NCBI GenBank assembly: GCA_949751835.1
Contig: CATKHK010000036.1
Coordinates: forward strand, 186,001 to 250,000
DNA length: 64,000 bases
Direction of reading: 5' to 3'
Source: Blepharisma japonicum
Lineage: Eukaryota; Ciliophora; Heterotrichea; Heterotrichida; Blepharismidae
The notes beneath the pieces are model-generated. The model saw nothing but the letters and a program-made list of their open reading frames with translations. It did no database searches and was not told where the DNA came from. A program made the position numbers and the translations under genes. How positions within the stretch are numbered: position 1 is the first letter of the stretch; each line of letters opens with the position of its first letter. This document shows positions 1-64,000 of the stretch, piece by piece.

Positions 1-1143
1 CAGGAGCAAATGAAAAAAATAGAAGAAGTTTTCTCAGAGGAAAATCTAGATGAAGCAGAATATTTATTGGATTTGATAACGACAGTGTGTGAAAACAAAT
101 TTTTGCATAAACCAGAAATAACTGAAGGCTTCGAAGAAGCTATTTTAGATAAAATTGTGCTGATGAACGAGTATAATATGTTTCGACCAATTTTCGCATT
201 TTTGAAGCTAAATTGTGCATCTATAATATTTTATAATGCATGCATAGAAATTTTGAATTTGTCCATGCAAAATTTCGTACCAATACCCACTGGCAGGTCT
301 TCATTTGCATTTGGAATGATCGGAAAAGAAGAATTTTTCATGCAATTGCTACAGAAAACCAGAAAATTTTTAACGAGCAAAGAGATTGTAAGGGTAGAGA
401 CAAATTTTGGGATGGTTTTTAGGTTTAGAGGAATGATGAGTCCACTTTTTGAGTTTAACGAAACGTTTCCTGCATTTTCTCTAGCAGAAATGGTATGGGG
501 GCTGGCTGCTTTTGAAATTAAAGATAGAGAACTTTGGAATGAAAAACTTTATCAAATTTTGTTAGAAATTCCAGGAATTGATATAGATGTAGGGCTAAAT
601 AAATGAAGCAGGGTTAGAGACTATGGTAATAAGGAGCAAACACGCTCCCTTAATCCTTTTGATTATGGACTATTAATGCAAGCTCTAGCTTTAAATCCTC
701 CACACGGCGCAAAGCATAAAGTGTTTTTAAACAAATTGAAAAATTTAGTCAAGGGAAAATCAGAAAATTTTATCAAAAAAATGGGATTGAGCACAAATAT
801 TAGGGCTGGATTCCTTGAAAGTGTAAAAGAAGCAGCTAAGAGTCTGCATCTTGATATGGATGACAGAGAAAGACACTTTTTAGGGATGAAGCTTGATCTG
901 AAGGTTGGACCAAAGGAAATACTTTTATATGACAAAGATCATTACTTATATAAAAGTGAAGGGTATGAGAGTAGGACTGGGGAAAAAGATTTATTTAAAT
1001 ACTGGGTAATGAAGAAAAAAATATTGCAGGCTGCTGATATACCATTTGTGGAAATTTATCATGGAGAATGGGAGAGGATGCTGCCTGAAGAACGAGAAGA
1101 GTTTTTACAAAACGAATACAAAAAGAAAGCTAAAAAAGAGTAA
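1..1143 (+). CDS. RAP-domain protein (5' partial)
   Basis: The reading frame is open from base 1, so the gene probably starts upstream; the first ATG is at 10. An in-frame TGA at 604-606 is read as Trp, joining two halves into one frame of about 380 codons ending in TAA. The last ~75 residues (about 300-375) look like a RAP domain: a charged LLYDKDHYLY strand, then a basic helix with KKKILQAADIPFVEIYHGEW and a terminal helix. RAP domains are nuclease-like modules found in FASTK-family and apicomplexan proteins that act on mitochondrial or plastid RNA. The upstream helical part would fit the helical repeats usual in that family. A role in organellar RNA processing is inferred; no targeting signal can be judged because the N-terminus may be missing. 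Confidence 0.65.
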
Positions 1144-1279
1144 TGAGACAAATACTTTAAGCTAGTTAATACAGTTATTTTGGAGAATAAAAACCTCATT
1201 AATAATTGATTATATATATGAAACTTTGTTTATTTTATAAAAAATGAAAGCTTTGAATAGGCCTTAGAGCACATCTGCC

Positions 1280-2608
1280 TTAATGCATCGAGCAAGCTTG
1301 CTCTCCAGAGGTTTCAGTGCAAAGTTTTCATATAGAAGAAGCTATATAAATAAATATTCGCTGCAAATTTCTAAAAATATATGACAGTTTTTTACAAATA
1401 ATTCTATTTACCCTATTGTTCACTAAATTTTTCTTATTTGCAATAAAAAAATTTTCTTTGTTATTCTCATTCTCATTGTCTTTGGGTTTATTTCTATTAT
1501 TTACACACATACTCAAATTTATATTATTCCTAGCAGCTTTATCTTGTATCAATGATTTGCTGTCTTTTTTGATTTTTGCTTCCAATAGCAATTCATAAGC
1601 AATTGTAAAAGTTGATTTTTCATGGTTTAAAATTCTTTTTTTTATGAGATCAAATGGAATTTTCAGGTTTGAAAATTCTGGAAATTTCATAAGGGTTTCA
1701 AATATCTCAGAGTCTATATCTTCATATGATGAAATTTTATAATGGCTGTCTAAATAAGTATTTTTTGGTTTTAATACATTTAAACTCCTAGGCAAATTTG
1801 GTTTCATCCAAGGATGCTCTTCAATCTGTTCAATGCTAATTCGAGTAATTGGGTCTGGGTCAAGCATTTTGTATATCAGATCTAAAGCAGGTTTTGAATA
1901 TTTTACTGGTTTAATATCGAATCTTCCATTCACAATTTTTTTGAATAAAGATCTTACATCATTTCCTGAAAAAGGTAGCATTCCAGTTAAAAAACTATAG
2001 AGAATAACTCCGCAGCTTCAGATATCTACACTAGATCCATTATATGGAGTTCCTAATAATATTTCAGGTGCCGAATAATTTAGAGACCCACAGTAAGTTT
2101 GCAAGAATTTTCCATCTTCCATAAAATTTGATAGCCCAAAATCACTTATCTTGATATTCATATTTTCATCCAGCATTAAATTTTCTAATTTTAAATCTCT
2201 ATGAGCAATTTTTTTTGTATGGCAAACTTTGACAGCAGATATAAGCTGCTGGAAATAAAACTTCGCCTTTTCTTCTTCTAGTTTCCCATTCTTATTCAGA
2301 AACATCTGGAAATCACCATTAGGTACATATTCCATGACCATGTAAATTTTGTCAACAGTCTCAATAACTTCATATCTATATATTTGTTACAGTCTGATTA
2401 TGTTAAAATGCCTTAGTTTTTGATGGATCGTCAATTCTCTCATCAATCTGGACTTTTCAGGTTTAGTGTCCTTTTGGTGTAAAATTTTAAAGGCAACTTT
2501 TATGCCCGTCAACTTGTGGGAAGCAACTGGCTAATTTTTACGTTTTACTTTACCAAAGGTGCCCTTACCGAGTGATTTATGTATTGTATAATTTTGTAAA
2601 TGAGACAT
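1280..2608 (-). CDS. SNF1/AMPK-like serine/threonine protein kinase
   Basis: 432 residues in three exons. The kinase domain fills roughly residues 7-260: a glycine loop (GKGTFGKVK), the ATP-binding lysine in VAFK, catalytic HRDLKLEN, DFG, an APE-like SAPEIL, and the subdomain IX motif DIWSCGVILY. The Trp of that motif is encoded by TGA at 2018-2020, and a second TGA at 1328-1330 extends the tail by 16 residues to a TAA. Two 15-nt introns (2527-2541 and 2376-2390) remove in-frame TAG/TAA codons and restore the sequences KVKLASHKLTG and IIRLYEVIE, typical of SNF1/AMPK-alpha and related CAMK-group kinases. The C-terminal ~170 residues are Asn/Lys-rich with no recognised domain. Further stop-free 15-nt introns in the tail cannot be excluded. 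Confidence 0.88.
2376..2390 (-). other. 15-nt intron in the kinase gene
   Basis: On the minus strand it reads gtaacaaatatatag. It carries an in-frame TAA. Removing it restores NIIRLYEVIET, the conserved beta4-beta5 region of the kinase. Confidence 0.88.
2527..2541 (-). other. 15-nt intron in the kinase gene
   Basis: On the minus strand it reads gtaaaaattagccag. It contains an in-frame TAG. Removing it restores the glycine-loop sequence KVKLASHKLTG conserved in SNF1-type kinases. Confidence 0.85.
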
Positions 2609-3277
2609 ATTTATTATACACTTCAATTTAAATCAGTATAAGAAGTAGTCATTTTGGATTACTGAATAATAGCCGGAATTTTTTTAGGAATTACGATTAA
2701 TTAAATAGAGATAAGGCTCGAGCAATAATAATGATAATTATTATTAATAGTCTTATTTATCTTTCCTTATGCAACATTTGATGGAATGACTGATTTTTCT
2801 CTGATTGTTCAAGCAAAAAATTATGATCTGAAAGATTTGTTTTTAATGATTAATGATTGAAGAAATTGCGAATTAATTAATTTCCGAGTATCCCTATTCA
2901 CTGAATATTAATTTTGATGATTTCAGAAAATAATAAATAGGTTGTGGATGGAATATTAGATCGAGAAATTTAAAACTTAGATTTTTTCTGATCAAATTAA
3001 TATTAAATCTTTTATACTCTAACATTTTAAGCTAAAATTATTTATTAAAGTTTTCTGATAAACTGTTCAATTATTTTTATCCTATCTATTTCTGGATCAA
3101 TGATAATTTTGCGAATTTCTTGACTAATGAATATAAAATATTAGCTCATATAGCATTAAATTTTTGATGCTAAAAATCACAGTATTAATCATTGATATAT
3201 GAAATTTAATTCAAGCAGCACAAACTTAAAATTCCTTCTAATTAAAGTGAGTGATAATTATGATATTTAAATAATTT
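2609..3277. other. Intergenic region, AT-rich
   Basis: Separates the kinase start from the stop of the next minus-strand gene. It holds a 9-bp inverted repeat (AATAATAAT, GATA, ATTATTATT at 2724-2745) just upstream of the kinase. A stop-free stretch of about 50 codons near 2754-2912 lacks a start and matches nothing recognised. No promoter motif could be identified. Confidence 0.5.
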
Positions 3278-3997
3278 TTATTTTAAAAACAGCTTTGATT
3301 TTATTTCATGCAGCTCCTTCAGAATTTTATTTTCATCTGAATCTGACTTTCTGTATTTATGAAAACTTTCCAATTTCAGTTTTTTTATCTCAAGATTAAG
3401 CCTTCTTATCTCTTCTTCATAGTAAAACTTGCTTTGAGTATAGTGCTCAAGAAGCTCCTCATATTTCTGCTTGATATTTATATACTTATCTCTATCGTTT
3501 TCCAAACGTGTGTGACTTCTTTCATATATTCTATCATATCTATCAATACTTGAAGTATGGATATGTTCGATGCTTCCCATTTCTGATTCATTTTGGCCAC
3601 TTTTAATTGAGCCTAAGCTAAGTCGGCCTTCACGATTTGTGTTTCCAAGAGTTAAATTAGGAACATAAGCCGATCTTTGTGAAAATGACCGGATTGTAGG
3701 TGATGGGTTTGGAGGAGAAAAGATTGCATTTTTAATTTGTTCAATATCTGAGTATTGGTTTGGGATAGGAGATGGTTCTTGAGGAGGCTCCTCAGTTTCA
3801 ATCTTGGTTTCAAGTGGCAATGATTTCCTTGGAGAATGCAAGTATCCTGGAATTATCAGTTTTTTATATTTGGGGTTCCCAATTTTTAGAAAGAGTTTTG
3901 CTGATGAAAAATCAGTGTTAACGATAACATTGCCTGGCTTCACACTTTTTGATAAGTCAATTCTTTTATAATGAGCAGAGTGATAGGTTTTTTTCAT
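3278..3997 (-). CDS. Hypothetical protein with C-terminal coiled coil
   Basis: 239 residues, uninterrupted, ATG to TAA. The N-terminal half is basic and low in predicted order, with Pro-rich patches (EEPPQEPSPIPNQ, SPPNPSPT) and Ser-rich segments. Residues ~155-239 are strongly charged with a heptad pattern, fitting a coiled coil. No family was recognised. It lies in tandem behind the kinase on the same strand and head-to-head with the coiled-coil gene at 4289. A cytoskeletal or scaffold role would be a guess. Confidence 0.7.
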   Translation of the reverse strand: MKKTYHSAHYKRIDLSKSVKPGNVIVNTDFSSAKLFLKIGNPKYKKLIIPGYLHSPRKSLPLETKIETEEPPQEPSPIPNQYSDIEQIKNAIFSPPNPSPTIRSFSQRSAYVPNLTLGNTNREGRLSLGSIKSGQNESEMGSIEHIHTSSIDRYDRIYERSHTRLENDRDKYINIKQKYEELLEHYTQSKFYYEEEIRRLNLEIKKLKLESFHKYRKSDSDENKILKELHEIKSKLFLK

Positions 3998-4288
3998 TGA
4001 AAATATTATGATACAAGCAGTTAAAAATTACATTGGCTACAAATCTTATAGACATTAGAGTGAAGCAATTAATATGAAGTTTAATTTAATGCAGAAAATA
4101 AATTGTGATAGCAAAATAAATTTGATGAAGAAATATTGAATAGTAGTTAACAATGAAATATATCTAAGATTAGTAAATCTTAGCATAAAATATAAAGGAA
4201 AAGCATGAAGGATATTTATGCTGGTATAATTGTGTTAACTTAATATAACAATTATATTTTGAATTAATGTTTAATTATCCTGCTTATT

Positions 4289-6865
4289 ATGATTAAAATT
4301 GATTCGTTAACAAACATCGACAATGATTCTGAAAATAAAGACTCTGCAGATTATGAAAGCGATTTTGAAGCAGAAAATGAAATAGAAAAGGAATCTCAAA
4401 ATATCTCAACAGATAAAGAAATTGAAAAATCCCCAGTAAAGCATATAGCACGTACAGCTTCTTTTCGCTCAAAGTCTTCATCAAGCACAGCAAGCATAAA
4501 GAGAGCAAGATCAGGAATAATCTCCCGAAGAATATCTCCTTTAAAAAATCGAAACTCTTTGCTTTTACTAGAAAAAGAGAATTTAATTCTAAAAAACCAA
4601 TTGAAAGCTATTAATGCAAATTTGGATGATGCATTGGAAAAGCTTAAAAAGAAAATAGTGGTTAGGTCTTCAAGTATAATTAGGCAGAGAAGCAGAGTGG
4701 AGCAGATGAGTATAATAGAAAAGCAACTAAATTACTATGAAAATGAAAGCAATAAGTTACAAAACAGAATTAAAAAATTGCGAAATATGGATTATAAAGA
4801 AAATTTAAAAGAAGAGATAAAAGAAAAGGAAAGGATTATAAAAAACTATGAAAAACAATTGAAAATTAAATATGAGGAACAGAAGGAAAGAGGTGCAATA
4901 TTAATAAAAAAGGAGCAAGAAGTAGAGCCAAAAGAAGTCACAGAATATAATGAATTGTCAATTGAAGAAAAAAAGGTGAAATTGCAAATTGAAAATTTAG
5001 AAGAAAAAATGGAAAAAGATAATGACTACTATGAACATTTGTATAGTAAAGAGGTTGAATTAACTAATGAACTCGAAAATCTTGAAAAAATCGCAAAAAA
5101 CTTATTTAATCCTTTATCACAAAAAGAAAAAATTATGATTGATACTCATTTAAAACTTAAAAAGCAATTATCAACAATCGAGAGAAAATTATTTTTATCT
5201 ATCGGCCAGCTGTCATGCAAAGAGAAAAATAATGAAAAAACACTTCAGACAAATAAAGAAAAAATTGATGAAATGGAAACTAAACTTAAAAATAAAGCAG
5301 AATTGCTTGAAAGTATCAATAAGGAATTAGATGAGATTATGAAATACGCAACAACTCATAGTTTAGGCTGTCTAGTTGACGTATTAACAAATACTTCAAG
5401 TCTTGCAGATGAGATTGAAGAAATAAATGAAGACCCTTCTTTTAAAAATAAATCAAATGATATAAGTCAAATAAGCAGTGAAGTCGAGCCAATAGAAGAA
5501 ATTGTTGATGAGGAAGAAATTAAAAGCTATCGAGATAAAGTTGTTGAAGAGCTAGATAAAATTGATCCATTATTAGAGAAAGTTAAAGAAATTTATGAAG
5601 AAAATGAAGATTTGTGAGACAGCTGGAAAAATAATGAAGAAATTTTGATTGAAAATAAATCAGAGACAACTTTTAGAGATGAAGCCATGCTACAACCAAC
5701 TGAAAATGATCCTGAAAGTATCCCAAAATTAAAATTGGATACAAATAGTTGCACTAATGAAGAGGCTTTTCATATAAATGAAAAGAAAACTACTGAAAGA
5801 GATTCAGAATCTACAAAAGAGTTTAAGGCGTTAGAAGAAATTATTTCGAAAGAAATGCAATTTCTTCACAACACTGATGAAAAAGAATATGAAAATGATA
5901 AAAGCATAGATATAGCTAAAAAATCAAGAAAAAATTCAAGAGCAGGGGATTCAAAGAAGCATTTTAAAAATCCACGTTTTAATTTAAGATCTCCACATGA
6001 AAAGGAAATAGGAGAAAAATTTATAAAAAATAGTAAAAATTTACATGAAAGAAAAGAAAGTAATAGGTCAGCTGAATTTTTACAAGAAAATCAATATTTA
6101 AACGTTAAAGATATTCCTGAAAATTTTGAAGAGGATATCATATCACCACAATTTGCTAAAAAAATATTGGAAAATGAAGAAGAAGTTACCGAAAAATCAT
6201 TTAAGAAAAAGAAAAGTGAAAAATCTATAAATGATAATCAAGTTTTGGAAAAAGACCAAAATATAGATGCAGATTATATATTTAAATCTGGATTTAAAAG
6301 TATCTGGCAAGCAAAAGACGTTAATTTAGAGCCAGATAGAATAAAAGAAAAATATCCTGATAGAATAGCTAAACCTTTAGGTTTAAATAAGCCAAAAAAG
6401 ATAGAGAAAAAGACAGATTATTATAAAGAATCAAACTTTCCCAAAGAAAAATGAGATAATATGAATGAGCTCGTTTACAAAGAAATTACATTTGGTCATG
6501 AAATGATTCCTCCAATCAACAAAGAAAATCCGAATTTTGAAATTACATTTAACCACGACAAAACATCTGCTTTTTCTCAGCAAAAAGATATTTCACTCCG
6601 CAAAAAAATTCCGATCCAGAAAGACTATGTTGAGTCCCGAGAAGAAATAATAGAAAAAATCAACAAATCTCACTTTTCCGACGCTCATAACTGTGAAGTC
6701 ACAGGTGATTTCCCATCTATTTCATATGATTCGAATCAAGTAAAATCATTTTCCAACGATATTTTAAAGCCACAAAGGCATCATCATGCCTCAAGCAAGA
6801 AATCTAAATTATTATCAGACCAAAATTCTTCCTTTGCTTTGTCAGAAGGAAATTATTTATTGTAA
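4289..6865 (+). CDS. Long coiled-coil protein, YESDFE family copy 1
   Basis: One 858-residue frame once two TGA codons (5615-5617 and 6452-6454) are read as Trp; it ends in TAA. An acidic N-terminus carries the motif YESDFEAE at residues 22-29. A Ser/Arg-rich stretch follows, then a coiled coil (~90-345) opening with LEKENLILKNQLKAIN. The C-terminal half is Lys/Glu/Ser-rich and probably disordered. The coiled coil and the acidic motif match the gene at 27417-29627, so the two are paralogues. Short acidic Y-x-x-D-F-E/D motifs also occur in some animal microtubule or centrosome proteins such as MAP9; a cytoskeletal role is inferred from that and from the coiled coil only. Confidence 0.75.
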
Positions 6866-6870
6866 AATTA

Positions 6871-8616
6871 TTATTCATCCCTAACTTTTTTTAGTCTGGC
6901 ACACCAATTTGATCTATCATAATAATGCTTCATAATTTCAAATTTCCAGCCATCAATTTTAGCTTCTTTTGCTAAGGTCTCTAGCTCTCCTTGTTTAAAA
7001 ACATGGTAATATCGCTTGTACACGACTTTATCAGGGTCATTGCTTTGCTCTCCTTTTGTGTCTTCTTCGTCATTTTCATAAACTTTATTTAGATGCCAAG
7101 GTACGAAGCAGTCTTGGTCTGTGAAAGCTCTTTCAGTTTGCTCTCGTGCCCATACATAAATTAAAGCTTGCCCATTAGGCACTAGAACTCTTAAAATTTC
7201 TTTCATTGCTTGAATTCTTTTGGAAGAGGTTGATAAGTGGTGGATTACAGCAATTTCTATAGCAGCATCAATTGAATTCGATCGAATAGGAACATTTAAG
7301 CAGTCAGCGTTAAAAACTGAAAACCCTCGTTCTGCACAAATTTCAAGCATTTTAAAGCTTCTGTCAGTGCCAATCCTGCACAAGGGATCATCATATAGAT
7401 ATTTGCCGTTCCCACACCCTATGTCCAAAATAAGAGAAAATGGCTCTTGGTCTTTTAGAAATTCGTCGACTTTAGGCCAAGGCTTATATCTTGTATGCGA
7501 AAAATGTGATGCGATTTTATCATAAGTGTCAAACACAAAGTCTTTTTCCAGACTGGTTGGGTTGAGATCTTTTGTTTCTTCTATGATAAGTTTTTGTTCA
7601 TTTCTGTCACAAACTGATGGAAATTTGCACTCGCAGCGGTTGCTTCTTACTTTTCGGAAAGTAAGAGAAATTCTTCGTCTTCTATGTATAGAAATCCCTT
7701 CAAAAATATCATATTTTCTGTTCCAAACTGAATGCTTCCATAAGTACCTTGCTTCATCTTTTAAAACTAGCATTGACCTTGGAGGTAAAAATTGATTGAA
7801 ATCACTTCCTTCTGGGTGTCGGAAATTCATGCTTGATGGACTATTTAAGCTTAAGCAAACAATAGTATCTTCAAATGCAGAGTGAGCATCTAGATGTGGC
7901 GCTATAAAATCTCCAGGATTGTATTCTGTTGCAGTAATCTGATCAAAGCGGATTCCAAGCTTATTTTCAAGCTTATCCAAAATAAAATTAAAAAACTCTG
8001 GAATAGTTATGTCAGGCTGATTTTCTTGCAAAAAATCATGACCAAACTGTTGGACTCTTCTATTAGTCAAAGGACTTCATGGTAGCCCATCAATATGATT
8101 TGCAAGAAAATCTTCTTCTTCAGGGGTAATAAACTCTTGCTCGAGATTTAGTCCAGGGACTGGGACATTTAAAGAGCACCAGCATCCTTGAACTATTTTG
8201 AGCTCCCTCACATTAATTGGTGTGTAAATTAAGGAAATTTGATGAGGCTTTGATGGAAATTGAAGCAGATTTAAAGGCATATTCACAGAATTATAAGCAG
8301 AAATAGCTGCATCGATAGAGTCATAGGTAAGAAACCCATAATTAATGCCAGGAATTACCACTAAATTCTTGATTTCTCCATATGAGCTTAAATGAGATTT
8401 TATGATATTGAAATCTCTTTCTTGGCCATCTGAATAATGAAGCAAAAACATGTCAGCTGAAGGCTCGTCTTGGAAATAGTGGCTAAAATTTTCGTTTTTC
8501 ATGATATGATCTTTGCCTTTCTGCATTTTCTTCATCAGACCTTTCAGTGCTGTGGCTTCCTTCTTGGTATTCATTATATTTCTAGCTATTTTTAACAAAT
8601 TCATTAATATTTCCAT
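6871..8616 (-). CDS. ALKBH8: ALKBH8: tRNA wobble-uridine dioxygenase/methyltransferase
   Basis: 581 residues with one TGA (8077-8079) read as Trp, just before the conserved LTNRRVQQFG motif that opens the AlkB domain. Three modules are visible. An RRM-like domain lies at ~50-150. The AlkB Fe(II)/2-oxoglutarate dioxygenase has the metal triad HLD and distal His (KHS) and the Arg-rich strand RRRRISLTFR. A CxC...C knuckle, as in human ALKBH8, leads to a Trm9-like SAM methyltransferase with DIGCGNGKYL. In animals the methyltransferase completes mcm5U at position 34 of tRNA and the dioxygenase hydroxylates it. Human ALKBH8 is slightly longer. The start at 8616 overlaps the divergent ATG at 8615; later in-frame Met codons could be the true start. 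Confidence 0.93.
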
Positions 8617-10303
8617 GGATACTACAGTTAGAGAGACAAAAACATTGGAAAGACTTACACAAATTGACCCTCAAGAATGAACTAATATACCTATTCCTAT
8701 CAAATCTGCTTTAAGCTTGATTATTAAGCTTCTTAATGACCATCAACAGTCAATTTTAAGTGTAAAATCAACTTTGGGCACAGTTATAGTTAAAGCAAAT
8801 AAACGAAAAACTAATTTCCTTAAATCAATTGAGGCTACAAACGAGCAGTTAAGCAAAAAAGAAGAAGAAATTTTGTCTTTAATTTCTCGAGGAGAACAAG
8901 AAAATAAGCAAAAATTTGATAAAATTAATGATGAAATTAGTAATGATAGAGAAAACAATAAAAAAGTAACTGACCAGTTGCTCCAATACATGAAAGCTGA
9001 ATCTAAAGATCTTAACCAGAAAATTGAAGCATTACCCACAAAGTTTGAAGTCCACTCAAAAATCCAAGAAATCAAAGATAGCATGCCTAGCCAAATCAAA
9101 GGGGATATTGAAAAACAATTTGAGCCAGAAATATTAGGGATTTATAGAAGAATTGATGAAACAAATATGTAAAGTCTATTCAGATATATAAGAGACAAAG
9201 TAAAAAATTTAGAAAATCTTATTAATAAAGAGAAAACAGCAAATTCAGAAATATTTGGAATTATAAATAAAAGGATAGATGAGGAAAAACTCAACTATGA
9301 AGGTGGACTAAAAGAAGCAAAAGAAGAGACACAGAAAGGCATAGAAATGATGGAATCTCTGCTAGAGTACACACAAACATCTTTTGGGAATAAGTTTCAG
9401 ATTAAAAATACCTACCACATTGACTTGCAAAAAAAAATCGACGAATTAAATACGCTTTTCTCGAAACACCAAGCTGATTTGGAAGATCTTAGAGTGGCTG
9501 TTTCAGAAATCCCACCACCTACCCCAAAAGAAGAAATTCCAATTTCACCATTAAACCTGGGAGAAATCGATATAGTAAAAATCATCAAAGAAAACCAGCC
9601 ACCTCCTCCGCCTCCAGGACTGTCAATGGATGAAGTTCGAAAAGAAATTGAAGAAAGTTCGAAAATTATCAATGCTGAACTTAAAAATATTCTTAAAGAT
9701 CAAGAACTTAAATTCAGTAAAGATTTAAATGACTCAATTCAAAATTTAGAAACTTGACTAAAAAGCGAAGCATCGAATACAGGTGTGTATATTAAAGAGC
9801 TTAGAGATAAGCTTGCATGACTTCCTATGAATTTGAACCAGCTTGAAGGTATGAGTGGAACTGAAGCACGTTTGTTTACGCTCGAAGCGCGGCTTCGGTC
9901 CGAAGAAAATTCAAAATTGCAGATTTATAATGCTTTATCAAGGCTTATTGAATCTAAATTTATTTCTCAAAAAACTTCACGCCCTGAAAGCTTAACCCCA
10001 CAAATCCCATTAGGAAGATATTCAGCTTCTCCTTTTACTCGTGAGTCAAAAGAAGAAAAAAGTAGGTTTAATGAAACTTTGCAAATAATTGAAGACTCAG
10101 AAATAAGCCACACAAAAAATGAAATAACTAACACATCACGCATTTCACGGCGCCAGTCACCTTTAAATTTTACTTATGAAAAAACTCAAAAGGTTTATAA
10201 GGAAATGCGAAAACTAAGAGAAACGCCTGGATCTTATGATATTGAAAATAGTCAAAGAGAATTGCCTAATATTTCAATTAAAAGACAGACAATGAGGCTA
10301 TAA
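8615..10303 (+). CDS. Coiled-coil protein with polyproline segment
   Basis: 557 residues. Three TGA codons (8678, 9755, 9818) are read as Trp, and a 15-nt intron at 9169-9183 removes an in-frame TAA. Most of the chain is Lys/Glu-rich alpha-helical or coiled coil (~35-400), interrupted by a proline run (PPPPPPGLS) near residue 330, which could bind profilin-, SH3- or GYF-type partners. The tail is Ser/Arg-rich and basic. No family was recognised. The first ATG lies in a CCATGG palindrome shared with the ALKBH8 start on the other strand. The stop converges on a small unknown gene 122 bp away. Confidence 0.72.
9169..9183 (+). other. 15-nt intron
   Basis: Reads gtaaagtctattcag, includes an in-frame TAA, and its removal continues the coiled-coil frame (…DETN-IYIRDKVKN…). 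Confidence 0.8.
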
Positions 10304-10425
10304 ATTTTTAAACTTACCATAGAGTTATAACAGCTAAGGCAATGACCTAATCTACTTAATTTTTTTTATTTTTTCAAATTTATATCTTAATTTAGCAGCT
10401 AAGATTTGTATATAAAGTAAATAAG

Positions 10426-10818
10426 TTAAAATTTAAGTTTGCGAGGATCAATATTTTCTTTATCACTTGACAGTAAATTTTTAATTTGGTCTTCAGCTAA
10501 TTCAAATATTTTATCTTGTTTCAACGCTTGGAATATTGACATGTTTTGCTTTTCAACTTGCTTAATTTCTTGCTGAACTTCTTGCTCGAAATTATAAAGG
10601 CTGAATAAATTCGTGAGGCTGAGTTCACAGCGCTTGCATTTTTCATTAGAGTTTTTTAGACGGTAACCGTGAATCCGGCTTTCTAAAGGAGGGATTTGAG
10701 GTGATTTTATAAGTTGGCAAGGCAAAATTGGGGTTGGATTGATTTCCAGGGCATCTTGAATTAAAGAAAAGGGTAAAAAGTTGGGAAGTTCTTCTTTAGA
10801 AATATCAAGGGTTTCCAT
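10426..10818 (-). CDS. Hypothetical small protein
   Basis: 130 residues, ATG to TAA, no internal TGA. It has a Pro-rich N-terminal third (INPTPILPCQL, IPPLESR), a single CxxC-like CKRCE in the middle, then a charged helical C-terminal half. No family was recognised. It sits 61 bp downstream of the COA4 gene on the same strand, so the two could share regulation, but nothing in the sequence proves it. Confidence 0.6.
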   Translation of the reverse strand: METLDISKEELPNFLPFSLIQDALEINPTPILPCQLIKSPQIPPLESRIHGYRLKNSNEKCKRCELSLTNLFSLYNFEQEVQQEIKQVEKQNMSIFQALKQDKIFELAEDQIKNLLSSDKENIDPRKLKF

Positions 10819-10879
10819 TTAAATAATATAGCCGCCATTTTACATCATTTTATATGTTTTAAGCGCCATAATCATAATT

Positions 10880-11080
10880 TTAATTAATTTTCTTTTCTTC
10901 GGCCTTAATAGAAAGTCTCATACATTTTCCGAGTGCAACCAGTTCATTTTGGCACTGTCTCCAGTCATTTTCGTTGTTTTTTAAGCATAAATCCAAAGTA
11001 GCATGAGTCCCTGTGCAGCCAGCCTTTTCAACTTTCGTTTTCATATCAACTGCATTCCTTTCTTGTATATTTTCACTCAT
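10880..11080 (-). CDS. COA4: COA4-like twin-CX9C mitochondrial assembly factor
   Basis: 66 residues with a complete twin CX9C motif: a first Cys pair at about residues 22 and 32 and a second pair at about 43 and 53, each nine residues apart. The spacing and flanking residues (GCxxxHxxxxxC, then DWRQCQ and CM) match cytochrome c oxidase assembly factor 4 (human COA4/CHCHD8). Such proteins are imported into the mitochondrial intermembrane space by the MIA40 relay, fold as a disulphide-held helical hairpin, and assist complex IV assembly. Location and role are inferred from the family. Its start codon lies only 25 bp from the divergent UNC50 start. Confidence 0.85.
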   Translation of the reverse strand: MSENIQERNAVDMKTKVEKAGCTGTHATLDLCLKNNENDWRQCQNELVALGKCMRLSIKAEEKKIN

Positions 11081-11105
11081 AAATATTATTGTCTGACCTC
11101 ATAAA

Positions 11106-11861
11106 ATGGAATACCAAAACTCAGTCAAAGATTACATAAAACGGGCTACCAATATCAAGCAAATGGACGTCAATTCTACAGTTTGCCAAATGCTTTACAT
11201 CTGTTTTGCGCCTCAAAAACTTGCCAGATTGACTGCTATGCGAAAAAGTAAAGAATATTTAGCTGCGAAAAATCAATGGGCAAGGGATGACCCAGCCTTT
11301 GTAGTTATGCTAATGATAGGACTGGCTGTGGCTTCTTTTTGTTATGCTTTGACATTCAATAAGTATTTTGATATTTAGAGACGGATTTTTGGGGATTTTT
11401 AGAACGATTTTTTATAGCGTTTGTGTGTATTTTTTGGGATTAGGGGCTGTCATATCATATGTAAATTTGTAAGGAATAATATTAGACGAATTGCAGAAAA
11501 TCATTTGAAAGAGAAAAATAGTAAATACTCAGGGGCTGCTGGGAAACTTGAATGACTTTATTCATTTGATATACATTGTAACTCTTTTTTGCCTGTTTTT
11601 TTGATAGTTTATGTTTTTCAATATTTTTTGCTGCCGCTTTTAGTAATGGAGAACTTTTTTAGTGTATGCTTGGCTAATTTTTTGGTTATTGGGTCGTTTT
11701 GTTATTATCACTATTTGACATGCCAGGGATTCGGGACATTGCCTTTTCTTAAAAACACAGAAATTTATTTAGCACCTATTTTGGGATTAATTCCTTTAGG
11801 ATTGATTTGTATTGCGCTTAGGATTAACCTTACGACTGCAATTATCTCTATGCATTTTTAA
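11106..11861 (+). CDS. UNC50: UNC50 homologue, Golgi membrane protein
   Basis: About 240 residues after removal of two introns. Conserved blocks match UNC50: YIKRA...MDVNSTVCQMLY, NQWARDDPAFVV, a membrane-spanning middle, GKLEW-YSFDIHCNSF (Trp from TGA at 11553-11555), and LPFLKNTEIYL. Five to six hydrophobic segments are visible. UNC50 family proteins reside in the Golgi/ER and are needed for assembly or trafficking of certain receptors in animals. The frame demands introns of 16 nt (11363-11378) and 17 nt (11469-11485), which together keep the reading frame. The gene is head-to-head with COA4 at 25 bp. Confidence 0.87.
11363..11378 (+). other. 16-nt intron in UNC50
   Basis: Reads gtattttgatatttag. 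The frame downstream is shifted by one relative to the first exon, and only this removal opens the hydrophobic middle exon (KDGFLGIFRTIFYS). Confidence 0.75.
11469..11485 (+). other. 17-nt intron in UNC50
   Basis: Reads gtaaggaataatattag. It joins the middle exon (ISYVN) to LRIAENHLK and returns to the original frame; 16 + 17 = 33 nt. The exact borders are the only GT-AG pair that I found to fit. Confidence 0.65.
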
Positions 11862-12765
11862 CATAATTTACATTTAAGAATCGCTAATTAAATCCTTATA
11901 TTGGAAAATTAAAAGCTCATTGCATCATTTAGTATAAAAATTTAGTAAGCAAGAGTTTCCCTAGCCAATTATCTTGAGAGTAATACTTATTTAATAAGTA
12001 GCTGGCTTTAGAAAAGCTGATTATAGAGTCTTTACAACAAATTTATAATTCTCTAGCAAAGAAGGTAAGAAAGAATGCTCAACTTATAATCGGTTTATTG
12101 AAATGATATAAGCAACTGAGAATAACTTTATGTTGAAATTGCTTTTTAATTTTATCAAATTTCTTTTATTTCGCAAATTTTGTTTTAAATTCTCTTGTCA
12201 ATAGCTTGCAATAGCTAAGGAATTCTAACTTGAGCTGATAAGGTTATACTTGAACTTATTATTTTAAAGCACATGAGAGTCTTTAAATAAAATAATTTTT
12301 GATTTTTAATACTTTAAAAACGATTTCTTTTCTTGATTGAAGATTTACTCAAGGAAACCTAATCATTAGCCTAGATGATCAAGCTTTATTCTTATGATGG
12401 GATTATTGAATCATTAAGATACAATGAAGTGTAGTCCGTCTTTATTTCCTTTTCTATATTTAATAAATCTGGTAAAATATCGATCATTTTTATTGTCAAA
12501 TCTACAAAAATTTATAAGATGACCTTTGGAAATCAATTTTAAATTTTGCATAAAAATATCTCAATCCTTCAAATTGCTTCCAAGAACTTGCAAAATAGTT
12601 TGAATTATTTCGCATATATATAATAAAACTTCTTTGATCGCTGGATTCATTTTTATTACATATAAAAATATATTTCTTTCTGTAATTATGTCACAAATCT
12701 ATATAGCCTAAAATTCAAAATAAACAGTTTTGAATGCACGTTTAGTAAACATTTAATAGAGAAAA
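11862..12765. other. Intergenic region, about 900 bp
   Basis: AT-rich, with frequent TAA/TAG in all frames examined. No gene, tRNA-like fold, repeat array or transposon end was seen. It is the second longest gap here and lies upstream of the long WWE-domain gene. Confidence 0.5.
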
Positions 12766-15645
12766 ATGTCAAATCGGCAATATCAGCAGTCTCTTAACCT
12801 TCGGGGTTATTCTTCTAGAGTAGGTCAAAATCCTCCCAGCCACTTTCCAAGAGCTAGTGAACCTTCTTCATACAATGCGGATATTGACTATTCTATTCCT
12901 AAGAGCTCATCTGAAAGAAGAAGCGAAATTGGAGCACAAAACACTAAAACAATCAACATGGCAAAACCTCATCAAGATATTACTGCATCTTCTCATATAC
13001 AATATATGCAATCAATACAACCAAGTTCACAGCATGGTGCCAATCGTCCCAGCACCGGAAATTCACGAATTAATCAAGAGCATGAAGAGGCAAAAAACTA
13101 CACTTCAAAACTAGCTAGTAATAAACCCTCTCTGCCATATAATCAACATCAGATGGAGCCATCGATACCTAGAGCATCCCCACTTTTAGTGCCAAATTTA
13201 TTAGAAAATAAAAACGTGTCAAGCCAAGACTATCTTAAAGGGCAACCTTCAAGGCCATGGACGCAGGCAAGCCCAAGCAGAGGAGAATTGGGAGATGAAG
13301 TAATGGGCAATTCTAGGCTTTCAAATGAAGCTAACTATCAACAGCCAGCTGTAAAAAATCCAAATTCTATTATGAATAGCAGAAGTCAAGGTGTTTTAAA
13401 TGGAGAAAATGGTGTGCCTCCAAAGTTTAGCCCTTTCCCTCAAAGTCCAATGCCTGGGCCTTCAAGTCAACAAATTGCATTGCAAGGGATTAAGCCAGTG
13501 GTAAGCCCACCGCCAGTTTTAGGAAATCAGGGCGTTTTAGAGCATGATAGTGAGTCTAGCGCAATAAATCAAAAAATTGAATCTGATACAAGTATCCCTT
13601 TTCAAAATATGGTTAATCCAAATTTGGAACAAGTCAATTCTCAACAATTTTATAAGCCAAATTTTCCGCAGAAAGAAATTAGCGGGCCAGTTCCGATGCT
13701 GAGTGGGTCTAATCCTTCATTATCTCAGCCAAAGCCCCAACAAATTGCTCCTAAACAACAATTTTCAATAATGAATGCCAAACCAAGTGGAAATAATCAA
13801 CCATATTCAACACCAAATAGACTTATTGGTGAAAACAATCAACCAAAGCCACAAGGAAGTATAAAGCAAGTTGTGGTAAGCAGGGACTCTATGCCTAGAA
13901 GTAAAGTTAATAAGCCCTTATCCACTCCTATGAATCAACAATCATCCCCTATAAATCAACCAATTACCCCTGAAATTAATAATCCACCGTTCTCCCAGAT
14001 TGATCAGCCTTTTGTGCATCCACGCAGCCAGCTGTCACCCTTCCCAAATAATCAGCCCTTCTCCACTCCGAATAATCAGCCCTTTTCCCCTTCAACTGGT
14101 CAGCCATTATCCTCTCCTATTAATCAACCTTTTGCCTCTCCAATCAATCAGCCATTTTTAACTCCAAGCTCTCAGCCAATAAAAATAAATCCTCCATTTT
14201 CTGGTCAAAATCCTCAAACGAATTCAATCAATCCACCATTCTCTTCTTCAATTAGAGCCAGCCAGCAATCCCAATCGCAAAATATCCAGTCAATAGCAAA
14301 TAATCCATATACATCATCACTAAGGCCTCCTAATGATTTACCAACTCAATATAGTCCAAATGAGCAACCTTCGCAACCAAACAATCCATATAGTTCACCT
14401 TCTCCCTACCAGTTGCAAAGCAGTCATGAGATTGCCAATAGCAATCAGTTCCAGTCTCAAGCGCCTTTAAGCTTACCTCCTCCACCAAGCAATCCAAATC
14501 AGTTTCCACGCTTTCTCCCGACTAATCCTGGCTCCCAAGTTCCAAGTAGCAATTCTATGAGTAATCCTGGGTTTCTACCACAAAATAGTGGCCCTATGTT
14601 CAATAATCCTGGCTCCCAACTTCCAAGTAGCAATTCTATGAGCAATCCTGGGTTTCAACCACAAAATAGTGGCCCTATGTTTAATAATCCTGGCTTCCAA
14701 CTTCCAAGTAGCAATTCTATGAGTAATCCTGGATTTAAGCCTGCAAATAGCTATTCAATGAACAATCCTAGTTTTCCACCACAAAGTAGCAATCCAGCAG
14801 GGTTCCAACAACCAACTAGCAGTCCAATAGGTTTCCAAACACCAAATAACTTCCAACCACCAAATAGCAACTCAATGGGTTTCCAACCTCCATATAGTAC
14901 TTCTATGAATAATCCTGGCTTTTCAATCCCCTCAACTTCTAGTATACCGCAAGACCAATCTCCTTCTGAACAAGGGGAGAGCAATTCCAGAGATATTCCT
15001 TGCCATCCTCAGATATTTTCCAAAATTAACCCTGGTAGCTCTCTTAAAAACCAACTGAAGCAAAATTTTGGAGTTGATTTATGTTACAACGGTTCAAACA
15101 TTCGGATTTTTGGCCCACCTCAAAATCTTGAACTTGCAGCAGCCTGCATTTCTCAAAAGCTTGCACAAGAATCCTCTTCAAGAAACATAAAATGGACTTT
15201 TATGAAAGATGATGGACAATTTAAGCCTTACTCTGATGCTATCTGTAATGTTATAGAAAATGCATATGCTAGAAAAGCCAATGAGGTAAATATTAACATT
15301 GACGGAAGGACATATAAAATTATTTTTGGAAATCCCCACAGACAAGTTCTGCCAAATTCCAATATAAGTAGAACTGTGAGAAGAATGGATGGGAGTGAAG
15401 AGGAAATAGTTAATAAGGAGATAAGTGAAAACGAAGTCACATGGTATTGGCAAGACGATAACCAAAGAAGCTGGAAGGCATATACCAAGGAAGCGAGTAG
15501 ACAGATAGAAGCTGCTTATAAAAATAAAGAAAGGAAAGTTTTGGTGCAGGGTTTCAATGTAAAAGCTTATTTAATTGACTTGGAAAAGCTTGTGCAGCTT
15601 AATGAGCAAACAAGATTTTCTCGAAAAGTAAGAAGAGGACCTTAA
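12766..15645 (+). CDS. Pro/Gln/Asn-rich protein with two C-terminal WWE domains
   Basis: 959 residues, one exon. Residues 1-740 are a low-complexity Pro/Gln/Asn/Ser tract with short repeats of the form NQPFxxP (DNA 13918-14190) and 27-residue tandem repeats (14524-14765). About residues 750-800 look KH-like (LKNQLKQNFGVDLCYNGSNIRIFG, split over two elements). Two WWE modules follow: one from IKWTFMKDDGQF to RTVRR (~806-875), one from VTWYWQDDNQRSW to RKVRR (~885-955), each with the aromatic start, SxxIExAY-like helix and closing Arg pair. WWE domains in other eukaryotes bind iso-ADP-ribose of poly-ADP-ribose and accompany ubiquitin ligases or PARPs. A condensate-prone ADP-ribose reader is a reasonable inference; no catalytic domain is present. 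Confidence 0.85.
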   Translation: MSNRQYQQSLNLRGYSSRVGQNPPSHFPRASEPSSYNADIDYSIPKSSSERRSEIGAQNTKTINMAKPHQDITASSHIQYMQSIQPSSQHGANRPSTGNSRINQEHEEAKNYTSKLASNKPSLPYNQHQMEPSIPRASPLLVPNLLENKNVSSQDYLKGQPSRPWTQASPSRGELGDEVMGNSRLSNEANYQQPAVKNPNSIMNSRSQGVLNGENGVPPKFSPFPQSPMPGPSSQQIALQGIKPVVSPPPVLGNQGVLEHDSESSAINQKIESDTSIPFQNMVNPNLEQVNSQQFYKPNFPQKEISGPVPMLSGSNPSLSQPKPQQIAPKQQFSIMNAKPSGNNQPYSTPNRLIGENNQPKPQGSIKQVVVSRDSMPRSKVNKPLSTPMNQQSSPINQPITPEINNPPFSQIDQPFVHPRSQLSPFPNNQPFSTPNNQPFSPSTGQPLSSPINQPFASPINQPFLTPSSQPIKINPPFSGQNPQTNSINPPFSSSIRASQQSQSQNIQSIANNPYTSSLRPPNDLPTQYSPNEQPSQPNNPYSSPSPYQLQSSHEIANSNQFQSQAPLSLPPPPSNPNQFPRFLPTNPGSQVPSSNSMSNPGFLPQNSGPMFNNPGSQLPSSNSMSNPGFQPQNSGPMFNNPGFQLPSSNSMSNPGFKPANSYSMNNPSFPPQSSNPAGFQQPTSSPIGFQTPNNFQPPNSNSMGFQPPYSTSMNNPGFSIPSTSSIPQDQSPSEQGESNSRDIPCHPQIFSKINPGSSLKNQLKQNFGVDLCYNGSNIRIFGPPQNLELAAACISQKLAQESSSRNIKWTFMKDDGQFKPYSDAICNVIENAYARKANEVNINIDGRTYKIIFGNPHRQVLPNSNISRTVRRMDGSEEEIVNKEISENEVTWYWQDDNQRSWKAYTKEASRQIEAAYKNKERKVLVQGFNVKAYLIDLEKLVQLNEQTRFSRKVRRGP
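14524..14765 (+). repeat. 81-bp tandem repeat (27 residues), about three copies
   Basis: The units begin at about 14524, 14605 and 14686 (for example ggctcccaa at 14530, 14611 and the variant ggcttccaa at 14692). The first two are nearly identical and the third diverges at its end. They encode NPGSQLPSSNSMSNPGF followed by QPQNSGPMFN. The low divergence suggests recent slippage or unequal exchange. Confidence 0.85.
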
Positions 15646-15753
15646 GAATGGATTATTATATTAACATTTAAATGATTTTAAAAAAACCATAAAATTTATA
15701 TAAATGCTAAAACAGTATAAATAAACATGATTTTCAATTAATTTATTTATAAA

Positions 15754-17088
15754 ATGTCTGGCATTGCCCGTCCCGCTGATATCGGAATCCTCGCAGCCGA
15801 AATTTACTTCCCTAAGACTTATGTTGAGCAGTCAGAACTTGAGTCCTTCGACAATGTTGGCAAAGGAAAATACACACTTGGACTAGGCCAGCTTAGAATG
15901 AGTTGTATAGGTGACCGCGAAGACATCAATTCCATCTCCTCAACAGTTGTCGTCAACCTTCTAGAAAAAAACCACATTTCCCCTCGAGATATAGGCCGCC
16001 TTGAAATCGGCACTGAAACAATCCAAGACAAAGCAAAATCAACAAAAACCTTTTTAATGAATCTTTTCAAAGGAAATGAAGGAATTGAAGGAATCACTAC
16101 AATTAATGCTTGCTATGGCGGCATCCAAGCCTTTTTCAATACAGTTGCATGGATTGAAAGCAGAGCTTGGGATGGAAGGCTTGGAATTGTGGTCGCAGCA
16201 GATATTGCTGTATATGAAAGAGGCCCAGCTAGAGCCACAGGTGGGGCTGGAGCTGTAGCGTTCTTAATAGGCCCAAATGCACCCCTTGTATTAGCTCCCA
16301 TAAGAAGTACATATATGGTCCACGCATACGATTTTTATAAGCCAATTCCTCAAAGTGAGTACCCAGTTGTAGACGGGCATCATTCTATAGATTGCTATGT
16401 AGACGCAATTCATAATTGCTATGAGACATTAAAGCAGAAAACAGGGACTACAAAAATCGAAGAACTAGCTGAGTATTTGTGCTTTCATGCACCTTTTTAT
16501 AAGATGACCAGAAGAGCTTTCAATAAAATGTTTCTCGCTGATATGCTTAACCACCCTAAGGTATATAAGGCTGATTTCAGCTTTACTCAGAACCCAAGTA
16601 TTAAAGATCCAAAAGTATATCAAATTGTTAATAGGCTCTCTCAAGAAGCTTGGAATCGAAAATGTGAACCAGCAACATTTCTAGGGAAGCAGCTGGGGAA
16701 TCTTTATTGTGGGTCTTTGCCAGCCTCTTTAATCAGTTTGATATGTGACCCTATGATTGATTTAAAAGGAAAACGCATATTATTATTTGCATATGGCTCA
16801 GGGCTTGCATCTTCTATGTTCACTCTTTATATGAGACCAGATGCTCAAAACTTCATCAACCAGCTGCGTGCTAATAACCCAATAAGAGATAACTTGCAAA
16901 ATCGTATAAAATTAACCCCAGACGAGTATACAAGAAGGATGGATAAGCGAGAAAGCGATTATGTTAAAACTAATTATACACCTAGAGATCCTTTAGATGA
17001 AATCCCAGAAGGGGCATTTTACCTTGTAAAAACAGATAACAAGTGGCGTAGATTCTATGCAAGAAAAATTGCAAGGCCAAAACTTTAA
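15754..17088 (+). CDS. HMGCS: Hydroxymethylglutaryl-CoA synthase
   Basis: 444 residues, single exon, no internal TGA. Catalytic Glu at about 88 (GTETIQDKAKS), nucleophilic Cys at about 120 (NACYGG), and the conserved HAPFYKM segment with the catalytic His are present, as is the signature GPARATGGAGAVAFLIG and the C-terminal YGSGLASSMFTLY. It condenses acetoacetyl-CoA and acetyl-CoA to HMG-CoA, the committed carbon step into mevalonate and isoprenoids. It is shorter than human HMGCS1 (520) mainly at the C-terminus. No mitochondrial leader is evident, so a cytosolic form is likely. Confidence 0.96.
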   Translation: MSGIARPADIGILAAEIYFPKTYVEQSELESFDNVGKGKYTLGLGQLRMSCIGDREDINSISSTVVVNLLEKNHISPRDIGRLEIGTETIQDKAKSTKTFLMNLFKGNEGIEGITTINACYGGIQAFFNTVAWIESRAWDGRLGIVVAADIAVYERGPARATGGAGAVAFLIGPNAPLVLAPIRSTYMVHAYDFYKPIPQSEYPVVDGHHSIDCYVDAIHNCYETLKQKTGTTKIEELAEYLCFHAPFYKMTRRAFNKMFLADMLNHPKVYKADFSFTQNPSIKDPKVYQIVNRLSQEAWNRKCEPATFLGKQLGNLYCGSLPASLISLICDPMIDLKGKRILLFAYGSGLASSMFTLYMRPDAQNFINQLRANNPIRDNLQNRIKLTPDEYTRRMDKRESDYVKTNYTPRDPLDEIPEGAFYLVKTDNKWRRFYARKIARPKL

Positions 17089-17114
17089 TAATTTAGAAGC
17101 CATTTAAATAAATA

Positions 17115-17459
17115 ATGGGAGTTTGTGTATCTACCTCAATAAAATCAAATTCGCCTGTTTTTTATCTGCAAGCTGGGGATACAAAAGCATTGATAACCAT
17201 TTTGACGATAAATAAAAGTTACATTGCTCAAAGTAAAAGCTTGAATGAGTTTAATGACACTATTTTACATTATGCTGCTGCAGTTGGGAATGAAGAAGCT
17301 GTTGAGTGGATTTGTCGACAAGGAATTGATGTGAATGCGAGGAATTCTGATGATTGGACAGCTTTGGACGTAGCAATTATAAATAATCATGATCATGTCG
17401 CCGAATTCTTGAAAATGAAGGGATGTCAATCATCTATAGAAATAGATCATAAGAAATAA
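17115..17459 (+). CDS. Small ankyrin-repeat protein with acylation signal
   Basis: 114 residues starting 26 bp after the HMG-CoA synthase stop. The N-terminus MGVCVS fits N-myristoylation on Gly2 (Ser at position 6) plus palmitoylation on Cys4, so the protein is probably membrane-anchored. About 2.5 ankyrin repeats follow (TILHYAAAVGNEEAVEWI, GIDVNARNSDDWTALDVAI). It converges on a larger ankyrin gene with the same kind of N-terminus (stop codons 17 bp apart). Confidence 0.8.
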   Translation: MGVCVSTSIKSNSPVFYLQAGDTKALITILTINKSYIAQSKSLNEFNDTILHYAAAVGNEEAVEWICRQGIDVNARNSDDWTALDVAIINNHDHVAEFLKMKGCQSSIEIDHKK

Positions 17460-17476
17460 TGAAAAAATATTTTAAA

Positions 17477-18583
17477 TTAACTGCTTAATGAAACTTCACT
17501 AAAGTCCTCAGAATCAAAGCTATTCTTGGATATTGAACTTACTGATATATCAGTTTTTAAGGTTTTAAGAATATCTAGCTGCTTAACAGGTTTATCAAGA
17601 AGTTCTTGGATTTCATTGTCATGTGGACTTTGCTTAATCAAATAATTGCAAGTCTGCTCTATTACGTCTTTCCTAGCACTTACTATACCTTTGCTGTTTA
17701 ATTTTTCTTCTAAATATTTTATTATACGTGGCTCTGAGGCAGAAAGAAGTGTTTCTTCATATTGGTACGTTATATCGACCCCTATTTCTTCTATGAGAAA
17801 TTTTATTACTTCTAAGTGCTTTTTGAATGGTCTCTTTTTCGCACCAATCACAGCAATTTGTATAGCGTTTTCAGATCTTGCGTTTAGTTTAAAAAAATCG
17901 ACCTTGCATTCATGGTACAAAAATTTTGCGATTTCTAGATTTCCTTCTTTACAGGCTAATAAAGCGCAATTTTCTCCACTCATTTCGTCTACTGCATGAG
18001 CATCGAAATCATAGGAAGGCTCTAGATCATTTTCTTTAAAATAATACATGATATATTTTACAATTTCAAGGTTACCTTTTATGCATGCTCTACGAATAGC
18101 GGTTTCTTTTTTCATTATCTCTACAAAATCATTTCCTCTAAGGGAAACTGTAGGAATGTTAAAAATATGAGATTTTCGATATGAGCTGCTTGGCCTGTTA
18201 TAGTAAACTGGTAAAAAATATTTTACCATCTTTAAATCCCCTGCTTCGCAGCAATGTTCAATGATAGATTTTCCTTCCATTTTGAAGGTATCATCAGCAA
18301 TTTTCAAGTTTGATTTGCAATTTTCAATCAAAAATTTGCAAATCTCGTATCTGCAGAGGTAAATAGAATAAACCAATGCATTCAATTGAGCTCCATGAAA
18401 GTTGATGATTGGGTCATCAATTTGAAATTTATGAGCTAGTTTCAGCTTATTTCTTCCTAATTGATCTTGCCACAATTTGGCAAGCTTTTCAGTCTTATTC
18501 TTCTGAATATAGCTGGAAAATTTATATTTCAAAACATCCAATGTATACTCAGGAGCAATCTGTTTGGATCCGCACAATCCCAT
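17477..18583 (-). CDS. Ankyrin-repeat protein with acylation signal
   Basis: 368 residues, ATG to TAA, no internal TGA. The N-terminus MGLCGSK is a strong myristoylation/palmitoylation signal (Gly2, Cys4, Ser6, Lys7). Five or six ankyrin-like helical pairs span ~65-290, for example YEICKFLIENC, GDLKMVKYFLPV, GNLEIVKYIMYYF and GNLEIAKFLYHEC. The C-terminal ~70 residues are charged and Ser-rich. It is a likely membrane-tethered adaptor; the partner is unknown. The 3' end faces the smaller acylated ankyrin gene at 17115. Confidence 0.8.
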   Translation of the reverse strand: MGLCGSKQIAPEYTLDVLKYKFSSYIQKNKTEKLAKLWQDQLGRNKLKLAHKFQIDDPIINFHGAQLNALVYSIYLCRYEICKFLIENCKSNLKIADDTFKMEGKSIIEHCCEAGDLKMVKYFLPVYYNRPSSSYRKSHIFNIPTVSLRGNDFVEIMKKETAIRRACIKGNLEIVKYIMYYFKENDLEPSYDFDAHAVDEMSGENCALLACKEGNLEIAKFLYHECKVDFFKLNARSENAIQIAVIGAKKRPFKKHLEVIKFLIEEIGVDITYQYEETLLSASEPRIIKYLEEKLNSKGIVSARKDVIEQTCNYLIKQSPHDNEIQELLDKPVKQLDILKTLKTDISVSSISKNSFDSEDFSEVSLSS

Positions 18584-18821
18584 TTCACTATTATTGGTAA
18601 TAATATTTAATGAAAATTATAGAGATTTTGAAATATTATCATAAAGGATTTATAAACATCATTCATTTTAAGTCAAATTGAATTGAAATAAATTTATTTA
18701 GAAATGGCAAATAAGATATGTCATAATTTAATTTTTGCTCTTTAAATAATTATAATTTCACTTTTTATAAAATAATTAAAGATTTTATTTAAAATATTTT
18801 TACTTAATATAATCAAAAACT

Positions 18822-20990
18822 CTATTTCTTCCTAGTTGGTGATTTTGCTAAATTTTCAAAAACTCCCATCATCGCTTTAGCTTGCTTTGGTGACGAATCT
18901 TGAGATTTTTGAATTCCTATTTTTCCTAGCGACATCAATCCGCTCTTTTGTGCAACTACATCTTGCCTTTCCAGCTCAATTGGTGTATAAATATCGACAA
19001 ACTCTTCAATTCCTGTAAATCCTCCTCCAATTCTTACGATAAGTCTATTATTTTCTATTTTCATGCTAATCTTCCTCGTCCCAAACATATAAGTTCCTAA
19101 TTCTTGCCTAGTGAACTGTATTGGGACAGGAACCTGTCGAGCATTGAGAAATTCAGCTAAAGCTGCATCAATTGGATCATTGCTACTAGCCACATAGGGT
19201 GGATTTCTTTTCTTTATTTCTCCCATCTGCCCCTTCAGACTGTCGAGTTCTCCATCCTTAGTATCAACTGCATCAATCAGCTGATCTAATTTTTCAGCTT
19301 GACTATGGATTTTTTCGCCTTCTTTAACTAAATAACTTGCTCCAGCTTCTAAGTCACGCAAAACTGCATCGCGAGATTCCAAATGTAAAGAATGCAGTCT
19401 TGATAAGTCCTCAATCATTTGAGACAAATCAGCACGCACACAACAAATTTGCTCGAGGGTGATTTTTTTACAAGAAGATTGGAAAAGTTGGCGTCTGAGG
19501 CCAATGATTTCTTGCTCTTTTTCTTCAATACTTAATTCAATAGTAGAAAGTGACTGAGAAAGCTCGAGCTTTGCTGAAAGTAAACTTTCTTGTTTAGATT
19601 TTATATCTTCTGATTGAGATTTAAGCTGACTGAATAGAATTGAAAGTTTTTCTTGTATTTCATCACGCTTAGTTGATTCCAAATGAAAAGAAGTTAAAGC
19701 GTTTTTGTTGATTTGATCAAGCTCTTCAGAGTTTTCTAGTTTAGATTTGAGTGAATTTAAATGGTTTTTTAATTCAACATTTTTGCGTGAAATTTTTTCA
19801 TAGTCAGCTGAAACTTCTTCTAGTTTGGATTTAAATCCATTTTTTTCTTCTTTAAGCTGCTCAATTTGGTTAATATTTCGTTGATGAGCTTCATTTAGCT
19901 CTTGATGCGCTTGGTCAACTTTTGCTTTTAATTCAGCTTTTCTCTCTTCAGTTTCTTTAGCTTGGATTTCAAATTCTTCTAGCTCATTTCTAACATCTTC
20001 TCTATACAGCTTTTCAGTCTCCAGTCTTAAATTTTCACGTTTTAAATCACCAAATTGTGCTTTAAGTCCATCTAGCTCATTTTCTAATTTTCTTGAATTT
20101 TCTTGTTTTTCAATCAAAGCCCTTGTCAGCTCATTTTTCTTTTTTTGCAAATTATGAAGCTCTTGCTCTTTTGAAGTCCAATTTGCCTTCGTACCTTCTG
20201 TTTCATTCTGTGAATTAATTTCTAAATTTCGTCTTTTTTCAACATTTTGGTTAAAATTCTCACGCATGGCAGGAAGCTGAGACGCAATAATGCTTAAATG
20301 TCGAGCTTCTTCACATAATGCTTTTACTATTTGTTTAAGTTGTGAGCCATTGCAAGATTGAAGTTTTTCTATAGTGATTTGATCTGATCTTGGGGTTTGG
20401 AACTCAGATTCTCCAGCTTCAATTTTCGCAGGGGAATCTGGCTCAAGAGTGATTCTTATATAGTTACTTTGGTCGACTTCTCCTGCAATTTTTCTGATTT
20501 TCCACATCTCATCTAGCATTTCTCTATTCGCATCTTTATTAAGAGAGATCTTATCCAAATAAGGACATTTAGCTTCTTTATAATTTCTACTTGATCTTCT
20601 TGAGTGAGAGCTGACTGGGGTAATCATTTTTTGGATCTTCTTATCGTTACGTCCGAGCACCGCTCCGATTTTAAGCTTTAAATTTGTAGTTTCATTGTCT
20701 TTTTTAAGTCTAAACCATTTTTCTACTGTGCCAAGTAGCCCTTTTCCAAATAAAGTTCCCAAAGAGACATTTGAATTTCCAAGAAGTTTATCACCTTGGC
20801 ACAATATCAATGAAAGTTTGGTATCAATAGCAATATCATCTAGTTTTACAGTGATGGCGCCTTTTCCTTCTATTTGTTCTTTAATGTCTCCTATTTCTAT
20901 TTTAAGCACTGGCTTTAAATTTTGCGCTCCAGTTACATCTTTTAGCTCTAACCGTAACTCAAATAACTTCTTTTCTTCCATATTTAACAA
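18822..20990 (-). CDS. C2-like / coiled-coil / GAR-domain protein
   Basis: 722 residues, uninterrupted. Residues ~8-115 read like a C2 domain (LFELRLELKDVTGAQNL, then strand-rich sequence ending in EKWFRLK). Residues ~225-600 are a long coiled coil. Residues ~615-676 resemble the Gas2-related (GAR) microtubule-binding domain: YMFGTRKISMKI, then RLIVRIGGGFTGIEEFV, the hallmark VRxGGGW-like turn. GAR domains in spectraplakins and GAS2 bind microtubules. A C2-to-GAR layout could link membrane or vesicles to microtubules, but this is inference. The gene ends ~240 bp from the ankyrin gene. Confidence 0.75.
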   Translation of the reverse strand: MLNMEEKKLFELRLELKDVTGAQNLKPVLKIEIGDIKEQIEGKGAITVKLDDIAIDTKLSLILCQGDKLLGNSNVSLGTLFGKGLLGTVEKWFRLKKDNETTNLKLKIGAVLGRNDKKIQKMITPVSSHSRRSSRNYKEAKCPYLDKISLNKDANREMLDEMWKIRKIAGEVDQSNYIRITLEPDSPAKIEAGESEFQTPRSDQITIEKLQSCNGSQLKQIVKALCEEARHLSIIASQLPAMRENFNQNVEKRRNLEINSQNETEGTKANWTSKEQELHNLQKKKNELTRALIEKQENSRKLENELDGLKAQFGDLKRENLRLETEKLYREDVRNELEEFEIQAKETEERKAELKAKVDQAHQELNEAHQRNINQIEQLKEEKNGFKSKLEEVSADYEKISRKNVELKNHLNSLKSKLENSEELDQINKNALTSFHLESTKRDEIQEKLSILFSQLKSQSEDIKSKQESLLSAKLELSQSLSTIELSIEEKEQEIIGLRRQLFQSSCKKITLEQICCVRADLSQMIEDLSRLHSLHLESRDAVLRDLEAGASYLVKEGEKIHSQAEKLDQLIDAVDTKDGELDSLKGQMGEIKKRNPPYVASSNDPIDAALAEFLNARQVPVPIQFTRQELGTYMFGTRKISMKIENNRLIVRIGGGFTGIEEFVDIYTPIELERQDVVAQKSGLMSLGKIGIQKSQDSSPKQAKAMMGVFENLAKSPTRKK

Positions 20991-21147
20991 TTATATTGAA
21001 ATATCTCAACTTATTTATTAAAGACATTTAACATAATAATTTAACTGATAGGTTTATAATAAAATTAAATTTTTGAAAATAATATTTATAGGATAAATGC
21101 TGCACTATTATTGCTAATTTTAATAAATAAAGAATAATGAAAAATAA

Positions 21148-21891
21148 TTAATTGCGTTTTTGATTAACAAATAAATTTTTTACTCTTGCTGGAAAATGCA
21201 TTATTGATTTAAACATCTTCCCAACATTTTCCCAAGTTACGATTGGAGTTTTCGCGTTATTAATATAAAAAATGTATAAATATGCATCATAAAATTTCCC
21301 GTCAATATAATAATGATCAGATATATGCTCAGCCCTAATAAATCCTTTTCTCTCATAAAAAGCTATCGCTTCATTATTATATACTACCACATGTAAATAA
21401 ATATAAAGCGGCATTTCAATTAAACTCTCAGCTTGGCTTTGCATCCTTAATATCAGTTCACTTCCAATCCCAAGGCATCGTAATTCTTCAATAACCCCTA
21501 TAGTTATGATATAGCATGAATAAGTCTCCTGCATAAAATAAGTACATCGCAAAAAACCATTGGATTCGTTATGAGAAACTCTAAACAAAATTAAGCCAGC
21601 GAAAATGATTTCAGACTTAGATTCTCCGTATTCTTTTGTGTCAAAAACTGCGGCTATAGAATATAATGAGCTTCCTATCATATCAAAAAGAGCGTCTGAG
21701 TAGTTAATTGGGAATCATTCTTTGTGGAGAGCTTTAACTTCTTTCAGTTCTGATTTATTAATTGGGCGATAGATGATCGAGGGTGGCTTATTTTTAATTT
21801 CTTCTAGATGGTTACGTATCCAGAAGTGGGAATAAGATTGAAGCTCAGGTATGATGGAAGGTGGGTATGACCCTGATTTCGTAGTCTTCAT
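21148..21891 (-). CDS. NAA60: NAA60-like N-alpha-acetyltransferase
   Basis: 247 residues starting at the ATG at 21889-21891. One TGA encodes the Trp of KEWFPINY, which aligns with WFPIEY of human NAA60. The GNAT acetyl-CoA loop reads ITIGVIEELRCLGIGSELI, followed by YIYLHVVVYNNEAIAFYERKGF, the conserved C-terminal GNAT core. NAA60 (NatF) acetylates N-termini of transmembrane proteins at the Golgi in animals and plants; the C-terminal basic/hydrophobic helix (FKSIMHFPARVKNLF) could be the membrane association element. It is head-to-head with Sec8, start codons 17 bp apart. Confidence 0.88.
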
Positions 21892-21908
21892 AAGTAATTA
21901 ATAAGATA

Positions 21909-24632
21909 ATGGAAAGAGGAATTCCTCAAAAGTATCAAACTGAAAATTTTGATCCTTATTTAGAAGCACTAGATATTTTAAGCGATTTTTCACAATCTCA
22001 AAACAAATTTGCAGCTTTGCAGCAGATAGGAGCAGGATTAGATAGAATTGCCTCGCAAAATATTGAACAAAATCATGATGAAATTTCCACTTACTTGACA
22101 AACCTTAAAGAAGCAGAAGAAATTATTATTGATTATTTAGCTTATATAAAAGAGCTTAGAGATGAGCTAAAGCAATGCAAAGAAACGCTCCAAGGTAAGC
22201 AAGTCGATATGAACGCTATTTGGCTTAAAAGTATTTATTACAAAAAAATTACAAATGGTCTTGAAGAGATTTCAGATATTTTGTCAAATTTAAACTCTGT
22301 GAATTCTTTACTTAAGGAAAAATTATTTGCAAAAGCAGCTGCATTAATCCAAGAAAACACTTCAAAAATTGACGGAAAAGAATATGGGTATTTGCCGGTT
22401 TGTCAAAGAATAAAAGAAGCTTTTCAAAATAAAATTAAGGATTTGACTGATAATATTATAGCAGAGCTGAGGTCTTTGTTATTTATGAAGCAAGGATCAT
22501 TTGAGCTTGAAATCAAAAGATATGCAGTAGTAAGGACTTTGAGGATTGATTTTTTGCTTGCAGAACAAGAAGAAAAAGATTTATGAGAAACAACTAACCC
22601 TATTCCAGGACTTCTTGAATCCCTTTCTTCAGTAAACCAATTAAATCTAATAGAAACTTTGTCGATCAGAGATATCCAGCCTGATTTACAGCATTTATTT
22701 AAAGTCTGCTTTTCTCAGTTTCCATCTTATATACCAGAAGATGAATCTGAAACCAAAAGCAACTTTTTGGTATCTTTGCTGCCAAATGAGCAGGCCAGAG
22801 AGCAAGCCCTTAAGATTATTAATGGAATTATTGCTGCAGCAGCTATTGTCATGAGAAACCATTTTGCTTTAAAAAAGTGGTTGAAGCAATATAATGCAGA
22901 TTTTTCTGTAATCAGTGTATGGGAAAAAATTGAAAAAGAAATAAAAGATATATTTAGAGCTCTTATTAAGTTACCAAATCGTATTGGTGATGCTGCAAAT
23001 ATTATAGAAATGCTAGGGGAAAACGAAGAAAAAGAATCTACGTACACTTCACTGCTTTCTTCAATTATCAAGCTTAATACTTATCATTACCCTTATCTTT
23101 ATAAACCAATTAGTTTATATATAAGACAGTTTACAGTAAATGTATATGGAACCGATATGATAAAAGATGAAGGCTTAAACGATGAAACCTTTTTCCAATT
23201 TCTTGATATTATGAAACAAGACATTTATACACAATTTTCTGCTTGTGTGACCTCATCAGAAGCATTTAGGTTCAATAAAACAAACTCCGCTGATTTTAAT
23301 TCATTTTTAGTGCTGAATTCCAATTTGAAAACAATTCTTGAGTTTAAAAATTGCTTTTTGAGCTCACAACATTTAAGCTTTTTAGAAGTGATTGCAATTC
23401 AGTTTACTTTGCTGTTTAAAGAGTAGTTTATATTTAGACTTGGCTCATTATTTGAAAATCAAACTAAAGGTTCAGCTTATTATTCGTTATTTATAGAAGA
23501 CTCTGACCTATTTCAAGAATTAAGGTCTGATCCAAGCTTTTTTAATGCAAGATTAGACATCCCAGCTTATGCAAATGAAGCTTTTATAAATATTATTGGG
23601 AGGTCAGGCATTCCTCCTGCAGGCCAAATTTCTGAAAAAGAAGGCCATTTTATAAGATTTGAAACTATGGTAGACCATCCTTTTATTGGCGAAAGCGCAA
23701 AATTAAGCTTTTTTGCTGCATTAGCATTCAATATAAAAACAATATATGATAATTTACTTATATGTTTGTCAAGCTTATTGGAGCATATTTTTGAAATAAA
23801 CACTGACGAAAATATGACCCCAAGGAGAAGCTCAATAAGATCGGATGTTTCGCTTCAAGACTCATCAGAAAAGAAAAAAGGAAAATTCTCGACTTTTACA
23901 TCAAAATTAAGAGATGGACTAGGAATTAAAAAAAAGAAAAAAGAAAAAGGCCCAACAACAGAAGCAGTTTTTAGAATTGCCGAGCTAGATAAAACGATGG
24001 AAAATACCAAGCTGAAATTGAGACATCAATTGTTAAAACTTCATGAGCAGCATGATATGTCACTTTTTATTTTGCGAGGGGAAATTAGAATGAGGATTTT
24101 TTATTTTTTATTCCATTTGAAAGATGCAAATTATTGAAGAGATGAAGAAATACCTGATGCCGAATGGTTTATTGGGCAGCTAAGCAGAGAATTGCTATTA
24201 GTACACTTAGCTGTTAGACCAATTTTAAATGCACAGCAACTGAAATTTATTTGGGAAAATGCCTTCAACATATTAGCAGAAATGCTCATTTTCGGGTTAA
24301 GCAAAATTAAAGACCAGCAGTTATCTAAGCAGGGTTTAGCAATTTATATAAAAAATATTAAAGTCCTACAAAGTGAGCTGAATCAAATTGAAATCGTAAT
24401 TATAACTTAGCCTGGAGTCTCTACAACAGAACAGCTAACCAAAGTCAGCCAATTTTTAGAGCTTCTTCAACTAAATGAAAAAACTCTAGTTAGAGTTATC
24501 AGAGAAAATCCATATCAGTTCACAACAGACCAATGGAAACTTCAAATGTCACTAAAAGTGCCTCTAAGACCTTATGGAGTCCTCCCACAAACTCAAAGAA
24601 CTTTAAATGAAATCTTGTCAGCCAAAAAATAA
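21909..24632 (+). CDS. SEC8: Exocyst subunit Sec8 (EXOC4)-like
   Basis: About 897 residues after two 15-nt introns (23423-23437, 24396-24410) are removed and two TGA (22584, 24135) read as Trp. The N-terminal region with heptad helices (KELRDELKQCKETL, then MNAIWLKSIYYKKITNGLEEI, LFAKAAALIQE) aligns with Sec8. The remainder is all-helical, as expected for exocyst rods, with a short C-terminal LRPYGVLPQTQRTLNEIL. Sec8 is a core subunit of the exocyst tethering complex for secretory vesicles at the plasma membrane. Human EXOC4 is ~970 residues. The end converges with the next coiled-coil gene with 23 bp between stops. Confidence 0.78.
23423..23437 (+). other. 15-nt intron in Sec8
   Basis: Reads gtagtttatatttag, contains an in-frame TAG. 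Removal joins LLFKE to LGSLFENQ in one frame. Confidence 0.85.
24396..24410 (+). other. 15-nt intron in Sec8
   Basis: Reads gtaattataacttag, contains an in-frame TAG at its end. Removal joins LNQIEI to PGVSTTEQLTK and opens the last exon. Confidence 0.85.
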
Positions 24633-24655
24633 TTAAGAAGATTATTATATATTCC

Positions 24656-27187
24656 CTATCTTTTTAATAGAAAAAAGCTTCGACCTTCACTTTTAGGCGA
24701 AATCAATGGTAGCTTTTGCTCTTCGTTCCCAGCAGAAAAACTATCGTCACTTATGCCCGTTTCTTCTTCAGCCTTGCTGATGCCTAAAGCGCTTTTCTTT
24801 ACACTTATCAAACTATTTTCTATTCTTTTCATTTCTTTCAGTAGATCTTTTTTGCCTTCAATTTTTGGAAGAATTGGAACTGATCCGAAATTCAGCATTT
24901 TAGGACGATGCTGCTTAGATTTGATAAATGTGCGAGGAGTTTTTGTTTTTACTGCGCTTTCTTCGTCTATCATCTGCTGGTTTCTAGCAGTGCTGACTTC
25001 TGATGCAGTTTTTTCGAAAGAGCAATCTTCATCTGCATTTGCAGGTAAATCTTCAATGGTTTCGGGGCTGCTAAATTTGATTTCATTAATTTGGAATCTT
25101 TGGACAAAGGCATCATATTCTTCTTTGAGTCCTAGCCTTGGCTTTGGGTTGTTTTGGAATTTGCAAAGCATCATTGTTTTCACTAAGTCAGAGAAATTTT
25201 TAATATCAGCAATATTTGGCACAACTCCAGACCCTTTTTCAGTTTCTCTTAACTTTGCAATTAAAAGAATTTGCATTTCAGTTGTCATACCTTTCGAATC
25301 AATTATGTGACTTATTTCTTTATCTGAAGAAATTGTATTGAGCAGTAGCCCTAATAAAGACTCTAAAGTGGTTGCCAATTGCTTTTTAAGGTTCCTATTC
25401 GCTAAAACAGAAAGCTGGCTTAGATTTACAATTGCTGAAAGCTGTCCTGAATTCTGATCTTTACAATCTTTTAGATACTTATATACAGTTTCATTATCCA
25501 AAAAATACCTCATAATTGTGTTTTCTAAAACACCTACTGCAAAGCTTTGAGCAATTGTAGGAAGTCCTGGGAAAATTCCGAGATACATTTCTTGCAAATC
25601 GAATTTATTGATGTTTTGGAATTTAATTGAAGATGTACTTTCTTCAGGCTTTAAAGCAAAATCTCTTGGCAGAGGAGAATTAGCTGCAGAACTAGTTTTC
25701 CTTCTTGTTAAATTTGTCTGTAAAATTACAACATTTTTCTTTTCATTTTTATTTGGTCTTGGATTTACTTCAACTTGAGTGTCTTTAAAAATTGAAGTTC
25801 CTCCAATATAATCTTGCAAAGCCTCTGGGTGCCCATAGCATTGCTCTTTAATTAGATCCAATTGTTTTTTAACCCTAAAAGCTAATTGATAGAAAAATTT
25901 CAAGGAAAAAACAATCACATGCTCATATTTTGCAATTAGTTCTTCTTTTGATACAGAATTCATAGTGTCCAGAGAAACTAATAAGCCTGTATACGTCCCT
26001 ATTTCAAAGGTTTCATTTCTTGTAAGTCTTCTCGTCCGAGACCGTAGCTCTTGAATATTTCCACTGCACAATCCTGGGTCTTCTTTTAATTCAGACAGTT
26101 CTATAGTAATATCATCGCAAATTTGTCTCAATTCATATTGTTCTGCTGCTAGTCCTAAAAATCTAATTTGAAGCCTTGACTCTATTGAAAGCATTTGTTG
26201 GAAAGCTTTCAAAATATCTTTGGGAGAAAACGTATCTACCTTTTCAGGCTCGATTGATAAGCATTTTGATTCCTTAATGATTTTTTTTATTTTTTCAAAA
26301 ATATCAGTATAATATTCCAGCTGCTTTGAATAAGTCTCTTTGAATTTTTTATCATTTTCGAATTCTGCTAATAATTGCCCATATTCTGTTTTAAGCATTT
26401 CATTTTTCAACCCATTTTCTTCCATTTCTACTGCTATTTCTGCTACTCTGTGCGTCAGAATTTCTATTTCTTTCTTTATATGTTTTTCTTTATGCTTAAT
26501 TCCTTCCATTTTTTTCGCCCTTACTGTTGATTGTTTTTTTATTTCTGTTTTAAGCTTAGAAACTGTGTCATTTGCCTTAATTAATTCATTTTTTGCTCTT
26601 GCTTTTGTGTCTTCGATCTGTCCGCTATATTTATCAATTCCTTTGTTTATGGTTTTACAATCGAGAAATTTCTCTCGATGATAAATAAAATCATCTTTTT
26701 CCTTCTTGTACATATTTTCTAATTGTTCAGTTGTATACCTTTCATGGGTTATTTTCAGCTCTATATTCCTGATTTCTTCATTAAGTCGGTCTATTAATTC
26801 TTGGAGTTCGAATAAATTAACGTTATTTTTGGAGTTTAAGGTGCTCTGCATATCTTTAAGAGATCCAGATGAAAATGCATGCTGTGGAGATAGGTCAATT
26901 GATTTTGTTTTCATAAGCTTGGCAGTTATTTTGAGATGCTGGAGCAATTCTATTTTTTTTTGGTTGGAGTAATGAAGAAGGTTGTATTGTTTTGTCAGAT
27001 TTGTGAGTTCTTTTTCTTCAGTTTTATGCTCAAACGTGCTTGATTTTAATGATTTTTCAAATTCCAGCATCAAATTTTCTTCTTGCTTTTTAAGTCTTGC
27101 TTCTCTCTCTTTTTGAAGGTATCCTCTGGTTGTATTTTCTGCTTGAGGAAATAATATTTCAGGTCTGAAAAATCCAATATTGCTCAT
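24656..27187 (-). CDS. Long coiled-coil protein
   Basis: 843 residues, one exon, ends in TAG. From residue ~15 to ~400 it is almost continuous coiled coil (EREARLKKQEENLMLEFEK and onward); residues ~400-640 are helical and more hydrophobic; the tail is Ser/Lys-rich. The segment ILKAFQQMLSIESRLQIRFL and the following helix recall the spacing of coiled-coil proteins of the outer dynein arm docking complex family, but the match is too weak to name it. The 3' end abuts Sec8 (23 bp). Confidence 0.7.
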   Translation of the reverse strand: MSNIGFFRPEILFPQAENTTRGYLQKEREARLKKQEENLMLEFEKSLKSSTFEHKTEEKELTNLTKQYNLLHYSNQKKIELLQHLKITAKLMKTKSIDLSPQHAFSSGSLKDMQSTLNSKNNVNLFELQELIDRLNEEIRNIELKITHERYTTEQLENMYKKEKDDFIYHREKFLDCKTINKGIDKYSGQIEDTKARAKNELIKANDTVSKLKTEIKKQSTVRAKKMEGIKHKEKHIKKEIEILTHRVAEIAVEMEENGLKNEMLKTEYGQLLAEFENDKKFKETYSKQLEYYTDIFEKIKKIIKESKCLSIEPEKVDTFSPKDILKAFQQMLSIESRLQIRFLGLAAEQYELRQICDDITIELSELKEDPGLCSGNIQELRSRTRRLTRNETFEIGTYTGLLVSLDTMNSVSKEELIAKYEHVIVFSLKFFYQLAFRVKKQLDLIKEQCYGHPEALQDYIGGTSIFKDTQVEVNPRPNKNEKKNVVILQTNLTRRKTSSAANSPLPRDFALKPEESTSSIKFQNINKFDLQEMYLGIFPGLPTIAQSFAVGVLENTIMRYFLDNETVYKYLKDCKDQNSGQLSAIVNLSQLSVLANRNLKKQLATTLESLLGLLLNTISSDKEISHIIDSKGMTTEMQILLIAKLRETEKGSGVVPNIADIKNFSDLVKTMMLCKFQNNPKPRLGLKEEYDAFVQRFQINEIKFSSPETIEDLPANADEDCSFEKTASEVSTARNQQMIDEESAVKTKTPRTFIKSKQHRPKMLNFGSVPILPKIEGKKDLLKEMKRIENSLISVKKSALGISKAEEETGISDDSFSAGNEEQKLPLISPKSEGRSFFLLKR

Positions 27188-27416
27188 ATGTGATTGGTAA
27201 TATAATGTAATGGTCTAAAAAATAATATGTTTATATTTGAATATAAAATTAGTCAGCACCACATAAGTGATATTAATTAGAAATATAAGCTAACTATTTC
27301 TTATAAAATCATAATTTATTCTTATATTTCTATTAAAACAAAACATTTAATTCCTTTTCTAATTTATTAGCAGAAACTTAAAAAGCATAGATGATCGTAA
27401 TAATGAAACTTATATA

Positions 27417-29627
27417 ATGGAAGAAGAATATGAAAGTGATTTTGTATCAGACCCAGGATCCAGTATTGAAGAAGTATCAATTGAATTAAATAAAGATAAG
27501 CCAGTAGAAGATGCTGAAGTGTATGAAAGCGATTTTGAAGCAAGTTCAACTGTCCATGATCTTCCAAAGCCAACTTCTACCTTTAATAGCAATAAAGTTA
27601 GCATAGAAACTCAAAAAAAAGAAACAAATAGGCCGATCCAAATTTTAATTTCTCCAAAAGAAAACAAAGAATCAAAAGCTACATTTTTCTTAACTGAAGC
27701 AAATGAGGAATATCTTTTTGAGAGCAAGTCGAAATTTAATAAAGAGATAGTCAAAAAAGAAGAAAATGTAGCTTCTCATAAGAGTTTACCACATATTCCA
27801 AATAGAACATCGCCAAGAAAAGAGACTTTCATCGATCTTGAGAGGCAAAATGCAAATTTAAAGCTTGAACTACAAATTCTTAATGGGAAACTAAATAATG
27901 TGTTGGATGCTATATCTCGCAAAAAAAACTATTCGAAAATTTATGATAGTAATAGGACTGCCTATGATGAATTAAAAAATTCACAAAAAATGCTAACAAG
28001 CTATAAAAAGGAGTATAGTAGAATGGAAGCTAAATTAAATAAATTAATGAAGACTGACTATTTGCCAGAACTAAGACAAATTGTAGAGAGAAAAAAAGAA
28101 AGATTAAAACAATTGGAGGAACAAAAAATATCATTAAATCGAAAACTGCATATCGAAAATGTGAAAGTTCACGAGCCTGATGTCTTGAAAAATGCTGTGG
28201 AAGACTATGCCCATTATACAAATAAAAGAAATGAATTAGCAGATGAAATATCTGCATTGGAAAGCGAATCCGCAAAAAATCAAAAATTGCTTGAAGAAAC
28301 AAATTATTCAGAATCGATATTAAGCGAAAAATACAAAAAGCTACAAGAAATTAGTGAATATTATGAAATAGATTTGAAAAATTCACAAAAGGAAAAAAAT
28401 GAGAAGCTAGTAAAACGCTATGAAAAATTGCAATTAACTTTAAATGTAAAAACAAAATGCTATGACAATGAAATAAAAATTCTGGCACAAAGAGAAACTG
28501 GGCTGCAAATAGAACTGAAAACATTAGGAGCAAGCCAAAGAGAAATGAGCTTGGATTTAGAAAATTGTTTGATTAAAATAAAAAAATTGAATAATGAAGC
28601 TAAAGAGATATTGAATTCATGTAAAGGAACAGAGTTGGAATCAATTTTTTCTAATATGGAAATATATGAAGAAACTAAAGTAGAATCCTTTTTGCAGCAG
28701 CAGTCTAGCCAAGAAGTTCCAAAAAAGCACATTAAACATCCGTCAAGTTTAGAGCAAAGCATTCCCCAAATTTCTAAAGCTGTTGAAAAAAGTGCGGTTC
28801 CAGAATTTTCATATGCAAGCCCTGCTCCTCAGGAAAAAAAATCAGCAATTAATTCAAAGCCAATTTTTGATATAAAATCCAAGCCTGATTTCAATTTTCG
28901 TATAAGCCCAGATTCAAAAGACTACCCAAATAGTCCTCCATTAGAAATCAAAACTGAGCCTTCTTTGAAATCAAATTTGCATATTAAAGAGCCAGATTTT
29001 TTGAAAGCTTCCGAGCCATCTTCACTTTTTGAAACTCCAAATACACAAGTAACAGAAAAATCATCAAGTATTCCAGACTTTCTTAAACCAATTGAATTGA
29101 TTCCTCCTAAAAAAAGCAGTTTTATAGAAAAAGAATTTAAATTTGATAATTATAATACAAATAAAAAGGAAGATATTTTGCATAACAACAATGATTTACC
29201 TGAATTTTTGAAAGTAAAAGAAAATCCTATTCTAAGTCCAGTGAATCAGGAAAAATTATTAAGGCCTCATGATGGCGATTTTAAGGAAGAAAAAGATTTA
29301 ATTAAAATTGAAGAAACTAAAAATAATGGCCCATTGATAGCGATTGCATCAAAAACTGGGAGAGACCGCTCACATTTATTTGAAAATAAAAAATCTGATC
29401 AAAATGCTGATATTAGAATGTCAGAAAATAAAGAAGTCAATCTGGAGACTAACAATTCATTTGCTAAAAGACAAAGACCTCAACCATTTGCAGATCAATA
29501 TAGTAATTCTCAAAAAAACGATCCTTCAAAGGCAATATGATTAAGTGATTTGCAACCAAATGTATCTAGAAATCCTTTCAACTTAAATGCTAAAGCTATC
29601 CCTGACTTTTTGGCTGACCTCTCATAA
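27417..29627 (+). CDS. Long coiled-coil protein, YESDFE family copy 2
   Basis: 736 residues with one TGA (29538-29540) read as Trp and TAA at 29625. Two acidic YESDF motifs lie at residues 5-9 and 36-40. A coiled coil (~135-400) opens with LERQNANLKLELQILNGKLN, clearly related to copy 1 at 4289-6865; the shared order is acidic motif, linker, coiled coil with a MKTDY/MDYKE node, then a long disordered Pro/Ser/Lys tail. The tail repeats short PDFLK/PEFLK motifs (e.g. EPDFLKASEP, IPDFLKPIE, LPEFLKVKE, IPDFLADLS at the end), which could be binding motifs for one partner. Confidence 0.78.
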
Positions 29628-29682
29628 AAATAATGTAATTAATAATGATTTACTTATCTTAATCTTTTAATTAATATCGTAA

Positions 29683-32600
29683 TTAATAATTTGATTTCCT
29701 AAATCCTTTAGAATCTGAATATCTCAGCTTGAATTCCAAGTCTTTTTTATCTTCTATTAGCTTCTCAATCATAGAATTTCTCTCAGTTAAATCTACTGAT
29801 AATTTTTCCTTCTCAATTTTAATTCGTTCAATGGTATCTGTCATCGATAGACCATTCATTGCTGTATGCCTCAGGTCCCAATTTTCATTCAAAAGAGCTT
29901 TATTTTTCAAATCAAGTTGCTTGAATTGATTTTTTATATGTGAATATTCCTCTTGTAAAACTGTTAACTTTTCATAAAGATCTCTAAATTTAAGATAAGA
30001 AACCTTTACATGCCAATTGTGTAAAACTCGTTTTAATGTATTGTGAATATTGAACCCACATACAATTAAAGCTTGATTTTGCCCTCTTCTTACATGCTCT
30101 TCTAATTCTATGCAATATGATTCAATATATTTAAGCTTCTTATGCTTTTCAATTGCTGCATCTTTCAGTGTGGAAATATCTCTATCCATTTTGACTAGTA
30201 AATCTAAAAGCTGATTTCTGTTCATTTGCTTAACTTCCTTTGTAAAAAGAGAAAAACTGCGCTTCCAAGTCCTCAAAGCCCACAATTCTTCGCCCCTTCT
30301 CTTATAAATCATCATTCTTTCAGCAAATCTCTTATATTTGCTTCTTTTAACGATCCAGATTTTCCACAATGTAAAAGTATTTTCTAATAAGTCTTTATCC
30401 GTTTTATAGCTCCCTACCAATTTTCATCTATAAAATATATCTTCGCAGCTTAAATTTTCAATTAAATAGTTATCAAGTTCTTTAGGATCGTGACCTTCTT
30501 TTTTAATAAAGTTGTTATATTGAATTAGTGTTCGTTTCAGTCCTTCGTTTTCTGTTTGAATGTCCATTTCTGTTTCTGGATTTTTAATAACTGGAGAAAT
30601 TGTGGTTGACTCAACATATTTAATGAATTTTCTATACTCTATATGATAGTTTTTCCATTCTTCAAATACTTCTCTTAATAAATCCATAAATACTTTTCTC
30701 CTCACGATCTTGATTTTGTGGTTTTTGATTTTCTTTTCTATTTTATAACTTAGCAAGTAGTTAAAGCCTAATTCTGTTCTCATTGAAATTTTCTTATTTC
30801 GGAATGTAGCAGTTGCAATTTTTATGTTTCTTATTTTTTTGGTAATACTAAACCATGCATTAAAAACTTGATTTTTTGTTTTTGAAACCAAAAAGGTGAA
30901 TGATTTTTTCATATTTCTCTTTTTAATTTGATAAAGCTGCTTTTTGAACTCACTTATTTGGTTTGATCGATTATTTATCTCAATATTACCATTTTCTCTT
31001 TCTCCTAAATGATAATTTCTCCTCCATAGTGCGATTGCTTGCTTGCAGCTATGCACCCCATAACTATAAAAAAATTTGTATAGTTGCTCTTGGATCCTCT
31101 GATTTTTCAATATATTTTTAGCGAATTCTTTGATAGAAGTGAGTCCTAAAATGTATCTGACTTTTTTCCCATATTTGCTCAATACATTGCAAGCCTTTCT
31201 GGAGTGATTATATCTATTCTTCCACTCCTTGAATGCATAAGAAGCTTTATTGATGGAATATTCATTTGAAAAATCATATGCCCGTTTCTGCACAAAGAAA
31301 TTTATTATTTTTTTCAGTTTTTTTTTCTCATTGATATTCATAATAATTTCATTGTTTTTTTCTTCTATTATACCTTCGAACTTTGCTTTAATTGCTTGCA
31401 TTTCTCTTCTAATAGCTTTTTTATCAGAAATGTGAGTTGATATTGTTTCATCTGATGCTTTTTTGATGTTTTCTTTCATGCTGTGTATCCAAGTTCTGCA
31501 AGCCTTTCGCAAGTGCTGATTTTTCCAAGCCCTACATACTTTTGTTAATTTTATCTGTCTTTTTCTATCAAGCTCTAATAAAAACAATCTTTTATTATTA
31601 TATTCCTTGACTTTTTCTGAAAAATTAAATACCCCATTAAATCCAATTCTTATATAACACTTCATAATTTGATACTCCATTTTATTAGACCCAAGCTTAA
31701 CGTTTGATGCTTTCATCGCATTTTGCGCAAATAATTTTATTCCATTCTCATTAATTTGTTTCCAATAATTTTCAAAAAATTTCTCAAGATACATGAATTT
31801 CCCTACACTGTGAGCTCCAGCTTTAAGGACTGGAATTTTTAATTTTCAGACCTTAAAATAGCTTGCCACTAGCCGCTTTGAAGATTTTAGTATTGTTTTA
31901 TGAGTTTTTAATAAGCCTTTATGAGAATTTTGATACTTTTCAATAGATAAAATTTCTTTAACTTCTTGATGTCTTTCTTTTTCAACTGTAAACTCTTTCA
32001 GCATTTTTGCAGCTTTAGATTGACTAGTATAGAGCTTCCAAGCAGTAAAAGTGATATCCAAGCATTTTCCATTATATTCAAGATCTTTATTGAGTAAAAT
32101 ATGCTCAAATCGATTAAATGATTTAGATTCTTTTGTTTCCTTTTTCCATGTTGTAAATGCATTTGCTTCAGCTTTATTTATCCAAACACTAAGCACATGA
32201 TTTATTCTTGCAACCTTTTGTTTATTAAAACTTGATATCTTTTGAAGTTCATTAATAATTTTGAACTGTTCTTTCCTTTCATACTGTTTTCGGACCCAGT
32301 AATGATATTGACGCTTCATTAAAGATAATTGGCAGACTCTTTTGAATTCTAAAAACACAGATTGCTTTAGGGCAAAAGCTGCAAAATCAATGGATAGATC
32401 TGTTTTTCCTTGTAATAATCTTAATTTTGTGCAAGCCTTTGACCATGAGCTTAAATAAATATTTAAGGAGCTGCGATATTTTCGATTTATGATTCTTTTT
32501 AGCAACTTTTTTATTACCGGCTCGACTCGAGGTTTGCTTTTTCATTGAGTAAAACGTTTTGCAATTTTGGAGCTAATTTTCGGCGAATAAATATAAAATA

Positions 32601-33618
32601 GCTTGTCAATCGACTCTTTCGCCACTTTTTTATACTTCATTCTTTTTAAAAACAAATTCCTCCAATTAGAAAACGCATTTCTCCTAATTTTAACCGCGCT
32701 TATGTCAACAACCAAATTATCTCTCATTTTTTTCAAATGATTTCAATTTAATGCTTTCCTCCATACATTATGTGCCATCTGCAACCTATTTCTCCAAAAG
32801 ATCTTTACTTTATCAATCAAAATTCTTGCTGCACTAAATTTATTCAAGCTAATGGTCTTCAGATCCCTAATTTTTTTGAATCCAAAACTTTCTTTCTGTA
32901 TAACAATTTTCTCAATCACCATTGCCAGCCCATTTCCAGCCAATAGTTTACTGTGCTTCACATAATTTCATTTCAAATGGTCAATTTCATTATTGCTTGC
33001 AATCATATATTGTTCGTGCGAGCTCTTAAAGTCACTAAGTCTCATTTCAGCTTCAACCTTTTCTCCTTCAAGCTTAGCAAGAGAAGACTTTAAATTTGAT
33101 TTTTCTTGAAGCAGAGAAGAATGAGCAACTTCAAATTCCATAAGCTGCATTTGAAGCTGCCTAATTTTTTCAGTTAATGAAGCTTTGTCGCCTTCTAGCA
33201 ATGTTGAATGTTCAGATCTCATAGAAAGCGCCCGTGCCAGTTCTTGGTTTTCCTGAATGATCTTTTCTTGGTTTATCTCGAGGGCTCGGATTGTTTGAAT
33301 TAAGCTGTCTTTTTCTTGTTCTAATGATCGAAGTGAATTAAGCTTTAATTCTAGCTGAGATGAACTCATAAGGCCTCTTGAAGAAGAAAATCTCGAATTT
33401 TGAGCTAGTTCTGCCTTTTCCTTTCGAACTTCAGTCAGTTCGCTTTCAAGTATTTCAATTTTGTGAGCTAGTTCTGCATTTTGAGAACGGAGAGAGTTCA
33501 TGGTCTCAGTAATGCTTGGTCTATTGCTTGGTGTTTTTGACTGCGAGGCATCTCATAAAGCTTCTTCTAAATTTGGATCTGATTTTCTTTCATGTGGCCT
33601 TTTTTCAGCTTTGATCAT
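29683..33618 (-). CDS. Sfi1-like centrin-binding repeat protein
   Basis: One 1311-residue frame when six TGA codons (30424, 31846, 32542, 32743, 32968 and one near 33556) are read as Trp; it ends in TAA. Residues 1-~215 form a coiled coil. From ~215 to ~1180 there are many Sfi1-type repeats: a Trp or Phe anchor followed by ~20-30 basic residues, e.g. AFTTWKKE, TFTAWKLY, VCRAWKNQHLRKACRTW, SYAFKEWKNRY, QAIALWRRNY, VFNAWFSI, VFEEWKNYH, TLWKIW, ALRTWKRS, VLHNWHVKV. A final coiled coil closes the protein. Several anchor Trp codons are TGA, so a standard-code annotation would shatter it. Sfi1 repeats bind centrin, at basal bodies or in contractile fibres of ciliates. Confidence 0.82.
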
Positions 33619-33873
33619 GGTTTTATTTATTAAACATAAAAACGTTTTTAGTTTTATAATAATAAATTTCTTTAAATTATACACATATTTATATAAAATA
33701 CTGCTTTAACACCGATTTTTATATTATCAAGCTTGAGACCTAGCATTTGATTATAGCTATTTCCAAAAAATCGGTCAAAGCTTTCAGTATTTGTAAAAAC
33801 ATTTTAGAATTAATCATCAAAAATTATTATTTATCAATTACATTATATAAAAAGAGTTTTAATATTTTGTTAT

Positions 33874-35304
33874 TTAATTTGGCTGCATTGAAATATCAAT
33901 TTTTTCATAACTAAATAAACTTTCTTTATTTAGCATTTTTGATTCTTTAATAAAAAATGAACTAATGCCAGAAATCAAAAAATACAATGAACACAAAGCC
34001 AAAACAATTGGTTTGCCATTATTGATGCTCAAAAGTCACCCAGTAGCAATAGGAGTTAGCAATCCTCCTGTTCTTCCACACGCATTAGACCATCCGCAGC
34101 CTGTGCTTTTTATTTCTGTTGGGTAAGACTCTGGAGTAATCATATAAAGTGCACCATATGCAAGCATAATTACCAAAATCAGCAAAGATGTAAAAGTTAG
34201 AATCTAAATAAATATTACTGTAGCAAATTCATTAGCCATATAAAATAAAATGCAAAATATAGCCGAAAATAGGATCCCAATTGATAGAGTGTGCTTACTT
34301 CCTATGTTTGATTTGCACAAATAAGATGAAACAATAGTCCCAGGGATTGCGCAAAATTGTTGAAGCATGATAATTAAATATCTTTCAGCTAATGAATACC
34401 CATCTAAAAATAAAGGCATAAAGTATAGCATATTTGTGTATCCACTAGCAAGGAAAAAGTAAATAAAAGCAAAAAAGATAGTATTTTTCATGTATTTTTC
34501 AGAAAACAGTAATTTTAATAAATCTCATACACTCTTTTTATTATTTTCTCTATAATTTATATGAGTTTGTAAAACTATTGGTTTTTGTAAATCATAGTTA
34601 TTAGTTTTCGCAATTTTCTCTATTATTTTTTCAGCCTTGTCTAGTTTTCCTGAGTAGTATAAATAAAATGGTGTTTCGTCCATTTTGAATCTAAGGCACA
34701 TTATGCAAAATTCATAAAAAAACGCAATTCCTATCATAATTCTTCATGAACTAATAGGAATAAAATTTTGTTGTGTGCAAAATATCCCAATTAAAGCAGC
34801 AAAGACTCCTCCAACACCCCATGTAAATGATAGACTTGCTAATTTGTTGATATCTTTAGGTGGGCAAAACTCTGAAAAGACTGCTCCTCCTACAGTTAAT
34901 TCCCCACCAATAGCAAATCCCATAAAAAAGAGACAAACGAGAAAGGAATAATATTCAGGTGAAAATATAAATATAAAACTATTAAGAGCTAGCAAAACTG
35001 TACTTTTTTTGAAAGAAAACATTCTTCCATATCTGTCACTGAGATAGCATCAAATATAAGAGCCCATCATAATGCCTAGTTGCATTGATGTAGCTAAATA
35101 GCCTTCCATTTGAATGCTTAGGTTTCAATCGTCAGCAACTAACCCCAAAATGAGGCCAATTAAAACTTCTCACATTTGGGTTGTAGTTCATGCCTAAATG
35201 ATTTATACGAGCCCACATTGCAATGCCATAATATTTTGATACTTTCCCCAGCCAATTTGATCCAAATAATCCTCAATTATTGTATTCATACTTCCATTGG
35301 TCAT
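33874..35304 (-). CDS. SVOP-like major facilitator transporter
   Basis: About 466 residues (or 461 if the Met at 35287-35289 is used). Two 15-nt introns (35194-35208, 34204-34218) carry in-frame stops, and several TGA encode Trp. MFS hallmarks: start helix IEDYLDQIGWGKYQ, SIQMEGYLATSMQLGIMMG, the loop 2-3 motif SDRYGR, GFAIGGELTVGGAVFSEFCPP, TWGVGGVFAA, and the C-terminal TPESYPTEIKSTGCGWSNACGR typical of the SV2/SVOP and organic-ion branch. Twelve hydrophobic segments can be counted roughly. The substrate is unknown. A decayed copy lies at 44390-44790. Confidence 0.85.
34204..34218 (-). other. 15-nt intron in the SVOP-like gene
   Basis: Reads gtaatatttatttag on the minus strand, ends in an in-frame TAG. 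Removal joins NEFAT to ILTFTSLLILV and leads into the conserved TPESYPTE motif. Confidence 0.87.
35194..35208 (-). other. 15-nt intron in the SVOP-like gene
   Basis: Reads gtataaatcatttag on the minus strand, with in-frame TAA and TAG. Removal joins LQCGL to AWTTTQMW, the first membrane helix. Confidence 0.85.
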
Positions 35305-35657
35305 TAAATTTAACAATAAACGACACCAGAATTAGTCTATATGCGCATAAATAAAATAGATTTGGCTTCTAAATGATTATGTAACTGAATTAATATAAAA
35401 TTCAAATAAGAATAATTAATGCTTGCTTTTAAATCTCTACAATAACTTGCTTTGGTTGGTCTGATCTCACATAAATCAACCAATTTATTAATAAAAAATA
35501 TAAAAAACTATAACTTTATTTTTGTCTCTAGAGGTATTTTAGAGTCTGAATAGATATAAATATGACGATTTTTATCCAGCTCAATGCTTTACTACATGGG
35601 CTGGTTCCATTTTTATTAGAAACTTAAAATCATTTATACTGTTAAAATTAGCATTAA
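35305..35657. other. Intergenic region
   Basis: About 350 bp of AT-rich sequence between the transporter start and the stop of the ankyrin-SAM gene. Nothing recognisable was seen. Confidence 0.5.
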
Positions 35658-37106
35658 TTAAAATATACAGCAATTGATTGAAACTTGCAGATTACTCTTT
35701 TTTGCTTGCTTACTTATATTTTTAAGCTTTTTTAAAATCATTTTTCTGTGCTTAGGCTCTTTGATACCGATTTCTTCTTTTAATAATTTTTCAGTAATTT
35801 CAAACTCTGAGTTCATCTGCTCAATTAAAAATTCCAATTCCTCATATCCAACCTCATAAAAATTTTCAAGTAAAAAATCTAAATTCAAAGACTCCAGCAT
35901 TTCTTTCAGTGATAAATTAACCCTTTCTGCTTGCTGAAATATGCAGCATTTCCATCAAATTGATTCAGATATATCATTTCCATCTAAATTCCAATTACTG
36001 AAAAATTCTTCAGGAGAATTTTTGACTTTTTCAAGCATAATAAGGATTCTTTTCTGATGGCCAGGCTTAGTTATTCCTGTTCTGTCAAGCATATCTGCTG
36101 TTATCGGTAAAGGAGTATTCATTTGAGAAATTAAACTTTCAAAATCATCAAATCCTGCATTTACTAAATTTGAGAAATAAATGTCAAGCTTAATGATTGT
36201 TAAAAATTTATAAAGTTTGTCATTTTCTCTTTCAGCAATTGAAATTTCATGGCTTCCTGGCTGCGAAGTTGACCCTCTGTTTATTCTTAGCGTTGTATCA
36301 GCTGTTCCACATGATTTAATATGTTTATCAAAGGAAGATAAGGGATTTGAGTGGATTTTTTCAGTAGGACTCATAACAGCCGAAGAAATTGATGACTGTA
36401 GTGCTAGTGAGAGCTTGCTTGATTTATCTTCTTCACTTAGCCTAGCTTCTCTTATTTCACATAGCCCTGTATTAGCATCATATTTCACTTCTTCGCTCCA
36501 ATCTTGCAAAATTTGCTTAATTTGTTTGGTTTTTGCTAAATTCAGCACAGAATTTCCTTGCTTGTCCTTTATATCAGGATCAGCTCCATATGAAAGAAGC
36601 AGCTTAATAATCTCTAAATGACCGTTTGATGCTGCTATATGCAATGGAGACTGACCCAGCTGTGTATTCAGAGAATTCGGATCTGCATAATTTTCTAACA
36701 AAAGGTTAACAATTTTATTGTCTCCTCTATATGTTGCATTGTGTAACGGGGTTTCGCCTTCCAGATTTGCGATTTTAGGGTCTGCACTATATTTTAATAA
36801 AAGTTTTGCAGTTTGATAGTCGAAATTATCAGCAGCTATATGTAGAGGGGTTTCTCCCAAGTCATTTGAGATATTTGGGTTTGCTCCAGAAATCAAGAGA
36901 AATTCTATTTTTTTATAGTTATTTGAGATCACTGAAGAAATAAGAGGAGTGGAGCCGAGACGGTTGTCACGACGATTAAGAAATTGTGGATCAGATTTAA
37001 TTAGTTCTCTAAATGAGGAGAGTTCATCGAAGGAATTGGAAAGTTTGCTATCTTTCTTTATGAATTCTTCATTTTCAAGAGCTTGCATTTTATCAAAGAA
37101 TTGCAT
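35658..37106 (-). CDS. Ankyrin repeats plus two SAM domains
   Basis: 482 residues once the TGA at 35955-35957 is read as Trp. Five canonical ankyrin repeats span ~50-205 (GSTPLISSVI, GETPLHIAADN, GETPLHNATYRGD, GQSPLHIAASNG, GNSVLNLAKT). After a Ser-rich linker, one SAM domain covers ~310-375 (LYFSNLVNAGFDDFESLISQM, ending GHQKRILIML) and a second, related SAM domain ~400-470 (LDFLLENFYEVGYEELEFLIEQM, ending KHRKMILKKL). Tandem SAM domains commonly polymerise or dock to one another; with ankyrins this is a scaffold architecture as in ANKS proteins. The two SAM copies look like an internal duplication. Confidence 0.85.
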
Positions 37107-37245
37107 GGTATCATAAATATTTAGTGCTTATCAATTAATCACAACTAGCAATTAATAGGCCTCGACTAAACTTATAAATTCTAAAAATCCAATTAAAAAA
37201 TTTAAATTAATCAAGATATACCATATCTTTAATTTTAAATTAAAT

Positions 37246-38889
37246 TTACACTGGCCTTGAGCTGCTGGGTTTTCTTTTCCTCATTTCATCTAGCTTTGCT
37301 TCATATGCTTTTCCTTGCGCTAGCCTTTGCTTTAAAAACTCTTTCCTTTCCTCTTCTTCTTTCCTTTGTCTTACTTCTGGTAGCAAATTATAATTTTTAT
37401 TCGTAAGTTTCCTCATCTCAGCTTTCTCTACTTTTGTTTTTTCACCTGAAGCTAGTCTTGATATCAGCTCAGGAGATGGCTCTTTAATACTCCTATTCAG
37501 CTTGAAATTCGGATTCATAACTAATGGCTCAGGCATAAAGGCAGGCTGGCTTCTTTGTCTTACATATTCTTTTTCTGGCTCTCTTGAAGTTTCCATACGG
37601 TTCGAATAGTTATCTTCAGACTTCTCAGTGCCTCTTTCTGTATAAGACAATTTAGAATTAGAAATATTTATTGTGATCTGTTTTTGTGAATCTATTGTAA
37701 ATCTTGTGTCTTTTTGTTTTGAATCCTGATCGGTTTTGCTTCTTGAGGAGACATTTAATTGGACTGATTGAGCTTCGTTAGGCTTAGTTTCTTTTGATGA
37801 AAAAATAGACTCAGAGTAGAGTGAAGGGGTATTTCGGGCGGAGTCTGGAAGTTGGCTTATAAATTGCTCATATGTGATATTGTTTGGCTGATTTGCATTG
37901 GATTGAGGCATATATTGAGGCTGTGCATATTGAGGTTGCATGAATTGCTGACTTTGGGGATATTGAGGAGTCTGGATATATTGTGTAGGATTATATTGAT
38001 AAGGATAGTAAGGATAGATAGGTTGAATAAATTGAATTGGAGGGACCATCTGATAAGGTGCATAATTAGTAGGCATCTGATATACATAAGGTGGCTGTTG
38101 ACCATATTGACTATCGCGTGGCTTTTCTTTGGGTGCTGGAAATTTCCTTGGATGGTTTGTTTTAGCTCCAGTTGAAGGCCTGCTTTCTCTTTTCGGTTTT
38201 GATGGTCTTGCCTTATGAGGTCTTCTTGTTGGAGATCTTGCTTTGTGATTTACTTCTACAGATTCTTCATAAGTGCTTCTCAGTAGCTCTTCGCTATCAT
38301 CACTAGATTCATATCTATCAGATCCTCTTGAGTTCTGTGCAAAAGACCCATTGAAGCTTGTGTGGGCTTGAATACTTGGCCTTGCTACATGATGAATTGT
38401 GGTTGGATTTATTCTTCCTGAAGAAACTGGTCTATGAATAACTTCGGGAATTATAGGAGCGTGATCAACTGACAGAAGATTTCCAAATTCCTCAGTGTCT
38501 GATATTTCTTGATATGAAGAAATAGGTACTGGCGATCTGCAAAGTGACCTAGATATAGGTATTGGCGATTTGCATGGTGATCGAGATGATGGTATTGTAG
38601 ATGGCTGTAGGCTGGAAATACTTTGTCGAGTTTGGTTGATTTTTTGTTCTCAGTCTGCTAACTCTTGCAGCTTTTTATTTAATTTTTCGTGCTCTTTTTT
38701 CAAGAGATCTCTTGTTATTTCTTTTTCGTTTCGGCTTGGCTTTGGAGGAAACCTGCTTTGTGATATAGGCTGGTCTGAAAAATATGATTTCTAAGTGATT
38801 TTTACATGTCTTTCTTTTGGGTATTCAGATTTGGAGTTTGAACGGATTTCTTGGAAAATTTGAGGCCGACCTCGATTGCGCTCCTGCAT
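37246..38889 (-). CDS. Pro/Gln/Tyr-rich protein with ALMS-like C-terminus
   Basis: 542 residues in two exons; the start (38887-38889) lies upstream of a 15-nt intron (38791-38805), and the TGA at 38650-38652 is read as Trp. Residues 1-75 have a short basic coiled coil. The middle is Ser/Arg-rich, with SPIPISRS and SPVPISS repeats, then a Tyr/Pro/Gln-rich low-complexity patch (QYAQPQYMPQ). The C-terminal ~45 residues (NLLPEVRQRKEEEERKEFLKQR split over the helix, then KAYEAKLDEMRKRK) resemble the ALMS motif found at the C-termini of ALMS1 and CEP295, which are centriole-associated proteins. The resemblance is by eye and moderate. Confidence 0.6.
38791..38805 (-). other. 15-nt intron
   Basis: Reads gtaaaaatcacttag on the minus strand, with an in-frame TAG. 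Removal joins the ATG exon (…YPKERH) to KSYFSDQPISQ. Confidence 0.8.
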
Positions 38890-39434
38890 GTATCCTCTAA
38901 TTTAATAAATAATGACGTTATTATAAATAGTCAATTGCAAATAAATTAAAAAGTTAAAATTTGAAAGATAGAAAGAAAGAAAAGAATTTATGGATCTAAA
39001 TTCATTACCAGATTTCATGTTTTTGGTGTCGTCTTGTGGAATCTATTAATCACCAAATTTATTTAGATAATAAATAAATTTTTAAGTAAGGTGAGCATCA
39101 ATGAATTCAATTTTCTTTTATGGAAATTAAAAGATTTCATTACTATTTTAGCTTTTACTGAGTTAAGATTCTTTGAATAAGCTCCAATTTTGTATTTATG
39201 AGCAATCTGTGATGTAGCCAGCTACCATTTTAAATTTCAGTCATTCATTTCAATTTCATATTGTCTATAATTCAATTTTGGTAATTAATTAAAAATTATA
39301 ATGTCGAAAATGTTTTAATAAATATTTGTAATAATATTTCGCCAGATAGCCAACAAAAATTAAAATAGCAATATTAAATTTTGTCTCCTAAAAATGAGAA
39401 AGATTTACTATATTTTTAAATTGTGATTATAATT
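38890..39434. other. Intergenic region between divergent genes
   Basis: About 545 bp, AT-rich, with several A/G-rich patches (gaaagatagaaagaaag near 38960). No reading frame longer than ~20 codons was credible. Confidence 0.5.
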
Positions 39435-40337
39435 ATGTCTAACATTGAAAATATTAGTTCTTTTTGGCTACAAGAAATGGCAAAATTTTGAATTTGCTCG
39501 ATACACTCAGTATGAAGCTCTGCAATATTTTCGATTTGCCTAGCAGCAAAAACGACTAAAGGCAAAGAAAAAATTTACTGTCTTGTACAGTTTTTAGCAG
39601 AACTTTATAGACTCACAATGAGCAGGTGGGACGGGAACATGAAAGCTTCTGACTCTACAGAAGCTGTGAAGCATGCTTTGCATGTTGAAAAGTACATGAA
39701 AAATGGAAGAAAGCTTATGAGGGCTGGAATGTTTTTAGATGATATCGCTGCTATCAATAAAATATTTAGTGATCAAAAGTGAAAAGATGTGGCTAAAATC
39801 ATTAAAATATTCTACCATATATGCTCCGCAATTTATTATGCATTCGATAATTTAGCATGGGCAACAGAAAGCAACCTATTAAAACTGCCATATAAAAATA
39901 TTTCATCGAAATTGAAGAAACCAAAAGATTCTTTATCTTTTGCTAGAAATATATTTTTAATCACGGTCATCATAATTGATATGCGGAGGAACCTCAAAAT
40001 TCAAAGAAGAATGAAAGAAAATATAAATGTTTATGAGCATCTATCCAAAGAGCACGCATTAGATAGCAAATTTTTGCGCGAAATGATTGAAAAAAGAAGA
40101 GAAATGAAATTTTGTATTGTTGATTTAACAATTAATAGCCTGAAAGCTATCATGTCTTATAAAACATTAGCATTGCCTGGATCGAAATTCTTCACTCCCA
40201 TATTTATCAATCTTTGTGGAATCATTTCTGCAGCGTTAGCAATTTACTGCAATATTTTTAATAGTGAATGTGGCAAAGGGCAATCATTAAAAACGGACAC
40301 GGAAAGAAATTTCAAAAAAAGAACAGAAAGTTTGTAG
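39435..40337 (+). CDS. PEX11-like peroxisome membrane protein
   Basis: 300 residues starting at the ATG at 39435, with three TGA read as Trp in the first 120 codons; ends in TAG. The layout fits PEX11: an N-terminal helix with TTKGKEKIYCLVQFLAEL, a region NGRKLMRAGMFLDD resembling the conserved RKxxRxxK segment, a membrane-associated helix (ICSAIYYAFDNLAWATE), and a C-terminal hydrophobic pair ending GIISAALAIYCNIF. PEX11 proteins elongate peroxisomal membranes before fission. Assignment rests on pattern and length; it could be another membrane protein of similar shape. Confidence 0.55.
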
Positions 40338-40432
40338 AAAACTTATAATTTAAGCGCATTTTATCGCTTTTTATAAAAGATTTAGTATTAAAGTAATTAT
40401 AATACTATAGGAATAATTATAGTCATATTAAT

Positions 40433-40792
40433 ATGGATAAAGCTATACAAATTTTGGATTTTATTGAAGTAAATGAATCCGCATGGCTTAATTTGAGAAG
40501 AGAATTAAAAGAAGAAATGTTTGGAGGACTCAGCGAATTAGCAAATTTTAATTTAACAAGAGAAGGGGTTGGATTGGATATATCAACATTGATTGAAGAT
40601 GAAAGCACAGTCAATATTCAGTTTTCAGGTGATAGCATCAGAATAGTTGAAAACTCACAACCTAAATTAGCATTTCCTTATAATCAGCCTCCTATCGCTA
40701 AGGCGAAAAGAAAGTTCCAAAATGTCCTTCAAAAAGCTGTTGATTTAGTATCATTACGCCAAAAGCTGAACAAAATTTTATTAGAAAATTAA
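40433..40792 (+). CDS. Vma22/CCDC115-like V-ATPase assembly factor (tentative)
   Basis: 119 residues, no internal TGA. An N-terminal helix (AIQILDFIEVNESAWLNLRRELKEE), a short acidic middle, and a C-terminal helix AKAKRKFQNVLQKAVDLVSLRQKL resemble the paired helices of CCDC115/Vma22, where the C-terminal helix reads LRQAQxxFRxxLxxAxxxxSLQNRI. Vma22 acts with Vma12/Vma21 in the ER to assemble the V-ATPase V0 sector. The resemblance is short; treat as a lead. Confidence 0.45.
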   Translation: MDKAIQILDFIEVNESAWLNLRRELKEEMFGGLSELANFNLTREGVGLDISTLIEDESTVNIQFSGDSIRIVENSQPKLAFPYNQPPIAKAKRKFQNVLQKAVDLVSLRQKLNKILLEN

Positions 40793-40951
40793 TTTCATTG
40801 ATTCATTAAGGATAGTTTATGATTTTAAGAAATTTAATGCTTTACTTGTGAATTGTGATGAATAGAATAAGATATGTCTACTCTTTTATTTCAATAATAA
40901 TTCCAAACCCACTGTCTAAAAGAAGTTAATGATAATGCTATTCTAAGCTTA

Positions 40952-42370
40952 TTAATATCTAGCAAACTTTTCCATTGCTTGGCCTATCCACTGATTGATC
41001 ATTGCGACTTCTCTAGAGCGTGCATAGAGAACAGACTGAGGATCTCTTGGGTTAGGAGTTCTTAAGTCCAAATGGTGAGCTCCCCCTTTGATTCCAATAA
41101 CGACAGTTTGGTCGTTAATAGGTTCCTGTATGCATCCGCCTCCCCATGGGTCTAGAGTTCCATAAGAAAATACAATATTTGAAGCTGAAGCCAGAGTAAC
41201 ATTGACATTGAATGTCCCCATTCCATAGTTTATAGGTGCCCAATCAGGTCTTGGCTGGACTCCAAATAATCCCTGGCACATCTTAGCCCATTGTGTGGGA
41301 TTCCAAGGTCTTACTGGATACATATCATTTGGCAGTCCATATTGGCCTAATGGGAAAATAAGTTCGGTGCAAGTTTGATAAGTCCATGGGTCTAGGCCAT
41401 TTCCTTCAGCTCCATAGATATCGAAGCAAGTTAAGTTTCCAGTCCAGTTATAAACCAAATTATTAATTTGAGCAAAGCCCATCAAAGCTTGCCACATGTT
41501 TTCATTCTGAGAAAATTGGGACATGACGGAGCATGACACATTCACAGGGTATCCTGGTAAAAGGCCTCCTACGTTGGCTGGGTATGGGTAATCAAGCTGT
41601 GACATGTCTTGGAAAGCTCCTGTAATGAAATCTTCTAAGGCTAGCACATCACCTTGTTCTTGTATTGACTGGCATGGGTTGAAAATATTTTCAAGGGCTG
41701 TATAAGTTAAAGGCCTATCAATAAAGTTGTCTAAGATGAGGAATCCATTGTGGATATTCCCTTCACAGTCTCTTTCTACATTGAAATAGTCGTTAGTGCT
41801 AATTCTTGCATAAGAAGTACCATTCACGTCTTGAGGCATTAAAACAGGGGCAGAGCTTGCAATGGCACCGTCCACGAATTGTGGGTACTTAACGCGGAAG
41901 TAAGCTGCAAGCATACCACCGTATGAGCCTCCAAATACAATAACTGGGGTTGAGTTGCTTGGCTTTAACTGCTGAATGATGTCAGCGAAATCCCAAAGGA
42001 CTTGGTCAGTGCTCAGGTATTTCCATGAAAATGGGCTTGGGATTGATTCACCATAGTATCGATGCTCAATAAACGCAACTGATGCATTGTATTGTGGACC
42101 AAGGGTACCAACAAGCCACCCAGTCATTTGATAAAATTGAGTGATTGGGCCTTCGTTACCAGTGTAAACAAAGAGAGGTGCGGTAGGACTTCCCTGACTG
42201 AAAAGCACTCGGATGTTAATTGTGCCTGGATCTCTATTGATGTGATCTAGTTGCTCAGTAAACCAGAGTGTTTGATAATTTGGACCAATCTCAAGCGGCT
42301 CATCATTATTGAGTCTTGTAAGGCGTTTTGAGAAAACACCTAAGAAAAGTGTGAAAAAGAGTGGCACCAT
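40952..42370 (-). CDS. Serine carboxypeptidase, family S28
   Basis: 472 residues, single exon. An N-terminal signal peptide (MVPLFFTLFLGVFS) is followed by the S28 fold: WFTEQLDHIN, IEHRYYGES, the nucleophile motif GGSYGGMLAAYFR, catalytic Asp in YGTLDPWGGG and catalytic His in GGAHHLDLR. Family members include lysosomal Pro-X carboxypeptidase and dipeptidyl peptidase 7. Several NxS/T sequons fit a secreted or lysosomal/food-vacuole enzyme that cleaves peptides at proline. Confidence 0.93.
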   Translation of the reverse strand: MVPLFFTLFLGVFSKRLTRLNNDEPLEIGPNYQTLWFTEQLDHINRDPGTINIRVLFSQGSPTAPLFVYTGNEGPITQFYQMTGWLVGTLGPQYNASVAFIEHRYYGESIPSPFSWKYLSTDQVLWDFADIIQQLKPSNSTPVIVFGGSYGGMLAAYFRVKYPQFVDGAIASSAPVLMPQDVNGTSYARISTNDYFNVERDCEGNIHNGFLILDNFIDRPLTYTALENIFNPCQSIQEQGDVLALEDFITGAFQDMSQLDYPYPANVGGLLPGYPVNVSCSVMSQFSQNENMWQALMGFAQINNLVYNWTGNLTCFDIYGAEGNGLDPWTYQTCTELIFPLGQYGLPNDMYPVRPWNPTQWAKMCQGLFGVQPRPDWAPINYGMGTFNVNVTLASASNIVFSYGTLDPWGGGCIQEPINDQTVVIGIKGGAHHLDLRTPNPRDPQSVLYARSREVAMINQWIGQAMEKFARY

Positions 42371-43228
42371 TTATTTCTCCCAGACTTTAGGAAAAGCTTT
42401 AGTTATTCGCTCGAGGCAAATAAATCAACAGCTGGTTTTATGTGAAAATTTGCGATGTTATTGGTGGAAAGATCAGAGTTTGGTAAAATATTAGTTAAAT
42501 GTTAAAAAATGTGAAAGTCTAATAATTAAATCAATTAAATGAATAATTTTTAAACGTTTCGCAATGTAATTTTAATTGAATTAATTCTTTTATATACTTT
42601 CTCAATTTTCTTCTCAATTAAATTTTTTCACTAATGAGAAGTTTTATATTTTATCAAATAAATAAATGTATTTAAGATCAAAAAACACACCTCTATTGAA
42701 AAATTACATATATATCATTTAATCTTTAGATACTCTCTTCATAATTCTCAGACCAAGAGATTCTTTGGCAGAATTTAAATTTCTTACATATGAGATTTCC
42801 TAAGTCTGCTTAAATCATTACATATAGAGCTCAATATTCAAATAAAAGAAAGTTTGCTCTTAGGATAATTTAATTTTATTATTAGTCTCTCAATAAATCA
42901 AACGCGATTATTATGATTACTCTATTTAAATGTCCAAAAAAATCAATCCTCATGGCCGCTTTCAAGATGATTTTTCTATTGTGTTTAAAAAAACCAAAAT
43001 CCTTTATAAATTTTGCACTACAAATATTTAAATAATTAAATCAATAAATTTAATATATCAACTCTCCACATTTAAATATTTGATTTAAATTCACATCTGT
43101 AGAATCAAAGACTGTTAGCTCTTTTCTAAATCATTACACTAAAAGTTTTATAATTCTACTTTTATTATCCTCAGTGTTTATTAGAAAATGCAATTAATAT
43201 TTCATAAATATTAAAATAATAACAAAAT
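42371..43228. other. Intergenic region, about 860 bp
   Basis: AT-rich gap between two divergent genes (S28 peptidase and RING-H2 protein). Stops occur in all frames; no repeat, RNA gene or element end was recognised. Confidence 0.5.
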
Positions 43229-44005
43229 ATGAACTGGAAGAAGAAACTCTCACTATTTGGAGTAATTGGAGGTATACTGAGCTATGATGTTGTACTAATA
43301 TGCTACTTAGCCATGGCGAAATTTGAAGAGCCAATGATCATGCTTTTTTCTGATATCTTTTTCGCCTTGAGCTTCGTAGCAAATCCTTTATTACTAATGC
43401 TTATTACAAAATACACTTCTGAGTTCTATGGAATGAAATATATAAGCAAGCTATTTTTGTTTTTCCCTTTATCTGTTTTCTTCACCAACACATTTCTCGC
43501 ACTCCACCCTCTCATTATGCAAAAATTACTAAGGTTTATGGGAGTCCGTGACTACAGCATAATTCTTTATTCTATCATTTTCTTATACATGGGGAAATTA
43601 TGTAGCACAGGGGTGTTAGACGTATTTTGTCAAGCACTTATAATTGGGAATAATATTTCAGCGTCAGGGAATATAACTCCTTTAGATTTAATTTACGTTA
43701 TTGCTGTAATTATTGCAGGGCTTATATTGTTCTCACTATCATTATTTTGCTGTGCTGATATTATAGGGGAATATTTAGAGCAATATTCGGAACAAAATTC
43801 TATAAGAGAAATATTAATTACTCCGAACTTTATCGAGTATACGAAGAATAGAAAGGAAGAAGTGTGTAATATATGTCTTGATGAATTCAAAGAAGGAGAT
43901 CGAATGGGAGAAATGCCTAATTGTGAGCATGCGTTTCATCAAGAATGCCTAATGAAATGGCTTGAATATAAATCTATGTGTCCTATATGCAGAAATCAAG
44001 AATAA
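43229..44005 (+). CDS. Membrane RING-H2 E3 ubiquitin ligase
   Basis: 258 residues, single exon. Four to five hydrophobic helices occupy ~8-180, then a cytosolic RING-H2 finger at ~210-255: CNIC, then CEHAFHQEC, then CPIC, with the Cys-His-His order typical of RING-H2. Length and layout match the many small polytopic RING-H2 ligases of ciliates and plants, which usually act in membrane protein turnover. The substrate is unknown. Confidence 0.87.
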   Translation: MNWKKKLSLFGVIGGILSYDVVLICYLAMAKFEEPMIMLFSDIFFALSFVANPLLLMLITKYTSEFYGMKYISKLFLFFPLSVFFTNTFLALHPLIMQKLLRFMGVRDYSIILYSIIFLYMGKLCSTGVLDVFCQALIIGNNISASGNITPLDLIYVIAVIIAGLILFSLSLFCCADIIGEYLEQYSEQNSIREILITPNFIEYTKNRKEEVCNICLDEFKEGDRMGEMPNCEHAFHQECLMKWLEYKSMCPICRNQE

Positions 44006-44389
44006 ATTATTTTAATTTGTTTATATTCAATTGAACTTTACGTTAAAACTATTGAGGTATCGAATCTAATTAATTAATATTGATTAATTTTTAATATTTA
44101 TAAAATATATTGTATGCAAATTATTAGAAATTCTTTTATTAATTCTATTAAATTTATATCTAAATGCTATATAAATAAAATAAATGGCAGATATATCAAT
44201 AAAAAATCAGCTGAATACCATTAGCTGAGGCAGGTATCAATGATAAGTTTTTATATTTAAATGCAAATTTTGCGTTCATCTTTTCGAACACATCAGAATT
44301 TTCTGTTACGTAAAATATGTGTTATAAAAATATAAAAACCACAATATAAACTGTGGTTTGATTTTCTATGTTTATTCATGATTTTCAGT
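44006..44389. other. Intergenic region with a small inverted repeat
   Basis: Holds an 8-bp perfect inverted repeat (AAACCACA / TGTGGTTT, 44336-44359, 8-nt loop) just upstream of the decayed transporter copy. No gene seen. Confidence 0.5.
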
Positions 44390-44790
44390 TCAAATGCGAG
44401 GAGTTGCAGCAGGATTGATAACTAACTCAATCAGTAACAATTAAAATCTTAGTGGAGATCTCCAGGCACTGATTGCAACAGCTATGGAACTAGGCTACCT
44501 CCTCGTGGTTACATCTGAGGATTTCTGAGCAATAGATATGGCAGAATGATTGTTTTAAAATGAGTATCATAGTTTTTATTCTCACATCTTTTCTATTGGC
44601 AAATTCTGTCAACTTTGTCATGATTTTATATTAACTATATTTTTCTATTTCGGAGTTTGTGGAGAGCTCATAATGGCTGACATAATATTTTATGAATTTT
44701 GTCCACCAAAAATATAAATATGCTGGCAGCATTATTGTGCACCTGAGGCTTTGGACGAGCTTTTGCTGCGGCAATCAAAATTAGGTAGTA
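44390..44790 (+). pseudogene. Decayed copy of the SVOP-like transporter
   Basis: Four islands of translated similarity to the intact gene at 33874-35304 lie in the same order but in alternating frames. NLS...ATAMELG at ~44448-44495 matches NLS...ATSMQLG. SNRYGRM at 44528-44548 matches SDRYGRM. FGVCGELIMADIIFYEFCPPK at ~44649-44711 (split here by the intact gene's GELTVGGAVFSEFCPP) matches well. CTWGFGRAFAAAIKI at 44738-44782 matches FTWGVGGVFAALIGI. TAA/TAG stops and at least three frame changes separate them, so it cannot encode the transporter. Parts before and after are lost or unrecognisable. Confidence 0.8.
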
Positions 44791-44944
44791 AATATAGCGT
44801 TTTTAAGTCTACTTTTTACATTTATTTTTTGTTATTTATTTTATACCTCCACAAGTTTGTATGCTGTAAAAGTCACTTAGATTATAATAATAACGAAATT
44901 TCTGATTTCACTCTTAATGCTATGGTACTCAGCTTAGTATCTTA

Positions 44945-45220
44945 TTACCCCTGATTCATAGCTGACATTAAAAGCATAAGATCTTGTTGAACAAATGCAT
45001 GTGAAAGGTGCGGAGGATTAACTTCCTCACTTATATTTGGGTAGGTTTTGAATTTTGATAATGGTGCGCCATTATGTCTTGGGCTTTGCTCATTATATTT
45101 CTTTATTGTAGGGGCATTTTCATTGATATTAAAAGATCCATCTAAAAGCAATGAAAAACTAATAGAAAAATATTTTCACGAATCTCCTACTGTTTCCTTT
45201 GAGCCTGGGTAGTTTTTGGT
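44945..45220 (-). pseudogene. Open frame without a start codon, possible gene remnant
   Basis: A minus-strand frame of about 90 codons, ending in TAA, with one TGA read as Trp (DSWKYFSISFSLLLDG). It has protein-like composition (TYPNISEEVNPPHLSHAF) but no ATG between its upstream TAA and the frame. No family was recognised. It sits next to the decayed transporter and may be another remnant, or a last exon whose upstream intron I cannot place. Confidence 0.35.
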
Positions 45221-45399
45221 TAATTTAAACAGTTTTTTTTATTTAATTACTCAAAAATATAATAAATAAAATCGAAAATTCGATCAAATCAAATAAATTC
45301 TTTTATATTTAATAATGGCAACTATAGTTTTATTTTTGACTCTATTAGATTTTTTTCTCCATCTCTCCTTAATCCAATATATAATTTAGAGCTTAATTA

Positions 45400-47084
45400 A
45401 TGGAATTTCCAAGCAAATCCAAAAATCAAGACTTATTCCTCATCATCGAAGGCGAAAAGTTTGAGATAGACAGCTGAATTTTAAGGGATATAAATGTAAA
45501 GCTGCCTATTATACTGCCTGCTTCTATAACAAAAACTCACTTTTCCCAATTTTGTGCTTTTCTTTCTTCGCCAAAAGCAAAAATCAACGACCAAGTTTCA
45601 TTATGCAAAATTTTTGAAATTGCAGCAATTCTTCAGCATCAACTTAGCGAAAAAATAGCGCAAAAAATGATAATCCCAAGACTTAACAAAAAATCTTCAC
45701 TTATTTTCTTTGATGCAGCCGTTAGCCAAATGAAGACACAAAATAATTGTTTATGGAATGATATTTATGATGCTTGCTTAGCTACAATTGAAGATTATAT
45801 ATTTTCATATACAAAAAATGATTTTTTATGACTCTCAATTGACTCTATTCAAGCCTTGCTGAATATATATTACAATCAGCAAATAGCTTCATCAATAATT
45901 CCTGCGCTGAAGTTAAAGAGAGAGGCTTTAGGAATTTTTGATTTACTGAACAAAGAAGAGATAATTAATAACAAGTCATTTTTCCTACCCGATATAGACT
46001 ATAATTGGGTTTTGCCAAAAGACAAAACCACTATTTACTTCGAAAGCGAAGCATTTTTAATAGAAAACCTCAAATTTTCACTGATTTTAATTAAATTCCC
46101 AAATGAAAATAAATGCGAACTCTATCTTCAATCATCAAGAAATACTGAAGAGCAAAGAATCATCACTTTAAGCTACACATTAAAAATCGCAGAAAAAAAA
46201 TATAAAGCTGTGGAGATAATTAATATGATTTCAGGTCCAAATTCCCAGCTTCTTATTCTTTCATTTGCTATTGACTTAATTAGCCAAGTTCCAGAAACAA
46301 AAAAAATTTCTGCTTAAAATTAGAAAAAATTTCATCTGCGATTCTTAATTATATTGCTGAGAATCCTGATGAAACCTTATTAATTGAAGATCTATCTACT
46401 TTTTCACGTACTCGGCTAAGCCTCTTATTGAAATTTAAGTATTTAAAACTTGCCAATGAAGATGATGCTTTAAATTTAGTTGGCAGATTTACCCAGGAAA
46501 ATAAAATCAGCAATGAGCCTCTTACTGATCTACTTGGTCCTATTAAATGGGAATTTGTTTCTCCTAATGAGTTATTTAGATCTGCTTTTACTTATCAAGC
46601 TTTCAGAGAATCTCCATATTTTATCCAAAAATTTAATCAAGAGGTATTATTTAAGACACATTGCCAAACAAGAAAGCATCGAGAAAGGCCTAGAATAAGC
46701 TGCTTAAACCCCAAAAATGAAGCGAAAAATGTTCTTGAAGACTTTTGCAATATTTTTTTAGATGATGAAGAACTACCAAAAGAAACTGAAGCTGTCTATT
46801 TAAATGAAATTTTATCGCGAAAAGACCTAGAACTCCAAAACTTAAAAGGGTCATTCAATTCTCTCTCCTTAACAAGATGTACAAGCTCTCCTGACATTAT
46901 ACAAATCAAACCCCACGACGAAATGCTTGACAGCAGTCCAGGATTCCCTCCAATGTCCCCAATAAAAATATTCAGACGAAGCGAATCCCCATTAAACCCA
47001 ATCCCTGAGCTTATTCTCCCAGACAAAGCAGAAACTGCAGATCTTGCAATTCTTTCACTTCTCAGCAAACTTGAAAAATATTAA
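45400..47084 (+). CDS. BTB/BACK-like protein with an apparent frameshift
   Basis: The first part runs from ATG 45400 to TAA 46315-46317 (305 residues, two TGA as Trp). It starts with a BTB-like core (DLFLIIEGEKFEIDSW, LRDINVKLPIIL) and a BACK-like helical segment (NDIYDACLATIEDYIF). The second part, 46305-47084, continues in the -1 frame without any ATG (LEKISSAILNYIAENPDETLLIEDLSTFSRTRL split), then a Ser/Pro-rich tail. The shift falls at a run of eight A (46299-46306), phased as A AAA AAA. No GT-AG intron fits. Either one base is missing in the assembly, or the gene uses -1 frameshifting, or it is recently broken. BTB-BACK proteins are often substrate adaptors for cullin-3 ligases. Confidence 0.55.
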
Positions 47085-47137
47085 CCTATCAATAATATAA
47101 ATAGTAATCCTATTAAATCTGAGGTTTTTATATTTTA

Positions 47138-48055
47138 ATGGAGCCGAAGATTTATATTATCGGTGGAGGTGCTGTTTTGCTTATAGGTATCATCCTGTTT
47201 GCCTTATCATTTGACTCAATAGAGCCAACTGAATGGGGATTGTGCTATAATACTTGGACCAAGACAGTTTATGAAGACGAAATCTACGCAGGTGGCCGAT
47301 ATGTGATAGGTTTCACGAATTCCTTTATAGCTTTCCCTAGAAACTTAAGGACTATTGAATTTTCTGATACCGCACATGCTCAAGGCGGATCCCTTAAAAC
47401 GAGAACTAAGGAAGGTCTTTCACTAGGCCTTGAACTGTCTTTCCAATATGAGCTGATTAGAAATCAAATACCTAAGCTCTACGAAATTTCTAATGTGAAT
47501 TTTGAACAAACCTTTATCAGAATTGCTAGAGACACGATCTTGCAAGAAGCAGGCAACCACCAAGCCCCTGAATATTGGACCAATAGAACCCAGATTGGAA
47601 ATACAATGAGAGAAATCCTCAACTTAGAATTGCAGAATGCCTATGCATACTGTAGAAGCTTGCAAATAATGAAAATTATTTTACCTGATAGCTATGAGCA
47701 GAGTATTGTGGATACACAAGTTGAAGTCCAGAAAACGACCATGAAAGGCTTTGAGCAGCAAGCTGAAGTTGTGAGGCAGAAAAGTTTGGTTCTTCAGTCT
47801 GAATGTGATCAAAATATTACTATTATTGAGTCAAGTGCAAATGCTCAGGCTTATTTCTTGAAAGAACTTGCAAAATCAGTTGCGAGCACTAATACATTAG
47901 AAATGCAATCATATGTCTATTCTCAAGCTATTGATCTTTTAGGCTTTTCTCAAGAAGAATTTAGTGAGTACTTATTCTTAAGGTCAGTAAAAGATAAAGA
48001 TGACGCCACTGTTGTTGTTGGAGTTGATAGCGCAATGATCCAAGTTAAAGGCTAA
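47138..48055 (+). CDS. SPFH/band-7 (prohibitin-like) membrane protein
   Basis: 305 residues, single exon. One N-terminal transmembrane segment (IIGGGAVLLIGIILFAL), then an SPFH domain (IEPTEWGLCYNTWTKTV to about residue 200) and a helical region with VEVQKTTMKGFEQQAEVVRQKS. Family members form large ring or cage assemblies at membranes (prohibitins, stomatins, flotillins). The subfamily is unclear; ciliates have many such copies. Starts 53 bp after the BTB-like gene and converges on TrpRS (36 bp). Confidence 0.85.
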   Translation: MEPKIYIIGGGAVLLIGIILFALSFDSIEPTEWGLCYNTWTKTVYEDEIYAGGRYVIGFTNSFIAFPRNLRTIEFSDTAHAQGGSLKTRTKEGLSLGLELSFQYELIRNQIPKLYEISNVNFEQTFIRIARDTILQEAGNHQAPEYWTNRTQIGNTMREILNLELQNAYAYCRSLQIMKIILPDSYEQSIVDTQVEVQKTTMKGFEQQAEVVRQKSLVLQSECDQNITIIESSANAQAYFLKELAKSVASTNTLEMQSYVYSQAIDLLGFSQEEFSEYLFLRSVKDKDDATVVVGVDSAMIQVKG

Positions 48056-48091
48056 AGGCTTTAAGCTAAATCAGTTATTTACTTAGGTTTT

Positions 48092-49264
48092 CTATAATTT
48101 TACATCTAGTTCCCTAATTTCCATAAATTTATCAATGAGCTCATCAGTAACTTCTTTTTTCTTTATCTTATGCTCCTCTACTAATTTTTGTAACAGTCCA
48201 ATTAATTCCTTCTTAACTTCCCCAGTTGTGATTTCTCCTTTTCCATATTTCTGCCTAATTTCTTCTAATCTTTCATCATCTTCCATAAGGAAGCTTAAAT
48301 ATTGAAATGGCACATCAACTTCTAAATTCGCACCTTTCTCTCTGTGATCTTGTAGTGTTTTTCCACCTCCAGAAAAGGCAAAGCTTTTTATTTTTCTTTC
48401 AATTTCTTTATTGCTATCTGTCAAATAAATTGCTGTGTTTTCGTCGCTAGCTGACATTTTAGTATGAAGTCCTTGCAGAGCTGGGAAAAATTTTGCATGA
48501 AGTACTGCTGGTTTTAAATAATTTATTTTTGGAGCTATATCTCTAGTAAGTCTAAAATATGGGTCTTGATCAATAGCTTCTGGGATTAAACAAGGAATAT
48601 CATTTCTATTTTTAAATATATGCGGAAAAGAATTAGAAAATGCTGGGACAGCTTGTAATGGAGGATAAGCGATTTTTCCTACACAGTCACTCCCATTGAA
48701 GCCGAAACACCCAAAAATTTGATTTACAGTAAGATGTTTTTGCATTTTTAGAAAATTTGGGTATAAGAAATTAATGTAAGAAGTGTCTGTAAAAATAAAG
48801 GTCTTGTTTATATCAAAACCGCATGCGATAATATCTCTAATATTTTCTCTCGAAAATTGCTTTACTTGCTCTAATGATAATTCTTGTCTATACAAATATT
48901 TTTCATCATCTGTAATTTGTATTACTACAGGAACATCAAATACATCTTGAAGCCATTTGTTCAATATAAACGGTATCATATGTCCTAGATGCAATGCAGC
49001 TGAGCTTGGACCTCTTCCTGTATACAAATAAAACGGCTTTTTCATCTTAGCTGTATTTAAAATCATCTCTAAATCTCTATGTGCAAAATAAATTCCTCTT
49101 CTTAACAAATGATGAGCTTTTTTTCCAGTTATATCTTCAATTTCTTTAATATGTGCTGGTAGCACCTTTTGACATCCAAACTGAGCTACAAGTTTGTCAT
49201 AGTCAACGCCTTTTTTACCAGCTTGAATATTAAAAGGAGTAACTATATCTTCAATTAAATCCAT
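48092..49264 (-). CDS. WARS: Cytosolic tryptophanyl-tRNA synthetase
   Basis: 390 residues, class Ic synthetase. ATP-binding motifs: GRGPSSAALHLGH (HIGH-like) and TKMSASD (KMSKS-like). Eukaryotic signature blocks are complete: QDVFDVPVVIQITDDEKYL, ACGFDINKTFIF, LIPEAIDQDPYFRLTRD and AFSGGGKTLQDHR. It charges tRNA-Trp. In this genome both TGG and TGA are read as Trp, so the enzyme must supply tRNA that decodes TGA as well; its own gene contains no TGA. Human WARS1 has an extra WHEP domain, absent here. Confidence 0.96.
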   Translation of the reverse strand: MDLIEDIVTPFNIQAGKKGVDYDKLVAQFGCQKVLPAHIKEIEDITGKKAHHLLRRGIYFAHRDLEMILNTAKMKKPFYLYTGRGPSSAALHLGHMIPFILNKWLQDVFDVPVVIQITDDEKYLYRQELSLEQVKQFSRENIRDIIACGFDINKTFIFTDTSYINFLYPNFLKMQKHLTVNQIFGCFGFNGSDCVGKIAYPPLQAVPAFSNSFPHIFKNRNDIPCLIPEAIDQDPYFRLTRDIAPKINYLKPAVLHAKFFPALQGLHTKMSASDENTAIYLTDSNKEIERKIKSFAFSGGGKTLQDHREKGANLEVDVPFQYLSFLMEDDERLEEIRQKYGKGEITTGEVKKELIGLLQKLVEEHKIKKKEVTDELIDKFMEIRELDVKL

Positions 49265-49309
49265 TTATATTTAAAATAATTAACTATATCTCAAAGATAT
49301 AATCAAAAT

Positions 49310-52300
49310 TTAGACTGGAACAGTAATACAAAGCTTGCCGGATTCGAAATAAAGAAGATCTACTACTTTGGAAAGGTTATCTTGAAGCATCTCGCGCTTT
49401 CTTACGTTAAGTAGGCTGAGAAGATCTGAAAAAGACATATTCAGCTCTTTGCTTTCTTGAGGGTTTGTAGCCAAAATTGAAATTTGTTCTTTTCCGCCAA
49501 AGTCAAGTTCGTATATTCTGACGAAGTAAAAATTGTCTGATTTTAGCCTGCTTCTTCCTCTATACAATAGCCTTCTTCTTGGCTTTTCTTTTGTTTTAGC
49601 TGATCCTAAAACTACAAATCCATACTTAATCTCAACGATTTCAATGAGTTTTAATTGATAAATCCCTATAAGTTCATCAAATTTTCATATCCCCAGCATT
49701 TCACATATTTCGCCTTCAGAGTAGCAGCTATATTTTGGCTTTGCCACTCCTGAAACTAAAGGAAAAGCGTCCACAATTACATTTGACTTCGCCAGCTTTC
49801 CCCCTTGTTGTCCTCCAAGGTCTTTAAAAGTTTTTTGACTTAATCCTTCTTCAGTAACTGTAATGAAATATAAAACCCCATTGAATTCTTTTTTGCCAAA
49901 TGAAATGTATTCTTTTAAAAGTTGATTTTGGATTTTTCTGCCTTTGAATCTTTTATAGTCTTTATATCTTCTTATATAGCTTTGAATAAGAAGAAGCGCT
50001 TTGGCTACATCTCCAGACTTTGCAGCTGGAGTGCTTCAGAATTCGAAAGATTCTTCAGAAATTGCAGATTTATTTTCTGGCTGAATTTCAGAGTTTGCTG
50101 TACTAATTTCATTTAAATTGAGAATTGAGTCATCTGCTCTTGCTTTTATTGGTGTAGATGAAATATGAGAATTTAAGCTTGGAGGATTTCGAATATTAGA
50201 GCCAGCTGTCGGGGAAATTTCAGTGCTAGATTGAAATGGATTGTTAAAACTTGGGCTATTAATTTTATTTTCTTTTGATATTGGCTGAAGCTCTTTTATA
50301 GATGGAGGATTTGGAAGGTTTTTTGATGAATTTAAGCTTACTCTTTGTTGTCTGACTGTTGGAATTTCTTCTTTATTTGGCTTTGTTATTTTTGGAGGAG
50401 TTGGAGAAACTCTTATTTGAGAATCTTTTGAAGTGGCTTTACTTGGAGGACTTTTGGCTTCTGGCTCTTGCTTTAAACTTTTGTCTGTTATCTTATTATT
50501 TTTTGGGTTTAAAAAAGATGAACTGCCTGGCTGGGGACTTAATCTGGTGATGCTTTTTACTTCTTCGGTTATTTTTGGAACTTGAAGTCTTTTAGACGAA
50601 TATTCTTTTTGTGCATTTTTATTTTTCTCATCAAAAGATTTCGGATCTTGTTTTTTTAGAAGAATCTCTTCATTGGAATGATTATCTTTCTTCACGCTCC
50701 CATCTGCTTCTGGCTCATGGTTTAAAAGCAGAGTATTTTCTTCGTCGAAATGATTATCTTTTTTATTACTTTTAGTTTCCTCTGTTTCTTTGTTTAAAAA
50801 GGGAGTGATTTCCTCATTAAGATGAATAATTGATATATCTGAAACGAATGATTTTACAACCGAAGGCTCGCTTTCTGATCTCTTAGCTTTCTCTTCATTA
50901 ATATCATTAGACTTTGGATAACTATTTTCTTCCTCAAAATCCCTGGTAGGAAATTGTGGACTCATTGGCTCTGTTTCAAATTTTTTATCGCTCTTAGAGT
51001 TAACTCCCATAAATCGTTGAGCGACTATCGAATTTTTCTCATTTAAAAGATGTATGTTTTCATCAAAACCTAAAGTTGGAAGTTGGCCCATAGGTGAAAT
51101 TATTGGCTTATTTTCAGTATTTTTTTCTTTTTGATCTCCCTTATTGCTTTGTGGTCCCAATTGAATTTTGTCTTTTGCGAAATCAATTTTTTTTCCAATA
51201 TTTTCTAAAGCGGATAGTTTTTCTTCAGAAATCGATTTATTTTCAGCAGAGCTATCTAAGGAACCCTGATTTTTTGGGAGTGAAGTAATTGATGAATACC
51301 CATCTGCTTCAATGAGTGGTGCAGCTAACAAATCTTTTTTACTTTCTGTATCAGCCTGTTTTTGTGTGAAAGTTTTTTCATCAGAACTTTTTGCCTCTTC
51401 TTTATTAATCATTGCAGTAGTTTCGTTTTCTTCTTCGCTTTCTTCATTTAAGCTTTTATCTTGGCTTATTTTATTATTAGTTAATATTTCACTACTCTGC
51501 TGTCTATCTGTGGGATACGGGCTGGTCTCTCGAGCATGATTAATAGTTGGATCGTTTAAATATTTTAATGCAGGATTTATTTCTTTTCCAGAGTATAGCA
51601 TTACTGCTGCATTGTTATCAATTGGAATCAGCATATTTTTTTGCTGTATTTCATGCAATTTTGCTAAAGTTTTTCTTTTGAATGGATTTTCTTCATTCAA
51701 GACCGGATTATCTCTTATTGGAACTAGTGTCTTTTCTGCACTGGCCCTCAATTTTGGGTCCTGCTTATTTATATTGCTATTTGATTTTAATCCTGGCAGC
51801 TTCATATTTTTCTTGCTATTTTTGGGTGCAACATTTTGTATTTTTCGAGCCTTTCCCTTACCAAATTTTTCTTCATTAGTCTTAAAAGATGAATTTTCTT
51901 CAGGAAATTGCGACCTAATATATTCTAAATATTGGCTATTTTCTTCATTAATTTCATATTTTTCTTCGAGCTGCCTAATATAATTATATCATTCCTCTGC
52001 CTGGTCATTATTATCTTGATTTAAACGAATAACACACAAGATACTAGCTGCATCAACTAAGCATTGAATAACTCCTTTATTTTCATTTGAATCTATATTT
52101 AATAGATGCTCAGCAAAGGAAACTGATTTTTTAGCCTTGCTGATCGCTTTGTCTATATTTTCGTTTTCTAAATATAGTGTGCATACCCTTAAATAAATTT
52201 CAGGAATTTTCACTCTGCAGCTTGGGTTTTCTTTTGCAAGCTTTAAGGCATCTTGATGGCATTTTTTAAGGAGACCAAGCTTATTTTCAGACTTGGCTAT

Positions 52301-52621
52301 TTCTCCGAGTAAGAGTTTCATTTCAATATTGATATCCGGGACCAATAAGTTGTATTTGGTAAGAAAAGCCATAAACATTTCGGAAATTTTCAGTGCTGAA
52401 TTTAGTTCAAAACTATCAATGCATGATTGAATTATTTCAATTGTGCGAGATGTAAAGGAAGTTATTAGACTTGTGGAACCGGTGGCAAGATGTATGGAAA
52501 GCTCTAGAGCTCCAAGATCTGATACTGAGATTAAATATGATAATTTTTCTTCAATGTTAAATCTATCAATTGTCACTGATAAAAGCTGTAAGATATTGGA
52601 GGCTAGTTGAGATTCTGACAT
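49310..52621 (-). CDS. TPR-like / disordered / IQ-motif protein
   Basis: 1103 residues if it starts at the ATG at 52619-52621 (an upstream in-frame Met at 52693 would add 24). TGA codons at 51989 and 50036 are read as Trp. Residues 1-~235 are helical with TPR-like pairs (IPEIYLRVCTLYLENENIDKA). A ~600-residue acidic, Ser-rich linker contains three 24-residue repeats (50618-50824). An IQ motif (IQSYIRRYKDYKR) suggests calmodulin or centrin binding, followed by a ~240-residue C-terminal globular part rich in strands (LLYRGRSRLKSDNFYFV, then ISILATNP). No family name can be given. The stop lies 45 bp from TrpRS. Confidence 0.72.
50618..50824 (-). repeat. 24-residue acidic repeat, three copies, within the IQ protein
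   Basis: Units read HLNEEITPFLNKETEETKSN(KKDN), HFDEENTLLLNHEPEADGSV(KKDN) and HSNEEILLKKQDPKSFDEKN. The first two end in KKDN and all open with H-x-N/D-E-E. Within a disordered linker. Confidence 0.7.
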
Positions 52622-53244
52622 TTCTTTTGTTTGAATGAATTTATAAAAAATTAAATAATAATTAATAGAGTTTTTAAGAAAAATACAAGACATGATTTAG
52701 TCCTAAAAAATTTAAAGATTTTTATTACTATTTTTATAATTAAAGATAGAATTTGCTATTATTTTTAATATCAATTTGTTGGAAGGTATATAAATACTGT
52801 TTTAGGGGAGATAAATTTATGATTTCACTATTTACTTTTAATTAAGCCTGCCTTATTCTTACCCACTTATAAATTAAACATTTCATATTAATAACAGATC
52901 GTGGAAAATTAATAAGCTTTCAGAAAATATTCCTAATCTTGACAATAAGCAGATTTAAAATAATTTAAAATAAATTATGGTCTGGCCATCCATGCTTTTT
53001 ATTTAGTTATGCGATATTTGATATGCTGAATAGCATTATAATAATTTTAAAATGCATATCAAAGTTGAGCAAATCCCTAAGAATATGAGGTAAAAATTAA
53101 TTAATTATGGTAATTGCATCATTTTTCTATAATAGTTGAAAAATATTGCAAAAGATATTTTATTGATGATTTATCACATTTGATTAATAGTAAAACTATT
53201 TTTTTTAATTACTAAGACTGATTTGGATAAATAAGTTAATAATC
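52622..53244. other. Intergenic region between divergent genes
   Basis: About 620 bp, AT-rich, between the IQ protein and the receptor. Nothing recognisable on either strand. Confidence 0.5.
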
Positions 53245-56200
53245 ATGAAACAACATGAAGAATTAGTCAGACCTCCTTCTTCAAATTTGCTATATTTTAT
53301 GTTTTCTTTGTTTTTTACCTGAATACAGCAGAGCTTTAGCATAGAAATTATTGTCATTTTTGACGCCAGGATAAAAAGGGCTGAAACTTGGAATGAGACA
53401 TCTTTTCTCGATCAAATTCAAGCTGAAAATTCAGTTGTTGAGTGGCATAGTTGCCAATGAACAGTTGCACCCAGTTGTATTGAACATTATCCAAGCTCAT
53501 TTATAGTATTAGATTTATCAGATGATATTGAAATTCAATTTTCTGTCTCTGAATTTTGTGCACGCAACCACCTAATTCATTTAGTTTTAGAAAATAACCT
53601 CAAATATAGGAATGATTGAACCTTTTCAATTGCTCCTCCATATGGAGTTCAAATAAAGACATATTTTGCTGTTTTACAGTATTTTAATTGGACTCAAGGT
53701 GTTCTAATAACTGATGATATTTCAAATGGCACTCAAAATCAATTTAGGGAATATTCAAATGATATAAAGGCTTTAATAATTGAGTCACAGACAAATATAA
53801 ATGACTTTGTAAACAGAATTATAGTTCCTATGGGCTCGACTCTGTATTATATTTCTACACGTTTTACTGATACAAAAGAGCTTCAAGAAGCATTAGTTAC
53901 AGCAAAACTCTTAACAATTGGAAATGGTATAATATTTGCACAAAAAAGTGGCTATAATTGTGAAATTGAAGGATCATTAATTATCACTGAGTTAGGCTAT
54001 GAAAATATCACTTCAGAAGTAAATTACATGAAAAAGTCAATAGAAAATGCTATTAATTTTATTTTAAATAACACAATAGGAAATACTGTCGACGAAATTT
54101 TTGCAATGTTAAAATTGAAATGAAATGAGCAAACTAGTTTTTCGTTAATAAATGTGCAAAATAAAAATAGAACAGTAGTTGGGCAAATTATTAATGGAAA
54201 TCTTGAACTTTTCGGAAATTTAACATTTATAGGGAATTCTAGTAAAGTTCCTAAATCTACAAAAAAGGTACTACAATGAAGCATCGAAGCTGGAGGAACT
54301 AATCCTGGTTCACTTTCAACGACAGTAAGCGTTATCGGAGGTAGGGGCTCAGCTATAGCGCAGAACGAAATAAATAATAACGGCTCACAACTTTTATCAA
54401 ATTTTCAACTGCAATCTTTTAATTTCGACTGTGGGGCAACATTTTATGATCAAACATTTGCGACAGCATGCTACAAAAACGACATAGACAAATTTGGTTT
54501 GGCTCATATTTCTCCACTTGGATCAGCTATGGCATATTATTCGATGCTCACTTTTAGAAAGCTGAATTTAACTTTCCCTAACATTGGCTGTACAAATGCA
54601 GACGCTTCTTTAAATAACACTAAAATTTTCCCTTGATATGCACGGGTTCAAATCTCTAGCTCCTATGCATTTTCTCTCGTCCCAATCCTTCTGAATGCAC
54701 TTGGCTGAAAGGAAATCGGAATTTTATATCAAAATGATAGCTATGGGCAATCCGGGTATTATTATATTAAGCAGAGTATTGAGAAACACGATATAAAAAT
54801 AATAAATCCTGAGAACTCAAGAGTAATTCCTGCTAATCTGAACAGGACTTCTGTTAAAGATTATAAGTACATAATGCAAAGTATTATAGATTCTGAAACG
54901 AGACTTCTTGTATATTTATTGCAATTTCCTTTATGCAATTATGTAATGGAGGAGCTATATGATTTAGGCATGAGAAAAGGAGATATTATTATTTTTACAC
55001 TAATCTCTGATTTATTACCGCTTTACAGCTACAATGACACTTTTCTTTACAAAAGGTTAGAAATAGGAACTCCGATGTTTTCTATTGTGGGTCAAAACTG
55101 GGCTGGGGATTTGGGTAAAAATATTTTAGTTAAATATATGCAAATATATAAAAGCTCTCCAAATTCATTTACGTGCTTTTATTATGATGGCCTCTATTTA
55201 ATTGCTCATGCTTTGGATTATATGATAAATAGAGGATATGATTATTATGATCCTGCTAAATTGATGGCAGCAATAAGAAACCAACAGTTTGTCGGTTGCA
55301 CTGGGAGGGTTTCTATTGAGAAAGGAAGCAATGACAGAATAATGGATACTATTGATATACAAGGAAATTGGCTATATGAAAATGGTACACTAATTGTATA
55401 TAAAATTGGAGATTTTCGACCATTTAGCTTAAAACTCATAAGTATAGAGCATCCAATTTTTTATCCAGATGGCTCTACAAATAAGCCAACTGATCTTAGA
55501 AATGCTAATCAAAAATGCCCTTTCGAAGATAGACTTATAAAAACATTTGCAAAAGGGCGGCTTCTTTTATTTGGTATTTGTTTTGCTGTAGCTTTAGTAT
55601 CAATTATAATAACAATTGCAATATGGAAAAAGTGATGGGATGTACCAATTGAGCCACTCACCCAAAGAGAAGAAATTTCTCTCCAAGATCTGATAGTTGG
55701 CTTTACAATTTGTATTGAATTCTTTCAATTTTCAGCAATGGGCCCTGATTTTGCACCTATAAGCACATTATTATCTGATCTTAGCAATTCATTTTCTCTA
55801 GATCTTGATGATGTTCTAAAAATGGAAAGTGGAGTATTTTGGATCATTGTTGATGCTGTATATGGAGGAATTGCATTATGGCTTCTTCTATGCATAGTTG
55901 TGCTAATGCGTTTGGATGAAAGATTCCCATCTTTTTCTCCATTTAGATTTCTGGACTGAGTTGCTGACTATTTAATGCCTATACTTGGCAATTTATGCTT
56001 TATTCCATTTGTATCAATATGTTTAGATATTTTTGTATGTGATCAAGCAATTGGAGACAGCTTTACAGACAGCTTTATGTCAAAAGACTGCACTTATTTT
56101 TGCTGAAAAGACGAGCATTTAGTATATGCTGTTTTATCATTTTTCGCACTTCTTGCTTACGAACCATTTGCAGTATTTTGTAGACCTCTCTGGCAAGAAT

Positions 56201-56700
56201 TGCAGCTTTTTCTTCATGTTAAAACAGTGCCTCTTTACTTAATGGTAAAATCTATATTTCAAGTTACATTAATTGTGCTTAATAAAACAGTTAAAAGAGC
56301 TACCGGCTTAGGCCATGGAATCACTTTTATCGCTTTGATGATAATTTATGTTGTTTTTATTTTCAGATTCAAGCCATATAACTACCCGAGATTTAGTTGG
56401 TGGCAGGCATTGAGTCTAGTTGGGGTGATTTGGATAGCATTCCTTTCTACAATAATTTTGAGAGCTGGCGGAGACCCAACAATATACCTTATCCTTTTAT
56501 TTGCTGGATGGGTGATTTTGGCCTTATTTGGTTTTTATGTACAGGCCAAGAGATATCCCAGCATGCTGTATAGGAAAAAAGCTGGAGATACAAGCACTTT
56601 GTTTAAGTTTGCCTTTACTTTTGGGAAAATTGCCAGAAGCTCATTAGCAAAAATAATTCCTTCAAGTGAAAGCAAAAGTAACAGGTTAGCGAACGAATAG
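53245..56700 (+). CDS. Receptor: periplasmic-binding-protein ectodomain plus polytopic membrane domain
   Basis: A single 1151-residue frame broken by about ten in-frame TGA (Trp), ending in TAG. A signal peptide-like segment (LLYFMFSLFF) leads into an extracellular region of ~740 residues. Its second half resembles the type-1 periplasmic binding/ANF receptor fold (LGWKEIGILYQNDSYGQSGY, YDGLYLIAHALDYM, RNQQFVGCTGRVSI). From ~770 there are eight hydrophobic segments, separated by signature turns FPSFSPFRFLDW, GNLCFIPFVSICLDIFVC, FCRPLWQEL and FRFKPYNYPRFSWWQ. No kinase, cyclase or ion-pore motif was seen. It looks like a ciliate chemoreceptor-type protein; ligand and signalling output are unknown. 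Confidence 0.75.
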
Positions 56701-56901
56701 TTATATATATCATAATTTAAATTTCATTTTATTTGCAAAAAAGCCCTAGCATAATTAAATAAAAATTGGAATGCAATTGTTAAATATTGATATGGAAGCA
56801 TTGCTATGCATTAAGTATTATTAATTATTATTTATTTTAAGATTAGATAAAATTACTTAGATTAATAAAATATTCATTAATTAAAAGGGGGACTTTAAAT
56901 A

Positions 56902-57384
56902 ATGATATCAAAGTTACTAGGAGAAGACCTCGCCCATGAATTTGCATTCCTAGATTCAGAAACATCTGCAGATAGCAGATTAGAGAGAAACCTTGAGCCA
57001 CCTATCAAACGTAAAAGAAAGATCATCACTTCTCAAGGCCGGCATGGAATAGTGGAAGATATCTCATCAGAATGATGCAAGCCAAACGAGCCTATTCTTG
57101 AAAAACCCAAAGTAACTGCAATGAAGCAAGCAAAGATAGCAAAAGAAGAAATCAAACATATTATTCAAGAAAGGGAAAATGTATCAAAGATTGATGCTAC
57201 ACCTCTTGAACAAAATAATCCAAGTGGCAAGTGAAACAGTCAAAAAATAAAAATTGGGGTTCCTCAAGATCTTTTGAATGCATTCCCATGGCTAGATTCC
57301 CCAAGAGAATTGGTAGGGGGCGCACAAGAAAATGATTCTACAGAGAAGCAATATGATTTTCTGGAAAAATTTTTAAGAACTTAA
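56902..57384 (+). CDS. Hypothetical basic/acidic small protein
   Basis: 160 residues from ATG 56902 to TAA 57382-57384, visible only if two TGA are read as Trp (SSEWCKP and SGKWNSQ). A nuclear-localisation-like PPIKRKRK lies at ~34-41. Both ends are acidic/hydrophobic (FAFLDSETSAD, NAFPWLDSPRELVGG). No family was recognised. Codon use matches its neighbours, and the frame is uninterrupted by TAA/TAG, which supports a real gene. Confidence 0.6.
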
Positions 57385-57701
57385 AGTAACCTTGCTTAGA
57401 TTCTAGTGAATGAATGACTTAGTTTAGTAAGATTTCATTAAAGTTTAAGAGTCTAAAATATTTTAAAAATAATTGCTTGGCTTTTAAGAAAATTTATTTG
57501 ATTTAATGACACAAATTGCTAATAATCTAGATAAATATCCTTGATTAAAGTTTGGAAAACATTTAATCTATAAAACTAAATTATAAAGGAAAAAGACTAG
57601 TTTGGCTTATACGGATTATTCCTTTATAGCAAGATCATAGAGCTACTAACTGCTCTGCCTAAATTTACTTAAAATAGCTATCTGATTAAATGTTTTTATT
57701 T
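57385..57701. other. Convergent intergenic region
   Basis: About 315 bp between the stops of the small hypothetical gene and the E2 fusion gene. AT-rich; no structure or motif stood out. Confidence 0.45.
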
Positions 57702-60700
57702 TTAAGGATGTTTAAATTCTTCACATTCTTGTGGCTCTTTGACGCCATGATCAGCATCTGCTTTAATATCATCCCTGGCTGCAGGCTTAGGCATTCCAGT
57801 TAATTCTTCAAATGACTTGCTGGCATGCAGCTCGACATGCTCTCTACATTTTACTAAATACAATTCATAATTATCATTATATTCAGCAGCAATATAAGCA
57901 TCAAGAGGATCCATTGGTTCTGGAGTCATCAGAAGCCCATAAACACAATCCATGATGTGTCTTATAGAAACTGCTGGAGAGTAAAACTGATCCAGGATGG
58001 AATGGCAAATCCTTCCAGTTGAATTTATATTACAGTGATATATTGGTGTTACAAATCTCATTGTAGGAGGCTTAAAGGGATAATCTTGAGGGAATCTTAT
58101 ATATGCTTGAAACAGGCCGCCTTCAAATGGAGTTTGAGTTGGTCCTTCGATATATAAATTCCAGAACATGATGTCACTTTCGGTTGGCAGCACAATAATA
58201 TTTTCATGAGGGTTGGTAGAAACATTTTCCAGTTCTTTCATTATACGCTTAATGCATGACGCAGATCCTTTTCCTTCTACAACAGGAGGAGATACACTAG
58301 CCACTTTCAAGGCTTCTTCAGCACTTATTACTGATTTAGAAATCTCAACTGGGGCTGCCATAGCTGGTTGTTGATCAGAGAATTCTTTTTTTCTTAACGA
58401 TTCAAGATCTTGATCTGTATTAACAACTGCCTTCTCTACTGATTTTCTATTTCTCACTGACAACAAAGTTTCACTTTCAAATAGCTTTATCCCCTCTTGT
58501 AAATCAGTAGGTAAAAATACATACCCGCCAGATGCATATGAAATGGCTTTCAAATTTTGTGAAAGATCTCCAACAACTACACTGTCCATGACAATATTAT
58601 TTGAAATCAATAGCTTACCTACTTCTAAGTGATCATGTGCAGATGAAGTATCTTCGCCATCACTCAAGCATAAAATTCTGAGCTGAGTGTCAGGATACTG
58701 TGCTTTAAAATCTACAAGCGATTTAATTGCTTCAAAAATGGCATCCCATAGCTTAGTTCCACCTGCATGTTTAGACTGATGAGCAACTGCTGTAAAAGTT
58801 GAAATGTTTTCAGTAAAAGAGCACGCCTTATCAAGCTTATTGTTAAAAAGGATTAAAGACACAACATGATTGAGGCTATAACCCACAGTTCTATCTGCAA
58901 AAGATTCAAAAAATTGTTTGGTTGCGTCCAGTCTTGAATATTCGCCTTCAGGTCCAAATGGATATACCATAGAGCCACTTTTATCAAAGAGGACGACTAT
59001 AGTTTCATCTGGTGGCCTAGTGATTTTTTCAACTGCAGGGTCATTTTTGCTGATCCTTTCTATGATACTTGCCATGTCATCAATATCATGCTTTGCTACT
59101 TCTCTTGTCAAAACGTTCATAAGATTTACTGTATTTGGCTCTTTAGGTGATAAGCCTCGATTTACAACAACTTCTTTATTCTTGTCTAGGGTGATACAGT
59201 GCAGAAATTCAGTTGATTTGAGGAATAAAGCAGGGATGATTCTTGAGAGCTTGTATTTAGTTTTGGCAGCTTGAAGCTTTTTTCACGGGAGGTCTTGTGG
59301 AAATGAAGCCCTTAAAATGCTGGGAAATGGAGATCTATTATCAAAAGTCCCAGTCCAAAGGATGACTGATGATTTTCCATTATAAATAGCTCTTTTGACA
59401 GAATAAGTAAAATCTTTGTTAACTTTTATCTGAGATTTGTTAATTATTCCAACTCCTTGAATTTCTGCGCGTCTTAGAACTTTTTTCTTAACTGCATTTT
59501 CCTCGTAATACGCATAAGTTCCATCTATTTTTTTCAGAAGGACAGGATTTTTTATTTCGACATAAGAAATTGGACAGACTGTATCGTATTCTACAAAGGT
59601 TTCGTCTCTTGAAAATTCTTCAGATGGCTTACAGGCTAGATCGCATAATAATCCAATTATTTCTAAACAATTTTCATATAGTTTGTCCTCTAATATTGCA
59701 TCAGATAGATTTAACTCTTTTATGAGAAAGCTTAAAATGAATATAAATCCTTCTTCAAGAGCAATTGAGTCTAATAAACTCATTGGTTTTCCAATACTAA
59801 GCTCATACATAGCATGCAGCAATGGCGTATTGTTCTGGGAAGCCTGTCTCAATATCCCTAAAAATGCTTCCTTAGTCGGTATTTCACTTGTTCCTATTAT
59901 ATTTGCAAAACAGTATAAAAATGAATGAAATAGCTTGATTCCATCACTAGTCTGCTCAATTGTCCTTTTAATAATAGACTTATAAGCTCTCTCAGTGTAA
60001 TCATATTTTTCTCTCCAATATAAGATAACTTGATCACTTTTTATGTCATATGATGTTAATGTAAATGCATCATTAGTCAAGAAAATATCATTTGATTTAA
60101 ATTTGACCTCAAAAGTTGGTGATTTTGTTAAGGAAAATAATTTTTGTTTAAGTTCTTGGATAGTCGTTGTTGCAAAATCTACCTTTATAAAAAATTTTTT
60201 GGTTGGATCTGCATTTGACTGCAAAATTATGGTATCGATACCTTCATTAGGATCTTTGCCTTCGAGTGATTTTACATCAAAATTAGGAACAATAAGCACA
60301 CAAAGTTTGGAAGATTCAGGAATTATATCATTGCATTTAATAAATGGCATCTGAGACAAACTTCCAGATAGAGGGCATCCATCTTCACTATAAAATGCAC
60401 AAATTCAGTCTTCTAGGGTTTTATTGTTTGATTGTAAGACTAAATTTGATAAATCTTCTAAAGTGATGTCTAAACCTGGAATTCTTAAGCTATGAATTTC
60501 TTCAGGATTGATACTATTTAAGTAACGATATTGTATCAGGAAGGTTTCCTCAGATTTCCCAGAAGATTCTGATAATGGCACAGCAACACTTGCTATATTT
60601 TCGCTTTTAGTTTCGATCTTTGACTCTTCTGATCTATTCGTATGAGATAAGTTATTAAATTCAAGTTTAACACTAATTTCACTTTGGCCACTCTCAAGTA

Positions 60701-60896
60701 GCAATTCATAGCTCTCTTGGCTCACGATTTTAAGTCAACTATCACTTTGCTTGCATAGAAGCTCAAAGTTAATTTCTTGATGAGAAGAATATTGAGAAAT
60801 TAGCGTGAGTAATTCTTCAAGAGTGGATGGTGCTGCAATCACTAATGGAGCTTTTCCAGGTATCTCTATAAGGAAATCAATTGATTTGCGTTCCAT
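57702..60896 (-). CDS. Ubiquitin-like / U-box-like / vWA / E2 fusion protein
   Basis: 1064 residues; TGA at W54, W164 and W538 keep one frame, and all joins are free of TAA/TAG. The N-terminal ~200 residues hold two small beta-rich segments, possibly PB1/ubiquitin-like. Residues ~222-297 are ubiquitin-like (TIQELKQKLFSLT, then LTSYDIKSDQVILYW). After a helical region, ~438-499 is U-box-like (CPISYVEIKNPVLL, YAYYEENAVKKKVL). A vWA domain at ~631-822 has complete MIDAS residues: DKSGS (638-642), Thr714 in GGTKLWDA, Asp746 in LSDGED. An E2 domain at ~879-1024 has the HPN-like HCN (954-956), catalytic Cys964 in GRICHSIL, PFEGGLF and FPQDYPFKPP. It probably both carries and directs ubiquitin. The U-box call is the weakest. 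Confidence 0.85.
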
Positions 60897-61229
60897 TTGC
60901 TAACAGAACATAACAGACTCAGCTATTAAATAGGCCTTTGTTGGTCAGCCCTGGTCAGGTTGATAATATTCTAAAATTTTTATTGATTTTTAATTCAAGC
61001 TTTCTTGGATTTTTTCAACTTAATCTATTTTGCAAATTATAAGATGAGATGAACAATCATTCAATTTTAGTAAAAAATTTCTATATACATAAACTAAAAA
61101 TATTTTCGCAACTATTTTGAGGGAGTAAACTTGATGCAATTATGAGCTTAGTTTTTATTAGAGAAATATATATAATTATAAATATAAGAAAGCCCCTCAT
61201 ATATACTTTTTATATTTTTTCTAATAAAT
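60897..61229. other. Shared upstream region of two divergent ubiquitin-system genes
   Basis: About 330 bp, AT-rich, between the E2 fusion start and the RING/B-box start. It is likely to hold both promoters; no motif could be named. Confidence 0.45.
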
Positions 61230-62141
61230 ATGTCCTTAAATATATCTCAAGAATCTGTTCAATGTCTACCCCCCGACAACTTATTAAAGCCAAGATCTCA
61301 AGGCACATTTTGTGTGATTTGCAATAGCGATTACCATTTGGAGTTTGTTCCTTATGTGCTATCATGTGGCCATTCATTTTGCTCTCGGTGTATTGAAAAG
61401 TGCGATTTATATTTTTCTCAAAGAAGGATAATATCACAAAGTGAGAGTATCTGGAAATGCCCTTTGTGCAGGCAAAACACTTATGATACCCCTCCAAAAA
61501 ATTTTACTCTGATAGATTTGCTCTTTCCTAGCAATTCTTGCAAAATCCATAATTCAGAGATAATATCTTATTGCTGTAATCATGATCAAACATTATGCCC
61601 CTTTTGTTTTTATGAGCATAAAAATCATGACGTTTCTCTTTTAAATGGCCCCAAGGTTGACGAAATTTTGCAATCTAAGCAATGCCTACTTGATAAATAT
61701 AAAGTAATTACTTTAAATCAAATAGAAAACTTTCGAGCTCTACTTGGGGTTATAGATGAAATTAAAGAAACAAATAGCCATTTTAATGAAAAAATAAGAA
61801 GGATTGTAGAAGCTAAAGAGAAAATGATAAATGAAATAAACGAAAAGTCATTAGCTTGCATAAATGAGCTTAGAATTTTAGGAAAATTAATGGCAATAGA
61901 TCAATTAGAAAAGTCATTGAAAATAAACTTAGAAAACTTGAAAGCTCATAATGAAAAAATTGAATCGATGACTAAATTATTTAAAAATAAGGATGTTGTT
62001 TCTCAACTAAAATGCAAGAATATGCACATTGAAATAAATGTAAATGAGATTGCTTTTGAAAGGAGTGACTATTATGGAGCTCAAATTGGCGAGATTGATG
62101 AAATAAAATCAATTGAAAGTGGGCAATTGGTATATAAATAA
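61230..62141 (+). CDS. RING / B-box / coiled-coil (TRIM-like) E3 ligase
   Basis: 303 residues, single exon, no internal TGA. A RING finger at ~28-80: CVIC, then CGHSFCSRC, then CPLC, with a long insert before the last pair. A B-box-like zinc site at ~104-135: CKIH, then CCNHDQTLCPFCFYEHKNH, with Cys/His spacing close to a B-box type 2. A coiled coil at ~150-260 completes the RBCC order of TRIM proteins; there is no C-terminal SPRY. It lies head-to-head with the E2 fusion gene. Confidence 0.88.
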   Translation: MSLNISQESVQCLPPDNLLKPRSQGTFCVICNSDYHLEFVPYVLSCGHSFCSRCIEKCDLYFSQRRIISQSESIWKCPLCRQNTYDTPPKNFTLIDLLFPSNSCKIHNSEIISYCCNHDQTLCPFCFYEHKNHDVSLLNGPKVDEILQSKQCLLDKYKVITLNQIENFRALLGVIDEIKETNSHFNEKIRRIVEAKEKMINEINEKSLACINELRILGKLMAIDQLEKSLKINLENLKAHNEKIESMTKLFKNKDVVSQLKCKNMHIEINVNEIAFERSDYYGAQIGEIDEIKSIESGQLVYK

Positions 62142-62414
62142 TACATTTTATACAGATGGATAATTTAAAAGGTAATTATAATTTATTGCATTTATTTAAG
62201 CCCTATTAAATATCATAAAATAAAATAATATTAAACGCAATCTGCATTTGATAAAATAAGTAATGAATAAATAAAATAAAATCAATTTCCTTAATTTGTT
62301 TTATGCCTTCATTAATTTATTAGTACTTTATCTTAAATTTTGGCAAATTTATTACTATCTCAAAATTTTATTAATGGCTTATTTATCCTTAAATAAATGT
62401 CTAATAAGAGTTAA

Positions 62415-63143
62415 TTAATATTTAGCCATGAAATGACGAGATGGGTAGTAATAATTAGGTCCAGGACTTGATGTCTCATTTAAATAAGAATATCTTTTGC
62501 TGTTCGATGGAATTATTACTTTAGGAGAATGTCCCTTTATTTGATTTTCATCATATGAATAGGCTGCTGGTCCTGGGCTTTTTAAATCGACTTCAAGGAG
62601 TTTTCTTTTTGCAGTAGTGAAACTTCCACAACCAGTTATATTACTAAACTCTGAAAAATGAGAAGATAATTGTTTTGATCTTGACAGGTCAATTCTACTT
62701 ATTGAACTGTGCAAATTTTTACTTGTCTGGCTTTGAGACAAGTCTGGGGATGGTATGACGTTTAAAGGTGTTCTACTTTTGCTTGTTCTTATTCTATTTT
62801 TTAAATTTTCCTTTCTTTGAGCTACCAAACTCATCAGTGAGGTAGAATTTTCAGGAATTCGACGTGGACTTGTAACTGAGTTATCGACTGATACTCGAGT
62901 TTCTTCTGATCCATCATTTAGTGATGGCTCAGTCAGTTCGTCGATTAAACTGCAAACTAATTGTTTTAAAGGTTCTTTTAAGCTTGATCTATTTTGTCGT
63001 AAATCATTGCTGGTGAGTAAGCTAGCAAATAAAGACTTAATATGATCAAGTTCTCCAGATCTGGATAAATGTTCTTTTAATTCACTTTGCGTTATGAATT
63101 GATTGCTTTGCTGAGAATCTATATATGGATTCGCTTCAGACAT
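62415..63143 (-). CDS. STPGR (SHIPPO)-repeat protein with LisH-like start
   Basis: 242 residues, ATG to TAA. Residues ~18-65 resemble a LisH dimerisation helix pair (ELKEHLSRSGELDHIKSLFASLL split). The middle is Ser/Arg-rich. The C-terminus has two PGPxxY motifs (SPGPAAYSYDE and SPGPNYYYP) of the STPGR/SHIPPO type, found in ODF3-like and microtubule inner proteins of cilia. An axonemal or basal-body role is inferred. Confidence 0.72.
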   Translation of the reverse strand: MSEANPYIDSQQSNQFITQSELKEHLSRSGELDHIKSLFASLLTSNDLRQNRSSLKEPLKQLVCSLIDELTEPSLNDGSEETRVSVDNSVTSPRRIPENSTSLMSLVAQRKENLKNRIRTSKSRTPLNVIPSPDLSQSQTSKNLHSSISRIDLSRSKQLSSHFSEFSNITGCGSFTTAKRKLLEVDLKSPGPAAYSYDENQIKGHSPKVIIPSNSKRYSYLNETSSPGPNYYYPSRHFMAKY

Positions 63144-63320
63144 TTATATTATGAATTTGGGGAGTTTTTGGAAAACTATCTGTTTAAATATTTATCTCTA
63201 GAATTTTCTGCCCATCAAAGTAAATTTTGCTATATAAGTTTGCTATTTTACATAAACACTCTTTAGTCATCATATTTTTAAAATATAAAATTAATTAAAA
63301 TGATTTATGAGAGAAATTCT

Positions 63321-63905
63321 CTATAATATCCCAACTTTGTTCTCAGCAGTTTCAAGCTCTTTAGAAAATTCATTAAATCCTTCTTCGTGATGGATCAGAA
63401 TATGGCTTTTTAAAGTGTATTTTTCTTTAAACATTTTTTCACAAAATGGGCATTGCTCAGTCCTCTTATCACTATGTTTTAGCATGTGCTTTTTGAGGTC
63501 CGAAGGCGAATAATTTTTTTTATTGCAAATTGGACACACATGTTTCAGCATTTTATCTTTTTCATTTGGATTGTGGGTCTTTTTATGCTTATTTAGCTCA
63601 TATTTTCTTCTGAAACTGAGTGGGCACTCATCACACTTGTAAGGTCTTTCTCCTGTATGTCCCATCTCATGCGTTTTCAGCCTGTCCTTCTGGTAAAACC
63701 CTTTCCCGCAGTGCTCACAGATAAATGGGAAAATCCCATCGTGCCGATATTGGTGCTCAATCAGTTTAGCTTTTTGAGAAAATGCTTTATTACAAAGGCT
63801 GCATTTTCAGATTTTGTCTTTGGAGTGGGTTTGAAGATGCTGCATTAAGGCAGAAGTGCTTGATAATTTTTTGAAGCAATGCTCGCATTGGTTTCGGTCT
63901 TCCAT
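63321..63905 (-). CDS. C2H2 zinc-finger protein, six fingers
   Basis: 194 residues from ATG 63903-63905; an in-frame TAA lies upstream, so this start is likely. One TGA encodes Trp (KIWKCSLC). Six fingers in tandem: CEHC...HLQTH, CSLC...HQYRH, CEHC...HEMGH, CDEC...HKKTH, CPIC...HMLKH, CPFC...HILIHH. The HTGERPYK linker joins fingers 3 and 4, characteristic of DNA-binding arrays. A short acidic tail ends in TAG. It is a probable nuclear DNA-binding protein; the target is unknown. Confidence 0.88.
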
Positions 63906-64000
63906 TCTCTTATTTATAAGTCAGAGCCTAGCTGTAAAATTTCTTCGTTAGAAGATTGTAATTCAAACGGTTTATTCGCTCGAAGATATTTTTGGATTCA

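Follow-up and report, generated by a model that had tools for sequence, protein, structure and literature searches.

E2/E3 hybrids, in which both functions reside on a single chain, are few in number. A compendium of human E3s names BIRC6 and UBE2O as such hybrids, in each of which a single long polypeptide carries a UBC domain together with E3 function (PMC13061254), and the RGLG ligases of plants have a vWA plus a RING on one chain (PMC12647413). The protein family described here resembles the former in its combination of a UBC domain with E3 function and the latter in joining a vWA to an E3-type domain. It differs from BIRC6 and UBE2O in that the E3 module of three of its members is a U-box, the vWA precedes the E2 and none of the four proteins gave a BIR domain match up to E 10; it differs from the RGLG ligases in that an E2 is present and no RING finger was matched in the four proteins up to the same threshold. 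To our knowledge, BIRC6 and UBE2O have neither a vWA nor a U-box. The C-terminal U-box of the three members is shared with UFD2/UBE4, CHIP and other U-box E3s, but it is fused here to an E2 and a vWA, and the fourth member lacks it. With regard to the E2 itself, the closest solved sequences were those of UBE2D/UbcH5 E2s (E values down to 3.1e-31, about 40% identity), from which the domain differs in having H-C-N and in being embedded in a chain of 1064 residues. The combination of vWA, E2 and U-box, which an earlier note on this DNA had considered undescribed, is real and unusual. Among the matches listed for this architecture, for E2/E3 fusions or hybrids and for heterotrich E2s, the accessible portions of the open-licence literature contained no description of the three on one chain; within these sources, the hybrids and the vWA-RING pair are known and the triple fusion appears to be new.

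The gene is located on contig C36 of what is probably a Blepharisma-like heterotrich, whose genome was searched as 224 contigs (45.2 Mb), within a stretch of 64,000 nucleotides referred to here as the window. The features of the gene are shown in Table 1. The open frame is real. Its position (57702-60896), its length of 1064 residues and its three in-frame TGA codons had been given correctly before, and the strand, which had been left unstated, is the minus strand. Reading of TGA as Trp is supported because TGG was present in another member at six of the eight TGA-holding columns when the four family members were aligned, and all four genes end in TAA. Three-unit CCCTAACA repeats occurred in the genome 77 times in forward and 91 times in reverse orientation, among them one at the very start of contig C36; the reversed control occurred in neither orientation. 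Both this repeat and TGA as Trp are described for Blepharisma stoltei (PMC9942806), and on these grounds a Blepharisma-like heterotrich is the probable origin of the DNA.

Table 1. Features of the E2 gene, as positions in the window
Feature	Position	Strand	Basis
Whole open frame	57702..60896	-	1064 aa + TAA stop, TGA read as Trp
TGA codons read as Trp: W54, W164, W538	60735-60737, 60405-60407, 59283-59285	-	Translation
First beta-grasp domain (PB1/ubiquitin-like), residues 1-81	60654..60896	-	Model, pLDDT ~75 over most; polyubiquitin Foldseek rows
Second beta-grasp-like domain (tentative), residues 118-206	60279..60545	-	Model alone, pLDDT mostly 40-65
Third ubiquitin-like domain, residues 218-296	60009..60245	-	Pfam ubiquitin
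Helical region, residues 316-421	59634..59951	-	Low-confidence predicted helices; no family match
Divergent U-box-like module, residues 441-500	59397..59576	-	Profile comparison, predicted fold
vWA domain, residues 627-815, MIDAS D638, S640, S642, T714, D746	58452..59018	-	Pfam, alignment, fold comparison
UBE2D-like E2 domain, residues 879-1026	57819..58262	-	Pfam, UBE2D alignment
Codon of E2 active-site Cys964	58005..58007	-	UBE2D3 alignment; invariant in family
Short tail at the site of the paralogues' U-box, residues 1038-1064	57705..57785	-	Protein and DNA alignment

Judged from its sequence, the E2 domain is beyond doubt. The Pfam UBC model matched residues 884-1019 with 131.7 bits (E 1.8e-38; cut-off 27), and Cys964 and Asn956 line up with the active site of UBE2D3, which bears out the catalytic cysteine and HPN-like asparagine claimed before. 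The middle proline of the H-P-N motif is replaced by cysteine in all four family members, and this H-C-N may change catalysis. Equally certain is the vWA domain, complete with its five MIDAS residues: residues 633-801 matched the Pfam model above cut-off (32 bits, E 1.8e-7) and the five residues are unchanged in every member, so that the complete MIDAS noted previously was confirmed. With regard to a copine-type vWA such as that of the RGLG ligases, the models listed for the window protein and its three paralogues were the general VWA and VWA_2 and, once, Ku_N, in an output from which weak matches can be filtered out. Comparison with vWA folds of TFIIH p34/p44 and integrin I domains gave 10-19% identity among the matches listed; the fold is common and there is no sign of a common role. 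The VIA-align rows relate almost exclusively to residues 627-821, with other parts of the protein barely probed. When the middle region served as the query of a PDB profile search, one vWA match was obtained, and it was weak (E 0.16).

In its ubiquitin-like part the protein seems to have three beta-grasp domains in tandem, and Pfam recognises the third one alone. For this domain the ubiquitin model scored 22.3 bits at residues 230-291 in the full protein (cut-off 25.4) and 28.0 bits, above the cut-off, when the segment was scanned alone, with matches in all four members; the ubiquitin-like segment reported earlier therefore stands with respect to this domain. The first domain had a PB1 match under cut-off in one of the four members, and the Pfam scan gave no ubiquitin-like match in the second. 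The full-length model, built from four sequences, was poor (mean pLDDT 46.5, E2 part mostly below 50), and therefore we used its local features alone. Other Pfam matches were discarded as chance or sub-cut-off matches (SLIDE, OTU1_UBXL, RWD, Ku_N, MTES_1575, M_Eco57I_C, PH_17, Diox-like_N and PdxJ).

Whole-protein search of the genome gave 43 matches, that is, the gene itself, three full-length paralogues on contigs C68 (71% identity), C15 (44%) and C86 (41%), and 39 matches to the E2 part alone. When the middle regions of two members were used as queries, the same four loci alone were found up to E 10. In each of the three paralogues a U-box directly follows the E2 (Pfam 38.7, 50.2 and 54.6 bits; cut-off 21.4), the stronger ones being those of C15 and C86; it starts with FLDPI, which we take to resemble UFD2-type U-boxes. 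The order in the family is three beta-grasp domains, a helical region, a divergent U-box-like module, vWA, UBE2D-like E2 and U-box, and, apart from the U-box that the window copy lacks, it is the same at four loci on four contigs with no intron required. We also examined the co-occurrence of E2, U-box and vWA on the same strand with starts within 4 kb, with the genome searched exon by exon (at least 127 E2, at least 50 U-box and at least 36 vWA matches); among the matches listed, only the four family loci combined them. The family would thus appear to be an E2/E3 hybrid of unusual build, with the window member as its U-box-less copy. Pattern-based scans for relatives elsewhere confirmed none in viral contigs (131 and 83 pattern matches) or in prokaryote genome contigs (83 and 118 pattern matches); since eukaryote genomes as such are absent from both collections, the negatives say little about other ciliates.

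Some further features of this genome were observed. E2 domain matches, at least 127 in 45 Mb and many of them in tandem clusters, indicate a large E2 expansion, for which contigs C21, C107, C68, C79 and C32 were noted. Eight of the at least 50 U-box matches lie on contig C78. The C86 paralogue is preceded, at a distance of about 130 bases, by a DDE_Tnp_1_7 (PiggyBac-type) transposase frame (L012 4-1359, plus strand), whose profile was matched end to end.

Beyond the E2, the window protein runs parallel to the C68 paralogue up to and including SFEELTGM-KP; the U-box core is then absent, and a short tail leads to the same endpoint. DNA alignment of the assembly sequences showed that the reading frame is preserved across the deletion and that the flanks and the tail correspond, and no Pfam U-box was matched after the E2 of the window protein up to E 10. 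A U-box hidden behind a tiny downstream intron was also considered and rejected: alignment of about 400 bases past the stop contained no U-box coding stretch, and the genome-wide U-box list had no match near this place on C36. Between the window gene and the C68 paralogue, dN/dS was 0.14 over 1064 codons, with values of 0.06 for the vWA and 0.08 for the E2, figures that are rough because synonymous sites are near saturation (pS 0.64); the E2 domains are 81% and the vWA domains 80% identical. It appears from these comparisons that the window copy has dropped its C-terminal U-box in frame and that the remainder is still constrained.

The best explanation of these data, and in our view the probable one, is that the four genes form a family of single-chain ubiquitin enzymes in this Blepharisma-like heterotrich, and that the window copy, its own ligase domain having been lost, most likely acts as a targeted E2 together with an E3 in trans. 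The earlier note had proposed a self-contained conjugation machine. An E2 and an E3 module do lie on one chain in three of the four members, but for the window protein, in which this would hold only if the internal box were active, self-containment is doubtful: its C-terminal U-box is missing, and two residues of the other U-boxes of this genome, the arginine of TYxR and the proline of S/D-P in the second loop, are not present in the internal module.

Among other explanations, the one that survives best is that the internal module is itself an active E3 domain, which would make the window protein self-sufficient. Its motif is kept in all four members. When compared by hhalign with U-boxes of this genome, the four windows holding the module gave 38-63%, versus at most 1.2% in 44 other windows, and none of 200 column shuffles was as good in either test. 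The predicted structure is a beta-hairpin plus helix (pLDDT 75), and 34 of 50 listed Foldseek rows bore the title of a U-box, RING or SP-RING E3 protein or of a complex containing one. However, the Foldseek search gave no significant match despite the U-box-like predicted fold, the Pfam U-box model had no match in the module up to E 10, and the only Pfam model seen was zf-Nse (SP-RING), below cut-off in three of the four members (best E 0.017); a PDB profile search gave two weak matches, both unrelated and set aside. The U-box-like module placed earlier at residues 438-499, the least secure of the domains proposed in that note, draws its support from the hhalign comparison and the predicted fold and not from a Pfam U-box or a significant Foldseek match. 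Support for a divergent U-box fold is weak but consistent, and an active ligase at this site we regard as unlikely.

It could also be supposed that the window copy is a decaying duplicate, which has lost a whole domain that three paralogues retain and is becoming a pseudogene with no function of its own. The frame, however, is unbroken over 1064 codons, the low dN/dS and the high E2 and vWA identities to the closest paralogue given above speak against decay, and the active-site and MIDAS residues are retained. Because dN/dS averages both lineages, a recent relaxation in one of them is possible; nevertheless, we consider this explanation very improbable. Finally, to attribute the fused frame or the absence of the U-box to an artefact of assembly or gene model is hardly tenable, given four loci on four contigs with the same fused order, for which no intron is required, an in-frame deletion with matching flanks and tail, and no U-box match near this place on C36.

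As to how a family of such targeted and ligase-bearing E2s might work, E1 would load ubiquitin onto Cys964. The U-box tethered to the E2 in each of the three full paralogues would then aid transfer from the charged E2, either in cis or between two molecules, whereas the vWA, through metal-dependent binding, and the ubiquitin-like domains might choose the target or partner complex. E2 and E3 functions would in this way share one chain, a principle also known from BIRC6 and UBE2O. One loop of UBE2D contacts RING and U-box domains. At this E3-binding loop, the window and C68 copies both read SPA, the C15 copy TVD and the C86 copy TAD. The latter two paralogues (L011 and L012, respectively) thus have altered loops despite their stronger U-boxes, which argues against a simple cis mechanism between E2 and U-box in these proteins; the U-box there may act on another E2 or touch the E2 differently. 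With its E2 and the canonical loop retained and the C-terminal U-box absent, the window copy is most simply read as working with an E3 in trans, which might be a paralogue or another RING or U-box protein; its own degenerate internal box acting as E3 would be the less likely option.

A bolder proposal, possible but to be held tentatively, is that heterotrich ciliates have a class of ubiquitin enzyme of their own that unites, on a single chain, an E2 and a U-box with a metal-switched vWA and a poly-ubiquitin-like N-terminus, and that would thereby bring ubiquitin loading, transfer and metal-gated target binding together on one molecule. This class would have split into two copies with a U-box but a changed loop, one with both, and one, that of the window, with the loop but no U-box, perhaps paired in trans. 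With its direct fusion of E2 and U-box, the family offers a natural test of the cooperation between an E2 and a tethered E3, with the window copy as a naturally occurring control for deletion of the U-box, and it illustrates how freely ubiquitin modules have been recombined in a ciliate with at least 127 E2 matches.

Two neighbouring genes of the window should also be mentioned. A TRIM-like gene with RING and B-box (61230-62141, plus strand) lies head to head with the E2 gene, with 333 bases between the start codons, and its protein matched RING_UBOX with 27.0 bits and B-box with 27.3 bits, both above cut-off; a functional link between it and the window E2 would be a guess. At 53245-56700 (plus strand), a protein of 1151 residues has two ANF_receptor stretches and, by eye, a hydrophobic C-terminal part, and is possibly a class C GPCR-like receptor.
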